Origin: Armatimonadota bacterium
GTDB taxonomy: Bacteria; Sysuimicrobiota; Sysuimicrobiia; Sysuimicrobiales; Humicultoraceae
Direction: 5' to 3'
Assembly (NCBI GenBank): GCA_031081715.1
Contig: JAVHMA010000001.1
Coordinates: 1 to 64,000, forward strand
Length of the DNA: 64,000 bases
Positions within the stretch are counted from its first letter, which is position 1, and each line of letters starts with the position of its first letter. A program made the translations under genes and the position numbers. The notes beneath the pieces were generated by a model. The model had not been told where the DNA came from, searched no databases, and was given only the letters and a program-made list of their open reading frames with translations. This document shows, one piece after another, positions 1-64,000 of the stretch.

Positions 1-258
<258 letters not shown>

Positions 259-321
259 CTATTCCGCAGCGGTTTGAGGCATATACCAGGCAGTTTTCCC
301 AAGCCACGCCGGGAGGGTACC

Positions 322-588
322 ATGGCCAAGCCGATCCAGATCCGCATCTCCGTCCGCGACGGCGCCGGCAACGTCACCGTCATCGACGCCACCGGGTACG
401 TGAACGAGCCCCCGGTCATCGAGCAGGTCATCATCGACCCGCCGATGGTCGCCGTGGGCAGCGCGGCCCGCATCACGGTGCACGCGCGCGATCCGGAGAA
501 CGAGGCGTTGTCCTACGAGGTCGTCGCGAGCGAGGGAGCGATCGAGCGGACCGACCAGCCGAACGTCTTCATCTGGCGCGCCGCCTAG
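322..588 (+). CDS. Ig-like domain fragment, 5' part of a pilus ATPase gene split by an in-frame TAG
   Basis: 88 codons starting at an ATG with a good GGGAGG ribosome site at 311-316. The product is a beta-rich, extracellular-style domain (IRISVRDGAGNVTVIDATG, then NEPPVIEQVIIDPP and an ITVHARDPENEALSYEV stretch like bacterial Ig/cadherin-like folds). It stops at a TAG at 586-588. The next codon, in the same frame, is the ATG of the pilus ATPase, whose first 25 residues (LRVIVRDGFGNEAVRTIVLEV) look like the missing last strands of the same fold. So 322-2448 reads as one gene broken by a single stop codon. Alternatives are a sequencing error, a recent nonsense mutation, or two coupled proteins. 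I do not recognise a named family for this small domain. Confidence 0.6.
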   Translation: MAKPIQIRISVRDGAGNVTVIDATGYVNEPPVIEQVIIDPPMVAVGSAARITVHARDPENEALSYEVVASEGAIERTDQPNVFIWRAA

Positions 589-2448
589 ATGCCACAGCTC
601 CGCGTGATCGTCCGCGACGGGTTCGGCAACGAGGCCGTGCGGACGATCGTGCTCGAGGTCGCCGCCGCGCACGGGCCGCCGGCCCCGGCCGTCGGCCCGG
701 CCCGGCGCGTGCGCCTGGGCCAGATCCTCCTGGAGGCGGGCGTCATCAACCGGGCGCAGCTGGACGTCGCTCTCGCCGAGCAGGAGCGGACCGGCGAGCG
801 CCTCGGCGCCGTCCTCCGGCGGATGGGGCTAGGCTCTCAGGAGGCCATCGCCGAGGCACTCGCCCAGCAGCTCCGCATCCCCTACATCCGCATCGAGACC
901 AGCGCCCTCGACGAGGCGCTCCTGCTCCAGGTCCCCGAGCCGGTGGCCCGCCGCCACCAGGTCATCCCCATCCGCGTGCGGGAGCACCGGCTCGTGCTTG
1001 GCATGGTCGATCCGGTGGACCTCCTCGCCGCCGACGACGTGAGCCGCTTGACGCGGATGATCGTCGAGCCGGCCGTCATCACCCTGGACGATTTCCAGCG
1101 GGCGATCGGCCAGTACCCGACCGCGGCCGGCACGATGGGCGAGATCATCGAGCAGATCACGGTTCCGACACACGCCGACGAGGACGAACCGCTCGACCAG
1201 CTGCAGGCGGTGGCCCAGGACGCCCCGGTCGTGCGCCTGGTCAACCTCATCATCGTCCAGGCGGTCCGCGAGGGCGCGAGCGACATCCACATCGAGCCGC
1301 AGGAGCGCCGGGTGCGGGTGCGCTACCGTGTGGACGGCAACCTCTACACGATGATGACGCCGCCTGCGCACGTGCACGCGGCCCTGGTCTCGCGCCTGAA
1401 GATCATGGCCAACATGAACATCGCCGAGCGGCGCGTGCCCCAGGATGGCCGGGTAGACCTCAAGATCGAGAACCAGGACGTGCGCCTGCGGGTCTCGACG
1501 GTGCCGACCACGTACGGCGAGACCGCGGTTGTCCGCATCCTGGCGCGGTCGAACGCGGTGGTGGCCATCGACCGCCTCGGGCTGCGGCCCGACGACGCGC
1601 GTCGATTCGAGAGCATCGTCACGCGGCCGCACGGCATCGTGCTCTTCACCGGCCCCACCGGCAGCGGCAAGACCACGAGCCTCTACGCCGTGCTCAGCCG
1701 GCTCAACCGCACCGAGGTCAACATCGTGACGATCGAGGACCCGGTGGAGTACCAGCTTCCAGGCATCAACCAGGTGCAGGTGAATCCGAAGGCGGGCCTG
1801 ACGTTCGCGAGCGGGCTGCGGGCGTTCCTCCGGCAGGATCCGGACATCATCATGGTGGGCGAGATCCGCGACGAGGAGACCGCGCGCATCGCGATCCACG
1901 CGGCGCTAACCGGCCACCTGGTACTCTCCACGCTCCACACCAACGACGCCCCCAGCGCGGTGGTGCGCTTGGTGGACATGGGGATCGAGCCGTTCCTGGT
2001 GTCGTCGTCGGTGATCGGGGTGGTCGCGCAGCGCCTGGTGCGGGTACTGTGCCGGACGTGCCGCGAGGCCTACATCCCGGAACCTGGCACGGTCGAGAGG
2101 CTCGGCCTGGCGCCGGCGGCGGGCGAGGCACCGCCGACCTTCTACCGAGCCGGCGGCTGCGACTTGTGCAACCGCTCCGGCTACCACGGCCGCACCGGGC
2201 TGTTTGAGGTCATGGCGGTTGAGGACCACGTGCGCGAGCTGATCGCCCGGCACGCGCCGGCCTCGGCCCTTCGCGAGGCCGCGATCGCCTCCGGCATGCG
2301 CACGTTGCAGGACGACGGCGTGGCCAAGGTGCTCGACGGGACGACCTCGCTCGAGGAGCTGCGGCGGGTGGTGTTCCTGCGCGATGTCTCTCCCGCGGCC
2401 AGCGCGGACCGTCTGGTGCGGGCGCTGGCCGGAGGGCCGGCCGACTAG
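589..2448 (+). CDS. pilB: GspE/PilB-family type IV pilus assembly ATPase (copy 1)
   Basis: 619 residues. After about 35 residues that resemble the end of an Ig-like fold comes a GspE/MshE-type N-terminal domain (RLGQILLEAGVINRAQL, then a second half ending near residue 165). The AAA-type secretion ATPase follows: Walker A GPTGSGKTTS from about residue 355, Asp box, Walker B (DPDIIMVGEIRDEET), His box (STLHTND) and the tetracysteine zinc motif CRTC...CDLC. This family hydrolyses ATP in the cytoplasm to polymerise pilins or pseudopilins. The start ATG follows directly on a TAG in the same frame, so translation depends on coupling, readthrough or a repaired stop. It is isolated from the main pilus loci and is the closest paralogue of the ATPase at 39465, with a shared 85-base identical tract. 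Confidence 0.88.
   Translation: MPQLRVIVRDGFGNEAVRTIVLEVAAAHGPPAPAVGPARRVRLGQILLEAGVINRAQLDVALAEQERTGERLGAVLRRMGLGSQEAIAEALAQQLRIPYIRIETSALDEALLLQVPEPVARRHQVIPIRVREHRLVLGMVDPVDLLAADDVSRLTRMIVEPAVITLDDFQRAIGQYPTAAGTMGEIIEQITVPTHADEDEPLDQLQAVAQDAPVVRLVNLIIVQAVREGASDIHIEPQERRVRVRYRVDGNLYTMMTPPAHVHAALVSRLKIMANMNIAERRVPQDGRVDLKIENQDVRLRVSTVPTTYGETAVVRILARSNAVVAIDRLGLRPDDARRFESIVTRPHGIVLFTGPTGSGKTTSLYAVLSRLNRTEVNIVTIEDPVEYQLPGINQVQVNPKAGLTFASGLRAFLRQDPDIIMVGEIRDEETARIAIHAALTGHLVLSTLHTNDAPSAVVRLVDMGIEPFLVSSSVIGVVAQRLVRVLCRTCREAYIPEPGTVERLGLAPAAGEAPPTFYRAGGCDLCNRSGYHGRTGLFEVMAVEDHVRELIARHAPASALREAAIASGMRTLQDDGVAKVLDGTTSLEELRRVVFLRDVSPAASADRLVRALAGGPAD
1823..1907 (+). repeat. 85-base tract identical to 40615-40699 in the paralogous pilB
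   Basis: Base-by-base reading shows 85 consecutive identical bases between the two ATPase genes over the Walker B region. Another run of about 50 identical bases follows, beginning with the ATGGGGATCGAGCC segment near 1979 and near 40771. Flanking parts of the genes differ at many third positions, so the identity exceeds what protein conservation requires. Confidence 0.85.
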
Positions 2449-2488
2449 CGCAGCGGCCCCCGGGGCGGCCCCGCGTTCCCGCCCTGCC

Positions 2489-4294
2489 TCACGGCGATCC
2501 CCCACGGTACGCGTTGGAGATCGGCATGCGCCGGTCGCGGCCGAACGCCTTGGGTGTGATCTTCACGCCCGGCGGGGCCTGGCGGCGCTTGTACTCGCTG
2601 TGGTCCACCATGCGCACGACGCGCGCCACGGTGGCCGCGTCGTGCCCGCGCGCGACGATCTCGTCCGGGGGCACATCCTCCTCGACGTAGAGCTTGAGGA
2701 TGGGGTCGAGGACCTCGTAGGGTGGCAAGCTGTCGCTGTCCCGCTGGCCCGGCCGGAGCTCCGCGGTGGGCGCCCGCGCCAGGATCCCCGCGGGAATGAC
2801 CTCACCGCTTTGGTTCCGCCACCGCGCCAGGTCGTAGACCAGCGTCTTCGGCACGTCCTTGATGACCGCGAACCCGCCGGCCATGTCGCCGTACAGCGTC
2901 GCGTAGCCGCATGAATACTCGCTCTTGTTTCCGGTCGCGAGCAGCAGCCAGCCGAACTTGTTCGACAGCGCCATGAGCAGGGTGCCGCGGATGCGGGCCT
3001 GGACGTTCTCCTCGGCGACATCGGCGGGCCGGCCGGCGAAGACCGGCGTGAGCGCGTCCAGGAACGCGCGGAAGACGCCGTCGATGGCGATCTCGATCAC
3101 CTCGACGCGCAGCCGGCTGGCCGCCTCGGCCGCCAGCCGCCGGCTTTCCTCGGAGGTGTAGGGGGAGGGCAGGAAGGCCGCGTGGACCCGTTGAGGGCCC
3201 AGGGCGTCGGCCGCGATCGCCGCGACCAGCGCAGAGTCGACGCCACCCGAGAGTCCCACCACGACCTCGCGGAAGCCGTTTTTGCGGACGTAGTCCCGCA
3301 GGCCGAGCACGAGCGCCCGGTAGACTTCTTCGACGGGGTCGGGCGGTTCAGCGACCGGCGGCGCCGGCGCCGGGGGTGGGCCCGCGGCATCGGGCAGAGG
3401 CGCGGTGATGACCGGGGTGGGCAGGTGATCGTCGTCGCGTGTGACGCTGAGTCGGGCGACCGCCGCGCGCACCCCGGCGGCCTCCACGGGCGCTGGGGCG
3501 TCCTCCGAGGCGGGCGCCGCGCCCGCGGCGGCTTCGTGCCGCGCCCGTGCGAGCGCGTCCAGGTCGAGGTCGGCGAGCACCAGGTCCTCGTCGAACGCCG
3601 CCCCGCGTGCGATGACGCGGCCCAGCGGGTCGAGCACCACGCTCGCGCCGTCGAAGACCAGCTCGTCCTGCCCGCCGACCAAATTGACGTACGCCACGGC
3701 CGCCCGGTAGGCCCGCGCACGCGCGCGCAGCATCGTCTCGCGCTCGCGCCACTTCCCCGCGTGGTAGGGCGAGGCGTTGATGTTGACCAGCACGGTGGCG
3801 CCGGCGCGGGTCACGAGCGCGGGCGGCCCGCCCGCGAACCAGATGTCCTCGCAGATCGTCACGCCGAGCGGCAGCGGGCCCAGCGCGAAGAGCGGAGACG
3901 CCTCGCCCGGGGCGAAGTACCGCTTCTCGTCGAACACGCCGTAGTTGGGCAGCCGCCGCTTGTGATAGACCCCCAGCCGGCGGCCGTCGACGGCGACCAG
4001 GGCGGCGTTGTAGAGCAGCCCGCCGGCGGGCGTGCGCGCCCGGTCGACGAAGCCGACGACCGCGACGAGCCCGCGCGTCGCCGCGACGACCTGATCGAGC
4101 GCCTCGAGGTTGGCCTCGACGAAGTCGGGGCGGAGGAGGAGGTCCTCCGGCGGGTAGCCGGGGACCGCCAGTTCCGGGAACGCGACCAGCCGGGCGCCCG
4201 CGGCGCGCGCGTGCTTCAGGGCCCCGATGATACGTGCGACGTTGCCGGCGATGTCGCCGACCGTGACGTTGACCTGGGCGAGGGCGAGGCGCAT
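2489..4294 (-). CDS. nadE: Glutamine-hydrolysing NAD+ synthetase
   Basis: 601 residues with two domains. Residues 1 to about 270 form a nitrilase-type amidase with the Glu-Lys-Cys triad visible as E41 (FPELAVPG), K112 (YHKRRLPNYG) and C148 (GVTICEDIWF); it releases ammonia from glutamine. After a Pro/Ala-rich linker, the C-terminal half is the ATP-pyrophosphatase-type synthetase with the P-loop SGGVDSALVAAI and the LATGNKSE segment. The enzyme makes NAD+ from deamido-NAD+ in the cytoplasm, the last step of NAD synthesis. Length fits the bacterial two-domain form. It lies downstream of groEL on the same strand, about 90 bases away with a hairpin between, so it may be separately transcribed. 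Confidence 0.95.
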   Translation of the reverse strand: MRLALAQVNVTVGDIAGNVARIIGALKHARAAGARLVAFPELAVPGYPPEDLLLRPDFVEANLEALDQVVAATRGLVAVVGFVDRARTPAGGLLYNAALVAVDGRRLGVYHKRRLPNYGVFDEKRYFAPGEASPLFALGPLPLGVTICEDIWFAGGPPALVTRAGATVLVNINASPYHAGKWRERETMLRARARAYRAAVAYVNLVGGQDELVFDGASVVLDPLGRVIARGAAFDEDLVLADLDLDALARARHEAAAGAAPASEDAPAPVEAAGVRAAVARLSVTRDDDHLPTPVITAPLPDAAGPPPAPAPPVAEPPDPVEEVYRALVLGLRDYVRKNGFREVVVGLSGGVDSALVAAIAADALGPQRVHAAFLPSPYTSEESRRLAAEAASRLRVEVIEIAIDGVFRAFLDALTPVFAGRPADVAEENVQARIRGTLLMALSNKFGWLLLATGNKSEYSCGYATLYGDMAGGFAVIKDVPKTLVYDLARWRNQSGEVIPAGILARAPTAELRPGQRDSDSLPPYEVLDPILKLYVEEDVPPDEIVARGHDAATVARVVRMVDHSEYKRRQAPPGVKITPKAFGRDRRMPISNAYRGGSP

Positions 4295-4333
4295 CAGCGG
4301 GCCTCCGGCAGGCGCTGCGGCTCCATCATACGC

Positions 4334-4365
4334 GACGGGCCCCGGCGCGCGCGCCGGGGCCCGTC
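4334..4365. terminator. GC-rich perfect inverted repeat between groEL and nadE
   Basis: A 32-base self-complementary sequence (GACGGGCCCCGG... with its complement) lies in the 93-base gap after groEL. It would form a very stable hairpin in groEL mRNA. There is no T-run after it on the minus strand, so it may be a rho-assisted stop or an mRNA end-stabilising structure rather than a classic intrinsic terminator. Confidence 0.5.
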
Positions 4366-4387
4366 TGGCCGGCTCGGTCGACCGGCG

Positions 4388-6031
<1,644 letters not shown>

Positions 6032-6051
6032 TTACGGGGGGATGGTGTTGT

Positions 6052-6078
6052 TTAGCACTCTCGGCCTGACAGTGCTAA
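6052..6078 (-). promoter_or_regulatory. CIRCE operator (HrcA binding site) for groEL
   Basis: TTAGCACTC, nine bases, then CAGTGCTAA: 17 of 18 bases match the CIRCE consensus (the last arm begins with C in place of G). It lies between the groEL start codon and the probable promoter, in the normal place for a repressor site that acts on both DNA and mRNA. Confidence 0.93.
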
Positions 6079-6089
6079 TCCATCCCTAA

Positions 6090-6118
6090 TTGTTAGGACG
6101 GCCGCATGGGCAAATCAA
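6090..6118 (-). promoter_or_regulatory. Possible housekeeping sigma promoter for groEL
   Basis: On the minus strand TTGATT (6118-6113), a 17-base spacer and TAACAA (6095-6090) stand just upstream of CIRCE. The -35 is good and the -10 is weak (3 of 6). Position and spacing support it more than the -10 sequence does. Confidence 0.35.
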
Positions 6119-6260
6119 GACCCCGCCGCAAGCGGTCAGCGCCCAATTTCGGCCTTCTGGATATCCCGATCTCGACGGATCGCCTCCGTTCTCCTCGTTC
6201 CGCGGTCTGTCGAGTTGCGTCTCCCTACCGCGGAGGTCTGCCGACCGACGGCGCTCAGGC

Positions 6261-6266
6261 TATACT
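6261..6266 (+). promoter_or_regulatory. -10 box giving a probable leaderless transcript
   Basis: TATACT ends only six bases before the ATG at 6273. A start site about seven bases downstream of the -10 would fall at the start codon. No Shine-Dalgarno sequence precedes that ATG. No clear -35 is seen. Confidence 0.45.
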
Positions 6267-6272
6267 CTGGGC

Positions 6273-7010
6273 ATGACCCACCCGCGCGTGGCCCGCTGGT
6301 CGGTGATCGTGGCTCTGTTCCTGGCCGCGGTTGGCTTCATCGGCGTCGTCCAGCTCCGCAGCCGGCAGCCCCTGCGCCAGGCCACCGACCTGCCGACCTG
6401 GCGGCTGCAGGAGCTGGCCGTGCTGGTTCGCCAGCAGGAGGCGGCGCGGCGACTCCTGGAGGCCGAGGTCGACGCTCTGCGCCGGCAGATCATCGGCTAC
6501 GAGGCGGCCATCAACGAGGGACGAGGCGCTACCGAGGTCATGGTCCGGGAGCTCGGGCAGTTCCGGATGGTGCTGGGCCTGGTCCCGGTGGAGGGCCCGG
6601 GGGTTGTCGTCGTGGTCGCGGAGGCCCCCGCGGTCCAGGTCGGCGTGCTGCCCCCGGAGGTCCAGGCGCAGGACCTGGCCGGGCTGGCGAACGAGCTGTG
6701 GTCCGCGGGCGCCGAGGCGATGGCGATCAACGGGATCCGCGTGCTCGCCACGACCGGCATACGGCAAGAGGACGGCGCCATCGCGGTGGGTGCCACCCCC
6801 GTGACCGCACCGTACCGCATCGCGGCGATCGGGAACCCGGCGGCGCTCCAGGCGGCGCTCGCGATCCGCGGGGGGTTCGTGGAAGGCCTGCGTGCGGTGG
6901 GGCTACGGGTGGAAGTCGGCGTGCGCGACCGGCTGCGGCTCCCGGCCCGGCCAGGCGACGGTGGCTTCCACCACGCCAGGCCCCGCAGCCCGCAGCCCGC
7001 GCGGCCGTGA
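6273..7010 (+). CDS. DUF881 family membrane-anchored protein
   Basis: 245 residues. One N-terminal transmembrane helix (WSVIVALFLAAVGFIGVVQL) is followed by a coiled-coil-like stretch (LQELAVLVRQQEAARRLLEA, about residues 45-75). A DUF881 domain comes next, with VEGPGVVVVV, a LANELWSAGAEAMAINGIRV segment and GNPAALQAAL. DUF881 proteins are found mainly in Gram-positive bacteria, often beside division or cell-wall genes, and their function is not established. The C-terminal 25 residues are low-complexity. The start was chosen for the TM helix and because the -10 box sits immediately upstream. It is a single gene facing the thiolase. Confidence 0.82.
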   Translation: MTHPRVARWSVIVALFLAAVGFIGVVQLRSRQPLRQATDLPTWRLQELAVLVRQQEAARRLLEAEVDALRRQIIGYEAAINEGRGATEVMVRELGQFRMVLGLVPVEGPGVVVVVAEAPAVQVGVLPPEVQAQDLAGLANELWSAGAEAMAINGIRVLATTGIRQEDGAIAVGATPVTAPYRIAAIGNPAALQAALAIRGGFVEGLRAVGLRVEVGVRDRLRLPARPGDGGFHHARPRSPQPARP

Positions 7011-7110
7011 GGGGAGTCGCCGCTGGCCAAAAGACACGCGGGTGCGGCCGCCGCCGGCTGAGCCCGGGACGGACGCCCGTCCCCACCGGCCGACACGACC
7101 GCACCGCACA

Positions 7111-7207
7111 CCCCGTCCGCGAGAGACCCGCCGCGCTTGGGTCAGGGCCGTTGCGGCTCGTTCTTCACGCGGCCAGACCTTGCGGCACCGTCCTCTGTGA
7201 GACGGGG
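7111..7207 (-). ncRNA. Candidate structured small RNA
   Basis: A near-consensus promoter on the minus strand would start transcription near 7205, where no protein gene follows. The RNA folds by hand into one long interrupted hairpin. Paired arms, outermost first, are 7207-7201 with 7117-7111, 7196-7193 with 7125-7122, 7186-7182 with 7134-7130, 7179-7176 with 7143-7140, and 7174-7170 with 7150-7146. The apical loop is about 19 bases. The rod shape recalls 6S or 4.5S RNA, but the conserved SRP GGAA loop is absent and I cannot assign a family. A second hairpin (GGGACGG, loop, CCGTCCC) lies just downstream at about 7064-7084. It could instead be the 3' region of a thiolase read-through transcript. 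Confidence 0.45.
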
Positions 7208-7211
7208 CTTC

Positions 7212-7240
7212 ATTATAGGTGTACCCCCTCACCCGGTCAA
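7212..7240 (-). promoter_or_regulatory. Near-consensus sigma-70 promoter behind the thiolase gene
   Basis: On the minus strand TTGACC (7240-7235), a 17-base spacer, then TATAAT (7217-7212): 11 of 12 consensus bases with ideal spacing. It lies 25 bases past the thiolase stop codon and points into a 200-base gap with no credible open reading frame. Confidence 0.7.
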
Positions 7241-7264
7241 TCAGACGGCCGGGCCGCGCGGCGC

Positions 7265-8437
7265 CTACATGGCGGGCCGCTCGACGGCGACCGCGACCGC
7301 CTCCCCGCCCGCCAGGCACACAGCCGCCACACCCCGGCGCGCCCCGCGCGAGACCATCTCGTGCAGCAGCGTCGTGAGGATGCGGGCGCCGCTCGCGCCG
7401 ATAGGATGCCCCAGCGCGACCGCACCGCCGCGCACGTTGACGCGGTCGAGCCCGATCCCGAGCTCACGTGCCACCGCGATCACCACCGATGAGAACGCTT
7501 CGTTGACTTCGAAGAGGTCCACGTCACCCACGGTCCAGCCGGCCCGGCCCATGGCTTCCCACGCCGCGCCGGCAGGCGCGATGGTGAACCACTCCGGCGC
7601 GGTTGCGACCCCGGCCTGGCTGACGATGCGCGCGATCGGTCGGGCACCCAGCGCCCGGGCCCGCTCCGCCGACGCCACGACGAGAGCCGCCGCGCCGTCG
7701 CTGATGCTGCTGGCGTTCGCTGCGGTCACTGTGCCGTCGGGGTCGAAGACCGGACGGAGCCGCGCGATCTTCTCGAAGTCCACGCGGCGCGGCTCCTCGT
7801 CCTCGGTCACGGCCGGGCCGCGGTCCGGCTGGACCGCGATGGACTCCGCCGCCGAGGCGCCGGAGTCCATCGCGGCCAGCGCACGGCGGTAGCTCTCGCG
7901 CGCAAACGCATCTTGCTCCTCGCGGGAGATGCGGTAGGTGCGAGCCAGCAGCTCGGCGCAGTTGCCCATGTGGCCGTGCCCGTACGCGTCCACCAGGCCG
8001 TCGCGGAGAATGACGTCGACCAGCGCGCCGTCACCCAGGCGATAGCCGGAGCGGGCGCGCTCCAGAAGGAACGGGGCCGCGCTCATGTTCTCCATGCCAC
8101 CGGCGACCACCAGCCCGGCGTCCCCACTGCGGATGGCCTGAGCCGCCAGCATCACCGCCTTCAGCCCGGACCCGCACATCTTGTTGACCGTGGTGGCCGG
8201 AACCGAGTCGGGCAGCCCGGCGGCCAGCGTCGCCTGGCGGGCCGGGGCCTGGCCCAGGCCGGCGGTCAGTACGTTGCCCATGATGACTTCGTCCACGCGG
8301 TCCGGCGACACCCCGGCCCGCCGCACGGCCTCGGCGATGACGGCCGCACCGAGCCTGGGCGCCGGGACGCTGGCCAGCCCGCCCATGAACCGCCCGATCG
8401 GTGTCCGGACCGCGCTCAGCACGACGACGTCCTGCAT
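7265..8437 (-). CDS. Acetyl-CoA acetyltransferase (thiolase)
   Basis: 390 residues, standard for thiolase II. The nucleophile Cys88 is in NKMCGSGLKAV, the base His344 in ALGHPIGASG, and the second catalytic Cys374 in AVCLAGGEA. The enzyme condenses two acetyl-CoA to acetoacetyl-CoA or cleaves 3-ketoacyl-CoA in the cytoplasm; which direction operates here cannot be told from sequence. A GGAGGGA site precedes the ATG. It is a lone gene, convergent with the DUF881 gene and divergent from rpsU, with no other beta-oxidation or polyhydroxyalkanoate gene next to it. AtoB, PhaA and ThlA are indistinguishable at this level. Confidence 0.93.
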   Translation of the reverse strand: MQDVVVLSAVRTPIGRFMGGLASVPAPRLGAAVIAEAVRRAGVSPDRVDEVIMGNVLTAGLGQAPARQATLAAGLPDSVPATTVNKMCGSGLKAVMLAAQAIRSGDAGLVVAGGMENMSAAPFLLERARSGYRLGDGALVDVILRDGLVDAYGHGHMGNCAELLARTYRISREEQDAFARESYRRALAAMDSGASAAESIAVQPDRGPAVTEDEEPRRVDFEKIARLRPVFDPDGTVTAANASSISDGAAALVVASAERARALGARPIARIVSQAGVATAPEWFTIAPAGAAWEAMGRAGWTVGDVDLFEVNEAFSSVVIAVARELGIGLDRVNVRGGAVALGHPIGASGARILTTLLHEMVSRGARRGVAAVCLAGGEAVAVAVERPAM

Positions 8438-8502
8438 CCCGGCTCCCTCCGCGAACCTGCCAGGCCCAGTCTACCGCACCGGCCCGGCTGGCGCGCGGGC
8501 TT

Positions 8503-8531
8503 TTGACACTCCCACAGGCGCGGGGTATAAT
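8503..8531 (+). promoter_or_regulatory. Perfect consensus sigma-70 promoter of rpsU-yqeY
   Basis: TTGACA (8503-8508), 17-base spacer, TATAAT (8526-8531): all 12 consensus bases. It predicts a transcript starting near 8538 with a leader of about 190 bases before rpsU. Confidence 0.92.
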
Positions 8532-8677
8532 CCCGGTTAGTCGTTCGGCCTGCCATGGGTAGGCGTCGGCCGGGAACCGGGCCGGCGCAGGGTTGTCGCG
8601 GGCGGCAGGTTCCTCGAGAGCAGGGCGGAGGAGCCTGCTTCTGCGTGTTTTGGGCGGTTCTCCGTTCTCAGCCGGCC

Positions 8678-8707
8678 GCATCCCGGCGGTCGGGGATGCC
8701 CCGACCG
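8678..8707 (+). promoter_or_regulatory. rpsU leader with two mutually exclusive hairpins
   Basis: The long leader (about 8538-8731) holds a 9-bp perfect stem CGGTCGGGG-ATG-CCCCGACCG (8687-8707). A competing 7-bp stem, GCATCCC (8678-8684) with GGGATGC (8693-8699), shares bases with it, so only one can form. Further upstream GGCAGGTTCCTC and GAGGAGCCTGC can pair, followed by GTTTT near 8646. This looks like a regulatory leader, possibly autogenous ribosomal-protein control, but no known family is recognised. Confidence 0.45.
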
Positions 8708-8731
8708 GACGCGAGAGGGGTGGAGGTAGAG

Positions 8732-8908
8732 ATGGCCGAGATTCGCGTGGGCAAGGACGAGAGCCTGGACTCCGCGCTTCGCCGCTTCAAGCGCCAGGTC
8801 AAGCGCTCGGGGATTTTGACCGAGGTCAAGCGCCACGAGCACTACGAGACCCCCGGACAGCGGCGCCGGCGCAAGGCGGCGCGCAGCGCCAAGCGGCGTC
8901 GCCGGTAA
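8732..8908 (+). CDS. rpsU: 30S ribosomal protein S21 (bS21)
   Basis: 58 residues: MAEIRVGKDESLDSALRRFK, then a basic tail ending KAARSAKRRRR, matching bS21 in length and charge. bS21 sits near the 3' end of 16S rRNA on the 30S platform and aids initiation. A GGAGGTAG site precedes the ATG by a suitable distance. It is first in an operon with yqeY, an order shared with many Firmicutes. The strong promoter and long structured leader fit a highly expressed, regulated ribosomal gene. Confidence 0.96.
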   Translation: MAEIRVGKDESLDSALRRFKRQVKRSGILTEVKRHEHYETPGQRRRRKAARSAKRRRR

Positions 8909-8935
8909 CATTCGGGCGGTACCGTCACGGGACCC

Positions 8936-9382
8936 GTGGCGATCGTCGACCGGCTCGATGCCGACCTCAAAGAGGCGCTCCGAGCGCGCGACGCGGTGCG
9001 GACCTCGACGATCCGCCTGGCGCGCGCGGCGATCCAGAACGCCGTGATCGACCGCCGCCGCCCGCTGAGCGACGAGGAAGTCGTGGCGGTCCTCCGGCAC
9101 GAGGTCAAGCGCCGGCGCGAAGCCATCGAGAGCTACGAGCGCGGCGGACGCGACGACCTGGTCCAGCGCGAGAAGCTCGAGATGGCGATCCTGCTCGGCT
9201 ACCTGCCGGCGATGCTCACCGAGGACGAGATCCGGGGGCTCGTGCGCCAGGTGGCGGCGGAGGCGGGCGCGTCCACGGAGCGGGACTTCGGCCGCGTGAT
9301 GGGGCAGGTCATGCGGCGCGTGGCGGGGCGGGCCGAGGGGAGGACGGTGGAGCGCATCGTGCGTGAGGTGCTGCGGGGCTAG
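8936..9382 (+). CDS. yqeY: YqeY/GatB-YqeY domain protein
   Basis: 148 residues from a GTG. It has the YqeY pattern: a short helical start (VDRLDADLKEALRARD), RTSTIRLARAAIQNAVID, an EESYERGGR-like turn seen here as IESYERGGRDDLV, and LLGYLPAMLTEDEI. The YqeY domain also occurs at the C-terminus of GatB, where it contacts tRNA in amidotransfer; the role of the stand-alone protein is unknown. It starts 27 bases after rpsU and shares its promoter. An intrinsic terminator follows. Confidence 0.92.
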   Translation: MAIVDRLDADLKEALRARDAVRTSTIRLARAAIQNAVIDRRRPLSDEEVVAVLRHEVKRRREAIESYERGGRDDLVQREKLEMAILLGYLPAMLTEDEIRGLVRQVAAEAGASTERDFGRVMGQVMRRVAGRAEGRTVERIVREVLRG

Positions 9383-9422
9383 GCCCGGGCGTCGCCCGGC
9401 GGCCGGCCCACGAGCGCGCGGG

Positions 9423-9447
9423 AAGCCCGGGACATCCCCGGGCTTTC
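9423..9447 (+). terminator. Terminator after rpsU-yqeY
   Basis: A 9-bp perfect stem AAGCCCGGG (9423-9431) with CCCGGGCTT (9437-9445), a 5-base loop, then TTCGTGTT. The T-run is short, but position and stem support termination. Confidence 0.7.
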
Positions 9448-9478
9448 GTGTTACCGTTGAACGGACGCGGGGTGAGGG

Positions 9479-9961
9479 GTGGGAGCACCGTCGAGGCGGA
9501 AGAAACCGGTCAAGCGGGCGCGTAGCGCCGGCGGGGTGGTCTTTCGCCGCCAGAATGGCGGCGTGGAGATCCTGGTGCTCCAGCACGAGGGCGGCAAGTG
9601 GATGCTGCCCAAGGGAACGATCGAGGCCGGCGAAACCCCGGAGGCGGTGGCGCTGCGCGAGGTGCGGGAGGAGACCGGGCTGTCGCGCGTGCGCGTCGTC
9701 CGCGACCTGGGTCAGGAGCGGTACTCGTTCTTCTGGCGGACCGAGGACACGTTCTACGACAAAACCGTGCACTACTTCCTGCTGGAGTTCCTCGGCGGCG
9801 AGGAGCCGACGCCGCAGCACGAGGAGGGTTTCGTGGCAGCGGAGTGGGTCCCGGTGGATGTCGCGCTGACGCGCATCAGGTACAAGGAGACGCGCGAGAT
9901 CGTGCGCCGCGCGCGCGAGGCCCTCGAGCAGCCGACGCCGGTCGGCGAGGGCGCCGGGTGA
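9479..9961 (+). CDS. Nudix hydrolase
   Basis: 160 residues. A basic N-terminus leads to AGGVVFRR, the usual first strand, and then the Nudix box GTIEAGETPEAVALREVREETGL (about residues 45-67), which satisfies Gx5Ex7REUxEExGU. The family cleaves nucleoside diphosphates linked to another group. The layout resembles small diadenosine-polyphosphate or NDP hydrolases, but substrate cannot be assigned. The start is a GTG; the stop overlaps the next gene's GTG (GTGA), implying translational coupling with the aminotransferase. Confidence 0.9.
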   Translation: MGAPSRRKKPVKRARSAGGVVFRRQNGGVEILVLQHEGGKWMLPKGTIEAGETPEAVALREVREETGLSRVRVVRDLGQERYSFFWRTEDTFYDKTVHYFLLEFLGGEEPTPQHEEGFVAAEWVPVDVALTRIRYKETREIVRRAREALEQPTPVGEGAG

Positions 9962-11244
9962 GCGAGACGACCGAGGCGCGCGTGCTGCGCGTGCTGCGCC
10001 AGTACGCGGAGCACCTGAACCCCGGGTGGGTGCGGGGGTTCAAGTTCCTCGGCGTGGAGACCCTCGAGGTCGAGGCGTCCGGCGCGATCATCCGCGACGC
10101 CTACGGGCGCGACTACCTGGACTTCGCGTGCGGGCCCGCGGTCTTCATCGTGGGGCACCGGCACCCGCGCGTGGTCGAGGCGGCCCGGCGCGAGCTCGAC
10201 CGCATGCCGCTGTCGGTGCGCATCATGCCCAACGAATCGATGGGCGAGCTCGCCGAGCTGCTGGCGGAGGTGACCCCCGGCGACCTCCAGTACGTGTTCT
10301 TCTGCAACAGCGGGGCCGAGGCCAACGAGGGTGCCCTCAAGCTCGCGCGCGCGGCGACCGGCCGGCCGGGCGTGGTCGCGACCATCGGCGCCTTTCACGG
10401 GAAGACGCTGGGCGCGCTGTCGGTCTCGGGGCGCGAGCAGTACCGCACCCCGTTCGCACCGCTGCTGCCCGGCGTGGTCCACGTCCCGTTCGGCGATGCC
10501 GCGGCGCTGGCCGCCGCGCTCACCCCGCAGACCGGCGCGGTGATCCTCGAGCCGATCCAGGGCGAGAACGGCGTCGTGGTGCCGCCCGACGGTTACCTCC
10601 GCGCGGTGCGCGCGCTCTGCGACCGCGCCGGGGCGCTGCTCATCCTGGACGAGGTGCAGACCGGGATGGGCCGCACCGGCACCATGTGGGCGTGCGAGCG
10701 AGAGGGCGCGGTGCCCGACATCCTGACCGCCTCCAAAGGGCTGGGCGGCGGCATCGCCCCGGTGGGAGCGTTCATCGCGCGACCGCACCTGTGGACCACC
10801 CTGACCCAGCATCCGTACATGCACACGACGACCTTCGGCAACCGGCTCGGGTGGGCGGCGTCGATCGCGACCATCCGGGTGATCCAGGAGGAAGGGCTGC
10901 TGCCGCGCGCGACCGCCATCGGGGACCGGCTCATGGCCGGACTGCGCACCGCCGCGGCCGCCTCGCCTGGCGTGGTGACCGGCGTCCGGGGCCGGGGGTG
11001 CCTGGTGGGCGTGGAGTTCGCCGACCCCGACGTGGCCTTCCTGGTGCTCGCCGGCATGGTGCAACGCCGCGTGCTGGCCTTTCACGGCATCAACCGGCCC
11101 GAGGTGATTCGGTTCGCGCCGCCGCTGGTGGCCACCGACGCGCAGGTCGACCGCGCCGTCACCGCCTTCTCCGAGGCGCTCGTGGAGGCGCAAGGCCTGC
11201 TGGGGGAGATGGCCGCAGCGGCCGAGGCGCGAACAACGACGTAA
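9958..11244 (+). CDS. Class III pyridoxal-phosphate aminotransferase
   Basis: 428 residues from a GTG that overlaps the Nudix stop by four bases. Fold-type I, class III features: FCNSGAEANEGALKLARAAT (phosphate-binding segment), GAFHGKTLGALSVSG, the Asp of LILDEVQTGMGRTG, and the Schiff-base Lys260 in TASKGLGGGIAP. The N-terminal NPGWVRGFKFLGVE part resembles putrescine or GABA/acetylornithine-type enzymes more than hemL. It transfers an amino group from an omega- or alpha-amino acid to a keto acid; the substrate is unclear. A nearby peptide-type ABC system may share its regulation but gives no firm substrate. Confidence 0.9.
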   Translation: MSETTEARVLRVLRQYAEHLNPGWVRGFKFLGVETLEVEASGAIIRDAYGRDYLDFACGPAVFIVGHRHPRVVEAARRELDRMPLSVRIMPNESMGELAELLAEVTPGDLQYVFFCNSGAEANEGALKLARAATGRPGVVATIGAFHGKTLGALSVSGREQYRTPFAPLLPGVVHVPFGDAAALAAALTPQTGAVILEPIQGENGVVVPPDGYLRAVRALCDRAGALLILDEVQTGMGRTGTMWACEREGAVPDILTASKGLGGGIAPVGAFIARPHLWTTLTQHPYMHTTTFGNRLGWAASIATIRVIQEEGLLPRATAIGDRLMAGLRTAAAASPGVVTGVRGRGCLVGVEFADPDVAFLVLAGMVQRRVLAFHGINRPEVIRFAPPLVATDAQVDRAVTAFSEALVEAQGLLGEMAAAAEARTTT

Positions 11245-11323
11245 GGGTGGGAAACGTCGGTTGGCACGGACCGGCGCTGGGAGACCGGCGCCGGCAGACG
11301 GCGACTCTAGGGAGGGAAGCCAC

Positions 11324-12877
11324 ATGCGAAGCCTGACCGTCCGGCTCGTGATCCTGGCGGCGGCCGTGGCCCTGGTGCTCAGCCCGCTCGCACCGAGCGC
11401 CGCCCAGCAGCCCCGCCGCGGCGGGGCCCTGCGCATCGCCCACATCGGCGAACCGCCGACGCTCGACCTCCACGGTACCACTGCCGCCATCACGTCGCAC
11501 ATCACCTACCACATCTTCGAGGGACTGTTCGCGCTGACCAGCAAGTACGAACCCCGACCGATGCTCGTCGACCGGTGGACGACCAGCGCGGACCGGCGCG
11601 TCTACACGTTCACCCTTCGGCGCGGCGTGCGGTTCCACCACGGCCGGGAGATGAACAGCGAGGATGTGAAGCTCTCGCTCGAGCGCTGGGGCCGGATGGC
11701 CACCCGCGGCCGGACGCTGTTCGCCAACGTCGAGTCGGTGACGACCCCCGACCCGCTGACCGTGGTCATGCGGCTCAAGGATCCCTACGGGTTGCTCACG
11801 CTCGACCTCGGCCTGTCCGGCAACGGGGCGGTCATCTACCCCAAGGAGGTCATCGAGGAGGCGGGCACCGGGCCGATCCGGCGGTTCATCGGCACCGGGC
11901 CGTATCGGTTCGTCGAGCACCTGCCCGACCGACACATCCGCCTGGACCGGTTCGACGGCTACGCGTCGCGCACCGAGGAGCCCGACGGCGCCACCGGCCG
12001 CAAGCACGCCTACTTCGACTCGATCTACATCGTACCGGTGCCGGACGCGGCGGTCCGGATCGCGGGCGTCCAGCGCGGCGAGTTCCACTTCGCCGAGACC
12101 GTGCCCCCGGACGAGTACGACCGCCTGCGCGCCGACCGGAACCTGGTGCCCTACATCACCGACACGCCGCTGTGGCTCACCGCTGTCTTCAACAACCGGT
12201 CGCCGCTGATGTCCAACAAGAAGATCCGGCAGGCGTTCCAGGTCGCGGTGGACTACGAGGCGGTTATGCGCGCGGCCTACGGGCACCAGCGGTTCTGGCG
12301 CATCGACCCGGGTCTGATGCCGAAGGAACACTACATGTGGACCGACGCGGGCAAGGAGTTCGTCAACCAGAAGAACCCCGCCCGCGCCCGGCAGCTCCTC
12401 CAGGAAGCCGGCTACCGCGGCCAGCCGCTGCGCTGGGTCACGACGATGGAGTACGTCGCCTACGGGACGGCGGCCCAGGTGGCGAAGCCAATGCTGGAGC
12501 AGGCCGGCTTCACCGTGGACCTCCAGGTCGTGGACTGGGCGACACTGGTCCAGCGCCGCGCCCGGCCCGAACTGTGGGATGTCTTCAGCACCGCGTTCAG
12601 CTTCGTCCCCGACCCGATCTTCATGCTGGTCCTCCAGCCGTCCTGGCCGGGCTGGTTCGACAACCGCGACATGAACGCGATGATGGCGCTGTTGCGGCGC
12701 CACGCCGATGTCAAGGTCCGCAAGGACCTCTGGGCGCGGATGCAGCGGCTGTGGTACGAGGAGGCAGGGTCGATCAAGTTCGGCGACTACTTCCTGCTGC
12801 ACCTCCACCGGGCGGAGCTCAAGGGGTACGTGAACAACCCGACGCACGTGTGGTGGAACGCCTGGCTCGAGCGCTAG
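11324..12877 (+). CDS. Family 5 extracellular solute-binding protein (DppA/OppA-type)
   Basis: 517 residues. A Sec signal peptide (MRSLTVRL, hydrophobic core to about residue 26, then APSAAQQ, a signal peptidase I-type site) leads to a mature protein with GGALRIAHIGEPPTLDLHGT, the RGVRFHHGREMNSEDVKLSL motif and IGTGPYRFVE, all typical of SBP_bac_5. It would capture a peptide, nickel chelate or similar ligand outside the membrane and deliver it to the two permeases downstream. A GGGAGGG site precedes the ATG. A strong hairpin separates it from the permeases, a common way to keep binding protein in excess. Confidence 0.93.
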   Translation: MRSLTVRLVILAAAVALVLSPLAPSAAQQPRRGGALRIAHIGEPPTLDLHGTTAAITSHITYHIFEGLFALTSKYEPRPMLVDRWTTSADRRVYTFTLRRGVRFHHGREMNSEDVKLSLERWGRMATRGRTLFANVESVTTPDPLTVVMRLKDPYGLLTLDLGLSGNGAVIYPKEVIEEAGTGPIRRFIGTGPYRFVEHLPDRHIRLDRFDGYASRTEEPDGATGRKHAYFDSIYIVPVPDAAVRIAGVQRGEFHFAETVPPDEYDRLRADRNLVPYITDTPLWLTAVFNNRSPLMSNKKIRQAFQVAVDYEAVMRAAYGHQRFWRIDPGLMPKEHYMWTDAGKEFVNQKNPARARQLLQEAGYRGQPLRWVTTMEYVAYGTAAQVAKPMLEQAGFTVDLQVVDWATLVQRRARPELWDVFSTAFSFVPDPIFMLVLQPSWPGWFDNRDMNAMMALLRRHADVKVRKDLWARMQRLWYEEAGSIKFGDYFLLHLHRAELKGYVNNPTHVWWNAWLER

Positions 12878-12887
12878 GCGTCGGCGC

Positions 12888-12918
12888 GCCGCGGGGGAGG
12901 CCGCGCCTCCCCCGCGGC
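12888..12918 (+). terminator. Strong hairpin between binding-protein and permease genes
   Basis: A 13-bp perfect stem: GCCGCGGGGGAGG (12888-12900), loop CCGCG, CCTCCCCCGCGGC (12906-12918). There is no T-run, so it more likely stabilises the upstream mRNA or gives partial termination, raising binding-protein output over permeases. Confidence 0.6.
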
Positions 12919-12946
12919 GGACGCCGCGCCCGGCCCGTCGCCTTCG

Positions 12947-13891
12947 ATGGCCGCCTACATCGCGCGCCGCCTGCTGGCCCTGGCGCCGGTCCTGTTGATC
13001 GTCGCCACCGTGGGGTTCTTCCTCATCTACCTGACCCCGGGCGACCCGGCCGCGGTCATGCTGGGCCCGGACGCGACCGACGAGGACCTGGCCACGCTGC
13101 GGCAGATCATGGGGCTCGACCGTCCGTTGCTGGTCCAGCTCGGCCGGTGGTACGCGCGCGTGTTGCGTGGCGACCTGGGCTACTCGATCTTCCTGCAGCG
13201 GCCCGTGCTCCAGGCGATCTACGAGCGCCTCGAGCCGACCGGCCTGCTCACCGTGTTGTCGCTCCTGCTGGCGATCGCGATCGGCGTACCGGCTGGCATC
13301 GCCGCGGCCGTGCGGCGCAATACCTGGGTGGACCAGGCGTCGATGGGCGTGGCGCTGGTCGGCGTCTCGGTGCCGAACTTCTGGCTGGGACTGAACCTCA
13401 TCTTGCTGTTCTCGGTCTACCTGGGCCTGTTCCCGGTGGCGGGCTACGTGCCGCTCGCCGAATCGGCGGTCGGCACCCTGCGCACGCTCGTGCTGCCCGC
13501 GGTCACCCTCGGGATCAGCGCCTCCGCGCTCATCGCGCGGATGACCCGCTCGAGCATGCTGGAGGTTATGGGGCAGGACTACGTCCGCACCGCGCGCGCC
13601 AAGGGCAACCGCGAGCGACGGGTGGTCTACTGGCACGCGCTGCGCAACGCCATGATCCCCACGGTCACCGTGATCGGTCTGGCGCTTGGCGGCCTGCTGG
13701 CCGGCGCGGTGGTGACCGAGACCGTGTTCGCGCTCCCCGGGGTGGGGCGGTTGGTCATCTCCTCGGTCCTGCGCCGCGACTACCCTGTCGTCCAGGGCGT
13801 GCTGATGTTCATCGCCGCCATCTACGTGCTGGTGAACCTGCTCATCGACGTCATCTACGTCTACCTGGACCCGCGGGTGAAGTACGCGTGA
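12947..13891 (+). CDS. DppB-type ABC transporter permease
   Basis: 314 residues with about six membrane helices. It begins MAAYIARRLLALAPVLLIVA, has the DppB-type N-terminal TPGDPAAVMLGPDAT segment and GDLGYSIFL, and carries the EAA loop near residues 205-225 (QDYVRTARAKGNRERRVVYWHALRN), where the ATPase docks. It forms half of the membrane channel with the next gene product. It starts 69 bases after the binding protein, beyond the hairpin. Confidence 0.94.
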   Translation: MAAYIARRLLALAPVLLIVATVGFFLIYLTPGDPAAVMLGPDATDEDLATLRQIMGLDRPLLVQLGRWYARVLRGDLGYSIFLQRPVLQAIYERLEPTGLLTVLSLLLAIAIGVPAGIAAAVRRNTWVDQASMGVALVGVSVPNFWLGLNLILLFSVYLGLFPVAGYVPLAESAVGTLRTLVLPAVTLGISASALIARMTRSSMLEVMGQDYVRTARAKGNRERRVVYWHALRNAMIPTVTVIGLALGGLLAGAVVTETVFALPGVGRLVISSVLRRDYPVVQGVLMFIAAIYVLVNLLIDVIYVYLDPRVKYA

Positions 13892-13898
13892 GGGGCCG

Positions 13899-14789
13899 GT
13901 GACGCAGGGCTCGCTGACCGTTCCCCTGCCCGCCCCGGCCGGGGCCGGGCTGTGGACCACCGTGGGCCGTGCGTTGCGGCGCAGCCGATCCACCATGATC
14001 GGCGGCGCCATCGTGCTGGCGGTGGCCCTGGTCGCGGCCCTCGCGCCGGTCGTCTCCCCGCGCGACCCGCAGGCCATCCAGGTGGCCGACCGGCTGCGGC
14101 CGCCGGGCGGGGCCTACCCGTTGGGCACCGACAACCTGGGCCGGGACATCGCCAGCCGGGTGATCTACGGCGCGCGCATCTCGCTCGTCGTGGGTGTGCT
14201 CGTCGTGGCGACCTCGGCGGCGGCCGGGATCGTCCTGGGGCTGGCGTCCGGGTACTCCCACCGCGCAGACCGCGTCGTGATGCGCGTCATGGACGGGTTG
14301 ATGGCGTTCCCCTCGATCCTGCTCGCCATCGCGCTCATGGCCGCGCTCGGGGCCCGCCTGTCCAACGTCATCATCGCGCTCGCGATCGTCTACACCCCGC
14401 GCGTGGCGCGGGTGGTGCGGGGCGCCACCCTGGTGCTGCGCGAGCTCGACTACGTGCAGGCCGCCCAGGCGCTGGGCGCGCGGGAGTCGCGCATACTCTT
14501 CCAGCACGTGCTGCCCAACTGCATGGCGCCCGTAATCGTGCAGGAGACGTTCATCTTCGCCGACTCGGTGCTGGCCGAGGCCGCGCTCTCGTTCCTGGGG
14601 GTGGGCCTGCCGCCATACATCCCGAGCTGGGGGACGATCATCACGACCGGCCGGATGTTCATGCAAACGGCGCCGTGGATTACGATTGCACCGGGGGTGG
14701 CCATCCTGGTGACGGTGCTGGGGTTGAACCTGCTCGGGGACGGCTTGCGCGACCTGGCGGACCCGCGCCTGCGGGGGCGGCAGGGATGA
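13899..14789 (+). CDS. DppC-type ABC transporter permease
   Basis: 296 residues from a GTG seven bases after the DppB-like stop. The N-terminal cytosolic stretch and first helix (STMIGGAIVLAVALVAAL) are followed by the DppC hallmark YPLGTDNLGRDIASRVIYG and an EAA loop (LDYVQAAQALGARESRILFQ). It pairs with the preceding permease. No DppD/DppF-type ATPase follows: the stop overlaps alaS, so the ATPase subunits must be encoded elsewhere or supplied by a shared set. Confidence 0.94.
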   Translation: MTQGSLTVPLPAPAGAGLWTTVGRALRRSRSTMIGGAIVLAVALVAALAPVVSPRDPQAIQVADRLRPPGGAYPLGTDNLGRDIASRVIYGARISLVVGVLVVATSAAAGIVLGLASGYSHRADRVVMRVMDGLMAFPSILLAIALMAALGARLSNVIIALAIVYTPRVARVVRGATLVLRELDYVQAAQALGARESRILFQHVLPNCMAPVIVQETFIFADSVLAEAALSFLGVGLPPYIPSWGTIITTGRMFMQTAPWITIAPGVAILVTVLGLNLLGDGLRDLADPRLRGRQG

Positions 14790-17458
14790 GCGCGCGTTCT
14801 GACGCGGCCGCGCGCGGCCGCCCCGGGGGCATGGACATCGCCCGCCACTTCCTGGCCTTCTTCCAGGAGCGGGGACATGTTGTCGTGCCGAGCGCCTCGC
14901 TGGTGCCGGCGGGCGACCCGACGCTCCTGTTCACGAACGCCGGCATGGTGCAGTTCAAGGACGTCTTCCTGGGCCTGGAGCGCCGGTCATACGCGCGCGC
15001 GGCGACGGTCCAGCGGTGTCTGCGCGTCAGCGGCAAGCACAACGACCTGGAGACGGTCGGGCCGAGTCCGCGCCACCACACGCTGTTCTTCATGCTCGGC
15101 AACTTCAGCTTCGGCGACTACTTCAAGCGCGAGGCCATCGCGTACGCCTGGGAGTTCGTGACGCGCGAGCTGGGGCTGGCCGCCGACCGGCTCGTCATGA
15201 CCGTCTACCAGGACGACGACGAGGCGTTCCAGCACTGGCGCGCGCTTGGGGTCGGCGCGGATCGGATCCACCGGATGGGCGAGCGGACCAACTTCTGGTC
15301 GATGGGCGATGTGGGACCCTGCGGGCCGACCTCCGAGCTCCACTACGACTGGGGGCCCGAGCGCTGCACCTGCGGCCGTCCCGACTGCGGCGTGCCGCTC
15401 GACAACGACTGCGGTCGGTGGCTGGAGATCTGGAACCTGGTGTTCATGCAGTTCAACCAGGCGCCGGACGGGACACGCACCCGGCTGCCGCGGCCCGGCG
15501 TGGACACCGGCATGGGGCTGGAGCGCATCGCCGCGGTGGTGCAGGATGCGCCTACGAACTACGACACCGACCTGTTCGCGCCCGTCATGGACCGCGTGCA
15601 GCGCCTGCTCGGGCACACCGACGCCGAACGCCGGGCGGCCATCGTCCCCTACCGGGTCATCGCCGACCACGGCCGCGCGGCGACGTTCCTGATCGCCGAC
15701 GGCGTGACCCCAGGGAACGAGGGCCGCGAGTACGTGCTGCGGATGATCCTGCGCCGCGCGATGCGGTTCGGCCGGCGCGCGGGCTTCCGCCGGCCCTTCC
15801 TGGGCGAGGTGGCCGAGGTGGTCATCGAGCAGTTCGGGGAGGAGTTCGACGAACTGGTGCGGCGTCGCGAGTTCATCATGAAGATGGTGGAGGCCGAGGA
15901 GGAGCGGTTCGCGCAGACGCTCTCTGGCGGCCTGGAGCGGCTCGCCGAGGTCGTGGCGGCGGTGCGCGCGCGCGGGGAGACGACGCTGTCGGGCGCGGAC
16001 GTCTTCCGGCTCTACGACACCTACGGCTTCCCGGTGGAGATGACCCGCGACGTCGCGCGCGAGGAGGGGTTGGGCGTCGATGAGGAGGGGTTCCGCGCCG
16101 CGATGGAGGAGCAGCGCCGTCGCAGCCGTGCGGCGGCCGCGCTCCCCGGCGAGGGCGCGACGACGGCCGACGACGCCGCGCTCGCCGGTCTGCCCGAGAC
16201 CGAGTTCATCGGGTACCGACGCGAGGCCGCCCCCGCGACCGTGGTCGCGATCCTGCGTGGCGGTCGCCGCGTCGAGGAGGCCGCCGCAGGCGACGACGTG
16301 GTGGTCGTGCTCGACCGCACGCCGTTCTACGCCGAGGCGGGCGGGCAGGTGGGCGATATGGGCGCGCTGCGCGCGCGCGGGCTGCGCGTGGACGTCACCG
16401 ACACGCGGCGGCTGGCGCCGGGCGTAACCGGGCACCTGGGGCGCGTGGTCTCCGGCCGGCTGCGCGTCGGGCAGCGGGTGCGCGCCACGATCGACGCGGA
16501 CCGCCGCGCCGCCATCAGGCGCAACCACACCGCGACCCACCTGCTCCACAAGGCCCTCCAGGAGGTGCTCGGCGAGCACGCGCTCCAGCGCGGCTCCCTG
16601 GTCGCGCCCGACCGGCTGCGGTTCGACTTCACGCACACCGGGCCGCTGTCGCCCCAGCAGCGCGAGGCCATCGAGCGTCGCGTCTACGAGCAGGTGCTGG
16701 AGGCGCGGCCGGTGCGCGCGCGCCTGACGTCCCTGGACGAGGCGCGGCGCCTGGGCGCAATGGCGCTGTTCGGGGAGAAGTACGGCGAGCGCGTGCGCGT
16801 GGTCGAGATCGTCGGCTACAGCCGGGAGCTGTGCGGCGGGACGCACGTGGCGAACACCGCGGAGATCGGCGCGTTCGCGATCACCGGCGAGAGCAGCGCC
16901 GCCGCGGGCATCCGGCGCCTGGAGGCCGTCACCGGGTGGGGCGCCTACGACCGTGCCCGCGCCGTCGAGCGGCTGCTCGCGGAGGTGGCCGCGGTGCTGC
17001 GCACGAGCCCGGCCGACCTGCTCGAGCGCGCGCGCCGGCTCGCCGAGCAGGTGACCCGGCCACAGGGACGCGTCACCGACGACCGCGTGGACATGAGGCT
17101 GGCCCTGACCACCAGCGTCGACGACATCCAGATCAAGGTGGCGAAAGTCGACGGCGTCGATCACGAGACGCTCAGGTCCGTCGGGGACCGCCTGCGAGGG
17201 CGGAACGGCTCCGGCGTCTTCGTGGCCGCCGGCGTGGTCAACGGGCGTGTCAATCTCGTGGTCATGGTGACGCCCGATCTGCACGCTCGAGGCGTGCGCG
17301 CCGATGCCTTGATCCACGCGTTGACCTCGAGGTTGGGCGGGTCGGGGGGCGGCCGGCCGGAGCTGGCGCAGGGTGGCGGCAAGGACCCCGCGCGCCTGGA
17401 GGAGGTCCTCCGCGCGGTTCCATCCGAGGTGCGTCGGCTGCTCGGTCAGACCCCGTAA
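14786..17458 (+). CDS. alaS: Alanyl-tRNA synthetase
   Basis: 890 residues if translation begins at the ATG overlapping the permease stop; an in-frame ATG at 14831 (875 residues) is closer to the usual AlaS length and start. Visible features are the class II catalytic domain (FFQERGHVVVPSASLVPAGD, PGVDTGMGLERI), the editing domain with NHTATHLLHKAL and the zinc-ligand CGGTHV, and a C-terminal DHH-like C-Ala domain ending in a glycine-rich GGSGGGRPELAQGGG. It charges tRNA-Ala and clears Ser/Gly mischarging. It heads an alaS-ruvX-DUF1292-mltG order known from Firmicutes. Confidence 0.97.
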   Translation: MSARSDAAARGRPGGMDIARHFLAFFQERGHVVVPSASLVPAGDPTLLFTNAGMVQFKDVFLGLERRSYARAATVQRCLRVSGKHNDLETVGPSPRHHTLFFMLGNFSFGDYFKREAIAYAWEFVTRELGLAADRLVMTVYQDDDEAFQHWRALGVGADRIHRMGERTNFWSMGDVGPCGPTSELHYDWGPERCTCGRPDCGVPLDNDCGRWLEIWNLVFMQFNQAPDGTRTRLPRPGVDTGMGLERIAAVVQDAPTNYDTDLFAPVMDRVQRLLGHTDAERRAAIVPYRVIADHGRAATFLIADGVTPGNEGREYVLRMILRRAMRFGRRAGFRRPFLGEVAEVVIEQFGEEFDELVRRREFIMKMVEAEEERFAQTLSGGLERLAEVVAAVRARGETTLSGADVFRLYDTYGFPVEMTRDVAREEGLGVDEEGFRAAMEEQRRRSRAAAALPGEGATTADDAALAGLPETEFIGYRREAAPATVVAILRGGRRVEEAAAGDDVVVVLDRTPFYAEAGGQVGDMGALRARGLRVDVTDTRRLAPGVTGHLGRVVSGRLRVGQRVRATIDADRRAAIRRNHTATHLLHKALQEVLGEHALQRGSLVAPDRLRFDFTHTGPLSPQQREAIERRVYEQVLEARPVRARLTSLDEARRLGAMALFGEKYGERVRVVEIVGYSRELCGGTHVANTAEIGAFAITGESSAAAGIRRLEAVTGWGAYDRARAVERLLAEVAAVLRTSPADLLERARRLAEQVTRPQGRVTDDRVDMRLALTTSVDDIQIKVAKVDGVDHETLRSVGDRLRGRNGSGVFVAAGVVNGRVNLVVMVTPDLHARGVRADALIHALTSRLGGSGGGRPELAQGGGKDPARLEEVLRAVPSEVRRLLGQTP

Positions 17459-17459
17459 C

Positions 17460-17918
17460 GTGCGCATCCTGGCGATCGACCCTGGCGAGCGGCGACTCGG
17501 CCTGGCCGTCAGTGATCCCTCGGGACTCGTCGCGCTCCCGCTGGAGGTCCGTACACGGCAGGGCTGGCGCGCCGACGTGGCCTACCTGCGCGACGTGATC
17601 GCCCGCTACGAGGTTGCCGAGATCGTGATCGGCCGGCCGCTCACCACGCGTGGCACCGCCGGACCCGCGGCGGCGGCCGCCGCGCGCTTCGCCGCGCGCC
17701 TGCGTGCGGCGCTGCGGCTCCCGGTGCACGAGGTCGACGAGCGGTTCACGACCGCGGCCGCCGAGCGCGCGATGCGCGAGGCGGGCGGCGAGGCGGCGGA
17801 GCGCCGCACCCGTCGCGACGCCGTGGCCGCGGCGCTCATCCTGCAGACGGTGCTGGACCGCCGCCGCGCGGACGGGCCGTTGCGGGGTGGGGGTGAAGGT
17901 GTTATGCTCGCGCCGTGA
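17460..17918 (+). CDS. ruvX: Putative Holliday junction resolvase RuvX/YqgF
   Basis: 152 residues from a GTG one base after the alaS stop. RNase H-like fold: MRILAIDPGERRLGLAVSD supplies the first catalytic Asp, EIVIGRPLTTRG follows, VDERFTTAAAE holds the conserved Glu, and DAVAAALILQ holds the last acidic residue. The family includes YqgF, implicated in pre-16S rRNA 5' processing and suggested to resolve Holliday junctions. The last 20 residues (RADGPLRGGGEGVMLAP) are a low-complexity tail. Operon position supports the call. Confidence 0.92.
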   Translation: MRILAIDPGERRLGLAVSDPSGLVALPLEVRTRQGWRADVAYLRDVIARYEVAEIVIGRPLTTRGTAGPAAAAAARFAARLRAALRLPVHEVDERFTTAAAERAMREAGGEAAERRTRRDAVAAALILQTVLDRRRADGPLRGGGEGVMLAP

Positions 17919-17970
17919 ATCGGCGCGCCGCCCGCCCGGGGCGTCTCGCCGGCGCGCGTGGGGGTGCTCC

Positions 17971-18318
17971 GTGGTCGAAGAGATGGACGTCATCACGCTC
18001 CAGGACGAGGACGGGGCGGAGCACCGGTTCAACATCGTGGACATCGTGGAAGTCGACCGCCGCCGCTACGCTGTGCTGCTCCCCGAGGACGAGGAGGACG
18101 CGGCCGCGGTGATCTTTCGGATGGAGAGCGACGACCGGCTCGTGCCCATCGAGGACGACGAGGAGCTGACCCGGGTGATGGCGGCGCTCGAGGAGACGGC
18201 CGGGTACAGCGAGATCGTGCTCGAAGGCGAGGACGAGAGCGGCGACGACCTCGGAACCCTGGACGACCTCGCCGACGAGTACGACGACGACGGCGAGGAC
18301 GACGAAGAGGACGAGTAG
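17971..18318 (+). CDS. DUF1292 family small acidic protein
   Basis: About 115 residues from GTG 17971, or from ATG 17983. The body (DVITLQDEDGAEHRFNIVDI, YAVLLPEDEEDAAAVIFRME) matches the DUF1292/YrzB family, a small domain of unknown function that regularly sits between ruvX and mltG in Firmicutes. The final 45 residues are extremely acidic (runs of Asp and Glu), longer than usual, and may be disordered. A GGGGTG site lies before the GTG start. Confidence 0.85.
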   Translation: MVEEMDVITLQDEDGAEHRFNIVDIVEVDRRRYAVLLPEDEEDAAAVIFRMESDDRLVPIEDDEELTRVMAALEETAGYSEIVLEGEDESGDDLGTLDDLADEYDDDGEDDEEDE

Positions 18319-18336
18319 ACCCCCGGGCGCCCGGCG

Positions 18337-19374
18337 GTGACCGCGGGCTCGCGGCGGCTGGTGATCCGGCGGACGATGCGCCTGGGGGCCATCGTGCTCG
18401 CCGGCGTGGTGCTGGTCGCCGGCGCGGGCGCGGCCTGGCTGTGGGGGGCGCTGCGGCCGCCCGCACCCGGCGACGCCGTGCCCCGCACGGTCATCGTCAG
18501 CGCCGGGGACTCAGGCTGGACCATCGCGCGCCGCCTCGAGGCCGAGGGGTTGGTGCGCCGCGCGTGGGCGGTCGTCGCCGCGGCCCGGCTGCTGGGGGTG
18601 GCGCACCGGCTCCAGCATGGCGAGTACCGGTTCACGCCGTCGCAGCCGGCCCTGGCGATCCTGCGCGCCATGGTGCGCGGCGACCGAGTGGTGCACCGCA
18701 TCACCATCCCCGAGGGGGCCACCGTCCGCCAGATCGCTGACCTGCTCGCCGCCGCGGGCCTGGCCGACCGCGAGCGGTTCCTCCGCCTGGCGCTGCGGGA
18801 GGGGCGGCGCTTCGCCCGCTCGGGGCTGGACGATCTCCCGGTGGACAGCCTCGAGGGCTACCTGTTTCCCGAGACCTACCTGCTTCATCGCGGCATGGAC
18901 GAGGCCGCGCTGGTCGAGCGTTTCCTCGACGAGTTCGAGGCGCGGGTCGGGCCCGCGGTCCGCACCGCGGCGCGAGCGCGGGGCCTCAGCCCTCACCAGC
19001 TCCTCACGGTGGCCTCCATGGTCGAACGCGAGGCCCGCGCCCCCGACGAGCGGCCGGTGATCGCGGGCGTCATCTACAACCGCCTGCGGCGCGGCATGCG
19101 TCTCGAGATCGACGCCACCGTGCTCTACGCGCTGGGCGAGCACAAGCCCGTGGTCACGTTCGCGGACCTCGAGGTGGACTCGCCGTACAACACCTACCGT
19201 TACGCGGGGCTGCCGCCAGGGCCGATCGCCAACCCGGGGGCCGCGGCGATCGCCGCGGCGGCCGCGCCGGCGGAGGTACCGTACCTGTACTACGTGCTGC
19301 GGCCCGACGGCCGTCACCACTTCAGCCGCACCTACGAGGAGCACCAGCGCGCCGTGCGCCACTACCGGCCGTGA
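18337..19374 (+). CDS. mltG: Endolytic murein transglycosylase MltG (YceG-like)
   Basis: 345 residues from a GTG. A single N-terminal membrane helix (MRLGAIVLAGVVLVAGAGAA) anchors it, followed by a LysM-like subdomain (residues about 50-110, VIVSAGDSGWTIARRLEAEG) and the catalytic YceG domain with DSLEGYLFPETY and the presumed catalytic Glu230 in ASMVEREARAP. It cuts nascent glycan strands to set peptidoglycan chain length at the outer face of the membrane. The stop overlaps the next gene's GTG by four bases. Confidence 0.95.
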   Translation: MTAGSRRLVIRRTMRLGAIVLAGVVLVAGAGAAWLWGALRPPAPGDAVPRTVIVSAGDSGWTIARRLEAEGLVRRAWAVVAAARLLGVAHRLQHGEYRFTPSQPALAILRAMVRGDRVVHRITIPEGATVRQIADLLAAAGLADRERFLRLALREGRRFARSGLDDLPVDSLEGYLFPETYLLHRGMDEAALVERFLDEFEARVGPAVRTAARARGLSPHQLLTVASMVEREARAPDERPVIAGVIYNRLRRGMRLEIDATVLYALGEHKPVVTFADLEVDSPYNTYRYAGLPPGPIANPGAAAIAAAAAPAEVPYLYYVLRPDGRHHFSRTYEEHQRAVRHYRP

Positions 19375-19901
19375 CCGGCTGCCTGCGGCTGCTGGCCCCG
19401 CGCTACCGCGCGGCGTCCGTGCTGCGGCTCACGCCGGCCGTGTTGCGCGCATGGGGCATCGACGCGGTCATGCTCGACCTGGACAACACGCTCGTGCCCT
19501 GGGGCGCGCCTGGGCCGTCGCCGGCCGTGGTCGCGTGGGCCGCCGGGCTCCGGGACGCCGGCGTCCGGGCCTGTCTGGTCTCCAACAACCTCTCCGGCCG
19601 CGTGCGGGCCGCCGCTGCCGCGCTGGACCTGCCGGTGGCGCCCGGGCGGTTCAAACCGAGCGCCGACAAGCTGCGCCGCGGCCTGGCGCTGCTCGGGTCC
19701 GCGCCCGACCGTACGGCCATGGTCGGCGATCAGCTCTTCACCGACGTGCTGGCGGGCAACCGCCTGGGTGTGCCCACCGTGTTCGTCGGACCGCTCGCGC
19801 CGGCCGAGCCCCTGCGCATCCGCGCCGTGCGCGTGGTGGAGCGGGCCGTGCTGGCGTTGCTCGTGCGCCGCGGGCTGGCACCCGCAGGGCCGCAGGTCTG
19901 A
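19371..19901 (+). CDS. YqeG family HAD-type phosphatase
   Basis: 176 residues. HAD motifs: VMLDLDNTLVPWG (motif I, nucleophile Asp), CLVSNNLSGR (motif II), RFKPSADKLRRG (Lys) and TAMVGDQLFTDVLAGNRLG (motifs III/IV). The pattern is that of the YqeG/GEP4 group, phosphatases whose fungal member dephosphorylates phosphatidylglycerophosphate; the bacterial substrate is not settled. The GTG start overlaps the mltG stop, so the two are probably co-translated. It ends the alaS-to-YqeG run. Confidence 0.9.
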   Translation: MTGCLRLLAPRYRAASVLRLTPAVLRAWGIDAVMLDLDNTLVPWGAPGPSPAVVAWAAGLRDAGVRACLVSNNLSGRVRAAAAALDLPVAPGRFKPSADKLRRGLALLGSAPDRTAMVGDQLFTDVLAGNRLGVPTVFVGPLAPAEPLRIRAVRVVERAVLALLVRRGLAPAGPQV

Positions 19902-19925
19902 CGGCCCGCGCCGGTTGGGTATAGG
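19898..19925 (+). promoter_or_regulatory. Possible promoter for the HD-GYP gene
   Basis: CTGACG, a 16-base spacer and TATAGG; four of six matches in each box, ending 33 bases before the ATG. Weak. Confidence 0.28.
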
Positions 19926-19958
19926 GTGGGTGCGCGGTCCCGACACCCGGAGCCACAG

Positions 19959-21569
19959 ATGCCCGCTCGCGCGTCCTTCGAATGGTGGCCGCTCTACGTC
20001 AGGGGCCTGACCGTACTCTTCGGGCTCTCCGTGCTCGCGCTGGGCGATCCTGGCGCGCAGGCGCGGTCCGTGGCGGCGGTCGTGCTGCTCGTCCTGCTCT
20101 TCGCGACCGGGCTGCTCACCGTGCTGGCGCAGCGGCGGTTGCGCGAGCCCTACGCCGCGTCCTACGTGGGCACGGGGCTGGAGCTGCTCATCGTCTCGTT
20201 CCTCGTGCACGAGACCGGCGGGCTGCACAGCGTCTTCTACTACTTCTACGTGCCGGTGCTGGTGTGGGGCACGGCCGGCCACGGGCTCGCCGCCGGTATG
20301 CTCGGCGGATGGGCGGCAGCCATCGGGTATGCGGTCGCCGCGGCGGCCGCGGCGCAGCCCTCGCTCGCGGCGTTCCCTCGCGCCGCGCTGCTGCTCGTCG
20401 TGGGGTTCCTGATCGGGATGATCGAGCAGCGCCGGGGGGAGGCCGAGGCGGTGGCGCTGCAGGGCGCGAGGGCGCTGACGCGGCAGGCCGCCATCGCCGA
20501 GGAGATCCGCGTCGCCCTGATGGACATGGCGCCGCTGGACCTTCCGCATCGCGCCCGCGTGCTGCTGGACCGGTGCCTGCGCCTGGTGGGCGCCGTCTTC
20601 GGGCTCGTCGCCGTGCTCGACGTGGAGGGCCGGCCGGTCGTGGAAGCCGCGGTCCCCGGACCGGGCGGCGAGCGCCCGCGCGGGGAGGCGCTGCCCAAGG
20701 TTGCCGTGCTGGAGACCGTGCTGCGCTCGGGGATCGCGCAGACCGTCGTGGACGCGGCGAGCGACGCACGCTGGGTGAGCGTGTTCGGCGACGACGCCGC
20801 GGGATCGGCCCTGCTGCTACCCCTGCGCTCGGAGGGCCGGGCGCTCGGGGCCGTCTACCTGGCGCGCCGCGACGTGCGGCTGTTCACCGAGGAGGAGTTG
20901 GCCGCCGGCCGCGCGCTCGTCGAGATGGCGGCGGTGCTGCTCCAGGACGCCCGCATGCAGGTCCAGGCGCACGACTTCCAGCTCAGCGCGGTGAACACGC
21001 TGACCGCGGCGCTGGAGGCCAAGGATCCCTACACGCGCGGCCACTCGCAGCGGGTCGCCGGCAACGCCGTGGCGATCGCGACCGAGCTCGGGCTCCCCGC
21101 CGAAGAGGTCGAGCGCATCCGGTGGGCGAGCCTGCTGCACGACCTGGGCAAGATCGCCACCCCTGAGCACATCCTGCGGAAGCGCGCGCCGCTGTCCGAC
21201 GACGAGCGCGTGGTGATGAATCAGCACCCGCAGCGGGGCGCGGGCATCCTACGGGAGATGGCGCCGTTCCGCGCGCTGGCCGAGTACGTCGAGTACCACC
21301 AGGAGGCCTACGACGGTACCGGGTACCCCGAGGGGCTGGCCGGCGAGGCCATCCCCCTGGGCGCGCGCATCATCCGCATCGCCGACACGTTCGACGCCAT
21401 CATCTCCGACCGCCCGTACCGGCGTGGCCGCTCGGTGCAGGAGGCGGCGGCGGAGCTCAGGAGCATGGCCGGGACGGCGCTCGATCCGACGCTCGTGGAG
21501 GTCTTCCTGCGGATCCTCCGGGAAAAGCCGCCGTTCGAGGTGCAGCTGCGGATGTGGCGCGAGCGGTAG
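19959..21569 (+). CDS. Membrane GAF and HD-GYP cyclic di-GMP phosphodiesterase
   Basis: 536 residues. Five or six N-terminal membrane helices (residues about 10-165) precede a linker, a GAF domain (about 180-340, VAVLDVEGRPVVEAAVPGPG to LLLPLRSEGRALGAVYLARR) and an HD-GYP domain. The latter shows HDLGKIATPEHIL with the His394-Asp395 metal pair, H-Q-E-A, YDGTGYPEGL (the GYP signature near 452-457) and IIRIADTFDAI. HD-GYP enzymes hydrolyse c-di-GMP to pGpG or GMP at the membrane. The ATG 33 bases inside a longer GTG frame was preferred because the TM segment follows. It probably drains the c-di-GMP pool sensed by the riboswitches downstream. Confidence 0.93.
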   Translation: MPARASFEWWPLYVRGLTVLFGLSVLALGDPGAQARSVAAVVLLVLLFATGLLTVLAQRRLREPYAASYVGTGLELLIVSFLVHETGGLHSVFYYFYVPVLVWGTAGHGLAAGMLGGWAAAIGYAVAAAAAAQPSLAAFPRAALLLVVGFLIGMIEQRRGEAEAVALQGARALTRQAAIAEEIRVALMDMAPLDLPHRARVLLDRCLRLVGAVFGLVAVLDVEGRPVVEAAVPGPGGERPRGEALPKVAVLETVLRSGIAQTVVDAASDARWVSVFGDDAAGSALLLPLRSEGRALGAVYLARRDVRLFTEEELAAGRALVEMAAVLLQDARMQVQAHDFQLSAVNTLTAALEAKDPYTRGHSQRVAGNAVAIATELGLPAEEVERIRWASLLHDLGKIATPEHILRKRAPLSDDERVVMNQHPQRGAGILREMAPFRALAEYVEYHQEAYDGTGYPEGLAGEAIPLGARIIRIADTFDAIISDRPYRRGRSVQEAAAELRSMAGTALDPTLVEVFLRILREKPPFEVQLRMWRER

Positions 21570-21574
21570 GGGCG

Positions 21575-22552
21575 CTAGAAGTCCTGCGCCGTGGCGGCCA
21601 TGATCGTGGTGTTGCGGCCGGCGCGCGCGCGGGCCAGCGCTTCCTCGGCCCGCGTCAGCAGGGTCTGGTCGTCCTCGCCGTCGCGCGGGTAGCAGGCGAG
21701 GCCGATGCTGACCGTGTGCGTCATGGGGAAGGGATGATCGGGGAGCGAGAACGTCGAGGACTCCACGGCGCGGCGAAGGCGCTCGGCCACGACGAACGCG
21801 CCCTCCAGCGGCGTCTCCGGGAGGATCAGCCCAAAACGACCGCCGCCCAGGGCCGCCCGGAAGTCCACCTCGCGCGTGGTGCGCGTCAGGCTGCCGGCGA
21901 GGTGCGTGGAGACCGCCCGCAGGCCTTCCTCGCCGACCATCTCGCGGATCTCGTCGTCCTGGTCGAGGGCGACCAGGCCGAGTGTGAACGTGCGGCCGAA
22001 CCGCCGGCTGCGCACAAGCTCGCGGCGCACCGCCAGCGCGAAGTAGTTGGCGTTGTAGAGGCCGCTTGCGGGTTCCACCAGCACCTGGCGGCGCAGCCGA
22101 TCGCGCAGCTCGTCGATCTGCTCCTGCGTCGCCAACGAGCGTCGGTCGCGCTGCCGCTCGTGGCGCCGGATCGCCTCAAGGACGCCGATCGACAGCAGGT
22201 TGTTGAGGAACTGGACGGCCTCCACCGTGAGCCCCTGCGCGGGCCCGCGCTCGGCCAGGTAGTCGAGGACCACCGGCTTGATCTGGAGCAGCGCGCGGAT
22301 GACCTCGTCGAGCGGCACCTGGCCGGCGAACATCTCCTGGCTGAAGCGGCCCGCGAACTCGGTGAACGGCTCGGCCCCGCCGCTCTGCGCGGCGTCCACC
22401 AGCGCGTCCATGCCCGCGACCAGGTGGCGATCCAGGCGCGCAGCGTCGCGCCACACCAGGCTACTGTGCGGGAGGTTGGCGATCTGGCCGGCCCATCGCG
22501 CGGCCAGGGTGCGGCGGTGCGTCCGAATCCGGTCGACCGCGTCCGGGGTCAT
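21575..22552 (-). CDS. GGDEF-domain protein with degenerate active site
   Basis: 325 residues. The N-terminal half ([20 protein letters not shown] onwards, to about 120) looks like an RsbRD-type helical sensor domain. The C-terminal half is a GGDEF fold ([31 protein letters not shown]), but the signature reads GGGRF in [14 protein letters not shown]. The catalytic Glu is therefore Arg and the metal-coordinating position is Gly, so diguanylate cyclase activity is unlikely. It may bind nucleotide as a regulator. It converges tail to tail with the HD-GYP gene five bases away and diverges from the roadblock gene. Confidence 0.85.
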
Positions 22553-22663
22553 GCGTCCTCCTGAGGCGGATGGTACGCGACGACGGGCGGCAACTCCTTG
22601 CGGGGCGGAGGACGCGCCGCACAACCGGCGAAGATAGCGCGACGGTCCGATACGAATGCGACG

Positions 22664-23023
22664 ATGAGCGCGAAGCTGAAGGGCATCCTGCAAGAGCTCG
22701 TGGGCGACGACACCCGCGCGGTCGCGCTGGTGGGGCCCGACGGGCAGGTCGTGGAGGCCGTCACCAAGCGCGGCGCGGGCGACCTGCAACACGTCGCCGC
22801 CGACCTGGTCGCGCTGCTCAAGGTAGGCGCCTACTGCGCGCGCAAGCTCGACGGCGGCGACCTCGATCACGTCACGATGACGACCGACCACCTGGCGGTG
22901 CTCGCGGTCGCGCTCGGGCCGGGCCACTACCTGGCCACGGTGCTGGACGCGGGCGGCAATCTGGCCCGCGCCCGCATGCAGATCAAGCGGCGCCGCGCGG
23001 AGATCGCGGAGGAGATCGCGTGA
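22664..23023 (+). CDS. Roadblock/LC7 domain protein (paralogue 1)
   Basis: 119 residues, essentially a single roadblock/LC7 domain: [29 protein letters not shown], an [18 protein letters not shown] helix, and [20 protein letters not shown]. Such proteins act as small dimeric regulators of Ras-like GTPases (MglB type) or as scaffold modules. No MglA-type GTPase is seen in the window. It shares a four-base stop/start overlap with the transglycosylase downstream and is similar in length and layout to the protein at 30041. Confidence 0.85.
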
Positions 23024-23994
23024 GGCCGCCGCGCCACCGCTCGCTCGCCGCCGCGCTGCTCGCGGCGCTCGCGCTCGCCGGGTCGGCCGCGGCCGCGCCG
23101 GGCGGGCCCATGCACGAGGGCGCGGCCGCGTTCGCGCGCGGCCGCCTGGAGGTCGCCGCCGCGCACTTCGTGCGCGCCACGACCGCCCGGCCCGGCGACC
23201 CGCAGGGCTGGTTGTGGCTCGGGGTCACGCGCTTCTACCAGGGCGACCACGCCGCCGGCGAGCGCGCCCTGGCCCGCGCCGCGCGGCTCGCGCCGCGCGA
23301 TGCGACCGTGCTGCTGTGGTGGGGGCACCTGCTCGCGCGCGTGGACCGGCCCGACGCCGCGGCGGCGGCGTTCCGCCGCGCGCTCGATCTCCGGGCGAGC
23401 CCGACCGTGCACGCGCTGGCGCGCCAGGCCGCCCGCGCGCTGGGCCCGCTGCCCATCGCGCCCGCGCTGGCCGCGCCGGCTGGCGCCGGCCTCCCCGGTG
23501 CCGCACCCGCGTGGGTGCACGACGTGGCCAGTTACCGCGGGATCGCGCTCCACTACAACCCGCGGCTGTCGGGGATGGAGGCCGATGCGATCGCGCGCGC
23601 GCTGCTGGGCTACAGCCGCGAGTTCAATGTCGATCCGCGGCTCGTGGTGGCCCTGGTCGTCGTGGAGTCGGGGTTCCAGCCGCGCGCGGTTTCCCGCGCG
23701 GGCGCGATGGGGCTCGGCCAGCTCATGCCCGGCACCGCGCGAGCGCTCGGGGTGAATCCCTGGGATCCGGTCCAGAACCTCTACGGGTCGATCCGGTACC
23801 TGCGCGGGAACCTCGACCGCTTCGGGTGGGACCGGCCGCACCTCGCGCTGGCCGCCTACAACGCCGGCCGGGGCGCGGTCGAGCGCCACGAGGGCATCCC
23901 GCCGTATGCCGAGACGCAGTGGTACGTGGTCAACGTTTCGAGCCTGTACCGCCGGCTGCTCGCGGCCTCCGGCGAGATGCCAGAACTCCGGTGA
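23020..23994 (+). CDS. TPR and lytic transglycosylase (SLT) protein
   Basis: 324 residues from a GTG overlapping the roadblock stop. Signal peptide ([20 protein letters not shown]), then about three TPR-like repeats (residues 30-140), a Pro/Ala linker, and a lysozyme-fold SLT domain with [20 protein letters not shown] (catalytic Glu216), [13 protein letters not shown], and [15 protein letters not shown]. It would cleave peptidoglycan non-hydrolytically in the periplasm or wall. Coupling to a roadblock protein may tie wall opening to a surface machine, which is inference. Confidence 0.93.
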
Positions 23995-24114
23995 CGCCCC
24001 GGGGCAGGATTGAGGGAGGACTAGGCGAAGCCTCCGCAGGGAATACAGACATACTGCCGTGAGACGCCGCCGGGGCAGGGACCGGCGGGCGCGTGACAAC
24101 TGCAGACGAGGACC

Positions 24115-24212
24115 TCCGAACGGGCAAACCCGCCGCGAGGCGGGGACGCAAAGCCAACGGGGGCGTGAGGCTCGCGCACGCGGGCGCACGGCCGGCCGGG
24201 TTGCCGAAGGGG
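24115..24212 (+). ncRNA. Cyclic di-GMP-I (GEMM) riboswitch 1
   Basis: Conserved blocks in order: GGCAAACC (24123-24130); a stem closed by a GCGA tetraloop (CCGCC-GCGA-GGCGG); GGGACGCAAAGCC (24143-24155); a variable P2 arm; and CGGCCGGGTTGCCGAAG (24193-24209). These match the c-di-GMP-I aptamer, including the GNRA loop that docks into a receptor. It precedes the binding-protein operon starting at 24278, with a terminator-like hairpin between. Whether the ligand is c-di-GMP or 3',3'-cGAMP depends on one base I cannot align with certainty. Confidence 0.92.
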
Positions 24213-24224
24213 TCGGGGTGCATC

Positions 24225-24255
24225 CGCCTTTCGGCCGCCGGCCGGAAGGCGTTTG
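24225..24255 (+). terminator. Expression-platform terminator of riboswitch 1
   Basis: CGCCTTTCGGCC (24225-24236), 3-base loop, GGCCGGAAGGCG (24240-24251): a 12-bp stem with one G-U pair, then TTTGTATCTT. GGCCGG in the aptamer's 3' strand (24194-24199) can pair with CCGGCC in this stem, giving a competing fold. Confidence 0.75.
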
Positions 24256-24277
24256 TATCTTGTGCGGAGAGGAGCGC

Positions 24278-25387
24278 ATGAACAGGCTGCCGATGGGCGT
24301 GCTGGGTGTGGTGGCGCTCGCCGCGGTCGCCGCCGGCTGCGGCGGCATGCCCCTGCGCGCGCAGGAGACGGTGACCGTTGGCGTGCTCGCGCCGATCACG
24401 AGCGGGGTCCCGGCGGCGGCGCGCGCCGCGGTGCAGGGCGCGACGCTGGCGGCTGAGGAGGCGCGTGGCGGCGCAGGCGCCGCGGTGGCCGTGATCGTGC
24501 TGGACGACCGCGGAAGCGCCGAGCAAGCGACGCGTCTGTTCGCGGAGCTGCTCGACCGCCAGGTGGTGGCCGTGGTCGGGCCGCTCACCGACCTGACCGT
24601 GGCGGCCGTCGCCCCACACGCAGAGCGCGCCGGACTGCCCCTGGTGAGCCCGGGCGCGACGGGCACGATTCCCTACGCGGGGTCGTCGGTGTTCCGGACC
24701 TCGCTGCCGGCGCCCGCCCAGGCGCGCGCGCTGGCCGAGCACCTGGTTGGTGCGCGGGCACGTCGGATCAGCATCATTCACGAGGGCAACGACTACGGTG
24801 CGCTGGTCGCGATGGCCTTCGCCCAGCGCGTCCGCGAGCTCGGCGGTGAGATCGTGGGGACGCGCCTGTACCGGGACGGTGATCGCGACTTCGCCCGGCA
24901 CACGGCCGGCGTGGTCGCCGATGGCGCCCAGGCGGTGCTGATCGCCGGCTACCCCGACGAGGGCGCCCAGATCATCACGGCGCTGCGCCAGAGCGGCGTG
25001 CAGGTGCCGGTAGCCGCCTCCGACGCGCTCTACTCCGCCGACCTCATCGCGTGGGCCGGCCCCGCGGCCGAGGGCGTCATCGTCCCGGCGCCGTTCGTGG
25101 CCTCCGAGCCCATTCCCACGGTTCAGGAGTTCGTCGGGAAGTACCGTCGGCGGTACGACGAGACGCCGGACCACCACGCTGCCCAGGCCTACGACGCGAT
25201 GAAGATCGTCACGTTCGCCATCCGGCGCGGCGGGCGCAGCCCGAAGGCCGTCCGCGCCGCGCTCCAGGGGTTGCGGCGGTTCCCTGGCGCGACGGGCGAG
25301 ATCACCTTCGACCGGTGGGGCGCACCCGACCGGGCCGTGGCGATCGCCCGGGTCCGGCACGGCAGGTTCGAGCTCGTCCGGCGCTGA
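24278..25387 (+). CDS. LivK-type solute-binding lipoprotein
   Basis: 369 residues. A lipoprotein signal peptide with a lipobox around ALAAVAAGCGG places Cys at about residue 21. The body is a type I periplasmic binding fold (Peripla_BP_6): VTVGVLAPITSG, VAVVGPLTDLTVAAVAPHAE, LPLVSPGATGTI, RISIIHEGNDYG, and DHHAAQAYDAM. These proteins bind branched-chain amino acids, amides or similar ligands, either for ABC transport or for sensing. No LivHMGF transporter genes are nearby. A GGAGAGGAG site precedes the ATG. The riboswitch immediately upstream implies c-di-GMP control of this gene and probably of the four that follow. Confidence 0.9.
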   Translation: MNRLPMGVLGVVALAAVAAGCGGMPLRAQETVTVGVLAPITSGVPAAARAAVQGATLAAEEARGGAGAAVAVIVLDDRGSAEQATRLFAELLDRQVVAVVGPLTDLTVAAVAPHAERAGLPLVSPGATGTIPYAGSSVFRTSLPAPAQARALAEHLVGARARRISIIHEGNDYGALVAMAFAQRVRELGGEIVGTRLYRDGDRDFARHTAGVVADGAQAVLIAGYPDEGAQIITALRQSGVQVPVAASDALYSADLIAWAGPAAEGVIVPAPFVASEPIPTVQEFVGKYRRRYDETPDHHAAQAYDAMKIVTFAIRRGGRSPKAVRAALQGLRRFPGATGEITFDRWGAPDRAVAIARVRHGRFELVRR

Positions 25388-25416
25388 CGCCGGCGGCTAC
25401 AGGGGGTGCAGGTCGC

Positions 25417-26385
25417 ATGAGACGCAGGCTGCTCTTCCTCGCGGTCGGTGTGCTGCTCGCGGTCGCGTGGCCCGTCGCGGCGCAGCAGCGCGTGTTCCTC
25501 TCCCTCGCCACGGGCGGCACCGCGGGCGTCTACTTCCCGCTGGGCGCGGCCCTCGCCGAGCTCTGGAGCGGGCGCGTGCCCAACGTCCAGGTGACGGCGC
25601 AAACGTCGGGCGCCTCGGTGGCGAACATCCGTCTCCTGCAGCGCGGGGACGTCGCCATCGCCATGGTCCAGAACGACATCACCTACTACGCGTTCAACGG
25701 CATCGAGATGTTCATGGACCGGATCGCCAACCAGCCCGCGCCGGTCGCCACGCTGCGCGGGATGGCGATGCTCTACCCTGAGACGATTCAGGTCGTCACG
25801 CTGCGGTCGAAGAACATCAACTCGATCGCCGAACTGCGCGGCCGGCGGATCGCGGTCGGCGCGCCGGGGAGCGGCACCGAGGTCAACGCCCGGCAGATCC
25901 TTCGGATGTTCGAGCTCGGCTACTACAACACGCGGCCCGACTTCCTGAACTTCGCCGAGGCCGCCGACCAGGTGAAGGACGGGGTGGTGGACGCGGCGTT
26001 CATCACCGCCGGCCACCCGACCGCCGCGGTGCAGGACATCGCGGCCAGCCGCGACCTGAAGCTGCTGCCCGTGCCGCGCGAGGTGGTCGAGCAGCTCCGG
26101 GTTCAGTGGCCCTACTACACCGCGGTCACGATCCCCGCCAACACCTACCGCGGGCAGACCGAGGCCGTGGACACGGTGGCGGTCATGGCGATGCTCGTCA
26201 CCCGGCAGGACGTGGACGAGGCCCTGGTCTACAGCCTGACGCGCACGATGTGGGAGAACGTGGACCGGCTGCGCGCGGCGCACGCGCGCGGCCGCGACGT
26301 CACGACCGCCACGGCGCGCCGCGGGATGCCGATCACCATGCACGCCGGCGCGCTGCGGTTCTACCGCGAGTTCGGGATCAGGTAG
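25417..26385 (+). CDS. TAXI-family TRAP-type solute-binding protein
   Basis: 322 residues with a signal peptide (LLFLAVGVLLAVAWPVAAQQ). It has the TAXI pattern: LSLATGGTAGVYFPLGAALA, TSGASVANIRLLQRGDVAIA, RIAVGAPGSGTEVNARQIL, a GVVDAAFITAGHPTAAV hinge segment and a final helix near YREFGIR. TAXI proteins normally feed fused TRAP permeases with substrates such as glutamate or 2-oxoglutarate. No TRAP permease is in the window. Being co-directional with the LivK-like gene (29-base gap), it is probably part of the riboswitch-controlled unit, so it may serve as an extracellular sensor. Confidence 0.92.
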   Translation: MRRRLLFLAVGVLLAVAWPVAAQQRVFLSLATGGTAGVYFPLGAALAELWSGRVPNVQVTAQTSGASVANIRLLQRGDVAIAMVQNDITYYAFNGIEMFMDRIANQPAPVATLRGMAMLYPETIQVVTLRSKNINSIAELRGRRIAVGAPGSGTEVNARQILRMFELGYYNTRPDFLNFAEAADQVKDGVVDAAFITAGHPTAAVQDIAASRDLKLLPVPREVVEQLRVQWPYYTAVTIPANTYRGQTEAVDTVAVMAMLVTRQDVDEALVYSLTRTMWENVDRLRAAHARGRDVTTATARRGMPITMHAGALRFYREFGIR

Positions 26386-26386
26386 G

Positions 26387-27199
26387 ATGCTCGAGGCCCG
26401 CCGGGCGCTGCTCGACCAGATCCGCGCCGGCCCGGCGCTCTTCGCCGGACTCCCGGGCGACGAGGTGGACTTCGACCGCCTGATCGCGCACCTGGCCGCG
26501 CGGCGGTTCCAGGGAGGCATCTACGCGACCGACGGTGCGCTCGAGGGGGTGCTCTGGGTCGCCGACGGCGCCACCGGCGAGGCGTGGTTCTTCGAGGAGA
26601 GCGGCCCCGAAGCGATCCTGCCGGCGACCGCGGGCCGCGACCTGCTCGCCGAGATCGCGCGGCGCGGCGGGTTGGTGAGCGTGTTCCTCCGGCCGCCCCC
26701 GGAGGCCGGGGGCGCCCCGGAGTCGGCGGCGGCGCCGGTGCCGCTGGTGCGCGCGGCGCCGCCGGCCGAGGTCTTGCCCAGGCCGTTGTCGGAGGCCGCG
26801 GCTGTCCCGGTGGCGGAGATCACCGACGTGCCGACCACGCCCGAGGCCCTGGCCGCGGCGCTCGCCGAGGCCGTGGCCGCGGTCTCGCAGGAGCAGGGCG
26901 AGCCGTCGGCCCGGCCGTGGCCCGCGATCCTGCTCGAGGTCGAGCGGCGCCTGGCGCGCCAGCGCGGCGCGAAGCTCAGCGCGATGTTCGCCCAGGCCCT
27001 GGGGCGCGCGCTCGCCGCGCGGGGCGGCGCAGCCGACGGTGAGCGGATCGCCGCGCCGGCGTTGCCCGAGGCGGCCTGGCGCACCATCGTCGAGGAGGCG
27101 AGCGCCCCGGTCGTGGTCGTGGCCGGCCGGGCGTTCGTGGATCGCTTGATCGCGGCGGCCGAGCGCGCCGTCGAGGACGCGGAGAGGGGACGCGCATGA
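26387..27199 (+). CDS. Unknown protein, possible signalling adaptor
   Basis: 270 residues; the ATG is one base after the TAXI stop. No family is recognised with confidence. Residues 1-110 form an alpha/beta domain (RRFQGGIYATDGALEGVLWV, GEAWFFEESGPEAI) a little like DUF4388-type modules. A Pro/Ala-rich linker (about 105-165) follows, then a helical C-terminal domain (PWPAILLEVERRLARQ onward). No signal peptide or membrane helix is present, so it is probably cytoplasmic. The stop overlaps the next gene (ATGA). Confidence 0.6.
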   Translation: MLEARRALLDQIRAGPALFAGLPGDEVDFDRLIAHLAARRFQGGIYATDGALEGVLWVADGATGEAWFFEESGPEAILPATAGRDLLAEIARRGGLVSVFLRPPPEAGGAPESAAAPVPLVRAAPPAEVLPRPLSEAAAVPVAEITDVPTTPEALAAALAEAVAAVSQEQGEPSARPWPAILLEVERRLARQRGAKLSAMFAQALGRALAARGGAADGERIAAPALPEAAWRTIVEEASAPVVVVAGRAFVDRLIAAAERAVEDAERGRA

Positions 27200-27987
27200 C
27201 CGACCTGATGACGCGGTGGCGGTGGATGCCCGTGGCGCTCGTCGCGGGTGTGGCCGCCATCGCGGCGTACGCGTACGGGTTCGAGGCGAGCTCGCTCCAG
27301 GACCGGCTTGTGCGCCACGTCCTGGCGTCGATTGTGCAGGTGCTGGCGCCGCTGGTCGCGGGCGTCGGCTGCCTGGCGGCGACGCGCGTCTACGCGGCGG
27401 GTGACCGCGAGCGCGGCGTGTGGTCGATCTGCGCGATCGCCACCGCGACCTGGGCCGTGGGGCGTGCGATCTTCGCCTTCCAGCAGTGGTGGGGCGGGAC
27501 GGCGGTGCCGTATCCCTCGGCCGCGGACGCCTTCTTCGCGGGAGCGTACGTGTTGCTGGCGGCGGCGTTGGCGATCGAGGTGCGGCTCGTGCTGCCCATG
27601 CTCGAGCGCACGCTCCGCCTGGCCCTCACCGGGCTCGGGCTCATCGGCTGGTATGCCGGCTTCCTCTACGTGCTCGAGCCCATCCTTGGCAGCGCCGCGA
27701 CACCGGCGCAGAAGCTGCTCGCGCTGTTCTATCCGACGGTCGCGGTCTTCCTCGTGCCCGCGGGCCTGGCGCCGGCCCTGGGGTTCCGGGGTGGCGCGTC
27801 CGCGTACGTGTGGCTGACCGTCGCGCTCGCCGCGGTCTGCCTCGCCGCGGCGAGCCTAGGCTACGCGTTCCTCACCTGGTACGGCCTGTACTCCGACGTC
27901 CACAGCGTGAACGCGCTGTGGGTCGCCGGCTTCATGCTGCTCGGCATCGGCGGGTTCTGGCAGCGGGCGGTGCAGGAGGAGGTCTAA
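27196..27987 (+). CDS. Multi-pass membrane protein resembling a 7TM sensor domain
   Basis: 263 residues with about seven or eight membrane helices. The WWGGTAVPYPSAADAFFAGAY loop resembles the membrane sensor regions fused to GGDEF or kinase domains in other bacteria, but here no output domain follows. The ATG overlaps the preceding stop (ATGA). In context it may sense or relay binding by the two solute-binding proteins, which is inference only. Confidence 0.65.
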   Translation: MTDLMTRWRWMPVALVAGVAAIAAYAYGFEASSLQDRLVRHVLASIVQVLAPLVAGVGCLAATRVYAAGDRERGVWSICAIATATWAVGRAIFAFQQWWGGTAVPYPSAADAFFAGAYVLLAAALAIEVRLVLPMLERTLRLALTGLGLIGWYAGFLYVLEPILGSAATPAQKLLALFYPTVAVFLVPAGLAPALGFRGGASAYVWLTVALAAVCLAAASLGYAFLTWYGLYSDVHSVNALWVAGFMLLGIGGFWQRAVQEEV

Positions 27988-27990
27988 CGC

Positions 27991-28956
27991 GTGATCTCGC
28001 TGTTCGCCTGGCCCGACGGGCTGGCCGTCGTGGTGGAGGGCGCGTACCGGCGCCGCGCGGCGCTCTTCGGCCCAGACGGCTGGCGCTTCGGCGATCCCGC
28101 CGACGTGCTGGCGGCTGGTCCGCCGCCGGACGCGGAGCACGTCTCGTTCGCGCTCCCCGCCTGGCTGGTAGACCAGCTCCCGACACTGGACCTCATGTTC
28201 GGCGGCCTCCACACCGACTTCGTGCGACTCGACCGTCTGCTCGGCCGGCTGCAGGCGCAGGCCGCGGACGGCACCGTGCTTGTGCTCGGGCCCTCGCCCG
28301 CCGTGGTCGTGCTGCAGGGCGGCGCACTCCGCGCCGTGGAGCCGTCGCTGCCCGACGGCGCGCCCGTGCTCCCAGCGGTTGCCAGGGCCCGGGGGTGGAT
28401 CCTGGTCTACGCGGGCAAAGTCGGCATGCCGGTGGTGAAGCCGTTCGCCCGGTCCCTCGACCTGGACGAGATCGCGGCTTCGCCGGCCGCACCACCGCCG
28501 CGGGCCGCCTCTCCACCACCCGCCGCCGTGTCGTCCGCGCCGGCGGCGGCTGCCGCGGCCGCGCCTCCGGTGCCTGCCGCGCAGCCCGCGCCCGCCACCC
28601 CGGCGGCCTCGGTCATACCCTCTCCGTCCGCTGTGCCGGCTGCGCCCGGGCCCCCGGCCGCCGGGGCGCCGGCGAGCGAGCCCGGTCGCGATGTGCCCGG
28701 GGAGCGTTTTGTGGCGTCTCCGGCGGCCCGCGACGTTCCAGAAGAGCTGGCGGCGCGGCTGCGCGCCGAGGCTGGCGAGGAGGCGCTGGTGGTCCTGGCC
28801 CTGCTCGACGGATCGCGCACCACCACCGACGTCGCCGGCGCCGCCGGGCTGCCCGCCGACCGCGTGGCCGCCGTCATCAGGGTGCTCGTGGCGCACAGGC
28901 TCGCGTTCCGCTACGTCAGCCGCGCCCGGCCGGCCCCGGCTCGCGGACCCCGGTAG
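27991..28956 (+). CDS. Unknown two-domain protein with C-terminal winged-helix-like domain
   Basis: 321 residues from a GTG three bases after the previous stop. The N-terminal part (residues 1-160) looks like an actin-fold or PilM-like lobe (VVVEGAYRRRAALFGPDGW, HVSFALPAWLVDQLP), though motifs are too weak to assign. A long Ala/Pro linker (about 165-245) follows. The C-terminal 75 residues (LVVLALLDGSRTTTDVAGAAGLPADRVAAVIRVLVAHRLAFRY) have a winged-helix pattern of the kind seen in DUF4388/PATAN-linked regulators. It is the last gene before the riboswitch 2 promoter. Confidence 0.55.
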   Translation: MISLFAWPDGLAVVVEGAYRRRAALFGPDGWRFGDPADVLAAGPPPDAEHVSFALPAWLVDQLPTLDLMFGGLHTDFVRLDRLLGRLQAQAADGTVLVLGPSPAVVVLQGGALRAVEPSLPDGAPVLPAVARARGWILVYAGKVGMPVVKPFARSLDLDEIAASPAAPPPRAASPPPAAVSSAPAAAAAAAPPVPAAQPAPATPAASVIPSPSAVPAAPGPPAAGAPASEPGRDVPGERFVASPAARDVPEELAARLRAEAGEEALVVLALLDGSRTTTDVAGAAGLPADRVAAVIRVLVAHRLAFRYVSRARPAPARGPR

Positions 28957-29014
28957 GGGGTCGCCCCGGAGGTCTAGACCGGGGTCGCTGCGGGTATAGA
29001 TTCTGACGCAGACC

Positions 29015-29043
29015 TTGCGCAAATGTTCTCGATGGTCTATGCT
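29015..29043 (+). promoter_or_regulatory. Promoter for the riboswitch 2-sigma factor transcript
   Basis: TTGCGC (29015-29020), a 17-base spacer, TATGCT (29038-29043). Four of six matches in the -35 and four of six in the -10, with ideal spacing, and about 30 bases before the aptamer. Confidence 0.55.
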
Positions 29044-29078
29044 GGTATGGCTCGTCGAGGGCTAACTTCATAGCAACC

Positions 29079-29162
29079 CCGAAATGGCAAACCCATCGCG
29101 AGGTGGGGGCGCAAAGCTACGGGACCGCACTCATTCGTGGTCGGCCGGGCTGCCGAAGGGAG
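29079..29162 (+). ncRNA. Cyclic di-GMP-I riboswitch 2
   Basis: GGCAAACC (29086-29093), a GCGA-capped stem (CCATC-GCGA-GGTGG), GGCGCAAAGC (29108-29117), a P2 arm (GGGACC...GGTC) and GGCCGGGCTGCCGAAG (29143-29158). It lies 130 bases upstream of a sigma factor gene. GGGCTGCC (29147-29154) is exactly complementary to GGCAGCCC (29180-29187), which also forms the first arm of a downstream terminator-like hairpin, so the two folds exclude each other. Confidence 0.92.
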
Positions 29163-29181
29163 GAGTGTCGGCCTCTTGGGG

Positions 29182-29205
29182 CAGCCCGAGGGGCTGATTC
29201 ATTTT
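29182..29205 (+). terminator. Terminator-like hairpin of riboswitch 2
   Basis: CAGCCC (29182-29187), loop GAG, GGGCTG (29191-29196), then ATTCATTTT just before the GGGAGG ribosome site of the sigma gene. The stem is short. In the ligand-bound fold the aptamer would keep its GGGCTGCC strand, freeing this hairpin; that predicts lower sigma output at high ligand. Confidence 0.6.
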
Positions 29206-29217
29206 GGGAGGCGCACC

Positions 29218-30027
29218 ATGGTCGCGCGGACCGCGCAGCGCCAGGTTGTACGTCGAGAGCAGGTCACACCGCCGCAAGACGACGCCGACACCCTCATGGT
29301 GCAGTACGTCGAGTCGCCGACACCCGAGATCCGCGAGCGGGTCGTCGCGGCCTGCACGCCGCTCGTGCGGCGGATCGCCTCCGAGTTCGTGTTCTCCGGC
29401 GTGCCCACCGATGACCTCATCCAGGTCGGCTACATCGGCCTCCTCAACGCCATTGCGGCGTTCGACCCCACCCGCGGCGCGAAGTTCGCCACCTACGCGA
29501 GCTACCTGATCCGCGGCGAGATCCGCCACTACCTGCGCGACCAGCGCGACACCATCCGCAAGCCGCGCTGGCTGCAGAAGATCAACACGCAGATCGAGGA
29601 CGCCGTCGGCAAGTACGTCAGCGAGAACGGCCGGTTCCCCGGGGTCGAAGACCTCTCCCAGGAGCTGAACATCGAGGAGGAGGGGTTGCTCGAGGTCCTC
29701 CGCACGCGCGAGGTCCTGCGCACCGTCTCGCTCGAAGGTGGCGAGGAAGACGGCGGCGACCTGCGGGTGGACCGCGACCGGATCCGGCACCGCACGCACA
29801 TCAGCTTTCAGCTCCCCATCGAGGACCGCGTGGTCCTGATGGAGGCCATGGAGTCGCTCAACAGCCTCCAGCGGAAGGTGCTCTACTACCTCTTCTACAC
29901 CGACCTCACGCAGATGGAAGCCGCTAAGCGCATCGGCATCTCGCAGAAGCACGTGTCGCGCGTCCTGGCATCGGCACTGGCCAAACTCCGGGGACTGATG
30001 GGCGCGCCGTCGCCCGGAACGCTGTAG
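29218..30027 (+). CDS. Sigma-70 family factor (SigB/F/G-like group)
   Basis: 269 residues. Region 2 spans about residues 45-115 (VRRIASEFVFSGVPTDDLIQ, GYIGLLNAIAAFDP, KFATYASYLIRGEIRHYLRD), region 3 about 120-180 (GRFPGVEDLSQELNIEEEG), and region 4 about 205-260 (LNSLQRKVLYYLFYTDLTQM, AAKRIGISQKHVSRVLASAL). The region 3 content and length fit group 3 factors such as SigB/SigF or a FliA-like factor. No anti-sigma or anti-anti-sigma gene is adjacent. A GGGAGG site precedes the ATG. A c-di-GMP riboswitch ahead of a sigma factor suggests a two-tier switch for pilus or surface genes; its targets are not shown by sequence. Confidence 0.93.
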   Translation: MVARTAQRQVVRREQVTPPQDDADTLMVQYVESPTPEIRERVVAACTPLVRRIASEFVFSGVPTDDLIQVGYIGLLNAIAAFDPTRGAKFATYASYLIRGEIRHYLRDQRDTIRKPRWLQKINTQIEDAVGKYVSENGRFPGVEDLSQELNIEEEGLLEVLRTREVLRTVSLEGGEEDGGDLRVDRDRIRHRTHISFQLPIEDRVVLMEAMESLNSLQRKVLYYLFYTDLTQMEAAKRIGISQKHVSRVLASALAKLRGLMGAPSPGTL

Positions 30028-30040
30028 GTGGGGGGAGCGG

Positions 30041-30400
30041 ATGATGTCGCAGCTGAAGGACGTCCTGATGGACCTCTCCAAGGTGGAGGGGGTGCTCGCC
30101 GCGCTGGTCGTCGGCCGGGACGGCTTCGTGGTCGAGGGGATGACCTCGGAGGAGGCCGTCGACCTCGAGGCCGTGGGCGCCATCGTGGCCAGCAACATCG
30201 CGGCCTCGGAGTCGATGGGGCGTGAGATGTCCCGGGGCACCCTGCGCAGCACCCTGATCGAGTTCGACGACGGCCCGATTGCGATCGGTCCGGCCGGGCC
30301 CGACGCCGTGCTCGTGGTCGTGGGGAACCGGCAGGCCAACCTCGGCCGCATCCGGCTCGAGATGCGGCGGAACAGCCAGCTCGCGGCCGCGCTGGTCTAA
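30041..30400 (+). CDS. Roadblock/LC7 domain protein (paralogue 2)
   Basis: 119 residues: LKDVLMDLSKVEGVLAALVV, GRDGFVVEGMTSE, LEAVGAIVASNIAASESMGR, then DAVLVVVGNRQANLGRIRLE. This is one roadblock/LC7 domain closer to MglB-type than paralogue 1. It begins 13 bases after the sigma factor and shares its riboswitch-led transcript, so it is probably part of the same response. MglB-like proteins set polarity of type IV pili in Myxococcus through MglA, but no MglA gene is present here. Confidence 0.88.
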   Translation: MMSQLKDVLMDLSKVEGVLAALVVGRDGFVVEGMTSEEAVDLEAVGAIVASNIAASESMGREMSRGTLRSTLIEFDDGPIAIGPAGPDAVLVVVGNRQANLGRIRLEMRRNSQLAAALV

Positions 30401-30422
30401 GCGGGGTCGCCCCGGAGTGCCG

Positions 30423-30446
30423 GGGCCGGGCGCGCGCCCGGCCCTT
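30423..30446 (+). terminator. GC-rich hairpin after the roadblock gene
   Basis: GGGCCGGGCGC (30423-30433) and its complement GCGCCCGGCCC (30434-30444), followed by TT. A stable 11-bp arm pair that marks the end of the sigma-roadblock transcript; the T-run is minimal. Confidence 0.5.
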
Positions 30447-30595
30447 CGCACACCCGGCGACAAGGAGTTCGGCAGGACTACCAGAAGTCACGTCCGGGCA
30501 CCATAGGAACTGGACGCCTGCCAGGCCGTTGCCTGGACACCAGTCGGGGTGAGCGCTCAGTTCATGCGAATGCCCTCGTGCGGGGGGCCGGACCC

Positions 30596-31027
30596 GTGAT
30601 TGCCATCGTAGCGCGCCCGCGGCGCGAGCGCGGCTTCACGTTCATGGAGCTGCTGATCGCGCTCTCCCTGTTCTCCGCGGTCTCGCTGTTCATCCTCCAA
30701 TCGTTCATCAACGGCATGGCGCACGCGGGCCGGGCCAACGAGCGCGCCGCGGCGACGACGTTGGCGCTCCAAGTCATGGAGCAGATCCGGGCGAGCGTCA
30801 ACCCCTACACGATGGTGGGGTTCACCGACCTGGCGCGTACACCCGTCGCCGGGCTGGGCGGCACAGTCTACGCCGGCGTCGTGAACCCGACACCGCACGC
30901 CTTCGATATCGCTGTGGACGTGACCCACAACGATGCCCTCACGCTTACCACCGTGACCGTGCAGGTGTTCCGGCCGGCGGATACCTCGCCCTACGTCTCG
31001 CTCACGACGGTGCTCGATGACCAATAG
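30596..31027 (+). CDS. PilV/GspI-like minor pilin
   Basis: About 143 residues from GTG 30596; GTG 30578 adds six more. A short basic leader ends RERG, followed by FTFMELLIALSLFSAVSLFI, a class III prepilin signal with cleavage after Gly13 and Glu at mature position 5. The hydrophobic helix is followed by a small globular domain containing LALQVMEQIRAS, a PilV/GspI-type feature. Minor pilins prime pilus assembly or secretion. It heads four overlapping minor-pilin genes. Confidence 0.85.
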   Translation: MIAIVARPRRERGFTFMELLIALSLFSAVSLFILQSFINGMAHAGRANERAAATTLALQVMEQIRASVNPYTMVGFTDLARTPVAGLGGTVYAGVVNPTPHAFDIAVDVTHNDALTLTTVTVQVFRPADTSPYVSLTTVLDDQ

Positions 31028-31610
31028 GCGGTTTCCATCGACCCCTACGCCGCCGGGCGAGCGCGGCGTCACCGTGCTCGAGCTGGTCATCGCCATGGCG
31101 CTGCTGGCGCTCGTGGTCGGGAGCGTCTATGGCATGATCGCGACGGGCGCGCGGTCGGCGCGCGTGACCAACGACCTGGTCCAGACCCAGGCGCAGGTGC
31201 GGGCCGCGCTCGACAACCTGGTCGACGAGAGCCGCTGGGCGCAGGCGGTGACCGCGGCGAGCGCCACCTCGGTGACGCTCCTGATCCCACAGGCGACGCC
31301 GTTCGCGGCCGGCAGCCCCTACACGGTCACGTTCGCCTACGACGCCGCCAACCGCACGCTGACGCGCCAGGTGGACATCGACGCCTCGGGTCCGCTGCCG
31401 CCTGGTGCCGCACAGCCTGTCGCCTACCGCGTGGTCACGAGCACCGGCGGCGACGGGCTGGCGCTGGAGTACTTCGACGCCGCCGGCACCTCGCTCGGCT
31501 CGACGCCCGCCGACCTGGCGGCGATCGCGCGGGTGCGCATCACGGTGACGACCACGTGGGACAACTTCAGTCGGACGTTCGCGGGCGACGCCGCGCTGCG
31601 CGCGCGGTAG
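31017..31610 (+). CDS. PilW/GspJ-like minor pilin
   Basis: 197 residues, overlapping the previous gene by 11 bases. The leader ends GERG with cleavage before VTVLELVIAMALLALVVGSV, with Glu at mature position 5. The downstream part (QAQVRAALDNLVDESRWAQA, then beta strands to DNFSRTFAGDAALRAR) resembles PilW/GspJ. It would act with the neighbours as a tip or priming complex at the inner membrane. Confidence 0.85.
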   Translation: MTNRRFPSTPTPPGERGVTVLELVIAMALLALVVGSVYGMIATGARSARVTNDLVQTQAQVRAALDNLVDESRWAQAVTAASATSVTLLIPQATPFAAGSPYTVTFAYDAANRTLTRQVDIDASGPLPPGAAQPVAYRVVTSTGGDGLALEYFDAAGTSLGSTPADLAAIARVRITVTTTWDNFSRTFAGDAALRAR

Positions 31611-31629
31611 CCCGGGTGGGGGAGAGACC

Positions 31630-33702
31630 GTGACGTCTGCGTCGAGGCACATCAGGCGGCGGGGCCAGCGGGGCCTGGCCATGGTTTCGGTGCTGGCCGT
31701 GATCTTCGTGCTGGTGCTGGTGGGCGCGTTGGTGCTCTACCTGACCGGCAAGGAGATCGCCTTCGTCGGCATGCGGCTCTCGGGCGCGCAGAGCCTGAAT
31801 ATCGCCGAGGGCGGCGCGGTGGCTGCACGGTCAGCGGCGATGGCGTTCTTCAACGCCGATCCTATCCGCAATGCGGGCACGCCGGCGACTGACGGAGGGC
31901 CGCCGGTCTCGAGTACCCTGACGCCGTCGCTGCTGGACTCCTGGTACGCCAACGGTGTCGTGGGCAACCAGAACGCCTTCTCCCTCTTGAGCTACCTGAC
32001 CCTCGACAACCAGAGCCTTTCGGTCAGCGCCACGTCGGCGACCGCGTCGGTTGCCTTCGAGGTCAACTGGGGGCTGGCGACGCCGCGGCTCAAGCTCCAG
32101 ACGGCGACCGGCACGCCGCCGGCCAACGCGCTGGGCAACGGCACCTACCGCGCGACGGTCACCATCAGTCGTCGGCTCGCGCCGCACCCGTTCGACGCGA
32201 CGCAGCCGCAGCGCTACATCCACCGGCTGGGTGGCGCGTACTACGAGTATTACTACAGGTACACTATCGTCAGCGACGGGTCCGTCTCGCCGCAGTTCCG
32301 CCGGCGGGTCGAGTTCTCGCGCGACTTCGCCATCCGCGTGCGCCGGGCGAACTTCGCCCAGTACGCCCTGTTCACGCACGTGCACACGACGCCGACCGGC
32401 GGCGCGATCTGGTTCACGAGCAACACCAGCTTCGATGGCCCGGTCCACACCAACGGTGAGTTCCGGTTCGCGTTCTTCCCCAAGTACGGCACGCCGGACG
32501 TGGGCTCGCCGTGCAACGCCGCGAACATTCAGGCCACGCCGTTGACGAGCGTGAGCACGTATGCCTGGTTCAACAACAACGGTAGCCCGCGCCGCCTCCA
32601 GGCAAACGAGAACGTGGTGGGCGGCGTGCGGCGTGACGCGCCGGTCATGCCGGACTGCACGCCGAGTACCCTTACCGATGACAACGACAACAGCCCGGCG
32701 AACTTCACGCGCGGCGTGGCCGCCATCCCGATGCCCACGAACGCCTTCAGCCAGCAGGGCGTGGCGGTCGGGCGTGACCCGGCCGACCTCTCGACCGTGA
32801 CCAACCTGCAGATTCGGCAGGCGATCCCGGAGCTGGCCGACAACAGCAACGCGGTGCCCACCGGTATCTACGTGCCGGTCCAGGACGGCAACGGGAACGG
32901 CACCTCCGACGCGGGCGAGGCGCTCGCGGGCGGCATCTACGTGCAGGGCGACCTGACGAGCCTGACCATGAGCCTGGGCGGTGGGAGCAACAACCTGGCC
33001 GTCTACACGCTCGTCCAGGGCTCGCAGACGGTCACGGTGACCGTGGACCGGGTGGCGAACCAGACGACGGTGACCAACACCGCCTGGCCCAACCCGCAGA
33101 CGCGGACCTTCAACGGGGTGCCCAAGGGCTGGCAGGTGAACGACCCCGACCTCGCCAACGCGACCATCATCTTCGTCAACGGCAACATCAACTCGCTCAG
33201 CGGCACCCTCGAAGAGAAAGAGCAGACGACCATCGTGGCCAACGGCCGGATCGACATCACCAACCACATTCGGTACGAGTCGCCGCCGAACGTCTACGAC
33301 GTCAACAGCAACCCGACGAACCTGCTAGGCATCTACTCGGCGAACAACGACATTCGCATCACCACGGCCGCGCCCAACGACCTGGACATCCACGCGGTGC
33401 TCATGTCCGGGAACCCGTCCGACAGCCTGAACAGCTCGGTGAACGTGCAGAACTACGACAGCGGCTCGCCGCGGGGCACGGTGCGCCTGATCGGCGGGCT
33501 GATCGAGGAGTACTACGGGGCGTTCGGGACGTTCAACTCGACCACCGGCGCGCAGCAGACCGGCTACGGACGTGATTTCAAGTACGACCGACGGATGGGC
33601 CGCGGGTTCTCGCCGCCCTACTTCCCGACCATCAACGTCTTTGACCTGGTCGCGCAGGGCCTGGCCGGCGCGCGGCCGGTCTGGCGTGAGATGGCCCCGT
33701 GA
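31630..33702 (+). CDS. PilX-like pilus protein with DUF4900-type domain
   Basis: 690 residues from a GTG. The leader MTSASRHIRRRGQRG is followed by LAMVSVLAVIFVLVLVGALV, a prepilin-like helix lacking Glu5, as in PilX proteins. The rest is a large beta-rich, Asn/Thr-rich exported region with features of DUF4900 (SNTSFDGPVHTNGEFRF, IIFVNGNINSLSGT, TTIVANGRIDITNHI), in which the segment from about 515 to 600 looks like a short beta-helix. It is far larger than the neighbours and may form the exposed tip or adhesin of the minor-pilin complex. The stop overlaps the FimT-like start. Confidence 0.82.
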   Translation: MTSASRHIRRRGQRGLAMVSVLAVIFVLVLVGALVLYLTGKEIAFVGMRLSGAQSLNIAEGGAVAARSAAMAFFNADPIRNAGTPATDGGPPVSSTLTPSLLDSWYANGVVGNQNAFSLLSYLTLDNQSLSVSATSATASVAFEVNWGLATPRLKLQTATGTPPANALGNGTYRATVTISRRLAPHPFDATQPQRYIHRLGGAYYEYYYRYTIVSDGSVSPQFRRRVEFSRDFAIRVRRANFAQYALFTHVHTTPTGGAIWFTSNTSFDGPVHTNGEFRFAFFPKYGTPDVGSPCNAANIQATPLTSVSTYAWFNNNGSPRRLQANENVVGGVRRDAPVMPDCTPSTLTDDNDNSPANFTRGVAAIPMPTNAFSQQGVAVGRDPADLSTVTNLQIRQAIPELADNSNAVPTGIYVPVQDGNGNGTSDAGEALAGGIYVQGDLTSLTMSLGGGSNNLAVYTLVQGSQTVTVTVDRVANQTTVTNTAWPNPQTRTFNGVPKGWQVNDPDLANATIIFVNGNINSLSGTLEEKEQTTIVANGRIDITNHIRYESPPNVYDVNSNPTNLLGIYSANNDIRITTAAPNDLDIHAVLMSGNPSDSLNSSVNVQNYDSGSPRGTVRLIGGLIEEYYGAFGTFNSTTGAQQTGYGRDFKYDRRMGRGFSPPYFPTINVFDLVAQGLAGARPVWREMAP

Positions 33703-34130
33703 GGCGCGGGCGCGGCGAGCGCGGCCTGAGCCTGATCGAGCTGGTCATCGCGGCCTCGCTGCTCGCCATCCTCATGGCCCTGGCCTTCCCGCGCTGGCAG
33801 GGTCACCAGCACCAGCAGCGCCTGCGCTACGGCGTCGCCCAGGTCGCGGCCAACCTGCGGCAGGCGCAGGAGCGGGCGAAGGCCGAACGCGTCGCCTACA
33901 CGGTCTCCTTCACGATGGGCTCGGGCCTCTACCCCATCGCGCGCAGCAGCGGCGGGTTCCAAGAGAACGCCGAGCTGCCCACGGGCGTCACCGCGACGGC
34001 CACCCAGACGCTCACGTTTTCGGCGTTCGGCCAGCCGGCGTCGGCGTACTCGGTGACCATCCAGAACGCCGCGGGGACCGCGACGGTCACGGTGTCGTCC
34101 ACGGGCGGCATCACCTACGTGGAGCCCTGA
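33699..34130 (+). CDS. FimT/GspH-like minor pilin
   Basis: 143 residues from a GTG overlapping the preceding stop (GTGA). Leader MRRGRGERG, then LSLIELVIAASLLAILMALA with Glu at mature position 5. The globular part has RYGVAQVAANLRQAQERAKA and the C-terminal strands of GspH/FimT. It completes a PilV-PilW-PilX-FimT-like set that is expected to initiate pilus fibres. Confidence 0.87.
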   Translation: MRRGRGERGLSLIELVIAASLLAILMALAFPRWQGHQHQQRLRYGVAQVAANLRQAQERAKAERVAYTVSFTMGSGLYPIARSSGGFQENAELPTGVTATATQTLTFSAFGQPASAYSVTIQNAAGTATVTVSSTGGITYVEP

Positions 34131-34301
34131 GGACTGCTTTGCGGTTCTGCCCCATCCGTATGACGCTCGGGACCGTTCCACTGACCGTTGCTGTAGCCTC
34201 CGTAACCCCTGTACGAGGCGTCCGATAGCCTTCACCGGGAGCGGTCCCCGGCAGGGCGGACGCCCGGGCGGTATACTGCCGTCGAGAGGGGGTGGGCCGC
34301 G

Positions 34302-34850
34302 GTGAGCCGGCAGAAGCTGGTCCTCACGTACGACGACTACCTGAGGATGCCCGACGACCGCACCCGCAAGGAGATCATCGGGGGAGAGCTGTTCGTGGCC
34401 GCAGCACCCTCGCCGGCGCACCAGCGCGTCGTCGTGCACGTCGCCGCCGCCCTGCTCGCGGCTGCGCGAACACACGGCCTTGGAGAGGTACTCGTCGCGC
34501 CCCTCGACGTCGTCTTGAGCCGCACCGACGTCGTCCAACCGGACGTGGTCTTCGTCGCGGCACCCCGCCGGGCCATCGTCGGCGAGGCCGCGATTCACGG
34601 CGCTCCCGACCTCATCGTGGAAGTGGTGTCTCCGTCCACGCGCAAGGTGGACCGGCGCCGAAAGTTCGACCTCTACGCCCGTGCAGGTGTGGCGGAGTAC
34701 TGGATCGTGGACCTCGACGGGCATCTGGTGGACATCTACGGGTTGGCGGGAGGTGCCTATCGGCTCGAGCGGCGGGTGGTCGAGGGGGAGTTGGCGCGGT
34801 CCAGCCGGTTCCCCCAGCTCGTTGTCGATCCTGCCGGGGCCTGGACCTGA
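34302..34850 (+). CDS. Uma2 family (DUF820) putative restriction endonuclease-fold protein
   Basis: 182 residues from a GTG. It has the Uma2 signature: LTYDDYLRMPDD, EIIGGELFVAAAPS (Glu), VQPDVVFVA (Asp), PDLIVEVVSPST (Glu) and RKFDLYARAGVAEYWIVD (Lys, Tyr). The fold is PD-(D/E)xK nuclease-like; the cellular role of the abundant Uma2 proteins is unclear and many may be mobile. A TATACT box lies at 34272-34277 without a clear -35. It converges with pilB copy 2 and looks like an insertion between pilus operons. Confidence 0.9.
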   Translation: MSRQKLVLTYDDYLRMPDDRTRKEIIGGELFVAAAPSPAHQRVVVHVAAALLAAARTHGLGEVLVAPLDVVLSRTDVVQPDVVFVAAPRRAIVGEAAIHGAPDLIVEVVSPSTRKVDRRRKFDLYARAGVAEYWIVDLDGHLVDIYGLAGGAYRLERRVVEGELARSSRFPQLVVDPAGAWT

Positions 34851-34856
34851 CGCGCC

Positions 34857-37133
34857 TTACTCCTGCACGTACACCACGCGGAGGATCTCGTCGATCGTCG
34901 AGATCCCCGACATCACCTTCTCCAGTCCGTCGTCGCGCAGGGTCTTCATCCCCTCGCGGATCGCCTGGGCCTTGATCTCCGTGGCCGAGGCGCGCCGGAC
35001 GACCATGTCGCGGATCGTGTCGCTGAGCACCAGCAGCTCGAAGATGCCGATTCGGCCCCGGTAGCCGCTGCCCCGGCAGTTGTCGCACCCCTGCCCACGG
35101 TAGAAGACCACGTCCGCGTCGAGCTCGATGTCGGCGCCCAGCCGGCCCAAGGCGTCTGCGGGCGGAGTGTAGGCGACCTTGCACCGGGGGCAGATCGAGC
35201 GCGCCAGCCGCTGCGCCAGCACCGCGATGACCGACGAGCTGATGAGGAACGGCTCGACCCCCATGTCGATCATGCGGGTCATCGCGCCCGCGGCGTCGTT
35301 GGTGTGGAGGGTGGAGAGGACCAGGTGACCGGTGAGCGCGGCCTGCACGGCGATCTCCGCCGTGTCCCGGTCGCGGATTTCGCCCACCATCACGATGTCG
35401 GGGTCCTGGCGGAGGATGCTGCGCAGGCCGCTCGCGAACGTCAGGCCGGCCTTGGGGTTCACCTGCACCTGGTTGACGCGCGGGAGCTGGTACTCGACCG
35501 GGTCCTCGACCGTGACGATGTTCCGGTCGAGGGTGTTGAGCTTCGTGAGCGTGGAGTAGAGGGTGGTGGTCTTGCCGCTGCCGGTGGGGCCGGTGACAAG
35601 CACCATGCCATGCGGCTTGCTGACCGCGGTCTCCCACTGCTGGAGCACGTCGCTGGGGAACCCCAGGCGCGACAGCCCGATCTGCGTGGACGACTGGTCG
35701 AGCACGCGCAGGACGACCTTCTCGCCGAACATCGTAGGCAGCGTCGAGACGCGCAGGTCGATGCTGCGGCCGTCCGCGACGAGGTGCACGCGGCCGTCCT
35801 GTGGCCGACGGCGCTCGGCGATGTCCATGTCCGACATGATCTTGATGCGCGAGACGAGCGCGGCCTTGAGATTCTGCGGCGGGTTCATCACGTCACGCAG
35901 CACGCCGTCCACACGGTAGCGGATCCACAGGCCGCCCCGGTGGGGCTCGATGTGGATGTCGCTGGCGCCCTGCTTCACCGCCTCGTCCACGATCAGGTTG
36001 ACGAGCTTGACGACCGGCGCTTCCTCGGTCAGGGCCTTGAGCTGCTCGACCGAGGGGCCGTCGTCGTCGCCGACCTCGACCGCGTAGTCGGTGACCGTCT
36101 CCCGCATCACCTTGTCGATGATGGTGTCCGCGAGCTGGTAGACGCGACCGAGCGCGGCGGTGATCTCTTCCTCGGTGGAGACGACCGGATCGACCTCCAG
36201 GCCGGTGATGAGCCGGACATCGTCCACGGCGATGACGTTGAGAGGGTCGGCGATCGCCAGGACCAGGCGTCCCTGCTGCTTGTCGATCGCGACGCACTTG
36301 TGCCGCACCGCGAGCGCATGCGGGATCAGGCGCCCGATCTCCGGGTCGATCCTGAGGTCGTCCAGCGCCTGGTAGGTGTAGCCCCACTGGGACGCCATGC
36401 CCTTGGCCAGCTCGACCTCGGTGACGGCGCCGGTGTCGCGGAGGATCTTGCCGATGCGCTCGCCGGTGCGCGTCTGGATCGCCAGTGCCTCGTCGAGCTG
36501 CTGCTGCGTGATGAACCCGTGCTGCAGCAAAATCTGCCCGAGCGTCTCGGTCTTCGTCCGCACGCGGTTGCCGCGCGCGGTTGCCGCGCGCTCCCGCGCG
36601 GCCTTGCCCTTGCCGCGCGGGTGCGGCTCGGCGTCCGGCGTGGCAGGAGGCGGGGGCGCGGCGGGCGGCGTGGCCGTAGGAGGGAGCGCAGATGCGGGGC
36701 CCGCGGGTTCCGACGCCGGTGCGGCGGGCGGGGGCGCCGCCGGCGCCGGGCCGGCCAGCTTCGCCTGGACCTCCGGGTCGTTGGGCGACACCGCGCCGGC
36801 CTGCTGGTAGGCCTCCAGGACGCGGTCGGTCTCGCCCCGGGCCAGGTGCTTATCGGCGGCGGTCAGGTACGCCAGGCCGGCCTCGTGGAAGGCACCCAGG
36901 GCCTTGTGGACTTCAGCCAGATCCCAGTAGACCCACGGCTCGTCGGCGTCGAGCTGCGCCAGGCGCAGGAACGCGTCGCGGGCGTCCTCGAGCCGGTCCA
37001 GGCGCCAGAACATCCGCGCGTCGGCGTAGCGGAACGCGCGCTCCAGCGTCAGGCTGTCGCGCTCCAGCCCCACCTCGCGCTTGAGCGTCTGCAGCGCGCC
37101 TTCGTCTCGCGATCGGTCAGGTGGTGCGGCCAC
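34857..37133 (-). CDS. pilB: GspE/PilB-family ATPase with N-terminal TPR-like region (copy 2)
   Basis: 758 residues from GTG 37133, which has GGAGG five bases upstream; a GTG at 37148 would add five residues but has no ribosome site. The N-terminal about 120 residues are TPR-like helices (RLAQLDADEPWVYWDLAEVH). A Pro/Ala linker and a basic patch follow, then the GspE N-domain (LGQILLQHGFITQQQLDEAL) and the ATPase core with Walker A GPTGSGKTTT near residue 515, Walker B DPDIVMVGEIRDRD and zinc motif CPRC...CDNC. It powers pilus extension or pseudopilus assembly. The c-di-GMP riboswitch directly upstream makes it the most clearly ligand-controlled pilus gene here. Confidence 0.93.
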   Translation of the reverse strand: MAAPPDRSRDEGALQTLKREVGLERDSLTLERAFRYADARMFWRLDRLEDARDAFLRLAQLDADEPWVYWDLAEVHKALGAFHEAGLAYLTAADKHLARGETDRVLEAYQQAGAVSPNDPEVQAKLAGPAPAAPPPAAPASEPAGPASALPPTATPPAAPPPPATPDAEPHPRGKGKAARERAATARGNRVRTKTETLGQILLQHGFITQQQLDEALAIQTRTGERIGKILRDTGAVTEVELAKGMASQWGYTYQALDDLRIDPEIGRLIPHALAVRHKCVAIDKQQGRLVLAIADPLNVIAVDDVRLITGLEVDPVVSTEEEITAALGRVYQLADTIIDKVMRETVTDYAVEVGDDDGPSVEQLKALTEEAPVVKLVNLIVDEAVKQGASDIHIEPHRGGLWIRYRVDGVLRDVMNPPQNLKAALVSRIKIMSDMDIAERRRPQDGRVHLVADGRSIDLRVSTLPTMFGEKVVLRVLDQSSTQIGLSRLGFPSDVLQQWETAVSKPHGMVLVTGPTGSGKTTTLYSTLTKLNTLDRNIVTVEDPVEYQLPRVNQVQVNPKAGLTFASGLRSILRQDPDIVMVGEIRDRDTAEIAVQAALTGHLVLSTLHTNDAAGAMTRMIDMGVEPFLISSSVIAVLAQRLARSICPRCKVAYTPPADALGRLGADIELDADVVFYRGQGCDNCRGSGYRGRIGIFELLVLSDTIRDMVVRRASATEIKAQAIREGMKTLRDDGLEKVMSGISTIDEILRVVYVQE

Positions 37134-37145
37134 TGACGCCTCCGG

Positions 37146-37183
37146 CACAAACGAACAGCGACCCGCGAGGGACGGGCCGCTGT
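37146..37183 (-). terminator. Terminator-like hairpin of riboswitch 3
   Basis: On the minus strand ACAGCGGCCCG and CGGGTCGCTGT form an 11-bp stem with one G-U pair (37183-37155), followed by TCGTTTGT. It sits between the aptamer and the ribosome site of pilB copy 2. GCCCG in its first arm can instead pair with CGGGC of the aptamer 3' strand. Confidence 0.72.
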
Positions 37184-37189
37184 AGAAGA

Positions 37190-37275
37190 CTGCTCCGGCA
37201 GCCCGGCCAGCCGGTCGCGCCCGCGCCGGCTCCTCGGCTTTGCGTCCCCGGATCGCTCCGGGTTTGCCCCTGCGG
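37190..37275 (-). ncRNA. Cyclic di-GMP-I riboswitch 3
   Basis: On the minus strand: GGCAAACC (37268-37261), a GCGA-capped stem (CCGGA-GCGA-TCCGG), GGACGCAAAGCC (37247-37236), a P2 arm, and GGCCGGGCTGCCGGAG (37208-37193). All conserved blocks of the c-di-GMP-I class are present in order. It precedes pilB copy 2, matching the known use of this class upstream of pilus genes in Clostridioides difficile. Confidence 0.92.
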
Positions 37276-37392
37276 GACTAGTCCCCAAAACTTCTGGGTA
37301 TATTCTGTCTTGCCCTTCTGAAGTTAGAATCAGGCTAGCACAAGGTTCAACCCGGTGCAAGCCAAGCTGGGGTGAGGATCAGGGGAGGTCCC

Positions 37393-38961
37393 ATGGAGCT
37401 CCACGAAGTGGAAGCGCGGCTCCTCAGCGGCCTGATTCGCGATCGGCACGCCATCACCATGGCGCTGAACTCGGGCTTCCACGTAGACGTGTTGCCGTCG
37501 CCGCAGGCGCGGCGCCTGGCCAAGGTGGTCCTGGACATCTACGGCACGCCCGGCACGGCGTTCGACGAGGTCACGCTGCGCGCCACGCTCATCGACCGCG
37601 GGGTACTCACCCCCGAGATGGAGCGCTACCTGAACTCGGTCCTGGCGGTGACGCCGCCGTCGGCCGGCGAGCTCATGGAGCTGACCGGGGTGCTCAAGGA
37701 GCGGGAGAGCCGGGAGCTGCTCGGGCAGATCCACGAGGCGATCGGCGGCTACCTGTTCCGCAACGAACGCCAGCAGGAAGACATCGTCCAGTTCACCACC
37801 GAGGCCATCACCAAGCTCATCGACATCCAGCGCCGGCGCAGCCACCGCCAGGTGGCGCCGATCGCCGAGGCGTTCGGACCGCTCATCGTGCCCCGCCACG
37901 TCTCGGGCGACGGCCTGCTGGGCTACTCGATCGCGCCCTACGAGCGGCTCAACACGCTGCTCTCCGGGCTGCGCCGGGGGTTCTACTACGGGCTGGCGGG
38001 CGCGCCGCGCCGCGGCAAGACCAACTTCGCCCTCGACCTGGCCGTGGCGGTGGCGCGCAACCACAAGATCCCGGTCCTGTTCTACACCTGGGAGCAGACG
38101 CGCCGCGTGCTGGCGGCCCGGCTCATCGCCAAGGAGACCGGCGTGAACCCCACGGCGATCCTGGTGGGGGCCACGCCCGAGGGCGAGGCGGTCTACGAGC
38201 GGCTCGCCGGGGCGCAGGAGCAGCTCGCGACCTACGGGCCCTACCTCCACCTGGTGGAGGCCGGCCGCAAGGAGACCCTCGATCGTATCCGCGCCCAGGC
38301 GCACAACCTGATGCAGGAGTTCGGCACCCAGGAGATCTGTATCTTCTTCGACTACCTCCAGAAGATCCCGCTGCCCGAGTACATGGACGACTGGAAGGCC
38401 CGCACCGACCTGATCTCAACCGAGCTGGCCGAGATGAGCCTGGAGCTCAACTGCCCGATCTTCGCCATCTCGCCGCTCGACAAGGAAGGGTGCCGGCTCG
38501 ACGAGCGGCCGCCGGACGACGCGCAGATGTTCGACGCCTACAACCGCCCGACCATGCACCACAGCATGGGCTCAGGCGACCTCGAGTACGATCTCGATGT
38601 CGCGATGGTGCTCGCCAAGGACTGGAAGGCCACGGCCGACCTCCGGCAGCTCATCGAGACCCGCGCGAAGGCCGAGGGCATCGAGACCGAGGACCTGCCG
38701 AAGGTGGACATCGTGGACCTCTTCGTGGACAAGAACCGCGACGCGCCGGAGGCGCCCTCCAACATCGTGCAGTACGCGTTCTTCGTCTCGCTGAACAAGT
38801 TCGTGGAGCTGGACTACAAGCTGGAGGCTGAGTACCGGCCGGAGTTCCACGGCTTCACGAAGATGCAGGAGATCTACACCTACCTGCGCGAGCACGGCTG
38901 GGGGCCGCAGCGCGACCTGGTGGCGGCGCCACGGGGCGGCGCCGGAGGGGGAGGCCGATGA
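37393..38961 (+). CDS. DnaB-type replicative helicase paralogue
   Basis: 522 residues; GGGGAGG lies four bases before the ATG. The N-terminal helical domain (VEARLLSGLIRDRHAITMAL, LRATLIDRGVLT) resembles DnaB-N. The RecA-like core has Walker A GAPRRGKTNFALDLAVAVA (near residue 203), a WEQTR segment, and Walker B ICIFFDYLQKIPLPE. It lacks the exact DnaB SMEMS motif and has a longer insert near the end (LEYDLDVAMVLAKDWKAT), so it is a divergent paralogue rather than obviously the replicative enzyme. It is divergent from pilB copy 2 and first in the MerR-pilB-pilT-pilC operon, an odd place for a helicase. Confidence 0.82.
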   Translation: MELHEVEARLLSGLIRDRHAITMALNSGFHVDVLPSPQARRLAKVVLDIYGTPGTAFDEVTLRATLIDRGVLTPEMERYLNSVLAVTPPSAGELMELTGVLKERESRELLGQIHEAIGGYLFRNERQQEDIVQFTTEAITKLIDIQRRRSHRQVAPIAEAFGPLIVPRHVSGDGLLGYSIAPYERLNTLLSGLRRGFYYGLAGAPRRGKTNFALDLAVAVARNHKIPVLFYTWEQTRRVLAARLIAKETGVNPTAILVGATPEGEAVYERLAGAQEQLATYGPYLHLVEAGRKETLDRIRAQAHNLMQEFGTQEICIFFDYLQKIPLPEYMDDWKARTDLISTELAEMSLELNCPIFAISPLDKEGCRLDERPPDDAQMFDAYNRPTMHHSMGSGDLEYDLDVAMVLAKDWKATADLRQLIETRAKAEGIETEDLPKVDIVDLFVDKNRDAPEAPSNIVQYAFFVSLNKFVELDYKLEAEYRPEFHGFTKMQEIYTYLREHGWGPQRDLVAAPRGGAGGGGR

Positions 38962-39239
38962 TCGTCGACAAGCGCGCGCCGATCTACCCGATCCGGACGG
39001 TCGCGCACCTCACGGGGGTCAACCCGCGTCGCATCCGGGCCTGGGAGGACCAGTACAACCTGCTGAGCCCGGCCCGCACGAGCGGCGGTCACCGCCTCTA
39101 CAGCGAGGAGGACGTCGAGCGCATCCGGTGGGTCAAGGCGATGGTCGATCGGGGCATGAGTCTGAAGGGCATCCAGCGGCTGCTGGAGACGCCGCGGCCG
39201 GCCGAGCTGGTCGGGGAGGGGCGGGGGACGGGCCGATGA
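38958..39239 (+). CDS. Short MerR-family transcriptional regulator
   Basis: 93 residues; ATGA overlap with the helicase. It contains a MerR winged-helix DNA-binding domain (YPIRTVAHLTGVNPRRIRAW, SGGHRLYSEEDVERIRWVKA, GMSLKGIQRLL) and almost nothing after it, so no effector or dimerisation coiled coil is present. It could work as a small DNA-binding partner for a neighbour or as a local regulator of the pilus genes. Confidence 0.9.
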   Translation: MIVDKRAPIYPIRTVAHLTGVNPRRIRAWEDQYNLLSPARTSGGHRLYSEEDVERIRWVKAMVDRGMSLKGIQRLLETPRPAELVGEGRGTGR

Positions 39240-39478
39240 AGGTCGAGATGGACCGCGAGCAGGTCGTCATCTTCACGCCGCACCACCGCATCGAGGGCGA
39301 GCTGCACCTGGCCAGCACCCAGCGGCTGTCGGACCGGATGAACCAGGCCAAGGACTTCCTGCCGATCACCTCGGCGCGGGTCTACTCGCTGGACGGGCGC
39401 CTGCTGTACGATACCGACGTCGTGATGGTCCACAAGGCTCACGTCGTTATGATGATGGAGCGCCATGAAACCCTCTAG
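39236..39478 (+). CDS. Small conserved protein, DUF6812-like
   Basis: 80 residues; ATGA overlap with MerR. Sequence features: VVIFTPHHRIEGELHLASTQ, RLSDRMNQAKDFLPIT, VMVHKAHVVMMME. It looks like a small beta-barrel-like domain of the sort found beside pilus ATPase genes in some deep-branching Gram-positive lineages; the DUF number is from memory and tentative. It overlaps pilB by 14 bases, so translation is coupled. Confidence 0.65.
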   Translation: MKVEMDREQVVIFTPHHRIEGELHLASTQRLSDRMNQAKDFLPITSARVYSLDGRLLYDTDVVMVHKAHVVMMMERHETL

Positions 39479-41174
39479 CATCAAGACCGCGCGGCGGCGC
39501 GTCCGCCTGGGCGAGCTGCTCGTCGAGGCGGGGCTGATCAGCCAGGCGCAGCTCCAGCAGGCCCTGGAGCAGCAGAACGCCACGGGCGAGCGCCTGGGCA
39601 AGGTGCTCGTCTCGATGGGGCTGGCGACGCAGGACTCCATCGCGCGGGCCGTGGCCAGCCAGCTCGGCATCGAGTACGTCAACCTCCAGACGGCCACCAT
39701 CCCCGAGGACGTGCTCACGGCGCTGCCCGAGCCCCTGATCCGGCGTTACCAGGTCGTCCCGGTGCGCCTGGAGGAGGAGGCGCTGGTGCTCGGGATGGTG
39801 GACCCGCTGGACATCGTGGCGCTGGACGACATCCGGCGCTTCGTGGACCGCGACATCGTCCAGGCCGCCATCACGCCCGACGGGTTCCAGGCGGTGGTGA
39901 ACCGCTACCCCGCGCTGGAGAGCTCGCTCGACCAGGTGATCCAGGAGATCCGGCCGAGCGACGTGGGCGAGGAGGAACCCAGCCTCGACCGGCTGCGCGA
40001 GGTCGTGGAGGACGCCCCGGTCGTCCGCCTGGTCAACCTGATGCTCGTGCAGGCGGTGCGCCAGGGCGCCAGCGACATCCATGTCGAGCCGCAGGAGCGC
40101 AACCTCCGCATCCGCTACCGCATCGACGGCACGCTCTACAACGTGATGACCGCGCCCAAGCACGTCCAGGCCGCGAGCACCAGCCGCATCAAGATCATGG
40201 CCAACATGAACATCGCCGAGCGGCGCGTGCCCCAGGACGGTCGGATCGAGCTGCGGGTGGACAACCGCGAGATCGACCTGCGCGTCTCCAGCATCCCGAC
40301 CACCTACGGCGAGAAGGTGGTCATGCGCATCCTGGACAAGCGGGCCGCGCTGGTCGGCATCGACAAGCTGGGGCTCATGGGTCCGGACGAGCGGCGGTTC
40401 GAGGCCCTCATCACCAAACCCTACGGGATCATTCTCATCACCGGCCCCACCGGCAGCGGCAAGACCACGAGCCTCTATGCCATCCTCAACCGCCTCAACA
40501 AGACCGAGGTCAACATCATCACCATCGAGGACCCGGTGGAGTACCAGCTCTCGGGCATCAGCCAGGTCCAGATCAACCCCAAGGCCGGGCTGACGTTCGC
40601 GAGCGGGCTCCGGTCGTTCCTCCGGCAGGATCCGGACATCATCATGGTGGGCGAGATCCGCGACGAGGAGACCGCGCGCATCGCGATCCACGCGGCGCTG
40701 ACCGGCCACCTGGTGCTCTCGACGCTCCACACCAACGACGCCCCCGGCGCGGTGGCGCGCCTGGTGGATATGGGGATCGAGCCGTTCCTGGTGTCGTCGT
40801 CGGTGATCGGGGTGGTCGCCCAGCGCCTGGTGCGGGTGCTCTGTCCCAAGTGCAAAGAAGGATACACGCCCCCGCCCGAGGTAGTGGCCCGCTACGGCCT
40901 GGCACGGCCCGACGAGCCGCCGCCCACGATCTACCGCGCCAAGGGCTGCGAGGCGTGCAATCACATCGGCTACAAGGGGCGGATCGGGCTGTTCGAGATC
41001 ATGCCCATGGAGGACGAGCTGCGGATGCTGGTGGTCAAGAGCGCGTCCGCCGATGCGATCAAACGCGCGGCGGTGGGGCTGGGGATGCGCACGCTCCAGC
41101 ACGACGGCGTCGCAAAGGTGGTGGCCGGCATCACGTCGCTGGAAGAGATGCTCCGCGTCGTGTTCGTCGAGTAG
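39465..41174 (+). CDS. pilB: GspE/PilB-family pilus extension ATPase (copy 3)
   Basis: 569 residues. MshE-type N-domain (RLGELLVEAGLISQAQLQQA), then the ATPase with GPTGSGKTTS near residue 327, Walker B DPDIIMVGEIRDEET, His box STLHTND and zinc motif CPKC...CEAC. It is followed by pilT and pilC, the standard motor order, and is therefore the most likely main pilus extension motor. Its core is nearly the same DNA as copy 1 (85 identical bases at 40615-40699). It uses an overlapping start within the small upstream gene. Confidence 0.95.
   Translation: MKPSSIKTARRRVRLGELLVEAGLISQAQLQQALEQQNATGERLGKVLVSMGLATQDSIARAVASQLGIEYVNLQTATIPEDVLTALPEPLIRRYQVVPVRLEEEALVLGMVDPLDIVALDDIRRFVDRDIVQAAITPDGFQAVVNRYPALESSLDQVIQEIRPSDVGEEEPSLDRLREVVEDAPVVRLVNLMLVQAVRQGASDIHVEPQERNLRIRYRIDGTLYNVMTAPKHVQAASTSRIKIMANMNIAERRVPQDGRIELRVDNREIDLRVSSIPTTYGEKVVMRILDKRAALVGIDKLGLMGPDERRFEALITKPYGIILITGPTGSGKTTSLYAILNRLNKTEVNIITIEDPVEYQLSGISQVQINPKAGLTFASGLRSFLRQDPDIIMVGEIRDEETARIAIHAALTGHLVLSTLHTNDAPGAVARLVDMGIEPFLVSSSVIGVVAQRLVRVLCPKCKEGYTPPPEVVARYGLARPDEPPPTIYRAKGCEACNHIGYKGRIGLFEIMPMEDELRMLVVKSASADAIKRAAVGLGMRTLQHDGVAKVVAGITSLEEMLRVVFVE
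40615..40699 (+). repeat. 85-base tract identical to 1823-1907
   Basis: Partner of the tract in pilB copy 1; includes all codons of FLRQDPDIIMVGEIRDEET with no synonymous change. Copy 2 of the ATPase differs at many positions in the same region, so the match is specific to copies 1 and 3. Confidence 0.85.
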
Positions 41175-41192
41175 GCAGGGGAGGCATCCGGC

Positions 41193-42380
41193 ATGCACAT
41201 CGAAGACCTGCTCCGCGAAGTCGTCACCGCCCAGGCGTCCGATTTGCACCTCACCTCCGGCATCAAGCCGACCATGCGGCTGTGGGGGAAGCTGACGCCC
41301 ATGGAGCACTACGACGTGCTCTCGGCGGAGGACACCTTCCAGCTCGGCTACAGCATGCTCAACACGTTCCAGAAGCAGAAGTTCGAGAAGTTCTGGGAGC
41401 TCGACCTGTCCTACGGGGTCCCCGGCCTCGGCCGGTTCCGCGTGAACATCTACCGGCAGCGCGGTGCGGTGGGCATCGCCATCCGTGTCATCCCGATGAC
41501 GATCCCCAGCGTCGAGGCGCTCAACCTGCCGCCCATCCTGAAGGAGCTCACGCGCAAGCCGCGCGGCCTGGTGCTGGTGACGGGCCCCACCGGCCACGGG
41601 AAGTCCACGTCGCTGGCGGCGATGATCGACTTCATCAACACCGAGCGCAGCGCCCACATCGTGACGGTGGAGGACCCGATCGAGTACCTCCACCAGCACA
41701 AGAAGAGCATCGTGAACCAGCGCGAGCTCGGATTCGACACGCAGTCGTTCCCCAACGCGCTGCGCGCCGTGCTGCGCGAGGACCCCAACGTCGTGCTCAT
41801 CGGTGAGATGCGCGACCTGGAGACCATCTCCGCCGCGCTGACCATCGCGGAGACCGGCCACCTGGTCTTCGCCACCCTGCACACCGCCAACGCGGCGCAG
41901 TCCATCGACCGCATTATCGACGTCTTCCCGCCCTACCAGCAGCAGCAGATCCGCATCCAGCTCTCGATGGTCATCGAGGCGGTCATCTCGCAGCAGTTGC
42001 TGCCGAACCTGCGCTACAAGAACCGCGGGGAGATCAGCCGCCCGGCCCCGGCGCGGGGCCGGCTGGGGAGCGCGACCGGCACCGTCTGGCCCAGCCTAGA
42101 GGAGGTGGGCCGCGTGCCGGCGGTGGAGGTCATGCTCGCGTCCCCGGCCATTCGCAACATGATCCGCGAGTCGAAGACGCACCAGATCGAGACCGCGATC
42201 CAGACCGGGGCGCAGCAGGGCATGCAGACGATGGACCAGTCGCTGCGCGACCTCTACCTGCGCAAGCTCGTCTCGCTCGACGACGCGCTGGCCCGGGCGA
42301 TCCACCCCGAGGAGCTGCGCAAGATGATCCGCGAGGCTGGCGGCGACGCGGGCGAGGCGCTCGCCCGCCTGCGGGCGTAA
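41193..42380 (+). CDS. pilT: Type IV pilus retraction ATPase PilT
   Basis: 395 residues. It begins MHIEDLLREVVTAQASDLHL, the PilT N-terminal domain, and has Walker A GPTGHGKSTS near residue 131 (His where most PilT have Ser), ASP box VEDPIEYLH, Walker B DPNVVLIGEMRD, His box FATLHTANA, and the PilT C-terminal AIRNMIRESKTHQI motif. It drives pilus depolymerisation and twitching. A Pro/Gly-rich insert (about 275-300) is longer than in E. coli or Pseudomonas PilT. A GGGGAGG site precedes the ATG. Confidence 0.96.
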   Translation: MHIEDLLREVVTAQASDLHLTSGIKPTMRLWGKLTPMEHYDVLSAEDTFQLGYSMLNTFQKQKFEKFWELDLSYGVPGLGRFRVNIYRQRGAVGIAIRVIPMTIPSVEALNLPPILKELTRKPRGLVLVTGPTGHGKSTSLAAMIDFINTERSAHIVTVEDPIEYLHQHKKSIVNQRELGFDTQSFPNALRAVLREDPNVVLIGEMRDLETISAALTIAETGHLVFATLHTANAAQSIDRIIDVFPPYQQQQIRIQLSMVIEAVISQQLLPNLRYKNRGEISRPAPARGRLGSATGTVWPSLEEVGRVPAVEVMLASPAIRNMIRESKTHQIETAIQTGAQQGMQTMDQSLRDLYLRKLVSLDDALARAIHPEELRKMIREAGGDAGEALARLRA

Positions 42381-42401
42381 GGGGCGGAGGGGGAGTCGGC
42401 C

Positions 42402-43619
42402 GTGGCGGTCTTCCGGTACAGCGCGAAGGACCAGACGGGGCGCATGATCTCCGGCGTCATCGAGGCGGACAGCGACGCCATGGTCGTGGACCGGCTGCGC
42501 GACATGGGCTTCTTCATCACGGCCCTGGAGCGCACGGTCGAGCGCACCGACATCATGCAGTACCTCCAGGGCCTGTTCGGCATCGGCCTCAAGGACCTGG
42601 CCATCTTCAGCCGGCAGTTCTCGACGATGGTGAACTCGGGCCTCTCGCTGGTCCGCACGCTGAGCATCCTCGAGCAGCAGACGGTGAACAAGCGGCTGCG
42701 CGAGATCACCGCGCAGGTGCGCGCCGACGTCGAGGCCGGCCGACCGCTGTCGGATGCCATGAGCAAGCACCCCAAGGCGTTCTCGTCGCTGTACGTCAAC
42801 ATGGTGAAGGCGGGCGAGACCGGGGGTGTGCTCGACGAGGTGCTCGACCGGGTCGCGACCTACCTGGAGAAAGAGCAGGCGCTGCGCAGCAAGATCCGCT
42901 CGGCCATGGTCTACCCGATCCTGCTGACTATCGCGGCGCTGGGCGGGCTGTTCTTCATGACCATCGTCATCCTGCCCCAGTTCGAGAACCTGTTCCGCGA
43001 GCTGGGCGGCTCGGGCACGCTGCCGCTACCCACCCAGATCGCCATCGCGGTCAGCGCCGGCATCCGGCGGTACTGGTACATCGGGCTGGTCGTCACGGTC
43101 GTGCTCGTCTACGTGCTCCGCCGCTACCTGCAGACGCCCGACGGCCGACAGCGCTACGACCGGTTCAAGCTCAAGATGCCGGTCCTCGGCGAGCTGAACC
43201 GCAAGATCGTGGTGGCGCGCTTCACGCGCACGCTCGGGACGCTGATCGCCAGCGGCGTGCCCATCATGCAGTCGCTGGAGGTCGTCTCGCGGGCCATCGA
43301 CAACACGGTCATCGGCCAGGCTATCGAGGCGGTGCGGGCGAGCATTCGCGAGGGCCAGACCATCGCCATCCCGCTCCAGTTCTCGGGCGTCTTCCCGCCC
43401 ATGGTGGTGCAGATGGCCAAGGTGGGCGAGGAGACCGGCCAGCTCGAGCAGATGCTCGAGAAAGTCGCCGACTTCTACGACGTCGAGGTGGAGACCACGG
43501 TCGCCAGCCTGACCTCGCTGCTGGAGCCGCTGCTCATCATCTTTATGGGCGTCATCGTGGGCGCGATGGTCATCGCGCTCTACCTGCCGATCTTCCAGCT
43601 CGCCACAGGCGGCCGGTAG
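42402..43619 (+). CDS. pilC: Type IV pilus inner-membrane platform protein PilC
   Basis: 405 residues from a GTG with GGAG upstream. Two GspF domains (residues about 65-190 and 270-390: FSRQFSTMVNSGLSLVRTLS and FTRTLGTLIASGVPIMQSLE) alternate with three membrane helices (SAMVYPILLTIAALGGLFFM, YWYIGLVVTVVLVYVL, and LIIFMGVIVGAMVIALYLPI). It connects the ATPases to the growing fibre. It lies 21 bases after pilT, completing the motor operon. Confidence 0.96.
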   Translation: MAVFRYSAKDQTGRMISGVIEADSDAMVVDRLRDMGFFITALERTVERTDIMQYLQGLFGIGLKDLAIFSRQFSTMVNSGLSLVRTLSILEQQTVNKRLREITAQVRADVEAGRPLSDAMSKHPKAFSSLYVNMVKAGETGGVLDEVLDRVATYLEKEQALRSKIRSAMVYPILLTIAALGGLFFMTIVILPQFENLFRELGGSGTLPLPTQIAIAVSAGIRRYWYIGLVVTVVLVYVLRRYLQTPDGRQRYDRFKLKMPVLGELNRKIVVARFTRTLGTLIASGVPIMQSLEVVSRAIDNTVIGQAIEAVRASIREGQTIAIPLQFSGVFPPMVVQMAKVGEETGQLEQMLEKVADFYDVEVETTVASLTSLLEPLLIIFMGVIVGAMVIALYLPIFQLATGGR

Positions 43620-43927
43620 GTCCGCGGGCCGCTTCCGGGCAGGAGGCGCGAGGGTTCCGGGAAGTTTGGAGTGGATTCACAATCGCGGGGGTGGTCCAGC
43701 AGGAGGCCCCGCGTCCGCGCCGAACACCGCGACTCCTCCGGCGTCTAGGGCGACTGCGCCCTGGGCATAAGAGCGTGTGAGTTGAACGCGCGTTGCCAGC
43801 ACGTGCGATGGGGATGTTCGAACGGGGGGGAGGTGAGGCGCTCCAGGGGAGAGCCGGAGTGAAGACGCCCTGGACGGAACGAACGAGGTAACCACGGAAT
43901 CATGCCTGAGGGCAAGGAGGGATGACA
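43620..43927 (+). other. 308-base non-coding stretch upstream of pilin 1
   Basis: No credible gene on either strand. A 6-bp hairpin AGGGCG-ACTG-CGCCCT lies at 43747-43762, and TCCAGGG near 43845 can pair with CCCTGGA near 43868. No c-di-GMP aptamer core (GGCAAACC/GCAAAGC) and no convincing promoter boxes were found, though the pilin promoter should lie here. It ends with a strong AAGGAGG ribosome site at 43914-43920. Confidence 0.6.
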
Positions 43928-44365
43928 GTGCTCACGTTCTGGTGGAACAAGAAAAAGAGGGGGCAGCGCGGCTTCACGCTCATCGAGCTGGTCGTCGTGC
44001 TCGCCATCCTCGGCATTCTGATCGCGCTCGCGGTGCCGCGGTACCTGGGTGCGCGGCGGAGCGCGCTGATTTCCGAGGGTGACAACGCCCTGCAGGAGCT
44101 CAAGACCCTGGCCTGGGCGTACTACCAGCAGTACTCCGACTGGACCGGCGTGACGCTAACGCAGCTCGGCTTCACGCCTCCGGGCAACGCCTGCTGGTCG
44201 TTCTCACTCGTGTCGCCGGGCGCCACAAGCATTACGATGCGCGCATCGGGCAACCCATCCGGTGCGCCAGCGAAGTGCAGCCCGCTCGGGGCGGCTGGGG
44301 CATCGCAGATCGACTTGGTCCTCAACAACGACGGCTCCTCGACCCGCACGCAGTCCCTGCCGTAG
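43928..44365 (+). CDS. Type IV pilin (paralogue 1), probable major pilin
   Basis: 145 residues from GTG 43928, seven bases after AAGGAGG; an ATG at 43922 is too close to that site. Leader MLTFWWNKKKRGQRG, then FTLIELVVVLAILGILIALA: a textbook class III prepilin signal with Glu5. The globular part contains LQELKTLAWAYYQQYSDW, FTPPGNACWSF, a second Cys in AKCSPLG (probable disulfide) and ends NNDGSSTRTQSLP. Position next to pilC with its own leader and a strong terminator suits a highly expressed fibre subunit. No prepilin peptidase or pilMNOQ genes are in the window. Confidence 0.9.
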   Translation: MLTFWWNKKKRGQRGFTLIELVVVLAILGILIALAVPRYLGARRSALISEGDNALQELKTLAWAYYQQYSDWTGVTLTQLGFTPPGNACWSFSLVSPGATSITMRASGNPSGAPAKCSPLGAAGASQIDLVLNNDGSSTRTQSLP

Positions 44366-44387
44366 GCCATCGTACACGAATCCCACG

Positions 44388-44427
44388 CGACAGGCGGCGC
44401 GAAACCACGCGCCGCCTGTCGTCGTTT
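44388..44427 (+). terminator. Strong terminator after pilin 1
   Basis: A 14-bp perfect stem: CGACAGGCGGCGCG (44388-44401), loop AAACCA, CGCGCCGCCTGTCG (44408-44421), then TCGTTTGCG. It may serve the convergent membrane protein gene too. Confidence 0.82.
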
Positions 44428-44434
44428 GCGTATG

Positions 44435-45970
44435 CTACCGCAACGGGCGCACCAGGAGTCCCACGTGGACGCCGCCGAAATCGTGGAAGATGGCCTGGCG
44501 GTAGCCAGCCGCCTGGATAGCCGCGACAAGGTCCTCGAGGGTGCCGGCGGGAAGCGGGGAGCTGTACACCAGCCACACCCGCAGGTCGTCACGGTTCAGG
44601 GCGCGCGCGACGTCGCTAATGCGAGGCTGCAAGGCTTCTCGTGTTCGCGTCGAGGCGTCCACCCGGATGCCCAGTGTCTTGCCAACGGGTTTGAAGTAAA
44701 AGGTGAAGCCGCGCTGCACGCCCTCCGGTAGGTAGACCACGACGTCACCGGGCTGGTACACTGCGCGCACCAACCGTGCCGCGCGATCGTACCGATACGA
44801 CAGGTACGTTGGGTCGCCCAGCAGATTGTTGATCGCCGGTCCGATGACGGCCAGCACCCCCACGACGGCGACGAGCCCGACGAGGGTCGGTGATGCCGCG
44901 GCCACCTCGTCGCGCAGGAAGGCGATGCCGCCGGCCACGAGGAGCGCGAGAAAGGGTTGCAGGAAATTGAGATGGTAAGCGTACGCCGCGACACCACCTG
45001 CGCCGAGCGACGCCGCAACGACAACGGCGACCGGAACTAGCCACGAGACGGCGACCAGCCCTCGCGCCGGCCGGTTGAGACGTCCCAGACCGCGAGCGCC
45101 GATGAGGATCAGCACCAGGAACGGGTAGAGCAAGAGGCCGTAGAGTGACAGGCCGAGCCCGCGTGTCGTGTGGTAGGTGACACCGCCGAAGAGATAGCCC
45201 CCGAAGGTCTGCGCCGCGAGGAGTTCCGGCAGGTATGTGGCCCAGAGCGGCTGGCGGACCTGCAGGAGCCCGCCGCTGACCAGAGCCAGCGGGTGGCCGA
45301 GATACGATAGCCACGGGAGGTAGGCAACCACGGCGACGGCGGCGGCAAGCGCAGCACGTCCCAGCACCACCCGCGGCGGCCGCTGCAGCACGATCCAAAC
45401 CGCGTGCGCGGCGATGAGCAGGAACGCGTAGTAGCTAAGGTACGCCATACCGGCGGCCGCCAGGCCGTACCCCACCCACCACCCGGGTCGGCGGCCTTCC
45501 TGCCAGGCCCGCCACAACACCCAGGTGGATGTCAAGGCCAGACACTCTAACGGCATGTACATGCGCAGTTCGTTGGACGCGAAGATCTGGAACGGGTTGA
45601 GCGCCACGAGGCCGGCGGCTCCCACACCGATCGGCGGAGAGAACCACGCTCGCCCGAGTCGCCATGTAAGTACCACAGCCGCGAGCCCGAATACGAGGGA
45701 GAGACCGCGCATCCAGGCCAAATCCTCGCCGACCAGTCGGATCCACACGGACAGAAGCGCGTAGTAGCCGACCGGGTGGGCGTCGTTGGTTTTGAGGAAC
45801 GTCAGCAGGCCGGGGAAAGTCCGACGCGCCAGATCGAGGCTGAACGCCTCGTCCTGCCACAAGGACCGAGTGCCGATGGCTTCCAGGCGCAGGCTGGCCC
45901 CGAGAGCCAGGAGGCCGACGATGACCAGCAACTCCCATCCCACGCGCGGCAAGATCGGCGGGCGGTGCAT
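44435..45970 (-). CDS. GT39-type membrane glycosyltransferase (GT-C fold), copy 1
   Basis: 511 residues from an ATG at 45970; longer in-frame starts would run into the leader of the divergent gene. About ten to twelve membrane helices. The first extracytoplasmic loop has RSLWQDEAFSLDLARR, with the Asp-Glu pair expected of GT-C enzymes that use polyprenyl-phosphate sugars, and further on NPFQIFASNELRMYMPL. A periplasmic C-terminal tail of about 100 residues follows. Such enzymes transfer sugars to protein or lipid outside the membrane. Placement between two pilin genes suggests pilin glycosylation, by inference. The start is uncertain because no good ribosome site is seen. Confidence 0.82.
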   Translation of the reverse strand: MHRPPILPRVGWELLVIVGLLALGASLRLEAIGTRSLWQDEAFSLDLARRTFPGLLTFLKTNDAHPVGYYALLSVWIRLVGEDLAWMRGLSLVFGLAAVVLTWRLGRAWFSPPIGVGAAGLVALNPFQIFASNELRMYMPLECLALTSTWVLWRAWQEGRRPGWWVGYGLAAAGMAYLSYYAFLLIAAHAVWIVLQRPPRVVLGRAALAAAVAVVAYLPWLSYLGHPLALVSGGLLQVRQPLWATYLPELLAAQTFGGYLFGGVTYHTTRGLGLSLYGLLLYPFLVLILIGARGLGRLNRPARGLVAVSWLVPVAVVVAASLGAGGVAAYAYHLNFLQPFLALLVAGGIAFLRDEVAAASPTLVGLVAVVGVLAVIGPAINNLLGDPTYLSYRYDRAARLVRAVYQPGDVVVYLPEGVQRGFTFYFKPVGKTLGIRVDASTRTREALQPRISDVARALNRDDLRVWLVYSSPLPAGTLEDLVAAIQAAGYRQAIFHDFGGVHVGLLVRPLR

Positions 45971-46093
45971 CTCATGATTAGTTGTCGCGGGCAGGCGCGA
46001 TTCCCTCTGCTCAGCGCGAACGGTGGCCGCGACTACCGAACCCTCCCGCAGGGAACAGGTGTGCCGGGAGACTTCGAGGAACTCGGTGGGAAG

Positions 46094-47854
46094 ATGACCG
46101 TAGACGCCACGCTGGATCGCGCAACGCATGCGTCCACGAGCCGCACCAGGCTGTTCCTGGCGGTGGGGCTCTGCCTGCTCGTCTACGCGGTTGTGGCGTG
46201 GCTGCTAGCCCGCCATCAGGAGTTCTGGTCGCCTGATTCCTCCCTGCGGTTCGTGCAGGTGGGCGCCTTCGCCGAGCGGGGGTTCGCAGGGGGGTCGGTG
46301 CCGTACCCGGCGGAAGCCCTCGACCCGGAGGGGCGCTTCTTCCCCGCGGGCCCGTGGTTCCACTTCGCCGCGGCCGGCCGTCAGTACATCGCGTACCTGC
46401 CGTACTTCGCATTGATCACCGCGCCGCTCTACCGGGTCTTCGGGTTCCCCGGGCTCCTCCTGCTCCCGTTAGCCGGCGGCGCAGCCGCCGTGGGCGTGAC
46501 CTACGTGGGGCTGCGCCGGCTCGTGCCCGAGGGGGCCGCCTGGGGTGCCCTGGCGGTCGGTCTGGGCACGCCGCTGCTCGTCTACAGCACCGTGTTCTGG
46601 GACCACAGCCTGGTGACGGCGCTCGGTGCCGGGGCGCTCGCGCTGGCCGCTGTGGCCCTCGAGGCGCCTGGCGGCCCGCGCGGGGCACCGCTGTTCGCCG
46701 CCGGAGTCCTGCTCGGGGGAGGCCTGTGGCTGCGCAACGAGATGTACCCGCTGGCCCTGGTGGCGGTGGCGGCCTGGTTCTTCCTCGCGCCGGGCCGCCG
46801 GCTCGGCTCGACGCTCGCCATGGCCACGGGCGTGCTGGCCGCCGCGGCGCCGTTGTGGGCGCTCAACGTCGCCTTGCAGGGCCGACCGCTCGGCTGGAAG
46901 GGGCAGGGCCTCGCCATCGGACGTCTCGGCGAGCTGACCGGGACCGGCGACCCGCGCTCGGCGATCGACTTCGTGGTGAGCCGATGGTCCAACGCGTACT
47001 TCCAGCTCGCGGCGCCAGAGTTCTACGCGGCGGGTGTGCCCGCGCTGACAGCCGGTCTCGGGGTGGCGGTGGCGCTGCTCGCCGCCGCGGCTCTGCTGTG
47101 GGTCGGGGTGCGCCGCGGTACGCCCCGCCTTGTGCTGGCCGGCGCGCTCCTGGCGGTGGGCGTCGTGGTCTGGATGCTTTCGTCGCGGCCGTCCGTCTCG
47201 GGCCTGCTGCCCGCGGTCCCGCTGGTCATCCTGGCGGCCCTGGGCGGCCGCCCGCGGCCGTGGGAGTGGTACCTGTGGGCCGTCGTCGTGGCCTTCGTCG
47301 CCGCGGTTGTGGCCACAGGCACCCACGGGGGTATGCAGTGGGGGCCGCGCTACCTGATGCCGGTGGTGCCCGCGCTCGTGTGGCTGGCGGTCGCGGCAGT
47401 CGCCCGTGTGCGGTGGCAGGCGCCACAGGTCTGGCCGGCGGCGCGCCTGGCGGCGGGGGTGCTGCTCGGTGCGAGCGTGCTCGTCCAGGCGGCCGGGCTG
47501 GACCGCGTGGACCTCGAAATGGCCCGCAACGTCAAGGTGAACGAGGTGATCCGCGGCGCACCCGCTGACGTCGTGGCGACGGCGCACGAGTGGCTCGCCG
47601 TGGGCGCGGGCCGGGCCTACTTCGAAAAGCAGCTCATGCTGGTGGACACGATCGAGGAGCTGGAGGCGCTGTCGCGCCGGCTCGCCGAGCGGCGGGTCGG
47701 CCGTTGGACGTACATCCCGCGGTCGGGGTACCAGTATCGGGCGGCGGTGGTGCAGGAGTGGACGGCCGACGGCGGCTGGCCGTTTCGGGTGGTCGAGGAC
47801 CGGCACGTCAACAGCATCCGGCTCGTGACCTACGCGGGGCCGGAGGGCCGGTAG
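46094..47854 (+). CDS. GT-C-like multi-pass membrane protein, copy 1
   Basis: 586 residues with about eleven membrane helices and a C-terminal soluble tail. The first loop has EFWSPDSSLRFVQVGAFAER (Asp in the position of the GT-C acidic loop), followed by RFFPAGPWFHFAAAGRQYIA. The tail contains YFEKQLMLVDTIEELEALSR and ends near WTYIPRSGYQY. It is a clear paralogue of the protein at 50775 (same loop, WGPRYLMPVVPALVWLA, and tail). Probably a polyprenyl-sugar-dependent transferase, but the family is not one I can name. It lies 77 bases before pilin 2 on the same strand. Confidence 0.7.
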   Translation: MTVDATLDRATHASTSRTRLFLAVGLCLLVYAVVAWLLARHQEFWSPDSSLRFVQVGAFAERGFAGGSVPYPAEALDPEGRFFPAGPWFHFAAAGRQYIAYLPYFALITAPLYRVFGFPGLLLLPLAGGAAAVGVTYVGLRRLVPEGAAWGALAVGLGTPLLVYSTVFWDHSLVTALGAGALALAAVALEAPGGPRGAPLFAAGVLLGGGLWLRNEMYPLALVAVAAWFFLAPGRRLGSTLAMATGVLAAAAPLWALNVALQGRPLGWKGQGLAIGRLGELTGTGDPRSAIDFVVSRWSNAYFQLAAPEFYAAGVPALTAGLGVAVALLAAAALLWVGVRRGTPRLVLAGALLAVGVVVWMLSSRPSVSGLLPAVPLVILAALGGRPRPWEWYLWAVVVAFVAAVVATGTHGGMQWGPRYLMPVVPALVWLAVAAVARVRWQAPQVWPAARLAAGVLLGASVLVQAAGLDRVDLEMARNVKVNEVIRGAPADVVATAHEWLAVGAGRAYFEKQLMLVDTIEELEALSRRLAERRVGRWTYIPRSGYQYRAAVVQEWTADGGWPFRVVEDRHVNSIRLVTYAGPEGR

Positions 47855-47931
47855 TCGCGTCTAGGAGGGCCGTGGCGTGGGTATGCTCCAGGTGAACGTA
47901 TTTCCGGAACATGCCGGATCCGGAGCGTGCC

Positions 47932-48390
47932 ATGGTCTCATTCGTTGTTCGTCGCAAGGCTCGTCGTCCGGCCGAGGGCGGGTTCACCCTCATCGAACTC
48001 GTCGTCGTGCTCGCGATTCTCGGCATCTTGCTGGCGCTGGCGATTCCGCGGTACGCGGCCAGCGGTCGCAACGCCCATCTCCCGGAGGCCGACAACACCC
48101 TCCAGGAGCTCAAGACGATGGCCTGGGCCTACTACAACCAGCACGGCACCTGGTCCGGGCTGACGTCGGCCAACTACGCGGCCGCGTTCGGTTTCACCCC
48201 TCCGGGGAACGCGTGCTGGGCGTTCGTGCTGGCGGCGGACGGCAGCGACACGGAGATCCAGCTTCGCGCGATGGGGAACCCGGGCACCGGCCCGGCTCGC
48301 TGCAACATGCTGGGCGCCTACGGGACCTCGCACGTCACCCTGATTGTGCGCAGCGACGGATCGTCGTCGCGCAGCCAGGTCCTGCCCTAG
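47932..48390 (+). CDS. Type IV pilin (paralogue 2)
   Basis: 152 residues from ATG 47932, which has GGAG six bases upstream; ATG 47911 would add seven residues. Leader MVSFVVRRKARRPAEGG, then FTLIELVVVLAILGILLALA with Glu5. The globular part copies pilin 1 motif for motif: LQELKTMAWAYYNQHGTW, FTPPGNACWAF, ARCNMLG and a C-terminal RSDGSSSRSQVLP. It is therefore a duplicated pilin and not a different minor pilin class. It sits between two membrane glycosyltransferase-like genes. Confidence 0.9.
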   Translation: MVSFVVRRKARRPAEGGFTLIELVVVLAILGILLALAIPRYAASGRNAHLPEADNTLQELKTMAWAYYNQHGTWSGLTSANYAAAFGFTPPGNACWAFVLAADGSDTEIQLRAMGNPGTGPARCNMLGAYGTSHVTLIVRSDGSSSRSQVLP

Positions 48391-48487
48391 ACTCACCACC
48401 GGCGCTGGCTGAGGCGACCGGCCATCGGGCGGCGGGCATGGCGCCGCCGGTTGACGGTGCCCTGCTCGGAGGCTCACGATAACCACC

Positions 48488-50029
48488 ATGGAAGTTCCCG
48501 CGATCCGCCCAGAGGCGCGTGCGTTGCGGGTGTCCCTCGTCGCGCCCCGCGCCGCCGCGCTGCTTGCGGCGCTTGCAGTGGTCATGGCCGCCGCGGTCCG
48601 GCTCTATGGACTCACGGACAAGGCCTTGTGGTTCGACGAGACCGTGAGCGTACTCTTCGCGCGCATGCCCATCGGCCGTATGCTGGCGGTGCTGCCGGCG
48701 AACGATCCGCATCCGCCGCTGTACTACCTGCTGCTGCACGGCTGGATCGGATGGCTGGGGGATGGTGAGGCCGCGGTCCGTTGGCTGTCCGTGCTGATCG
48801 GCGTTGCCGGGGCAGGGCTCACCTGGGCGTTCGGGCGTCGGGTCGCCGGGGAGGGGCCGGCACTGGTCGCGTCAGCGCTCGTGGCGGTGGCGCCCTCGCA
48901 GGTCGCGGCCGCGCAGGAGGCGCGCATGTACGGCTTGCTCGCGCTGACCACGCTCGCGTCCTGGTGGGCCTTGTGGCGGGCCACCGGGCCGGAGCGCGGG
49001 TCTGGCGGGGCGTGGGTGTCCTATGCGCTGGCCACGGCCGCGATGCTCTACAGCCACTACTACGGCGCTTTGGTGGTCGCGTCGCAGGTCGCGTTTCTGG
49101 TCTGGAAAGGTTTGAGCGCCGTGGAGTGGCGTCGGGCAGCGTGGGCCGGTGCCGGCATAGCAGTCCTGTTCGCCCCGTGGCTACCGTCATTCACGGCGCA
49201 GCTCGCCGGCGGCCGCGGGTGGCCCGCGCACCGGCCGCCCCTCACGCTGGGCGCCCTGCCCGACGCGCTCGTGGCGATGACCGTCGGGCAGCCGCTGCTG
49301 CGCGGCGGCCCCGTGGAGTTCGAGGTGCCGGGCGCGGCGCTGCTGGGGGGCGTCGGATTCGCCGCGGCGGTGGCGCTGGGCGCGTACGCGCTGCGCGACG
49401 TCCGCCTGGCGCGCGAGCGCCGCGGGCTGCTGCTGGCCGGTGCGCTCGGGCCGCTGGTGCTGGCCTTCGCCGTCTCGCTCGGTGTGAACGTGTTCGCGCG
49501 GCGCTACCTGCTGGTCATCACGCCGTTCGTGGCGCTGCTCGTGGGCGCGGGCGCCGCGGCCCTCGCTACCCGCGGTGGCTGGCGCGCCGCCGCGGCCGCC
49601 GCGCTCGCGCTCCTGGTGCTCGCGCCGAACGTGGCCGGCACCGTGGCGTTCGCCCGCCAGCCCCGGCTGGACACCTTCGACTGGCGGCTGGTCGCGCGGA
49701 CGCTCGCGGCGCAGGCGGCCGAGGGCGACGCGATCGTGCTGCTCCCGGGGTTCTCGCGCATTCCACTCGACTACTACTATCGCGGCCCGCAGCCACGTCT
49801 GGCGCTGGTGCCCGATGGCACCGACGTCGTGGCGGACGACGGCGCACGCCTGCCCGAGGTGACGCAGCGGCTCGCGGCGCACCGACGCGTGTGGCTGCTG
49901 ACCGCGCCCCCGGTGCCCGCCGCGGTCGAGGCGCTGGCGTCCGCGCTGATCGCGCGAGGGTATGCGGTCGCGCGCATCGAGCAGGTGAACGCGGCGACGT
50001 TCGTGCTGCTGGAGGCGAAGTCGCGGTGA
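48488..50029 (+). CDS. GT39-type membrane glycosyltransferase (GT-C fold), copy 2
   Basis: 513 residues, ten or more membrane helices. It has KALWFDETVSVLFARMP (acidic Asp-Glu pair in loop 1), NDPHPPLYYLLLHGWIGW, and QVAAAQEARMYGLLAL, the same landmarks in the same order as the protein at 44435. The C-terminal soluble part is about 110 residues. It likely uses a polyprenyl-phosphate sugar made by the GT2 enzyme encoded next, with which it overlaps by four bases (GTGA). Confidence 0.83.
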   Translation: MEVPAIRPEARALRVSLVAPRAAALLAALAVVMAAAVRLYGLTDKALWFDETVSVLFARMPIGRMLAVLPANDPHPPLYYLLLHGWIGWLGDGEAAVRWLSVLIGVAGAGLTWAFGRRVAGEGPALVASALVAVAPSQVAAAQEARMYGLLALTTLASWWALWRATGPERGSGGAWVSYALATAAMLYSHYYGALVVASQVAFLVWKGLSAVEWRRAAWAGAGIAVLFAPWLPSFTAQLAGGRGWPAHRPPLTLGALPDALVAMTVGQPLLRGGPVEFEVPGAALLGGVGFAAAVALGAYALRDVRLARERRGLLLAGALGPLVLAFAVSLGVNVFARRYLLVITPFVALLVGAGAAALATRGGWRAAAAAALALLVLAPNVAGTVAFARQPRLDTFDWRLVARTLAAQAAEGDAIVLLPGFSRIPLDYYYRGPQPRLALVPDGTDVVADDGARLPEVTQRLAAHRRVWLLTAPPVPAAVEALASALIARGYAVARIEQVNAATFVLLEAKSR

Positions 50030-50778
50030 CCGACGCGTCGGGCGTGTGGATCGTGCTGCCGGCGTACAACGAGGCGGCCGGGCTGCCCGAGCTGCTGCGG
50101 GCCGCGGAGGCCGTGGGACGCGGCGCCTGGCACGTGGTGGTGGTGGACGACGGCAGCCAGGACGGCACGGCCGACGCGGCGCGCGCGTTCGCCGGCCGCC
50201 TGCCCGTGCACGTGCTCACGCATGCGCAGAACCGCGGGCTCGCCGCGGCGATCCGGACCGGCTTGGAACACGCCGCCCGGGCGGCCGCACCCGGCGACGC
50301 CATCGTGACGATGGACGCCGACAACACGCACCGGCCGGAGCAGATCCCCGACCTGCTCGCGGCGCTGCGGGGCGGGGCCGAGGTGGTCATCGCCTCGCGC
50401 TACGCGCCCGGCGCGCGCCAGGCCGGCGTGCCGCGTCACCGCGCGCTGCTCGCCGCCGGGGTCGGGTGGCTGCTGCGGCGCCGCTTTCGTTTGTCCGGCG
50501 TCCGCGACTACTCGTGCGGTTACCGGGCCTACCGGGCCTCGCTGTTGCAGCGCGCGATGGCGGTCTACGGCGATCGGTTCATCGAGGCGCGCGGCTTCGT
50601 GGTCATGACCGAGTTGCTCGTCAAGCTGGCGCGGTTCGGGCCCCGGGTCGTGGAGGTGCCGCTTGATCTGCGCTACGATCGCAAGGTGGGCGCCAGCAAG
50701 ATGCCGACGGCGGCGACGATCGCGGCCTACCTGCGGCTGATGGCGACGGCCGGGCCGGCGGCGCGGAGGGACGCGTGA
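50026..50778 (+). CDS. GT2 family polyprenyl-phosphate sugar transferase (DPM1-like)
   Basis: 250 residues from a GTG overlapping the preceding stop. GT-A fold: VWIVLPAYNEAAGLPELLRA, VVVVDDGSQDGT (DDGS), AIVTMDADNTHRPEQIPDLL (DxD-type) and YSCGYRAYRASLLQRA. No C-terminal membrane helices, like dolichol-phosphate mannose synthase. It would load a sugar onto undecaprenyl phosphate at the cytoplasmic face, supplying the GT-C enzymes on either side. The gene overlaps both neighbours by four bases, so the three act as one translational unit. Confidence 0.88.
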   Translation: MTDASGVWIVLPAYNEAAGLPELLRAAEAVGRGAWHVVVVDDGSQDGTADAARAFAGRLPVHVLTHAQNRGLAAAIRTGLEHAARAAAPGDAIVTMDADNTHRPEQIPDLLAALRGGAEVVIASRYAPGARQAGVPRHRALLAAGVGWLLRRRFRLSGVRDYSCGYRAYRASLLQRAMAVYGDRFIEARGFVVMTELLVKLARFGPRVVEVPLDLRYDRKVGASKMPTAATIAAYLRLMATAGPAARRDA

Positions 50779-52553
50779 GCGCGACCGGCGGCCAGCCGCG
50801 GCCGGGCGCGGCGCTGGCGGTGCTGGCGCTCTGCGCGGCGACGTTTGTGGCCGCGGCGTTCCTGCTCAACCGCGAGGGCGGCTTCTGGTCGCCCGACTCG
50901 GCGCTTCGCTACGTGCAGGTGGAGAGCCTGCTGCGCAGCGGGTTCCGCGACGCGTCGGTACCCTATCCCGCCGCGGAACTCGATCCCGCCGGCCGGTTCT
51001 TTCCGGCCAGCGCGTGGTTCCACTTCCGGCGCGACGGCCGCGACTACCTCTCCTACCCACCGTACTTCCCGGCCGCAAGCGCGGTGCCGTACCGGGTGCT
51101 CGGGCACTACGGCCTGATCGTGCTCCCGGTGCTCGGCGGGCTGCTGGCCGTCTGGGCGACGTTCGCCGCGCTGCGCACGCTGGTACCTGAGCTGGCCGCG
51201 TGGGGCGCCGCAGCCGTGGGATTGGCCACGCCCCTGCTCGTCTACAGCGGGTTGTTCTGGGACCACAGCCTGGCCGCGGCGCTCGGCGCCGGGGCGTTCG
51301 CGCTCACGGCTGTTACCCTGGCGCGCGGCGAGGAGGCACGGGTGCGCGCGCTGCTGGCCGCGGGCGCGCTGCTCGGGCTCGGGTTCTGGCTGCGCAACGA
51401 GATGTACCTGCTCGCCGTCGCCGTGGGGCTGGCTTGGCTCGCCACGTGCGCCCCGCGCCAGCGCGCTGGCGTGGTGCCGCTCGCCGTCGGGGTCGCGCTC
51501 GCGGCGCTGCCGGTCTGGCTGATGAACCTGCGCCTGTTCGGCAACCCCATGGGATGGAAGGCAGGGGGGCTCGTGGCCGGTCGCTCCGCCGAGGTAGCGC
51601 AGGCGGTGACGGGCACCGGCACCGTCGGCTGGCTGGCCGAGCGCGGGGCGAACCTGTATCATGTGCTCTTCGCCCTCGACTTCACCACCATTTTCGCGGA
51701 CGCGCCCGGCATCCCGCCGCAGGCCGTCACCGCCGGGCTGCTGGTGGGCGGATTCCTCGTCGGTGCAGCCTGGCTGTTCCGCGCCGGCGGGCAGCGCCGG
51801 GCGCAGCGCCTGCTGGCCGCGGGCGCGCTGGCCGCCTCCGCCGGGGTGCTATTCGCCGCTTCCGGCCGGACGCCGCTCGCTGGCCTGTTGCCCGCGGTGC
51901 CGCTCGTCGTGCTCGCGGCGCTGCCGGCGCGGTGGGACCGCTGGCAGCGGTTCGTGGCGGTCGCCTGTGCGCTGTACGTCGCGGCCGTGGTCACCACCGG
52001 CTCCCACGCCGGGCTGCAGTGGGGGCCACGCTACCTGCTGCCGATCGTGCCCGCGCTGGTGTGGCTCGCCGCGACGGCGCTGCGCGACGCCCGCGCCGCG
52101 GCGCCGGAGCTGTGGCCGTCGCTGCGGACCTCGGCGGGCATCGTGGCGGCGCTAGGCGTGCTCGTGCAGGCCGCGGGCCTCGACCACGTGAGCACCGTGA
52201 CCACGAACAACGTGCGCGCGTTGGCCGTCGTGCGCGCCGCGCCTTCGGACGTCGTGGCCTCGGCGATCGGTTACCTGCTGATGAGCGCCGGGCCGATCTA
52301 CTTCGAGAAGCGGCTGATGCTGGTGGACACCATCGAGGACCTGGAGGCGCTCGTGCAGACGCTGGCGGAACGTCGGGTGCCCGAGTGGACGTACGTGCCG
52401 CGCTCCGGGCCGGACTTCGACCCGCGCGTGGTGGCGGGGTGGACCGCGCCGGACGGGTGGCGGTACCTGCCGGTGCGGGACCGGCTGCCGTATGCGAACC
52501 TGCGGGTGGTGACCTTCCGGGGTGCGCCGGTGCCAGCCAGCGCGGCACGGTAG
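50775..52553 (+). CDS. GT-C-like multi-pass membrane protein, copy 2
   Basis: 592 residues from a GTG overlapping the GT2 stop. Same architecture as 46094: loop 1 GGFWSPDSALRYVQVESLLR, then RFFPASAWFHFRRDGRDYLS, WGPRYLLPIVPALVWLA, and a tail with YFEKRLMLVDTIEDLEALVQ and PEWTYVPRSGPDF. The two are duplicates with visible divergence. Their occurrence beside GT39 proteins in both cases suggests a pair of GT-C-like enzymes acting in sequence. Function is inferred. Confidence 0.7.
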   Translation: MSATGGQPRPGAALAVLALCAATFVAAAFLLNREGGFWSPDSALRYVQVESLLRSGFRDASVPYPAAELDPAGRFFPASAWFHFRRDGRDYLSYPPYFPAASAVPYRVLGHYGLIVLPVLGGLLAVWATFAALRTLVPELAAWGAAAVGLATPLLVYSGLFWDHSLAAALGAGAFALTAVTLARGEEARVRALLAAGALLGLGFWLRNEMYLLAVAVGLAWLATCAPRQRAGVVPLAVGVALAALPVWLMNLRLFGNPMGWKAGGLVAGRSAEVAQAVTGTGTVGWLAERGANLYHVLFALDFTTIFADAPGIPPQAVTAGLLVGGFLVGAAWLFRAGGQRRAQRLLAAGALAASAGVLFAASGRTPLAGLLPAVPLVVLAALPARWDRWQRFVAVACALYVAAVVTTGSHAGLQWGPRYLLPIVPALVWLAATALRDARAAAPELWPSLRTSAGIVAALGVLVQAAGLDHVSTVTTNNVRALAVVRAAPSDVVASAIGYLLMSAGPIYFEKRLMLVDTIEDLEALVQTLAERRVPEWTYVPRSGPDFDPRVVAGWTAPDGWRYLPVRDRLPYANLRVVTFRGAPVPASAAR

Positions 52554-52557
52554 GTCT

Positions 52558-53424
52558 ATGCCCCACGCTGCTTCTTCCGCCAGGGTGAACGTTCCCAGGA
52601 CGGTGATCGCGCCGTCGCGGGGCTGGTGGTCGGTGAATCTCGGTGAGCTCTGGGCGTACCGCGAGCTCATCTACTTCCTCACCTGGCGTGACATCAAGGT
52701 GCGCTACAAGCAGACGGCCATCGGTGTCGCGTGGGCGATCTTGCAGCCGCTGGCCATGATGGTCGTCTTCACGATCTTCTTCGGCCGGCTGGCCCGCGTC
52801 CCATCGGACGGCGTGCCCTATCCGCTCTTTGCGTATGTTGGTCTGCTGCCCTGGCAGCTCTTCTCGCGCACCATCACGGAGTCGACGAACAGCCTGGTGA
52901 CGGACCAGCGCCTGATCACGCGCGTCTACTTCCCGCGCGTCATCGTGCCCATCGCAGCCACGATGGCGGCGGTGGTCGACTTTCTCGTGGCGTCGGCACT
53001 GCTTGGGGGGTTGATGACCTACTACCGGGTCGTGCCCGGCGCGACCGTCCTGTGGCTACCGGTCTTCGTACTGTTGATGCTGGTGACCGCGCTGGGCGTC
53101 GGCTTCTGGCTGTCGGCGCTCAACGTGGAGTACCGTGACGTCGCGTACGCGGTGCCGTTCCTCAATCAGTTCTGGTTGTTTCTCACGCCTGTGGTCTACC
53201 CGACGAGCGTCGTGCCCGAAGCATGGCGTGTTCTCTACGGGTTGAATCCCATGGTCGGCGTGGTCGAAGGATTCCGGTGGGCGCTGCTCGGGGTAGGGCA
53301 GGGCCCGTCGCCGGCCGTGGCCGGGTCGGCGGTGGTGGCGGTGCTGCTCTTCGCCAGCGGTTTGGTGTGGTTCCGGCGGCGGGAGCGGACGTTCGTGGAT
53401 GCCATCGGGTCAGGTGGCCGATAG
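52558..53424 (+). CDS. wzm: Polysaccharide ABC exporter permease (Wzm-type)
   Basis: 288 residues with six membrane helices. ABC-2 type features: LWAYRELIYFLTWRDIKVRY, KQTAIGVAWAILQPLAMMVV, YVGLLPWQLFSRTI, and a C-terminal NPMVGVVEGFRWALLG. It forms the membrane channel for lipid-linked polysaccharide with the ATPase encoded two bases later. The first 25 residues are Ser/Ala-rich and variable. O-antigen-type and teichoic-acid-type exporters share this fold; the adjacent Wzt-like tail favours the former. Confidence 0.93.
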   Translation: MPHAASSARVNVPRTVIAPSRGWWSVNLGELWAYRELIYFLTWRDIKVRYKQTAIGVAWAILQPLAMMVVFTIFFGRLARVPSDGVPYPLFAYVGLLPWQLFSRTITESTNSLVTDQRLITRVYFPRVIVPIAATMAAVVDFLVASALLGGLMTYYRVVPGATVLWLPVFVLLMLVTALGVGFWLSALNVEYRDVAYAVPFLNQFWLFLTPVVYPTSVVPEAWRVLYGLNPMVGVVEGFRWALLGVGQGPSPAVAGSAVVAVLLFASGLVWFRRRERTFVDAIGSGGR

Positions 53425-53425
53425 C

Positions 53426-54751
53426 ATGAGCGACATCGCCATCCGCGCCGAGGGACTGGGGAAGCGCTACCGCATCGGCCATGCGCTGCGGTACAAAGCG
53501 CTCCGCGATAGTCTAGCCGACGTATTCACTGCGCCCCTGCGGCGCTTCCGTGCACGTGGCCGTCCGGACGGGGCGGTGCAGGACGCTGAGGAGGCCACGA
53601 TCTGGGCGCTCAAGGACGTATCCTTCGAGATCCCCGTCGGCGCGGTTGTGGGCATCATCGGACGGAACGGGGCTGGGAAGAGCACGCTGTTGAAGGTCCT
53701 GTCCCGCATCACCGAGCCTACCGAGGGCCGTGCCGAGATCCGGGGACGGGTAGGGTCGTTGCTCGAGGTGGGGACGGGGTTCCATCCCGAGCTCACCGGG
53801 CGGGAGAATGTCTACCTGAACGGTGCGATCCTCGGGATGCGCCGCCGGGAGATCGAGCGCAAGTTCGACGAGATCGTGGCGTTCGCCGAGGTCGAGCGCT
53901 TCATCGACACGCCGGTGAAGTACTACTCGAGCGGGATGTACTTGCGTCTCGGGTTTTCCGTCGCAGCCCATCTCGAGCCAGAGATCCTACTTATCGACGA
54001 GGTCTTGGCCGTCGGTGATGCGGCGTTTCAGCGCAAGTGCCTGGACAAAATGGACAGCGTGGCGCGGGAGGGGCGCACCGTAGCGTTCGTGACGCACAAT
54101 CTCGGCGCTCTGCGACAGCTGTGTCCGGAGACGCTCTGGGTTGACCGGGGGCGCATCGCCCTGCGCGGCGGCACGGCGCAGGTCGTGCAGGCGTATCTGG
54201 AGGCGGCGCAGGCTCGTCGGGCGGAGTTCGTTGCCGAAAGCCGACAGCGCGGGCGTACGGAAGCAGTCGTTCTGCGCCGGGTTGCGGTTACGGATCGCGG
54301 CGGCGCGATAGTGGAAGCGGTCGCCAGCGAAGAGGACGTCTACGTGCGCATTGAGTACGAGGTTGCGGCTGCCATCGCGAGTGCGCGCGTCGGCCTGCGC
54401 CTGCACGCGGGCGACGGTACTCTGGTGTTCACTTCGAACGACACTGATCCGAGCGGTGAGGGGGTCCCTCGGAGCCCTGGCATCTATGCAAGTGTGTGCA
54501 CGATCCCTGGCAACCTGTTGAATGAAGGGCAATACTACGTGACCGTTGCCTGCGACCGACCGATGCAGGAGATCGTCTTTGTTCAGGAGCATGTGGTGGC
54601 GTTTAGCGTGTACGTGGGGGGAGGAGTAGGAGGCGCCGTTCGTGATGGGCGACGGGGAGTGGTCCGGCCTCCGCTGCAGTGGACCGTTCGGAGCTTGGCA
54701 GAGGACGGTGGCAAGCTTCGAGCGGCGTCGGCCATGGACGTGGGCGGGTGA
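53426..54751 (+). CDS. wzt: Polysaccharide ABC exporter ATPase with C-terminal carbohydrate-binding domain (Wzt-type)
   Basis: 441 residues. ABC domain: Walker A GRNGAGKSTLLK from residue 79, Q-loop near VGSLLEVGTGFHPELTG, signature YSSGMYLRLGFSVA, Walker B ILLIDEVLAVGD, switch His in FVTHNLG. From about 290 on lies a beta-sandwich (VYVRIEYEVAAAIASARVGL, GIYASVCTIPGNLLNEGQYY) of the Wzt-C type that recognises the finished glycan. The C-terminal half is visibly less GC-rich than neighbouring genes (29 G/C in 60 bases at 54481-54540), which hints at a separate origin for the recognition domain. Confidence 0.94.
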   Translation: MSDIAIRAEGLGKRYRIGHALRYKALRDSLADVFTAPLRRFRARGRPDGAVQDAEEATIWALKDVSFEIPVGAVVGIIGRNGAGKSTLLKVLSRITEPTEGRAEIRGRVGSLLEVGTGFHPELTGRENVYLNGAILGMRRREIERKFDEIVAFAEVERFIDTPVKYYSSGMYLRLGFSVAAHLEPEILLIDEVLAVGDAAFQRKCLDKMDSVAREGRTVAFVTHNLGALRQLCPETLWVDRGRIALRGGTAQVVQAYLEAAQARRAEFVAESRQRGRTEAVVLRRVAVTDRGGAIVEAVASEEDVYVRIEYEVAAAIASARVGLRLHAGDGTLVFTSNDTDPSGEGVPRSPGIYASVCTIPGNLLNEGQYYVTVACDRPMQEIVFVQEHVVAFSVYVGGGVGGAVRDGRRGVVRPPLQWTVRSLAEDGGKLRAASAMDVGG

Positions 54752-54754
54752 GCG

Positions 54755-55552
54755 ATGGATGAGCTTCATCTGCTCCTCGACCACTATCCTGGCGCCCCCT
54801 GGCTTGCCCTGTTGAGAGCCATCGAGGTCCGGAAGTTTGCATGTGTTCGCGGACTTTGCAAGCCCCCCGTGCTTGACCTCGGCTGTGGCGACGGGCGTGT
54901 GGCCTCGATGGCGTTCGAGACTCCTCTCGACGTTGGGCTGGATGCCGACACTTCGGTGCTGAATCGGGCGGCTGTGCAAGGTGCGTACCGAGTCTTGGTA
55001 GCGGCCGATTCACGGCGCCTTCCGTTCGCCGACGGGTGCTTTCACACGGTTTACTCCAACGGTGCTCTGGAGCACATGGACGACCTCAACGCGGTCCTCG
55101 CTGAGGTCGCGCGGGTCACAGCCGTCGGCGGTGCTCTGGTCGCGCTCGTACCGTCCGCCAAGTTTCGCGTTCCGGTTGGCATCTTGGGCAAGCTGATGGG
55201 GCGCCGGGTGTGGGAGGCTTTCAATCGGCTGCACAACCACGTGAATCTGCTAACGTCGGAAGAGTGGTGCCGCTACCTGGAGTCACACGGACTCCGGGTG
55301 AGGGAAGTTCGGAGCTACGGGGGGCCCGCCGTGGCGGGGTACGTGTCGACGCGGGACCTGTGGAGTAAGGTGCACCTGACGGCCACTTGGCCGGTCGTTC
55401 GTTTTGCTCACGGCGGCAACCTGGGGCGGTTCATGCCTCCGAGCTCGCGGGCGGCGCTTCAACGACTCTTTGACGACGACGGCGCTGGACGTGATGGGTA
55501 CTGGCTTCTGGTCGTTGCGGAGAGGCGGGCTTTGACGGCACGTCTGGGATAG
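54755..55552 (+). CDS. Class I SAM-dependent methyltransferase
   Basis: 265 residues. Motif I PVLDLGCGDGRVASMAFE (residues about 41-58), acidic motif II (LDADTSVLNRAA), motif for substrate switching LPFADGCFHTVYSNGALEHM, then VTAVGGALVALVPS. A C-terminal region of about 90 residues may hold acceptor specificity. In this setting it probably methylates a sugar, perhaps as a chain-terminating mark read by the Wzt domain, which is inference. Codon composition is lower in GC than most of the window. Confidence 0.87.
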   Translation: MDELHLLLDHYPGAPWLALLRAIEVRKFACVRGLCKPPVLDLGCGDGRVASMAFETPLDVGLDADTSVLNRAAVQGAYRVLVAADSRRLPFADGCFHTVYSNGALEHMDDLNAVLAEVARVTAVGGALVALVPSAKFRVPVGILGKLMGRRVWEAFNRLHNHVNLLTSEEWCRYLESHGLRVREVRSYGGPAVAGYVSTRDLWSKVHLTATWPVVRFAHGGNLGRFMPPSSRAALQRLFDDDGAGRDGYWLLVVAERRALTARLG

Positions 55553-55589
55553 CTGGGCCACCGGCGTCCTGAGACCGTGGAGGCATTGG

Positions 55590-56117
55590 ATGGAGTCGCC
55601 ATACATGCCGGAGGCATTCATGCGCCGCTTGGCGCGTGTGGGGCCGGGAGCGGAAGTGTACCGGTGGGCCTTGATCCTCAGACCCGAGGTGGTCGAGGTC
55701 GGAGAGGGGGCGCGAATCGACGACTATTGCCGCCTCGAGGGCGGTACCGGCCTGAGGATCGGCCGGTTCGTCCACATCTCGTCGTTCGCCGGCATCCTGG
55801 GGGGTGGTGGTGCGGACATCGGGGACTACGCGTCGATCGGGCAGGGTGCGCGAATCGTCACCGGTACGGGGCATGCCCGCGAGGCGCACTTCCCCGCGGC
55901 GATGCCGGAGGGCGATCCGTTCCACCGGACCAGGGGCCGGACCGTGCTCGGTTCGTACAGTTTCGTCGCGGTCAACGCGGTGGTGCTGCCGAACGTGAAC
56001 CTGGGCGAGGGCGCTGTGGTGGCCGCTGGGGCGGTCGCGACGCGAGACGTGCCGCCGTGGACCATCGTCGCCGGGGCACCGGCCCGGGTCATCGGCGAAC
56101 GACGGAGGCCGGGCTGA
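55590..56117 (+). CDS. Hexapeptide-repeat acyltransferase (WbbJ-like)
   Basis: 175 residues with left-handed beta-helix repeats through the middle (VEVGEGARIDDYCRLEGGTG, IGRFVHISSFAGILGGGG, ADIGDYASIGQGARIVTGTG) and a catalytic-type His in GTGHAREAHFP. The end VVAAGAVATRDVPPWTIVAGAPARVIGERR is typical of sugar O-acetyltransferases. It likely acetylates a nucleotide sugar or glycan, and fits with the DegT aminotransferase nearby, which could supply an amino sugar. Confidence 0.88.
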   Translation: MESPYMPEAFMRRLARVGPGAEVYRWALILRPEVVEVGEGARIDDYCRLEGGTGLRIGRFVHISSFAGILGGGGADIGDYASIGQGARIVTGTGHAREAHFPAAMPEGDPFHRTRGRTVLGSYSFVAVNAVVLPNVNLGEGAVVAAGAVATRDVPPWTIVAGAPARVIGERRRPG

Positions 56118-56125
56118 GGAGCCGG

Positions 56126-57412
56126 ATGGGCCGTCTACGTATCGCCCTCAGTGCCGAGGTCTCGCCGGAGAGCGGTGTGGGCGGCGTCAGCAGCGTCGTC
56201 GCCGGGCTCGTGGCAGCCTTGGGGAGGCTCGACGGCCCAGAGGAGTACCTGGTCATCACCTCGTGGCAGTCGCCCGCTTGGATCGCACCGCACCTCGGCG
56301 CCAATCAGCGACTCGTCATCGCGCCGCGCCCTCTGCAGGACCGGGCCAAAGCGCTGCTGGGGGGGTTGCGGCCTGCGGCCGCCAGGCTCAGGCGGCGCGT
56401 CGTACGGACAATGGCCGCACCCCGCCCGGTCCGAGTACCGGTCTCCGATGGTTTCTATGAGGGGCTCTCCTGCCAGGTCATCCACTTTCCTTTTCAGGTG
56501 TTCGCGATCTGCGCGCTGCCGACGATCTACAACCCACACGACCTCCAGCACCTGCACCACCCGGAGTTCTTCTCGCCAGGGGTGCTTGCGTGGCGTACGA
56601 CAGTCTACCCCGCCGGATGCCGCGCCGCACACACGGTCGTTGTCGCGTCGGAGTGGGTCAAGGAGGACGTGCTGCGGCACTTCGAGATTCCCCGCGAGAA
56701 GGTGCAGGTCATTCCGTGGGCTCCTCCGACGCAGGTTCACCGGCCGCCGACCGACGAGGACCTAGCCGAGGCACGAGGCACCTACGGCCTGACAGAGCCA
56801 TTTGCGTTCTATCCCTCGGTGACATGGCCGCACAAGAACCACCTGCGCCTCCTGGAGGCCCTCGCGCGACTCCGCGACCGTGAACAGCTACGGGTGCGCT
56901 TGGTCTGCACCGGGTTCAAGAACGATCACTGGCCCGTGATTGAGCGCCGGATCGAGGCGCTCCGGCTCGGCGGCCAGGTGCAGTTCCTCGGTGTCGTACC
57001 TGCCCTTCACCTGAGGGCGTTGTATAGACTCGCCCAGTTTGTTGTGATTCCGACCCTGTTCGAAGCCGCCAGCGGACCGCTGATGGAAGCCTGGGAGGAT
57101 GGTGCACCTGTGGCGTGCTCCAACGTGACGTCCCTTCCGGAGCAGGCCGCGGACGCGGCGCTGCTGTTCGATCCTCTGTCCGTCGACGTGATCGCGCGCG
57201 CGGTGGCGCGCATGGCCACCGACCCCGGGCTTCGCGCAGATCTGGTTCGCCGTGGGGCACGGCGGCTTCGCGACTTTAGTTGGGAGCGCACCGCGAAGGC
57301 CTACCGGGCCGTCTACCGCCGCGCCGCCGGGCGACCGCTCACCGAGGAAGACCGATGGCTGCTGTCGTGGAACTGGATGCGGGAACCCACAGCCTCCGGG
57401 CCGCCGTCGTGA
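56126..57412 (+). CDS. GT4-type (group 1) glycosyltransferase
   Basis: 428 residues; the ATG is nine bases past the acyltransferase stop. N-terminal Rossmann domain with LSAEVSPESGVGGVSSVVAG (donor or acceptor loop) and a HLHHPEFFSPG stretch. The C-terminal domain has FAFYPSVTWPHKNHLRLLEA, VQFLGVVPALHLRALYRLAQ and the E-x7-E-like FEAASGPLMEAWEDGAPV. It retains the anomeric configuration of a nucleotide-sugar donor. GTGA overlap with the next gene. Confidence 0.9.
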   Translation: MGRLRIALSAEVSPESGVGGVSSVVAGLVAALGRLDGPEEYLVITSWQSPAWIAPHLGANQRLVIAPRPLQDRAKALLGGLRPAAARLRRRVVRTMAAPRPVRVPVSDGFYEGLSCQVIHFPFQVFAICALPTIYNPHDLQHLHHPEFFSPGVLAWRTTVYPAGCRAAHTVVVASEWVKEDVLRHFEIPREKVQVIPWAPPTQVHRPPTDEDLAEARGTYGLTEPFAFYPSVTWPHKNHLRLLEALARLRDREQLRVRLVCTGFKNDHWPVIERRIEALRLGGQVQFLGVVPALHLRALYRLAQFVVIPTLFEAASGPLMEAWEDGAPVACSNVTSLPEQAADAALLFDPLSVDVIARAVARMATDPGLRADLVRRGARRLRDFSWERTAKAYRAVYRRAAGRPLTEEDRWLLSWNWMREPTASGPPS

Positions 57413-58527
57413 CACCGAGCCGACCCTGGATTCCGGTCGCCGCCCCGGTCCTGGCCGGTAACGAGGAAGCGTACGTCCTCGACTGCCTGCGAACAACGTG
57501 GATATCCTCTCATGGCGAATACATCGGTCGCTTTGAGGAGACGTTCGGCCGGTTTTGCGGTGCGCGCCACGCGCTGGCGTGCTCCAATGGCACGGTGGCG
57601 TTGCACCTCGCGCTGCTGGCTCTCGGCGTCGGGCCCGGCGACGAGGTGCTGATACCGACGATGACCTTCGTGGCTACCGCCAACGCGGTGCGGTACTGCG
57701 GCGCCCGGCCCGTGCCGGTGGACATCGATCCGCACACGTGGAACCTCGACACCGGTCAGCTCGAGGCCTCGATCACGCGCCGCACAGTAGGGATCATCGT
57801 TGTGCACCTCTACGGTCATCCGGTGGACATGGACGCGGTGCTTGCCGTGGCCCGGCGGCGCCGCTTGTTCGTGGTGGAGGATGCGGCGGAGGCACACGGG
57901 GCGCAGTACCGCGGCCGTCCGGTCGGTGCCCTCGCCGACGTGGGTACCTTTAGCTTCTACGGAAACAAGATCGTGACGACCGGTGAAGGCGGTATGGTCG
58001 TCACGAACGATGGGGGTTTGGCGGAGAAAGTTCGACGGCTGAAGGGTCAGGGTATGGATCCTGAGCGACGCTACTGGTTTCCGACGATCGGGTACAACTA
58101 TCGGATGACCAACGTGGCCGCGGCAATCGGCCTAGCCCAGATGGAGAAGGTGGACTGGCATCTGCGGCGTCGCCGTGAGGTGGCGACGTGGTATCAGCAG
58201 GACCTGGCGGGTCTGCCGGGCATCGGCTGGCAGGTCGAGCAGCCGTGGGCGCGGCACGCATACTGGATGTTCACCATTCTCGTGGACGACACGATCGCGG
58301 ACCGGGATGAGCTCATGGCGCGACTCCGAGACGCTGGGATTGAAACACGCCCGGTGTTCTACCCGGTGCACATCCTCCCGCCGCACCGCAAGGCAACCGT
58401 GGGCCGAGCGCTTCCCGTAGCGGAACGCATCGCCCGCTGCGGACTCAGCCTTCCGACGTGGGCGGGATTGTCTCGCGACGACGTGCGCTACGTCGCCGAG
58501 GCCCTCCGGGGTGCGCTCCGCGTATGA
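57409..58527 (+). CDS. DegT/DnrJ/EryC1 sugar aminotransferase, perosamine-synthase-like
   Basis: 372 residues from GTG 57409, overlapping the preceding stop. The N-terminus WIPVAAPVLAGNEEAYVLDC, then TTWISSHGEYIGRFEETFGR, matches GDP-perosamine synthase (Per/RfbE) closely. PLP fold: SNGTVALHLALLALGVGPGD, VEDAAEAHGAQYRG (PLP Asp), and the internal aldimine Lys187 in SFYGNKIVTTGEGG. It converts a 4-keto sugar nucleotide to a 4-amino sugar. Other 3- or 4-aminotransferases share the fold, so perosamine is likely and not certain. No GDP-mannose dehydratase is nearby. Confidence 0.92.
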   Translation: MTPSRPWIPVAAPVLAGNEEAYVLDCLRTTWISSHGEYIGRFEETFGRFCGARHALACSNGTVALHLALLALGVGPGDEVLIPTMTFVATANAVRYCGARPVPVDIDPHTWNLDTGQLEASITRRTVGIIVVHLYGHPVDMDAVLAVARRRRLFVVEDAAEAHGAQYRGRPVGALADVGTFSFYGNKIVTTGEGGMVVTNDGGLAEKVRRLKGQGMDPERRYWFPTIGYNYRMTNVAAAIGLAQMEKVDWHLRRRREVATWYQQDLAGLPGIGWQVEQPWARHAYWMFTILVDDTIADRDELMARLRDAGIETRPVFYPVHILPPHRKATVGRALPVAERIARCGLSLPTWAGLSRDDVRYVAEALRGALRV

Positions 58528-59474
58528 GTGTCGCACCGCAGGTCTCGATCGTCACGCCATCGTTCAACCAGGGCGAGTTCATCGAGCGTGCCGCGGAGTC
58601 GGTCCTGAGTCAGGACTATCAGGCGGTCGAATACCTGATCCTGGACGGGGGCTCGACCGACGGGACTCTCGATGTGCTGCGGCGCCTGGGCGGGCGAGTG
58701 CGGTGGGTCTCGGAGCCCGACCGCGGACAGGCGCACGCAATCAACAAGGGTTGGCAGCAGGCGAAGGGCGAGGTGTTGGCCTGGCTTAACGCCGACGACC
58801 TGTATCTGCCCGGCGCGCTTTCGCGGGTGGCAGCCTTCTTCCAGACGAATCCCGCGGTTGACATCGTCTACGGTGACTGCGACTACATCGACCTGGACGA
58901 CCGAGTCGTCCAGCCGTACCCGACGCGGCCATACGACTACATCGAGCTCGTGCGCGAGGCCATCGACTTCATCCCGCAGCCGGCAGCCTTCGTCCGGCGC
59001 CGCGTCCTGGAAACCACCGGGCTCCTCGACGAGACGCTGCACTACGTCCTCGACTACGACTACTGGCTGCGAGCCGGACTGCGACACACGGTAGCCTACC
59101 TGCCCGCACGGCTCGCCGCGTTCCGCTTGCATCCGGCGTCGAAGACAGTAGGGAGCGAGGCGCGCTTCGGGCGGGAGCTGGTCGAGACATACCGTCGCCT
59201 GTTCGCCCGGGCCGACCTTCCCCCACAGGTGCGAACGGTGGAGCGCCAGGCGCTGGCGAACGCACACTACATGGCGGCCGTCCGCTGCTTCTGGGGCGGC
59301 GACCTCGCGCTGGCCAGGGAGTACGGCCGGCAGGCGTGGGGAACGGTCACGGGCTATCGCGCGCGCAAGCTCGCGGCACTCCTCGGTCTGACCGTCCTGG
59401 GCCGCGGCGGGCTGGCCGCGGCCCGAGTGGTCCGCGCGCGCCGCGCGACGCACTTCTCGGGGCGCACCGGGTGA
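58524..59474 (+). CDS. GT2 family glycosyltransferase
   Basis: 316 residues; ATGA overlap with the aminotransferase. GT-A motifs: VSIVTPSFNQGEFIERAAES, YLILDGGSTDGTLDVL (DGGS), DRGQAHAINKGWQQAKGEVL, LNADD (DxD). A C-terminal region of about 110 residues (YWLRAGLRHTVAYLPARLAA and on) is common in WcaA-like enzymes. It adds a sugar to the growing lipid-linked glycan in the cytoplasm. Confidence 0.92.
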   Translation: MSVAPQVSIVTPSFNQGEFIERAAESVLSQDYQAVEYLILDGGSTDGTLDVLRRLGGRVRWVSEPDRGQAHAINKGWQQAKGEVLAWLNADDLYLPGALSRVAAFFQTNPAVDIVYGDCDYIDLDDRVVQPYPTRPYDYIELVREAIDFIPQPAAFVRRRVLETTGLLDETLHYVLDYDYWLRAGLRHTVAYLPARLAAFRLHPASKTVGSEARFGRELVETYRRLFARADLPPQVRTVERQALANAHYMAAVRCFWGGDLALAREYGRQAWGTVTGYRARKLAALLGLTVLGRGGLAAARVVRARRATHFSGRTG

Positions 59475-60652
59475 GGCTCCTCACGCTGACACACCTATTC
59501 CCGTTCCCCCCGGACACCGGCGGCAAGATCGTCGCGTCGCAGACCATCGTGTGCCTCGCGCGGCACGCGACTCTCGACGTCTGCACCTTCCTTGCACCAT
59601 GGACGCGAGCCGTGGATGTCGATGCACTGCGGCTCGTGGCTGACGGCGTGGTGGTCGTACCACTGCCGCGGCGCTCACCCTACCTCTGGCCGCTGGCGGC
59701 GGGGCGGGGCCGGCCCTACCTCATTTGGCGGGACGAGTCAGCACGGATGCGGGCCCGAGTCGCGGAGCTTTACCGCCGCGGCCCAGACCTGTTGTTCGCC
59801 GACTCCCTCCACGTCGCCGGCTACGTGTCCGTCTTGCGAGGGCCAAAGATCCTTCAGGAACACAACGTAGAGTCTTACCTGGTTGACCGGCACGTCCGCG
59901 TCCACCGGAGCCGCATCGTCCGCATGGCAGGCGCGGTCGAGGCCGCGAACCTCGCGCGGTACGAGCGGGACACGTGCAACTCGTTCGACGCAGTCATCGC
60001 GCTCTCCGACGAGGACCGGGACCGTCTGCGCGCCCTCGGTGTGAGATCTCGCATCGAGGTGATTCCGCCGTCCGTGGAGGCGGTCGAGCCGGTACCGGAC
60101 GACGGTCGACGTCGCATCGTCCACATTGGCACCGGGCACTGGCCTCCGATTGCTGAGGGCCTCCGTTGGTACCTTCGCGAGATCCACCCGCTGGTCCGGG
60201 CCGCGCTCCCGGGCGTGGAGACCTGCCTCGCCGGACCACCGCCGTCGTTCCTCGCGCTCGGCGCGCGCGACGGCGGGGTGACGGTCGCAGGCTACGTGGA
60301 CGACCTGGAGCCTATCTACCGCAGCACCGCAGTCTTCATCGTCCCGCTACTGGTCGGAGGCGGCGTCCGTCTGAAGATCATGCACGCGCTGGCCCGAGGG
60401 CTGGCCGTGGTGTCCACCTCGCCCGGTTGCGACGGCCTGAGGCTCGAGCACGGGCGGCACCTGCTCGTCGCCGACGAGCCACGCGCCTTTGCCGACGCCG
60501 TGACCGCCGTGGTTCGCGACGCGGCGCTTCGCCGTCGCCTGGGTGAGGAGGGGCGTGCGGCCGTGCTGGATCGGTACGGTGTGGAGCGGCGCTGCGCGGC
60601 GCTGGCAGCCCTGGTCCGCGAAGTCGCCGGACGGCGGATCACGGAGCGATGA
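59471..60652 (+). CDS. GT4-type (group 1) glycosyltransferase
   Basis: 393 residues from a GTG with four-base overlap. N-terminal domain LLTLTHLFPFPPDTGGKIVA, with LFADSLHVAGYVSVLRGPKI and LQEHNVESYLV. C-terminal nucleotide-sugar domain with VHIGTGHWPPIAEGLRWYLR, VTVAGYVDDLEPIYRSTAVF and FIVPLLVGGGVRLKIMHALA (donor-binding Glu replaced by Lys/Met region). It resembles the enzymes that build polysaccharide repeats with PEP-CTERM or sialic-acid loci (TIGR03087-like), though that is from memory. Confidence 0.88.
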   Translation: MRLLTLTHLFPFPPDTGGKIVASQTIVCLARHATLDVCTFLAPWTRAVDVDALRLVADGVVVVPLPRRSPYLWPLAAGRGRPYLIWRDESARMRARVAELYRRGPDLLFADSLHVAGYVSVLRGPKILQEHNVESYLVDRHVRVHRSRIVRMAGAVEAANLARYERDTCNSFDAVIALSDEDRDRLRALGVRSRIEVIPPSVEAVEPVPDDGRRRIVHIGTGHWPPIAEGLRWYLREIHPLVRAALPGVETCLAGPPPSFLALGARDGGVTVAGYVDDLEPIYRSTAVFIVPLLVGGGVRLKIMHALARGLAVVSTSPGCDGLRLEHGRHLLVADEPRAFADAVTAVVRDAALRRRLGEEGRAAVLDRYGVERRCAALAALVREVAGRRITER

Positions 60653-61419
60653 CGGTCGACGGAGCGGGCGGGCAGGTCGTCGAGATCCTCGGCGTCCCCG
60701 TCGCCCGTCTTGACCCCGACGCCGCGCTCGCGGCTATCACCCGTTGCTACGACCTGGCCGCTCCGGCACTTGTCGCCTACGCCAACGCGCACACCCTGAA
60801 CCTCGCCGCCCGGGACCCCGGGTACCGCGCCGTGCTGCGCCGCGCGGCCCTCGTCCTCAACGACGGCGCCGGACTCGCCCTGGCCGGCCGGCTGCGCGGC
60901 CGGCCCTTTCCCGCCAACCTCAACGGCAGCGACTTCACCCCGCGCGTACTGGCGCTGGCCGCCGCTCGAGGCTGGCCGGTCTACTTCCTGGGTGCGCGGC
61001 CCGGTGTCGCTGAGGAGGCGGCCCGCCGTCTGCGCGCGCGAATGCCCGACCTACGCGTCGTCGGCGTCCGCGACGGTTACTTCCCGCCCGAGGAGACGGC
61101 CGCGGTCGTCGAGGCGGTCCGCCGGAGCAGGACCGGACTGCTCCTGGTTGCCATGGGCAACCCCCGCCAGGAGTTCTGGCTCGATCAACACCTGGCGGCC
61201 ACTGGCGCGCGGGTCGGCATCGGCGTCGGGGCGTTCTTCGACTTCGCGGCGGGCGTCGTCCCGCGCGCGCCGGCGTGGATGAACCGGGTCGGCGTCGAGT
61301 GGGTCTACCGGCTGGCGCACGAGCCGCGCCGGCTGTGGCGCCGCTATCTGGTCGGCAACGGCGTGTTCCTCGCGCGGGTCACCCGCGAGGCACTTTTGGG
61401 CATATTCTCCAGAGAATAG
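60649..61419 (+). CDS. WecG/TagA/CpsF family glycosyltransferase
   Basis: 256 residues, ATG overlapping the previous stop. GT26 features: LVAYANAHTLNLAARDPGYR, LVLNDGAGLALAGRLRG (conserved Asp of LNDG), RPFPANLNGSDFTPRVL, PVYFLGARPGVAEEAARRLR, LLVAMGNPRQEFWL and VGAFFDFAAGVVPRAPAWM. The family transfers ManNAcA, ManNAc or glucose to a polyprenyl-pyrophosphate sugar, usually the second sugar of a glycan. The phosphosugar transferase next door would supply the first. Confidence 0.95.
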   Translation: MTVDGAGGQVVEILGVPVARLDPDAALAAITRCYDLAAPALVAYANAHTLNLAARDPGYRAVLRRAALVLNDGAGLALAGRLRGRPFPANLNGSDFTPRVLALAAARGWPVYFLGARPGVAEEAARRLRARMPDLRVVGVRDGYFPPEETAAVVEAVRRSRTGLLLVAMGNPRQEFWLDQHLAATGARVGIGVGAFFDFAAGVVPRAPAWMNRVGVEWVYRLAHEPRRLWRRYLVGNGVFLARVTREALLGIFSRE

Positions 61420-61422
61420 TGC
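61399..61422. repeat. AT-rich inverted repeat at the wecG-type stop codon
   Basis: TATTCTC-CA-GAGAATA (61403-61418) is a perfect inverted repeat that stands out in a GC-rich setting; GGCA/TGCC extends it with a one-base bulge. It contains the TAG stop of the upstream gene. It could be a weak terminator or a repressor site. Confidence 0.45.
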
Positions 61423-61448
61423 CGGATTCCCGTGAGGAACCAGCCCCG

Positions 61449-62906
61449 GTGACCGAACAGGCGATCTCCAGATCGAGTCCCCGGACCACCCCGGCGACCG
61501 CGGCCGCCGCCCTGGCGGTGGCGGCGCTCGCGGTCGCGGACCTGGCCGCGCTCGCCGCGTCGCTCGCCGTCGCGGTCGGCCTGCGCGTGAGCGTGCTGCC
61601 GGCGCTGTCCGAAGCATTCGCCCGCCCGACCTTCCCGCTCTCGCACTACTTCGAGCTGTGGTGGCTGCCGCTGGTGTACGTGGGCGCGCTGTGGCACGTC
61701 GGGCTCTACTCGCGGCGCGATCCCTTCTGGGAAGAGGTGCGGCGCTGCGTCGGCGGCGTGACCACGGCTGCGGTCCTGATCTTCGCGGTCATGTCCATCG
61801 CGCGCATCGCCGACGACGTCTCGCGGCCGGTGGTGGTGGCCGCCTGGGCCGTCCTGCTGGGGGCGCTGCCGCTGGCCCGCTACGCCGCGAAGCGCTCGCT
61901 CATCGCGCTCGGCCCGTGGCGGCGTCGGGCCCTGCTCGTCGGCTGCGGCCCGCAGGCGGAGGTCCTGCGCGCTGCGCTTGCCCGCGACCGCACGCTGGGC
62001 TACGAGGTCGCCGGCGTCGTCGCCACGCCCGCGCACGCGCCGGAGCGCGCGGCCGCCCTGGGCGCCCGCGAGGTGATCCTCACCGCGCCGCGCCTGGAGC
62101 GCGAGGAGTTCCTGCGGCTGGTCGAGCGCCTGCGGGAGGTGGCCGAGAACGTCATCATCGCACCCGACCTGGCCGAGGTGCCGGTGCTCGGCGTCGAGGT
62201 ACTCGGCCTGTTCGAGGACCGCACGCTGCTCCTGCGCGTGCCCAACAATCTGCTCAAGCCGTGGAACTTGGCGGTCAAGCGCGCCTCGGACCTCGTGCTG
62301 GGGAGCCTGGCCGCGCTCGTCGCCCTGCCGGTCGTCGCGGTGGCGGGCGCGTTCGTCGCCCTGACCTCGCCCGGGCCGGTGCTGCACGTGGAGCCCCGCG
62401 TGGGGCGCAAGCACCGGCTCTTCGACTGCCTCAAGCTGCGGACGATGTACGTCGACGCCGACGCGCGGTTGCAGGCGCACCTGGCCGCGCATCCCGACGC
62501 CGCGGCGGAGTGGGAGCGCTACCGCAAGCTACGCGCCTATGACCCGCGCGTGACGCCGGTCGGCCGCTGGCTACGCCGCTACGCCCTCGACGAGCTGCCG
62601 CAGGTGGTTAACGTGCTGCGCGGCGACATGAGCCTGGTGGGCCCCCGACCCTACCTGCCCCGCGAGATGCCGCTGCCCGAGGGCGATGGCATCCTCGACG
62701 TCCGGCCCGGCATGACCGGGCTGTGGCAGGTAAGCGGGAAGAACGCGCTGGCCTTCGAGCAGCGCGGCCAGCTCGACCGCTGGTACGTGAGCAACTGGTC
62801 GCTGTGGCTGGACCTGGTGATCCTGGTGAAGACGGTGCCGATGGTGCTGCGCGGGGAGCGTCACGCGGGGCGTCCGGATGCCAACGGGGAGGTGGGACGC
62901 ACGTGA
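61449..62906 (+). CDS. Polyprenyl-phosphate sugar-1-phosphate transferase (WcaJ/WbaP-type)
   Basis: 485 residues from GTG 61449 (GAGGA upstream); an in-frame GTG at 61419 would add ten. Four N-terminal membrane helices and a CoA-binding-like Rossmann domain (ALLVGCGPQAEVLRAALARD) lead to the catalytic bacterial sugar transferase domain: KRASDLVLGSLAALVALPVV, RVGRKHRLFDCLKLRTM, LDELPQVVNVLRGDMSLVGP and RPGMTGLWQVSGKN. It starts a glycan by moving a sugar phosphate onto undecaprenyl phosphate. It overlaps pilin 3 by four bases, tying glycan initiation to pilin production. Confidence 0.94.
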   Translation: MTEQAISRSSPRTTPATAAAALAVAALAVADLAALAASLAVAVGLRVSVLPALSEAFARPTFPLSHYFELWWLPLVYVGALWHVGLYSRRDPFWEEVRRCVGGVTTAAVLIFAVMSIARIADDVSRPVVVAAWAVLLGALPLARYAAKRSLIALGPWRRRALLVGCGPQAEVLRAALARDRTLGYEVAGVVATPAHAPERAAALGAREVILTAPRLEREEFLRLVERLREVAENVIIAPDLAEVPVLGVEVLGLFEDRTLLLRVPNNLLKPWNLAVKRASDLVLGSLAALVALPVVAVAGAFVALTSPGPVLHVEPRVGRKHRLFDCLKLRTMYVDADARLQAHLAAHPDAAAEWERYRKLRAYDPRVTPVGRWLRRYALDELPQVVNVLRGDMSLVGPRPYLPREMPLPEGDGILDVRPGMTGLWQVSGKNALAFEQRGQLDRWYVSNWSLWLDLVILVKTVPMVLRGERHAGRPDANGEVGRT

Positions 62907-63349
62907 CGACCTGGATGCGCGCGCGGCGGGTCGGCGGCCAGCGCGGGTTCACCCTGATCGAGATCTTCGTCGCGCTGGCCGTGCTCGGTGTGCTGCTCGC
63001 GGTGGCGCTGCCACGATACCTGGGCTCGCGCCGCACGGTGCTGGTCACCGAGGCGGACGAGGTCTTGCAGGAGCTGAAGATCGCCGCCTGGCAGCACTAC
63101 CAGGAGCACTCCACCTGGGCGACCGTGCCCACCGGCGTGCCCATGCCGTCGGGGACGTTCGGGTTCACGCCGCCGGGCGGCGCGTGCTGGACGTTCGGGG
63201 TGACCACCGCCGCCGCCGACCAGATCGTGTTCCGCGCGCAGGCGAACACCGCGGGCCGGCCGGTCTGCGTGCTGCTGCCGGCGGGCGCGACCGTGGACCT
63301 GACGGTGAGCAGCGACGGGTCGTCGCTGCGGGTGCAGAGTGGGTTGTAG
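62903..63349 (+). CDS. Type IV pilin (paralogue 3)
   Basis: 148 residues from a GTG overlapping the sugar transferase stop (GTGA), so the two are translationally coupled. Leader MTTWMRARRVGGQRG, then FTLIEIFVALAVLGVLLAVA with Glu5. The body follows pilins 1 and 2: LQELKIAAWQHYQEHSTW, FTPPGGACWTF, PVCVLLP and the ending SSDGSSLRVQSGL. It is more divergent in the middle. Coupling to a glycan-initiating enzyme is unusual for a pilin. Confidence 0.9.
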   Translation: MTTWMRARRVGGQRGFTLIEIFVALAVLGVLLAVALPRYLGSRRTVLVTEADEVLQELKIAAWQHYQEHSTWATVPTGVPMPSGTFGFTPPGGACWTFGVTTAAADQIVFRAQANTAGRPVCVLLPAGATVDLTVSSDGSSLRVQSGL

Positions 63350-63381
63350 GCTGCCCGTCTTGACTTCTAGATCCTACCGAG

Positions 63382-63400
63382 TCACCATATGTAATGGTGA
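63382..63400. promoter_or_regulatory. Inverted repeat, likely operator of the toxin-antitoxin pair
   Basis: TCACCAT (63382-63388), five bases, ATGGTGA (63394-63400): a perfect 7-base inverted repeat seven bases before the antitoxin start. AbrB/MazE-type antitoxins usually repress their own promoter through such sites. Confidence 0.6.
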
Positions 63401-63406
63401 TGACGA

Positions 63407-63661
63407 ATGAGTAAGGTCTCGGCCGTCAGGTATTCCTCGAAGCTGACCAGCAAGGCGCAGATCACGGTACCGCTGGAGGTGCGCGAGCGGCTTGACCTGC
63501 GACCGGGCGACCGGGGCATTTGGGTGCTCAGGGGCGAGGAGGTCGTGCTGATGAGCCCGCGACGGTTCGCGCGCGCCACGGCCGGGTTGCTCCGAGGGAC
63601 GTATGGGCGCAGCCGGGAGGCGGTTCGGCGCTACCTCGAACGCGAGCGGGAAGGCTGGTGA
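63407..63661 (+). CDS. AbrB/MazE-type antitoxin (SpoVT-AbrB domain)
   Basis: 84 residues. The swapped-hairpin DNA-binding domain is clear: SSKLTSKAQITVPLEVRERL, then LRPGDRGIWVLRGEEVVLMS. The C-terminal 35 residues (ATAGLLRGTYGRSREAVRRY) are helical and charged, as expected for toxin binding. It precedes a PIN-domain gene with a four-base overlap, the usual antitoxin-toxin layout. Confidence 0.9.
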   Translation: MSKVSAVRYSSKLTSKAQITVPLEVRERLDLRPGDRGIWVLRGEEVVLMSPRRFARATAGLLRGTYGRSREAVRRYLEREREGW

Positions 63662-64000
63662 GCACGATGCCCGCGGACCTGCGGCGGTTCGCGCGGGACC
63701 TGGCCTCGCTGCGGGTCGGGGTCGTTGATGCGAACGTCCTCATCTACCACCTGGAGGAGCTGGCGGAGTACAGCGACCTCACCGCGGCGATCGTCGACCG
63801 GGCCGCCCGGGGGGGCTGTCGTATCGTGATGTCGGCTCTCACCGTCGCAGAGGTTCTGGCGGGTCCGTATCGAGAGACCGATACCCGCAAGGTCGAACGT
63901 GCCGCGAACTTTCTGACAGGCATTCCCAACGGCGAGATCGCGGACCTCACGCTGGCCGTCGCGGATCGTGCCGCCTGGCTTCGCCGGTTCGGTCTGAGGA
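63658..64000 (+). CDS. PIN-domain toxin (VapC-like), 5' part
   Basis: 114 codons are in the window and the frame remains open at its end. GTG 63658 overlaps the antitoxin stop; ATG 63667 is the alternative. PIN fold: VGVVDANVLIYHLEEL with the first catalytic Asp, IVMSALTVAEVLAGPYRE with the conserved Glu, then PNGEIADLTLAVADRAAWLR. VapC toxins are ribonucleases acting on tRNA or rRNA. The final acidic residues lie beyond the window. Confidence 0.88.
   Translation, partial: MSTMPADLRRFARDLASLRVGVVDANVLIYHLEELAEYSDLTAAIVDRAARGGCRIVMSALTVAEVLAGPYRETDTRKVERAANFLTGIPNGEIADLTLAVADRAAWLRRFGLR

Follow-up and report, generated by a model that had tools for sequence, protein, structure and literature searches.

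A type IV pilus cluster in the 64,000-nt stretch of DNA analysed here (the window) contains a gene for a sigma-70 family factor preceded by a c-di-GMP-I aptamer. What does this leader do to the sigma gene, and how far could the signal travel beyond it? The reading that we hold to be probable is that the riboswitch is a transcriptional OFF switch of the sigma factor, whose inferred SigB-type regulon includes pilus genes.

In the absence of ligand, the aptamer 3' strand GGGCUGCC (29147-29154) would pair with GGCAGCCC (29180-29187), aided by a GGGAGG:CCUCUU helix, and this antiterminator would block a 14-bp terminator and let the sigma gene and its Roadblock neighbour be transcribed. With c-di-GMP bound, the aptamer would retain GGGCUGCC, the terminator at 29167-29198 would form and transcription would end before the sigma gene. 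The sigma factor itself would read GTCTAG-N14-GGGYAT promoters before its own leader, pilin genes, the PilT gene, genes for HD-GYP phosphodiesterases and some further leaders that carry aptamers. At high c-di-GMP, expression of the pilus regulon would consequently fall, by way of the sigma factor and also, for part of the targets, by direct action. The aptamer, the terminator, the switching pair, their conservation, the synteny and the promoter motif all come out of the computation itself; the elements of the leader and the genes that follow it are these:

29015-29043 (+), housekeeping-type promoter TTGCGC-N17-TATGCT (TTGCGC 29015-29020, TATGCT 29038-29043)
29077-29158 (+), c-di-GMP-I aptamer (G20 at 29086, A47 at 29113, C92 at 29153; P2 with the GNRA loop GCGA)
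29147-29154 (+), switching strand GGGCTGCC, the 3' strand of the aptamer (P3/P1 side)
29158-29163 (+), GGGAGG, able to pair with CCTCTT at 29172-29177 and to lengthen the antiterminator (fold with the antiterminator forced)
29167-29198 (+), terminator hairpin of 14 bp with the loop GCAG at 29181-29184 (terminator scan, folding and covariation)
29180-29187 (+), anti-aptamer strand GGCAGCCC, at the terminator's loop and top
29199-29205 (+), U-rich terminator tail TCATTTT
29206-29211 (+), ribosome-binding site GGGAGG (read from the sequence)
29218-30027 (+), sigma-70 family factor of SigB/SigF/SigG type, 269 aa, ATG start at 29218
30041-30400 (+), Roadblock/LC7 (MglB-like) protein, conserved neighbour of the sigma gene

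The sigma factor and its candidate regulon

The gene that begins 59 nt after the end of the aptamer had been taken to encode a sigma-70 family factor, and its product does match regions 2, 3 and 4 of that family (PF04542, PF04539, the latter at its cut-off, and PF04545). TIGR02980 (SigB/SigF/SigG) is the best of 62 matching families with 184.7 bits, a score below the NCBI curated cut-off of 234.35, and the protein is therefore filed only as a SigB/F/G-like sigma-70 factor. SigB-type models outscore FliA_WhiG on it (184.7 vs 107.4 bits). No RsbW/SpoIIAB-type partner-switch kinase adjoins the gene, and the seven HATPase_c_2 matches in the genome are all partial and lie within larger frames. The order sigma-Roadblock-PilB, together with PilT, PilC and other pilus genes, forms a neighbourhood shared across the taxonomic order.

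The motif GTCTAG-N14-GGGYAT is found at three sites in the window, where 0.01 are expected:

28972-28997 (+), GTCTAG-N14-GGGTAT, SigB-type promoter 5' of the sigma leader and candidate for autoregulation
43743-43768 (+), SigB-type promoter before the pilin gene at 43922, candidate target
47859-47884 (+), SigB-type promoter before the pilin gene at 47911, candidate target

Seven strict copies exist in the genome, all before pilus or c-di-GMP-related genes, namely two pilins, PilT, two HD-GYP proteins, a surface protein preceded by an aptamer, and the sigma factor; an aptamer lies between motif and gene only for the sigma gene and two others. A looser form, GTCTAG-N12-16-GGGYA, occurs at 66 sites in family f1; the spacer is 14 nt long at 50 of these, and each of the other lengths accounts for 3-5. 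Among the sites fetched, 13 of the 24 with N14 stand before a pilin, PilT or an aptamer, compared with 0/9 at other spacings. Factors of the SigB/SigF/SigG family recognise promoters of the type GTTTAA-N12-15-GGGTAT. The motif has the same layout as the SigB consensus of B. subtilis, GTTTAA-N14-GGGTAT (PMC9847131), and promoters of Streptomyces SigB homologues resemble it (PMC8346170). A search of the window for the FliA/WhiG promoter consensus gave one site only, with two mismatches. From this pattern we infer that the window sigma reads GTCTAG-N14-GGGYAT promoters. The relay from messenger to regulon that the preliminary description had put forward gains support, at the level of sequence, from the SigB-type motif before the pilin genes.

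The promoter upstream of the sigma leader agrees with the motif at 12/12 positions here and at 11/12 in G001, and it is not retained in the related genus g7; among the genomes compared, this candidate autoregulatory promoter was seen only in G000 and G001. Among the genes of G000 with a SigB-type promoter upstream are those for HD-GYP proteins (L002/L143 and L145), and one of these is preceded by an aptamer as well. Feedback of such HD-GYP genes on the messenger is possible.

The riboswitch might control the sigma factor while the GTCTAG-N14-GGGYAT regulon belongs to a paralogue, in which case the relay to the pili would be wrong. A sigma factor of the same kind, 46 % identical, is encoded on contig C12 of the genome and could read SigB-type promoters; SigB homologues cross-recognise promoters (PMC8346170). 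However, it is the window sigma and not this paralogue that sits in the pilus cluster in every family examined, and the motif precedes both the window sigma's own leader and pilin genes of the same cluster. We therefore regard assignment of the regulon to the paralogue as unlikely.

The expression platform

The housekeeping-type promoter at 29015-29043, already proposed in the preliminary description, has a TTGCGC/TATGAT counterpart in genus g7 but matches the consensus weakly, and a sigma-70 consensus scan did not report it. The same description had noted that GGGCTGCC (29147-29154) is exactly complementary to GGCAGCCC (29180-29187), and both coordinates and match are correct. The energy of this duplex is -18.5 kcal/mol, compared with -11.6 +/- 1.9 kcal/mol for shuffled downstream sequence (p 0.003). 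As for the short terminator hairpin, it is present as a 6-bp stem at 29182-29196, but only as a sub-fold nested in the stronger 14-bp stem at 29167-29198, and it was rejected as the main terminator. The OFF logic still holds with the longer terminator because the anti-aptamer strand sits in its loop and top: GGCAGCCC runs from the final base of the 5' arm through the GCAG loop to the third base of the 3' arm.

The 14-bp terminator has a folding energy of -26.6 kcal/mol (z -6.1). When the window is aligned with 5-6 relatives, two-sided changes are seen at six terminator pairs, and 88 % of the alignment cells pair, compared with 37-69 % once the register is slid. The tract TCATTTT is short, and this counts against the terminator reading. 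Folding yields a terminator and an antiterminator that are mutually exclusive, with the 3' strand of the aptamer taking part. When the transcript is folded step by step, the antiterminator has the lowest energy for 3' ends at 29188-29194, whereas in a static fold at full length the terminator wins by about 2.5 kcal/mol; the switch must therefore be kinetic or ligand-dependent. A ligand-competent aptamer combined with the terminator is less favourable by another 8 to 16 kcal/mol in the stepwise model, a figure that excludes the energy of the ligand. This behaviour suits a cotranscriptional OFF switch without proving one; for the C. difficile switch Cd1, cotranscriptional OFF switching has been modelled experimentally (PMC9262584). 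The predicted OFF direction agrees both with the folding model and with the OFF behaviour of the functional class-I switches of C. difficile (PMC6366702).

The aptamer/anti-aptamer pairing lies in the same register in five of six relatives, and in G001 it is shifted by one base, as read by eye. Conservation of the pair in homologues, proposed as a check in the preliminary description, extends over the nearest clade and most of family f3, about 20-27 nt after the aptamer, but not to family f4, where the pair is not significant by a shuffle test and the leaders use another layout. Platforms differ by family, with terminators in f1 and ribosome-site-enclosing hairpins in most f3 leaders.

A separate pairing is available to the aptamer 5' end, as CCCCGAAATG (29077-29086) can pair with CATTTTGGGAGG (29200-29211), a segment that includes both the ribosome site and the tail of the terminator. 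The minimum-energy fold without ligand contains this pairing, which may bear on translation.

It is conceivable that the aptamer does control the sigma gene but switches it ON, or that it acts on translation instead of termination. Class-I switches of both signs are known (PMC6366702), the f3 leaders appear to sequester the ribosome site rather than to terminate, so that platform type varies inside the lineage, and the fold of the aptamer 5' end onto the ribosome site is a possible one in the window. On the other hand, the U-tailed terminator is strong and covarying, its loop and top overlap the anti-aptamer strand as fits an OFF terminator switch, and the f3 platforms are likewise read as OFF switches. 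An ON or translational mode seems to us quite improbable, and a terminator-based OFF response remains the preferred reading of the platform.

The aptamer and its ligand

The c-di-GMP-I aptamer announced upstream of the sigma gene is recovered by cmscan at 29077-29158 (+), with RF03167 (c-di-GMP-I-GGC) as the best Rfam model (67.2 bits, E 9.9e-14, cut-off 59). The model proposed for checking it, RF01051, also matches in a whole-genome search (64.3 bits, cut-off 35), though RF03167 scores higher. Nevertheless, the aptamer is not filed as an altered-specificity GGC variant, since alignment places an A at 29113, where the variant consensus has G at position 47 (RF03167 GACGCGAA). The mark of cGAMP (GEMM-Ib) aptamers, an A at position 20, is replaced by G at 29086 in the window. 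Among 28 sigma-linked aptamers, G20 is kept in 27 and both A47 and C92 in all 28. Judged by these positions, the ligand-contacting bases of the sigma-leader aptamer are of the canonical RF01051 type, and a GGC-variant ligand and cGAMP were rejected on the bases at positions 47 and 20. The single exception at position 20 is L019 (1310-1387, genome G008; same aptamer in L076), where A, the substitution that moves this class toward cGAMP, stands in place of the G seen in its congeners.

The genome encodes eight GGDEF domains. The GGDEF position of the GD aspartate marks Hypr (cGAMP) enzymes, and the canonical aspartate is retained in all four of the domains whose signature a motif search could read, which led us to reject a Hypr enzyme among these four; they look like ordinary diguanylate cyclases, that is, c-di-GMP synthases. 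One GGDEF domain is encoded near the cluster, at 21620-22072 (-). Since G20, A47 and C92 are near-invariant and the readable GGDEF domains canonical, c-di-GMP is the expected ligand, and the predicted aptamer presumably binds it in vivo. That the aptamer senses some other cyclic dinucleotide, either 3',3'-cGAMP or the ligand of the GGC variant, could be argued from the top Rfam match and from the G20A change in L019, but is highly improbable in view of the G20, A47 and C92 counts, the A that the window has in place of the variant's G, and GGDEF domains resembling c-di-GMP synthases.

In total, the genome holds 11 c-di-GMP-I-type aptamers, three of them inside the window. The two others in the window flank the cluster, at 24113-24208 (+) and 37278-37194 (-), and precede genes for a periplasmic binding protein and a PilB-like ATPase. 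The genome's aptamers other than that of the sigma leader precede HD-GYP proteins, pseudopilins (recognised from their own sequences), a CAP protein, a binding protein and PilB. A leader motif resembling ACAACTTCATAGC lies at 29064-29074 of the window, and similar motifs, about 5-25 nt 5' of the aptamer, recur in sigma leaders and in some non-sigma leaders (e.g., L006, L022, L024, L032, L065 and L101-L103).

Conservation, known systems and significance

The comparison set consisted of the 43 genomes of the order, and the same 43 make up the phylum rank, which fits the Sysuimicrobiota (CSP1-3) with their one class and one order (PMC11604079). In 28 of these genomes, belonging to four families, the sigma gene has an aptamer at a distance of 37-260 nt upstream: in 10/10 genomes holding the sigma orthologue in f1, 10/10 in f3, seven in f4 and one in f6. 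With about 5-6 aptamers per 3-Mb genome, we estimate the chance of finding one before a given gene at about 3 in 10,000. Retention of the pairing in 28 genomes of four families means that the aptamer is not a chance neighbour of the sigma gene, and chance neighbourhood was ruled out on this ground. The paralogous sigma genes that were checked have no aptamer. Homologous sigma genes lacking the aptamer had been named as an argument against the switch, and this argument applies in part: the syntenic f5 orthologues, in the same gene cluster, have no aptamer, even a weak one, up to E 1. In genus g14 of f4 the aptamer is found 2.5 kb upstream, before PilT-like genes. Three loci of genus g15 in the same family (L101, L102 and L103) show a single aptamer followed by two sigma genes in tandem.

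Two components of such an arrangement are already known, namely a sigma gene downstream of a c-di-GMP riboswitch (C. difficile sigD) and c-di-GMP control of a pilus sigma factor (RsiG-WhiG). In C. difficile, the class-I riboswitch Cd1 (Cdi-1-3) precedes the flgB operon and relays through sigD to tcdR (PMC6366702). The window leader shares with it the class-I aptamer, the terminator, the proposed OFF response and a downstream sigma factor passing the signal to a wider regulon. However, sigD is one gene within a 23-kb flagellar operon, whereas the sigma gene of the window immediately follows its aptamer, is of SigB/F/G and not FliA type, belongs to a type IV pilus cluster of an unrelated phylum and is paired with a SigB-type promoter set. 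In Rubrobacter, c-di-GMP controls a pilus sigma factor through RsiG-WhiG (PMC8325347). There, as proposed here, the sigma factor is shut off at high c-di-GMP and acts on genes for type IV pili and for c-di-GMP turnover, but the ligand is sensed by a protein anti-sigma acting on a WhiG/FliA-type factor, in contrast to an RNA leader, a SigB-like sigma and a different promoter motif in the window.

Other riboswitches for cyclic dinucleotides are linked to pili as well. The C. difficile pilA1 switch Cdi-2-4 is of class II and governs type IV pilus production in response to c-di-GMP (PMC6366702); it is an ON switch whose direct target is the pilin operon, whereas the window switch is of class I and would act as an OFF switch via a sigma factor. 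The cGAMP (GEMM-Ib) riboswitches of Geobacter precede pilus and electron-transfer genes, and their selectivity tracks the position equivalent to Vc2 G20 (PMC6456294, PMC9262584). The window, with G at that position, shares the aptamer superfamily and the linkage to pilus genes with them. The targets of the Geobacter GEMM-Ib switches are structural genes, not sigma factors.

The novelty lies in an aptamer and a sigma gene that form a dedicated pair within a pilus cluster, kept through much of the phylum and accompanied by a SigB-type promoter set that includes further riboswitch-bearing genes; we found no earlier report of such a pair in the open-licence papers searched. We put at about even the chances that this amounts to a phylum-wide, two-tier coherent feed-forward of RNA and sigma factor, in which the riboswitch would gate a SigB-like sigma driving pilus genes, some of them riboswitch-bearing and including phosphodiesterases that would feed back on the messenger, with autoregulation via the gated leader in some members (G000 and G001). 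The shift of platform between families, from a terminator in f1 to ribosome-site masking in f3, offers a natural series on platform evolution under a fixed aptamer and gene. If the proposal is true, the regulon of an uncultured lineage could be read from a promoter motif alone. Moreover, an RNA element would do in this phylum what the RsiG anti-sigma does in Rubrobacter, tying c-di-GMP to a type IV pilus sigma factor; the same regulatory task would have been solved independently.
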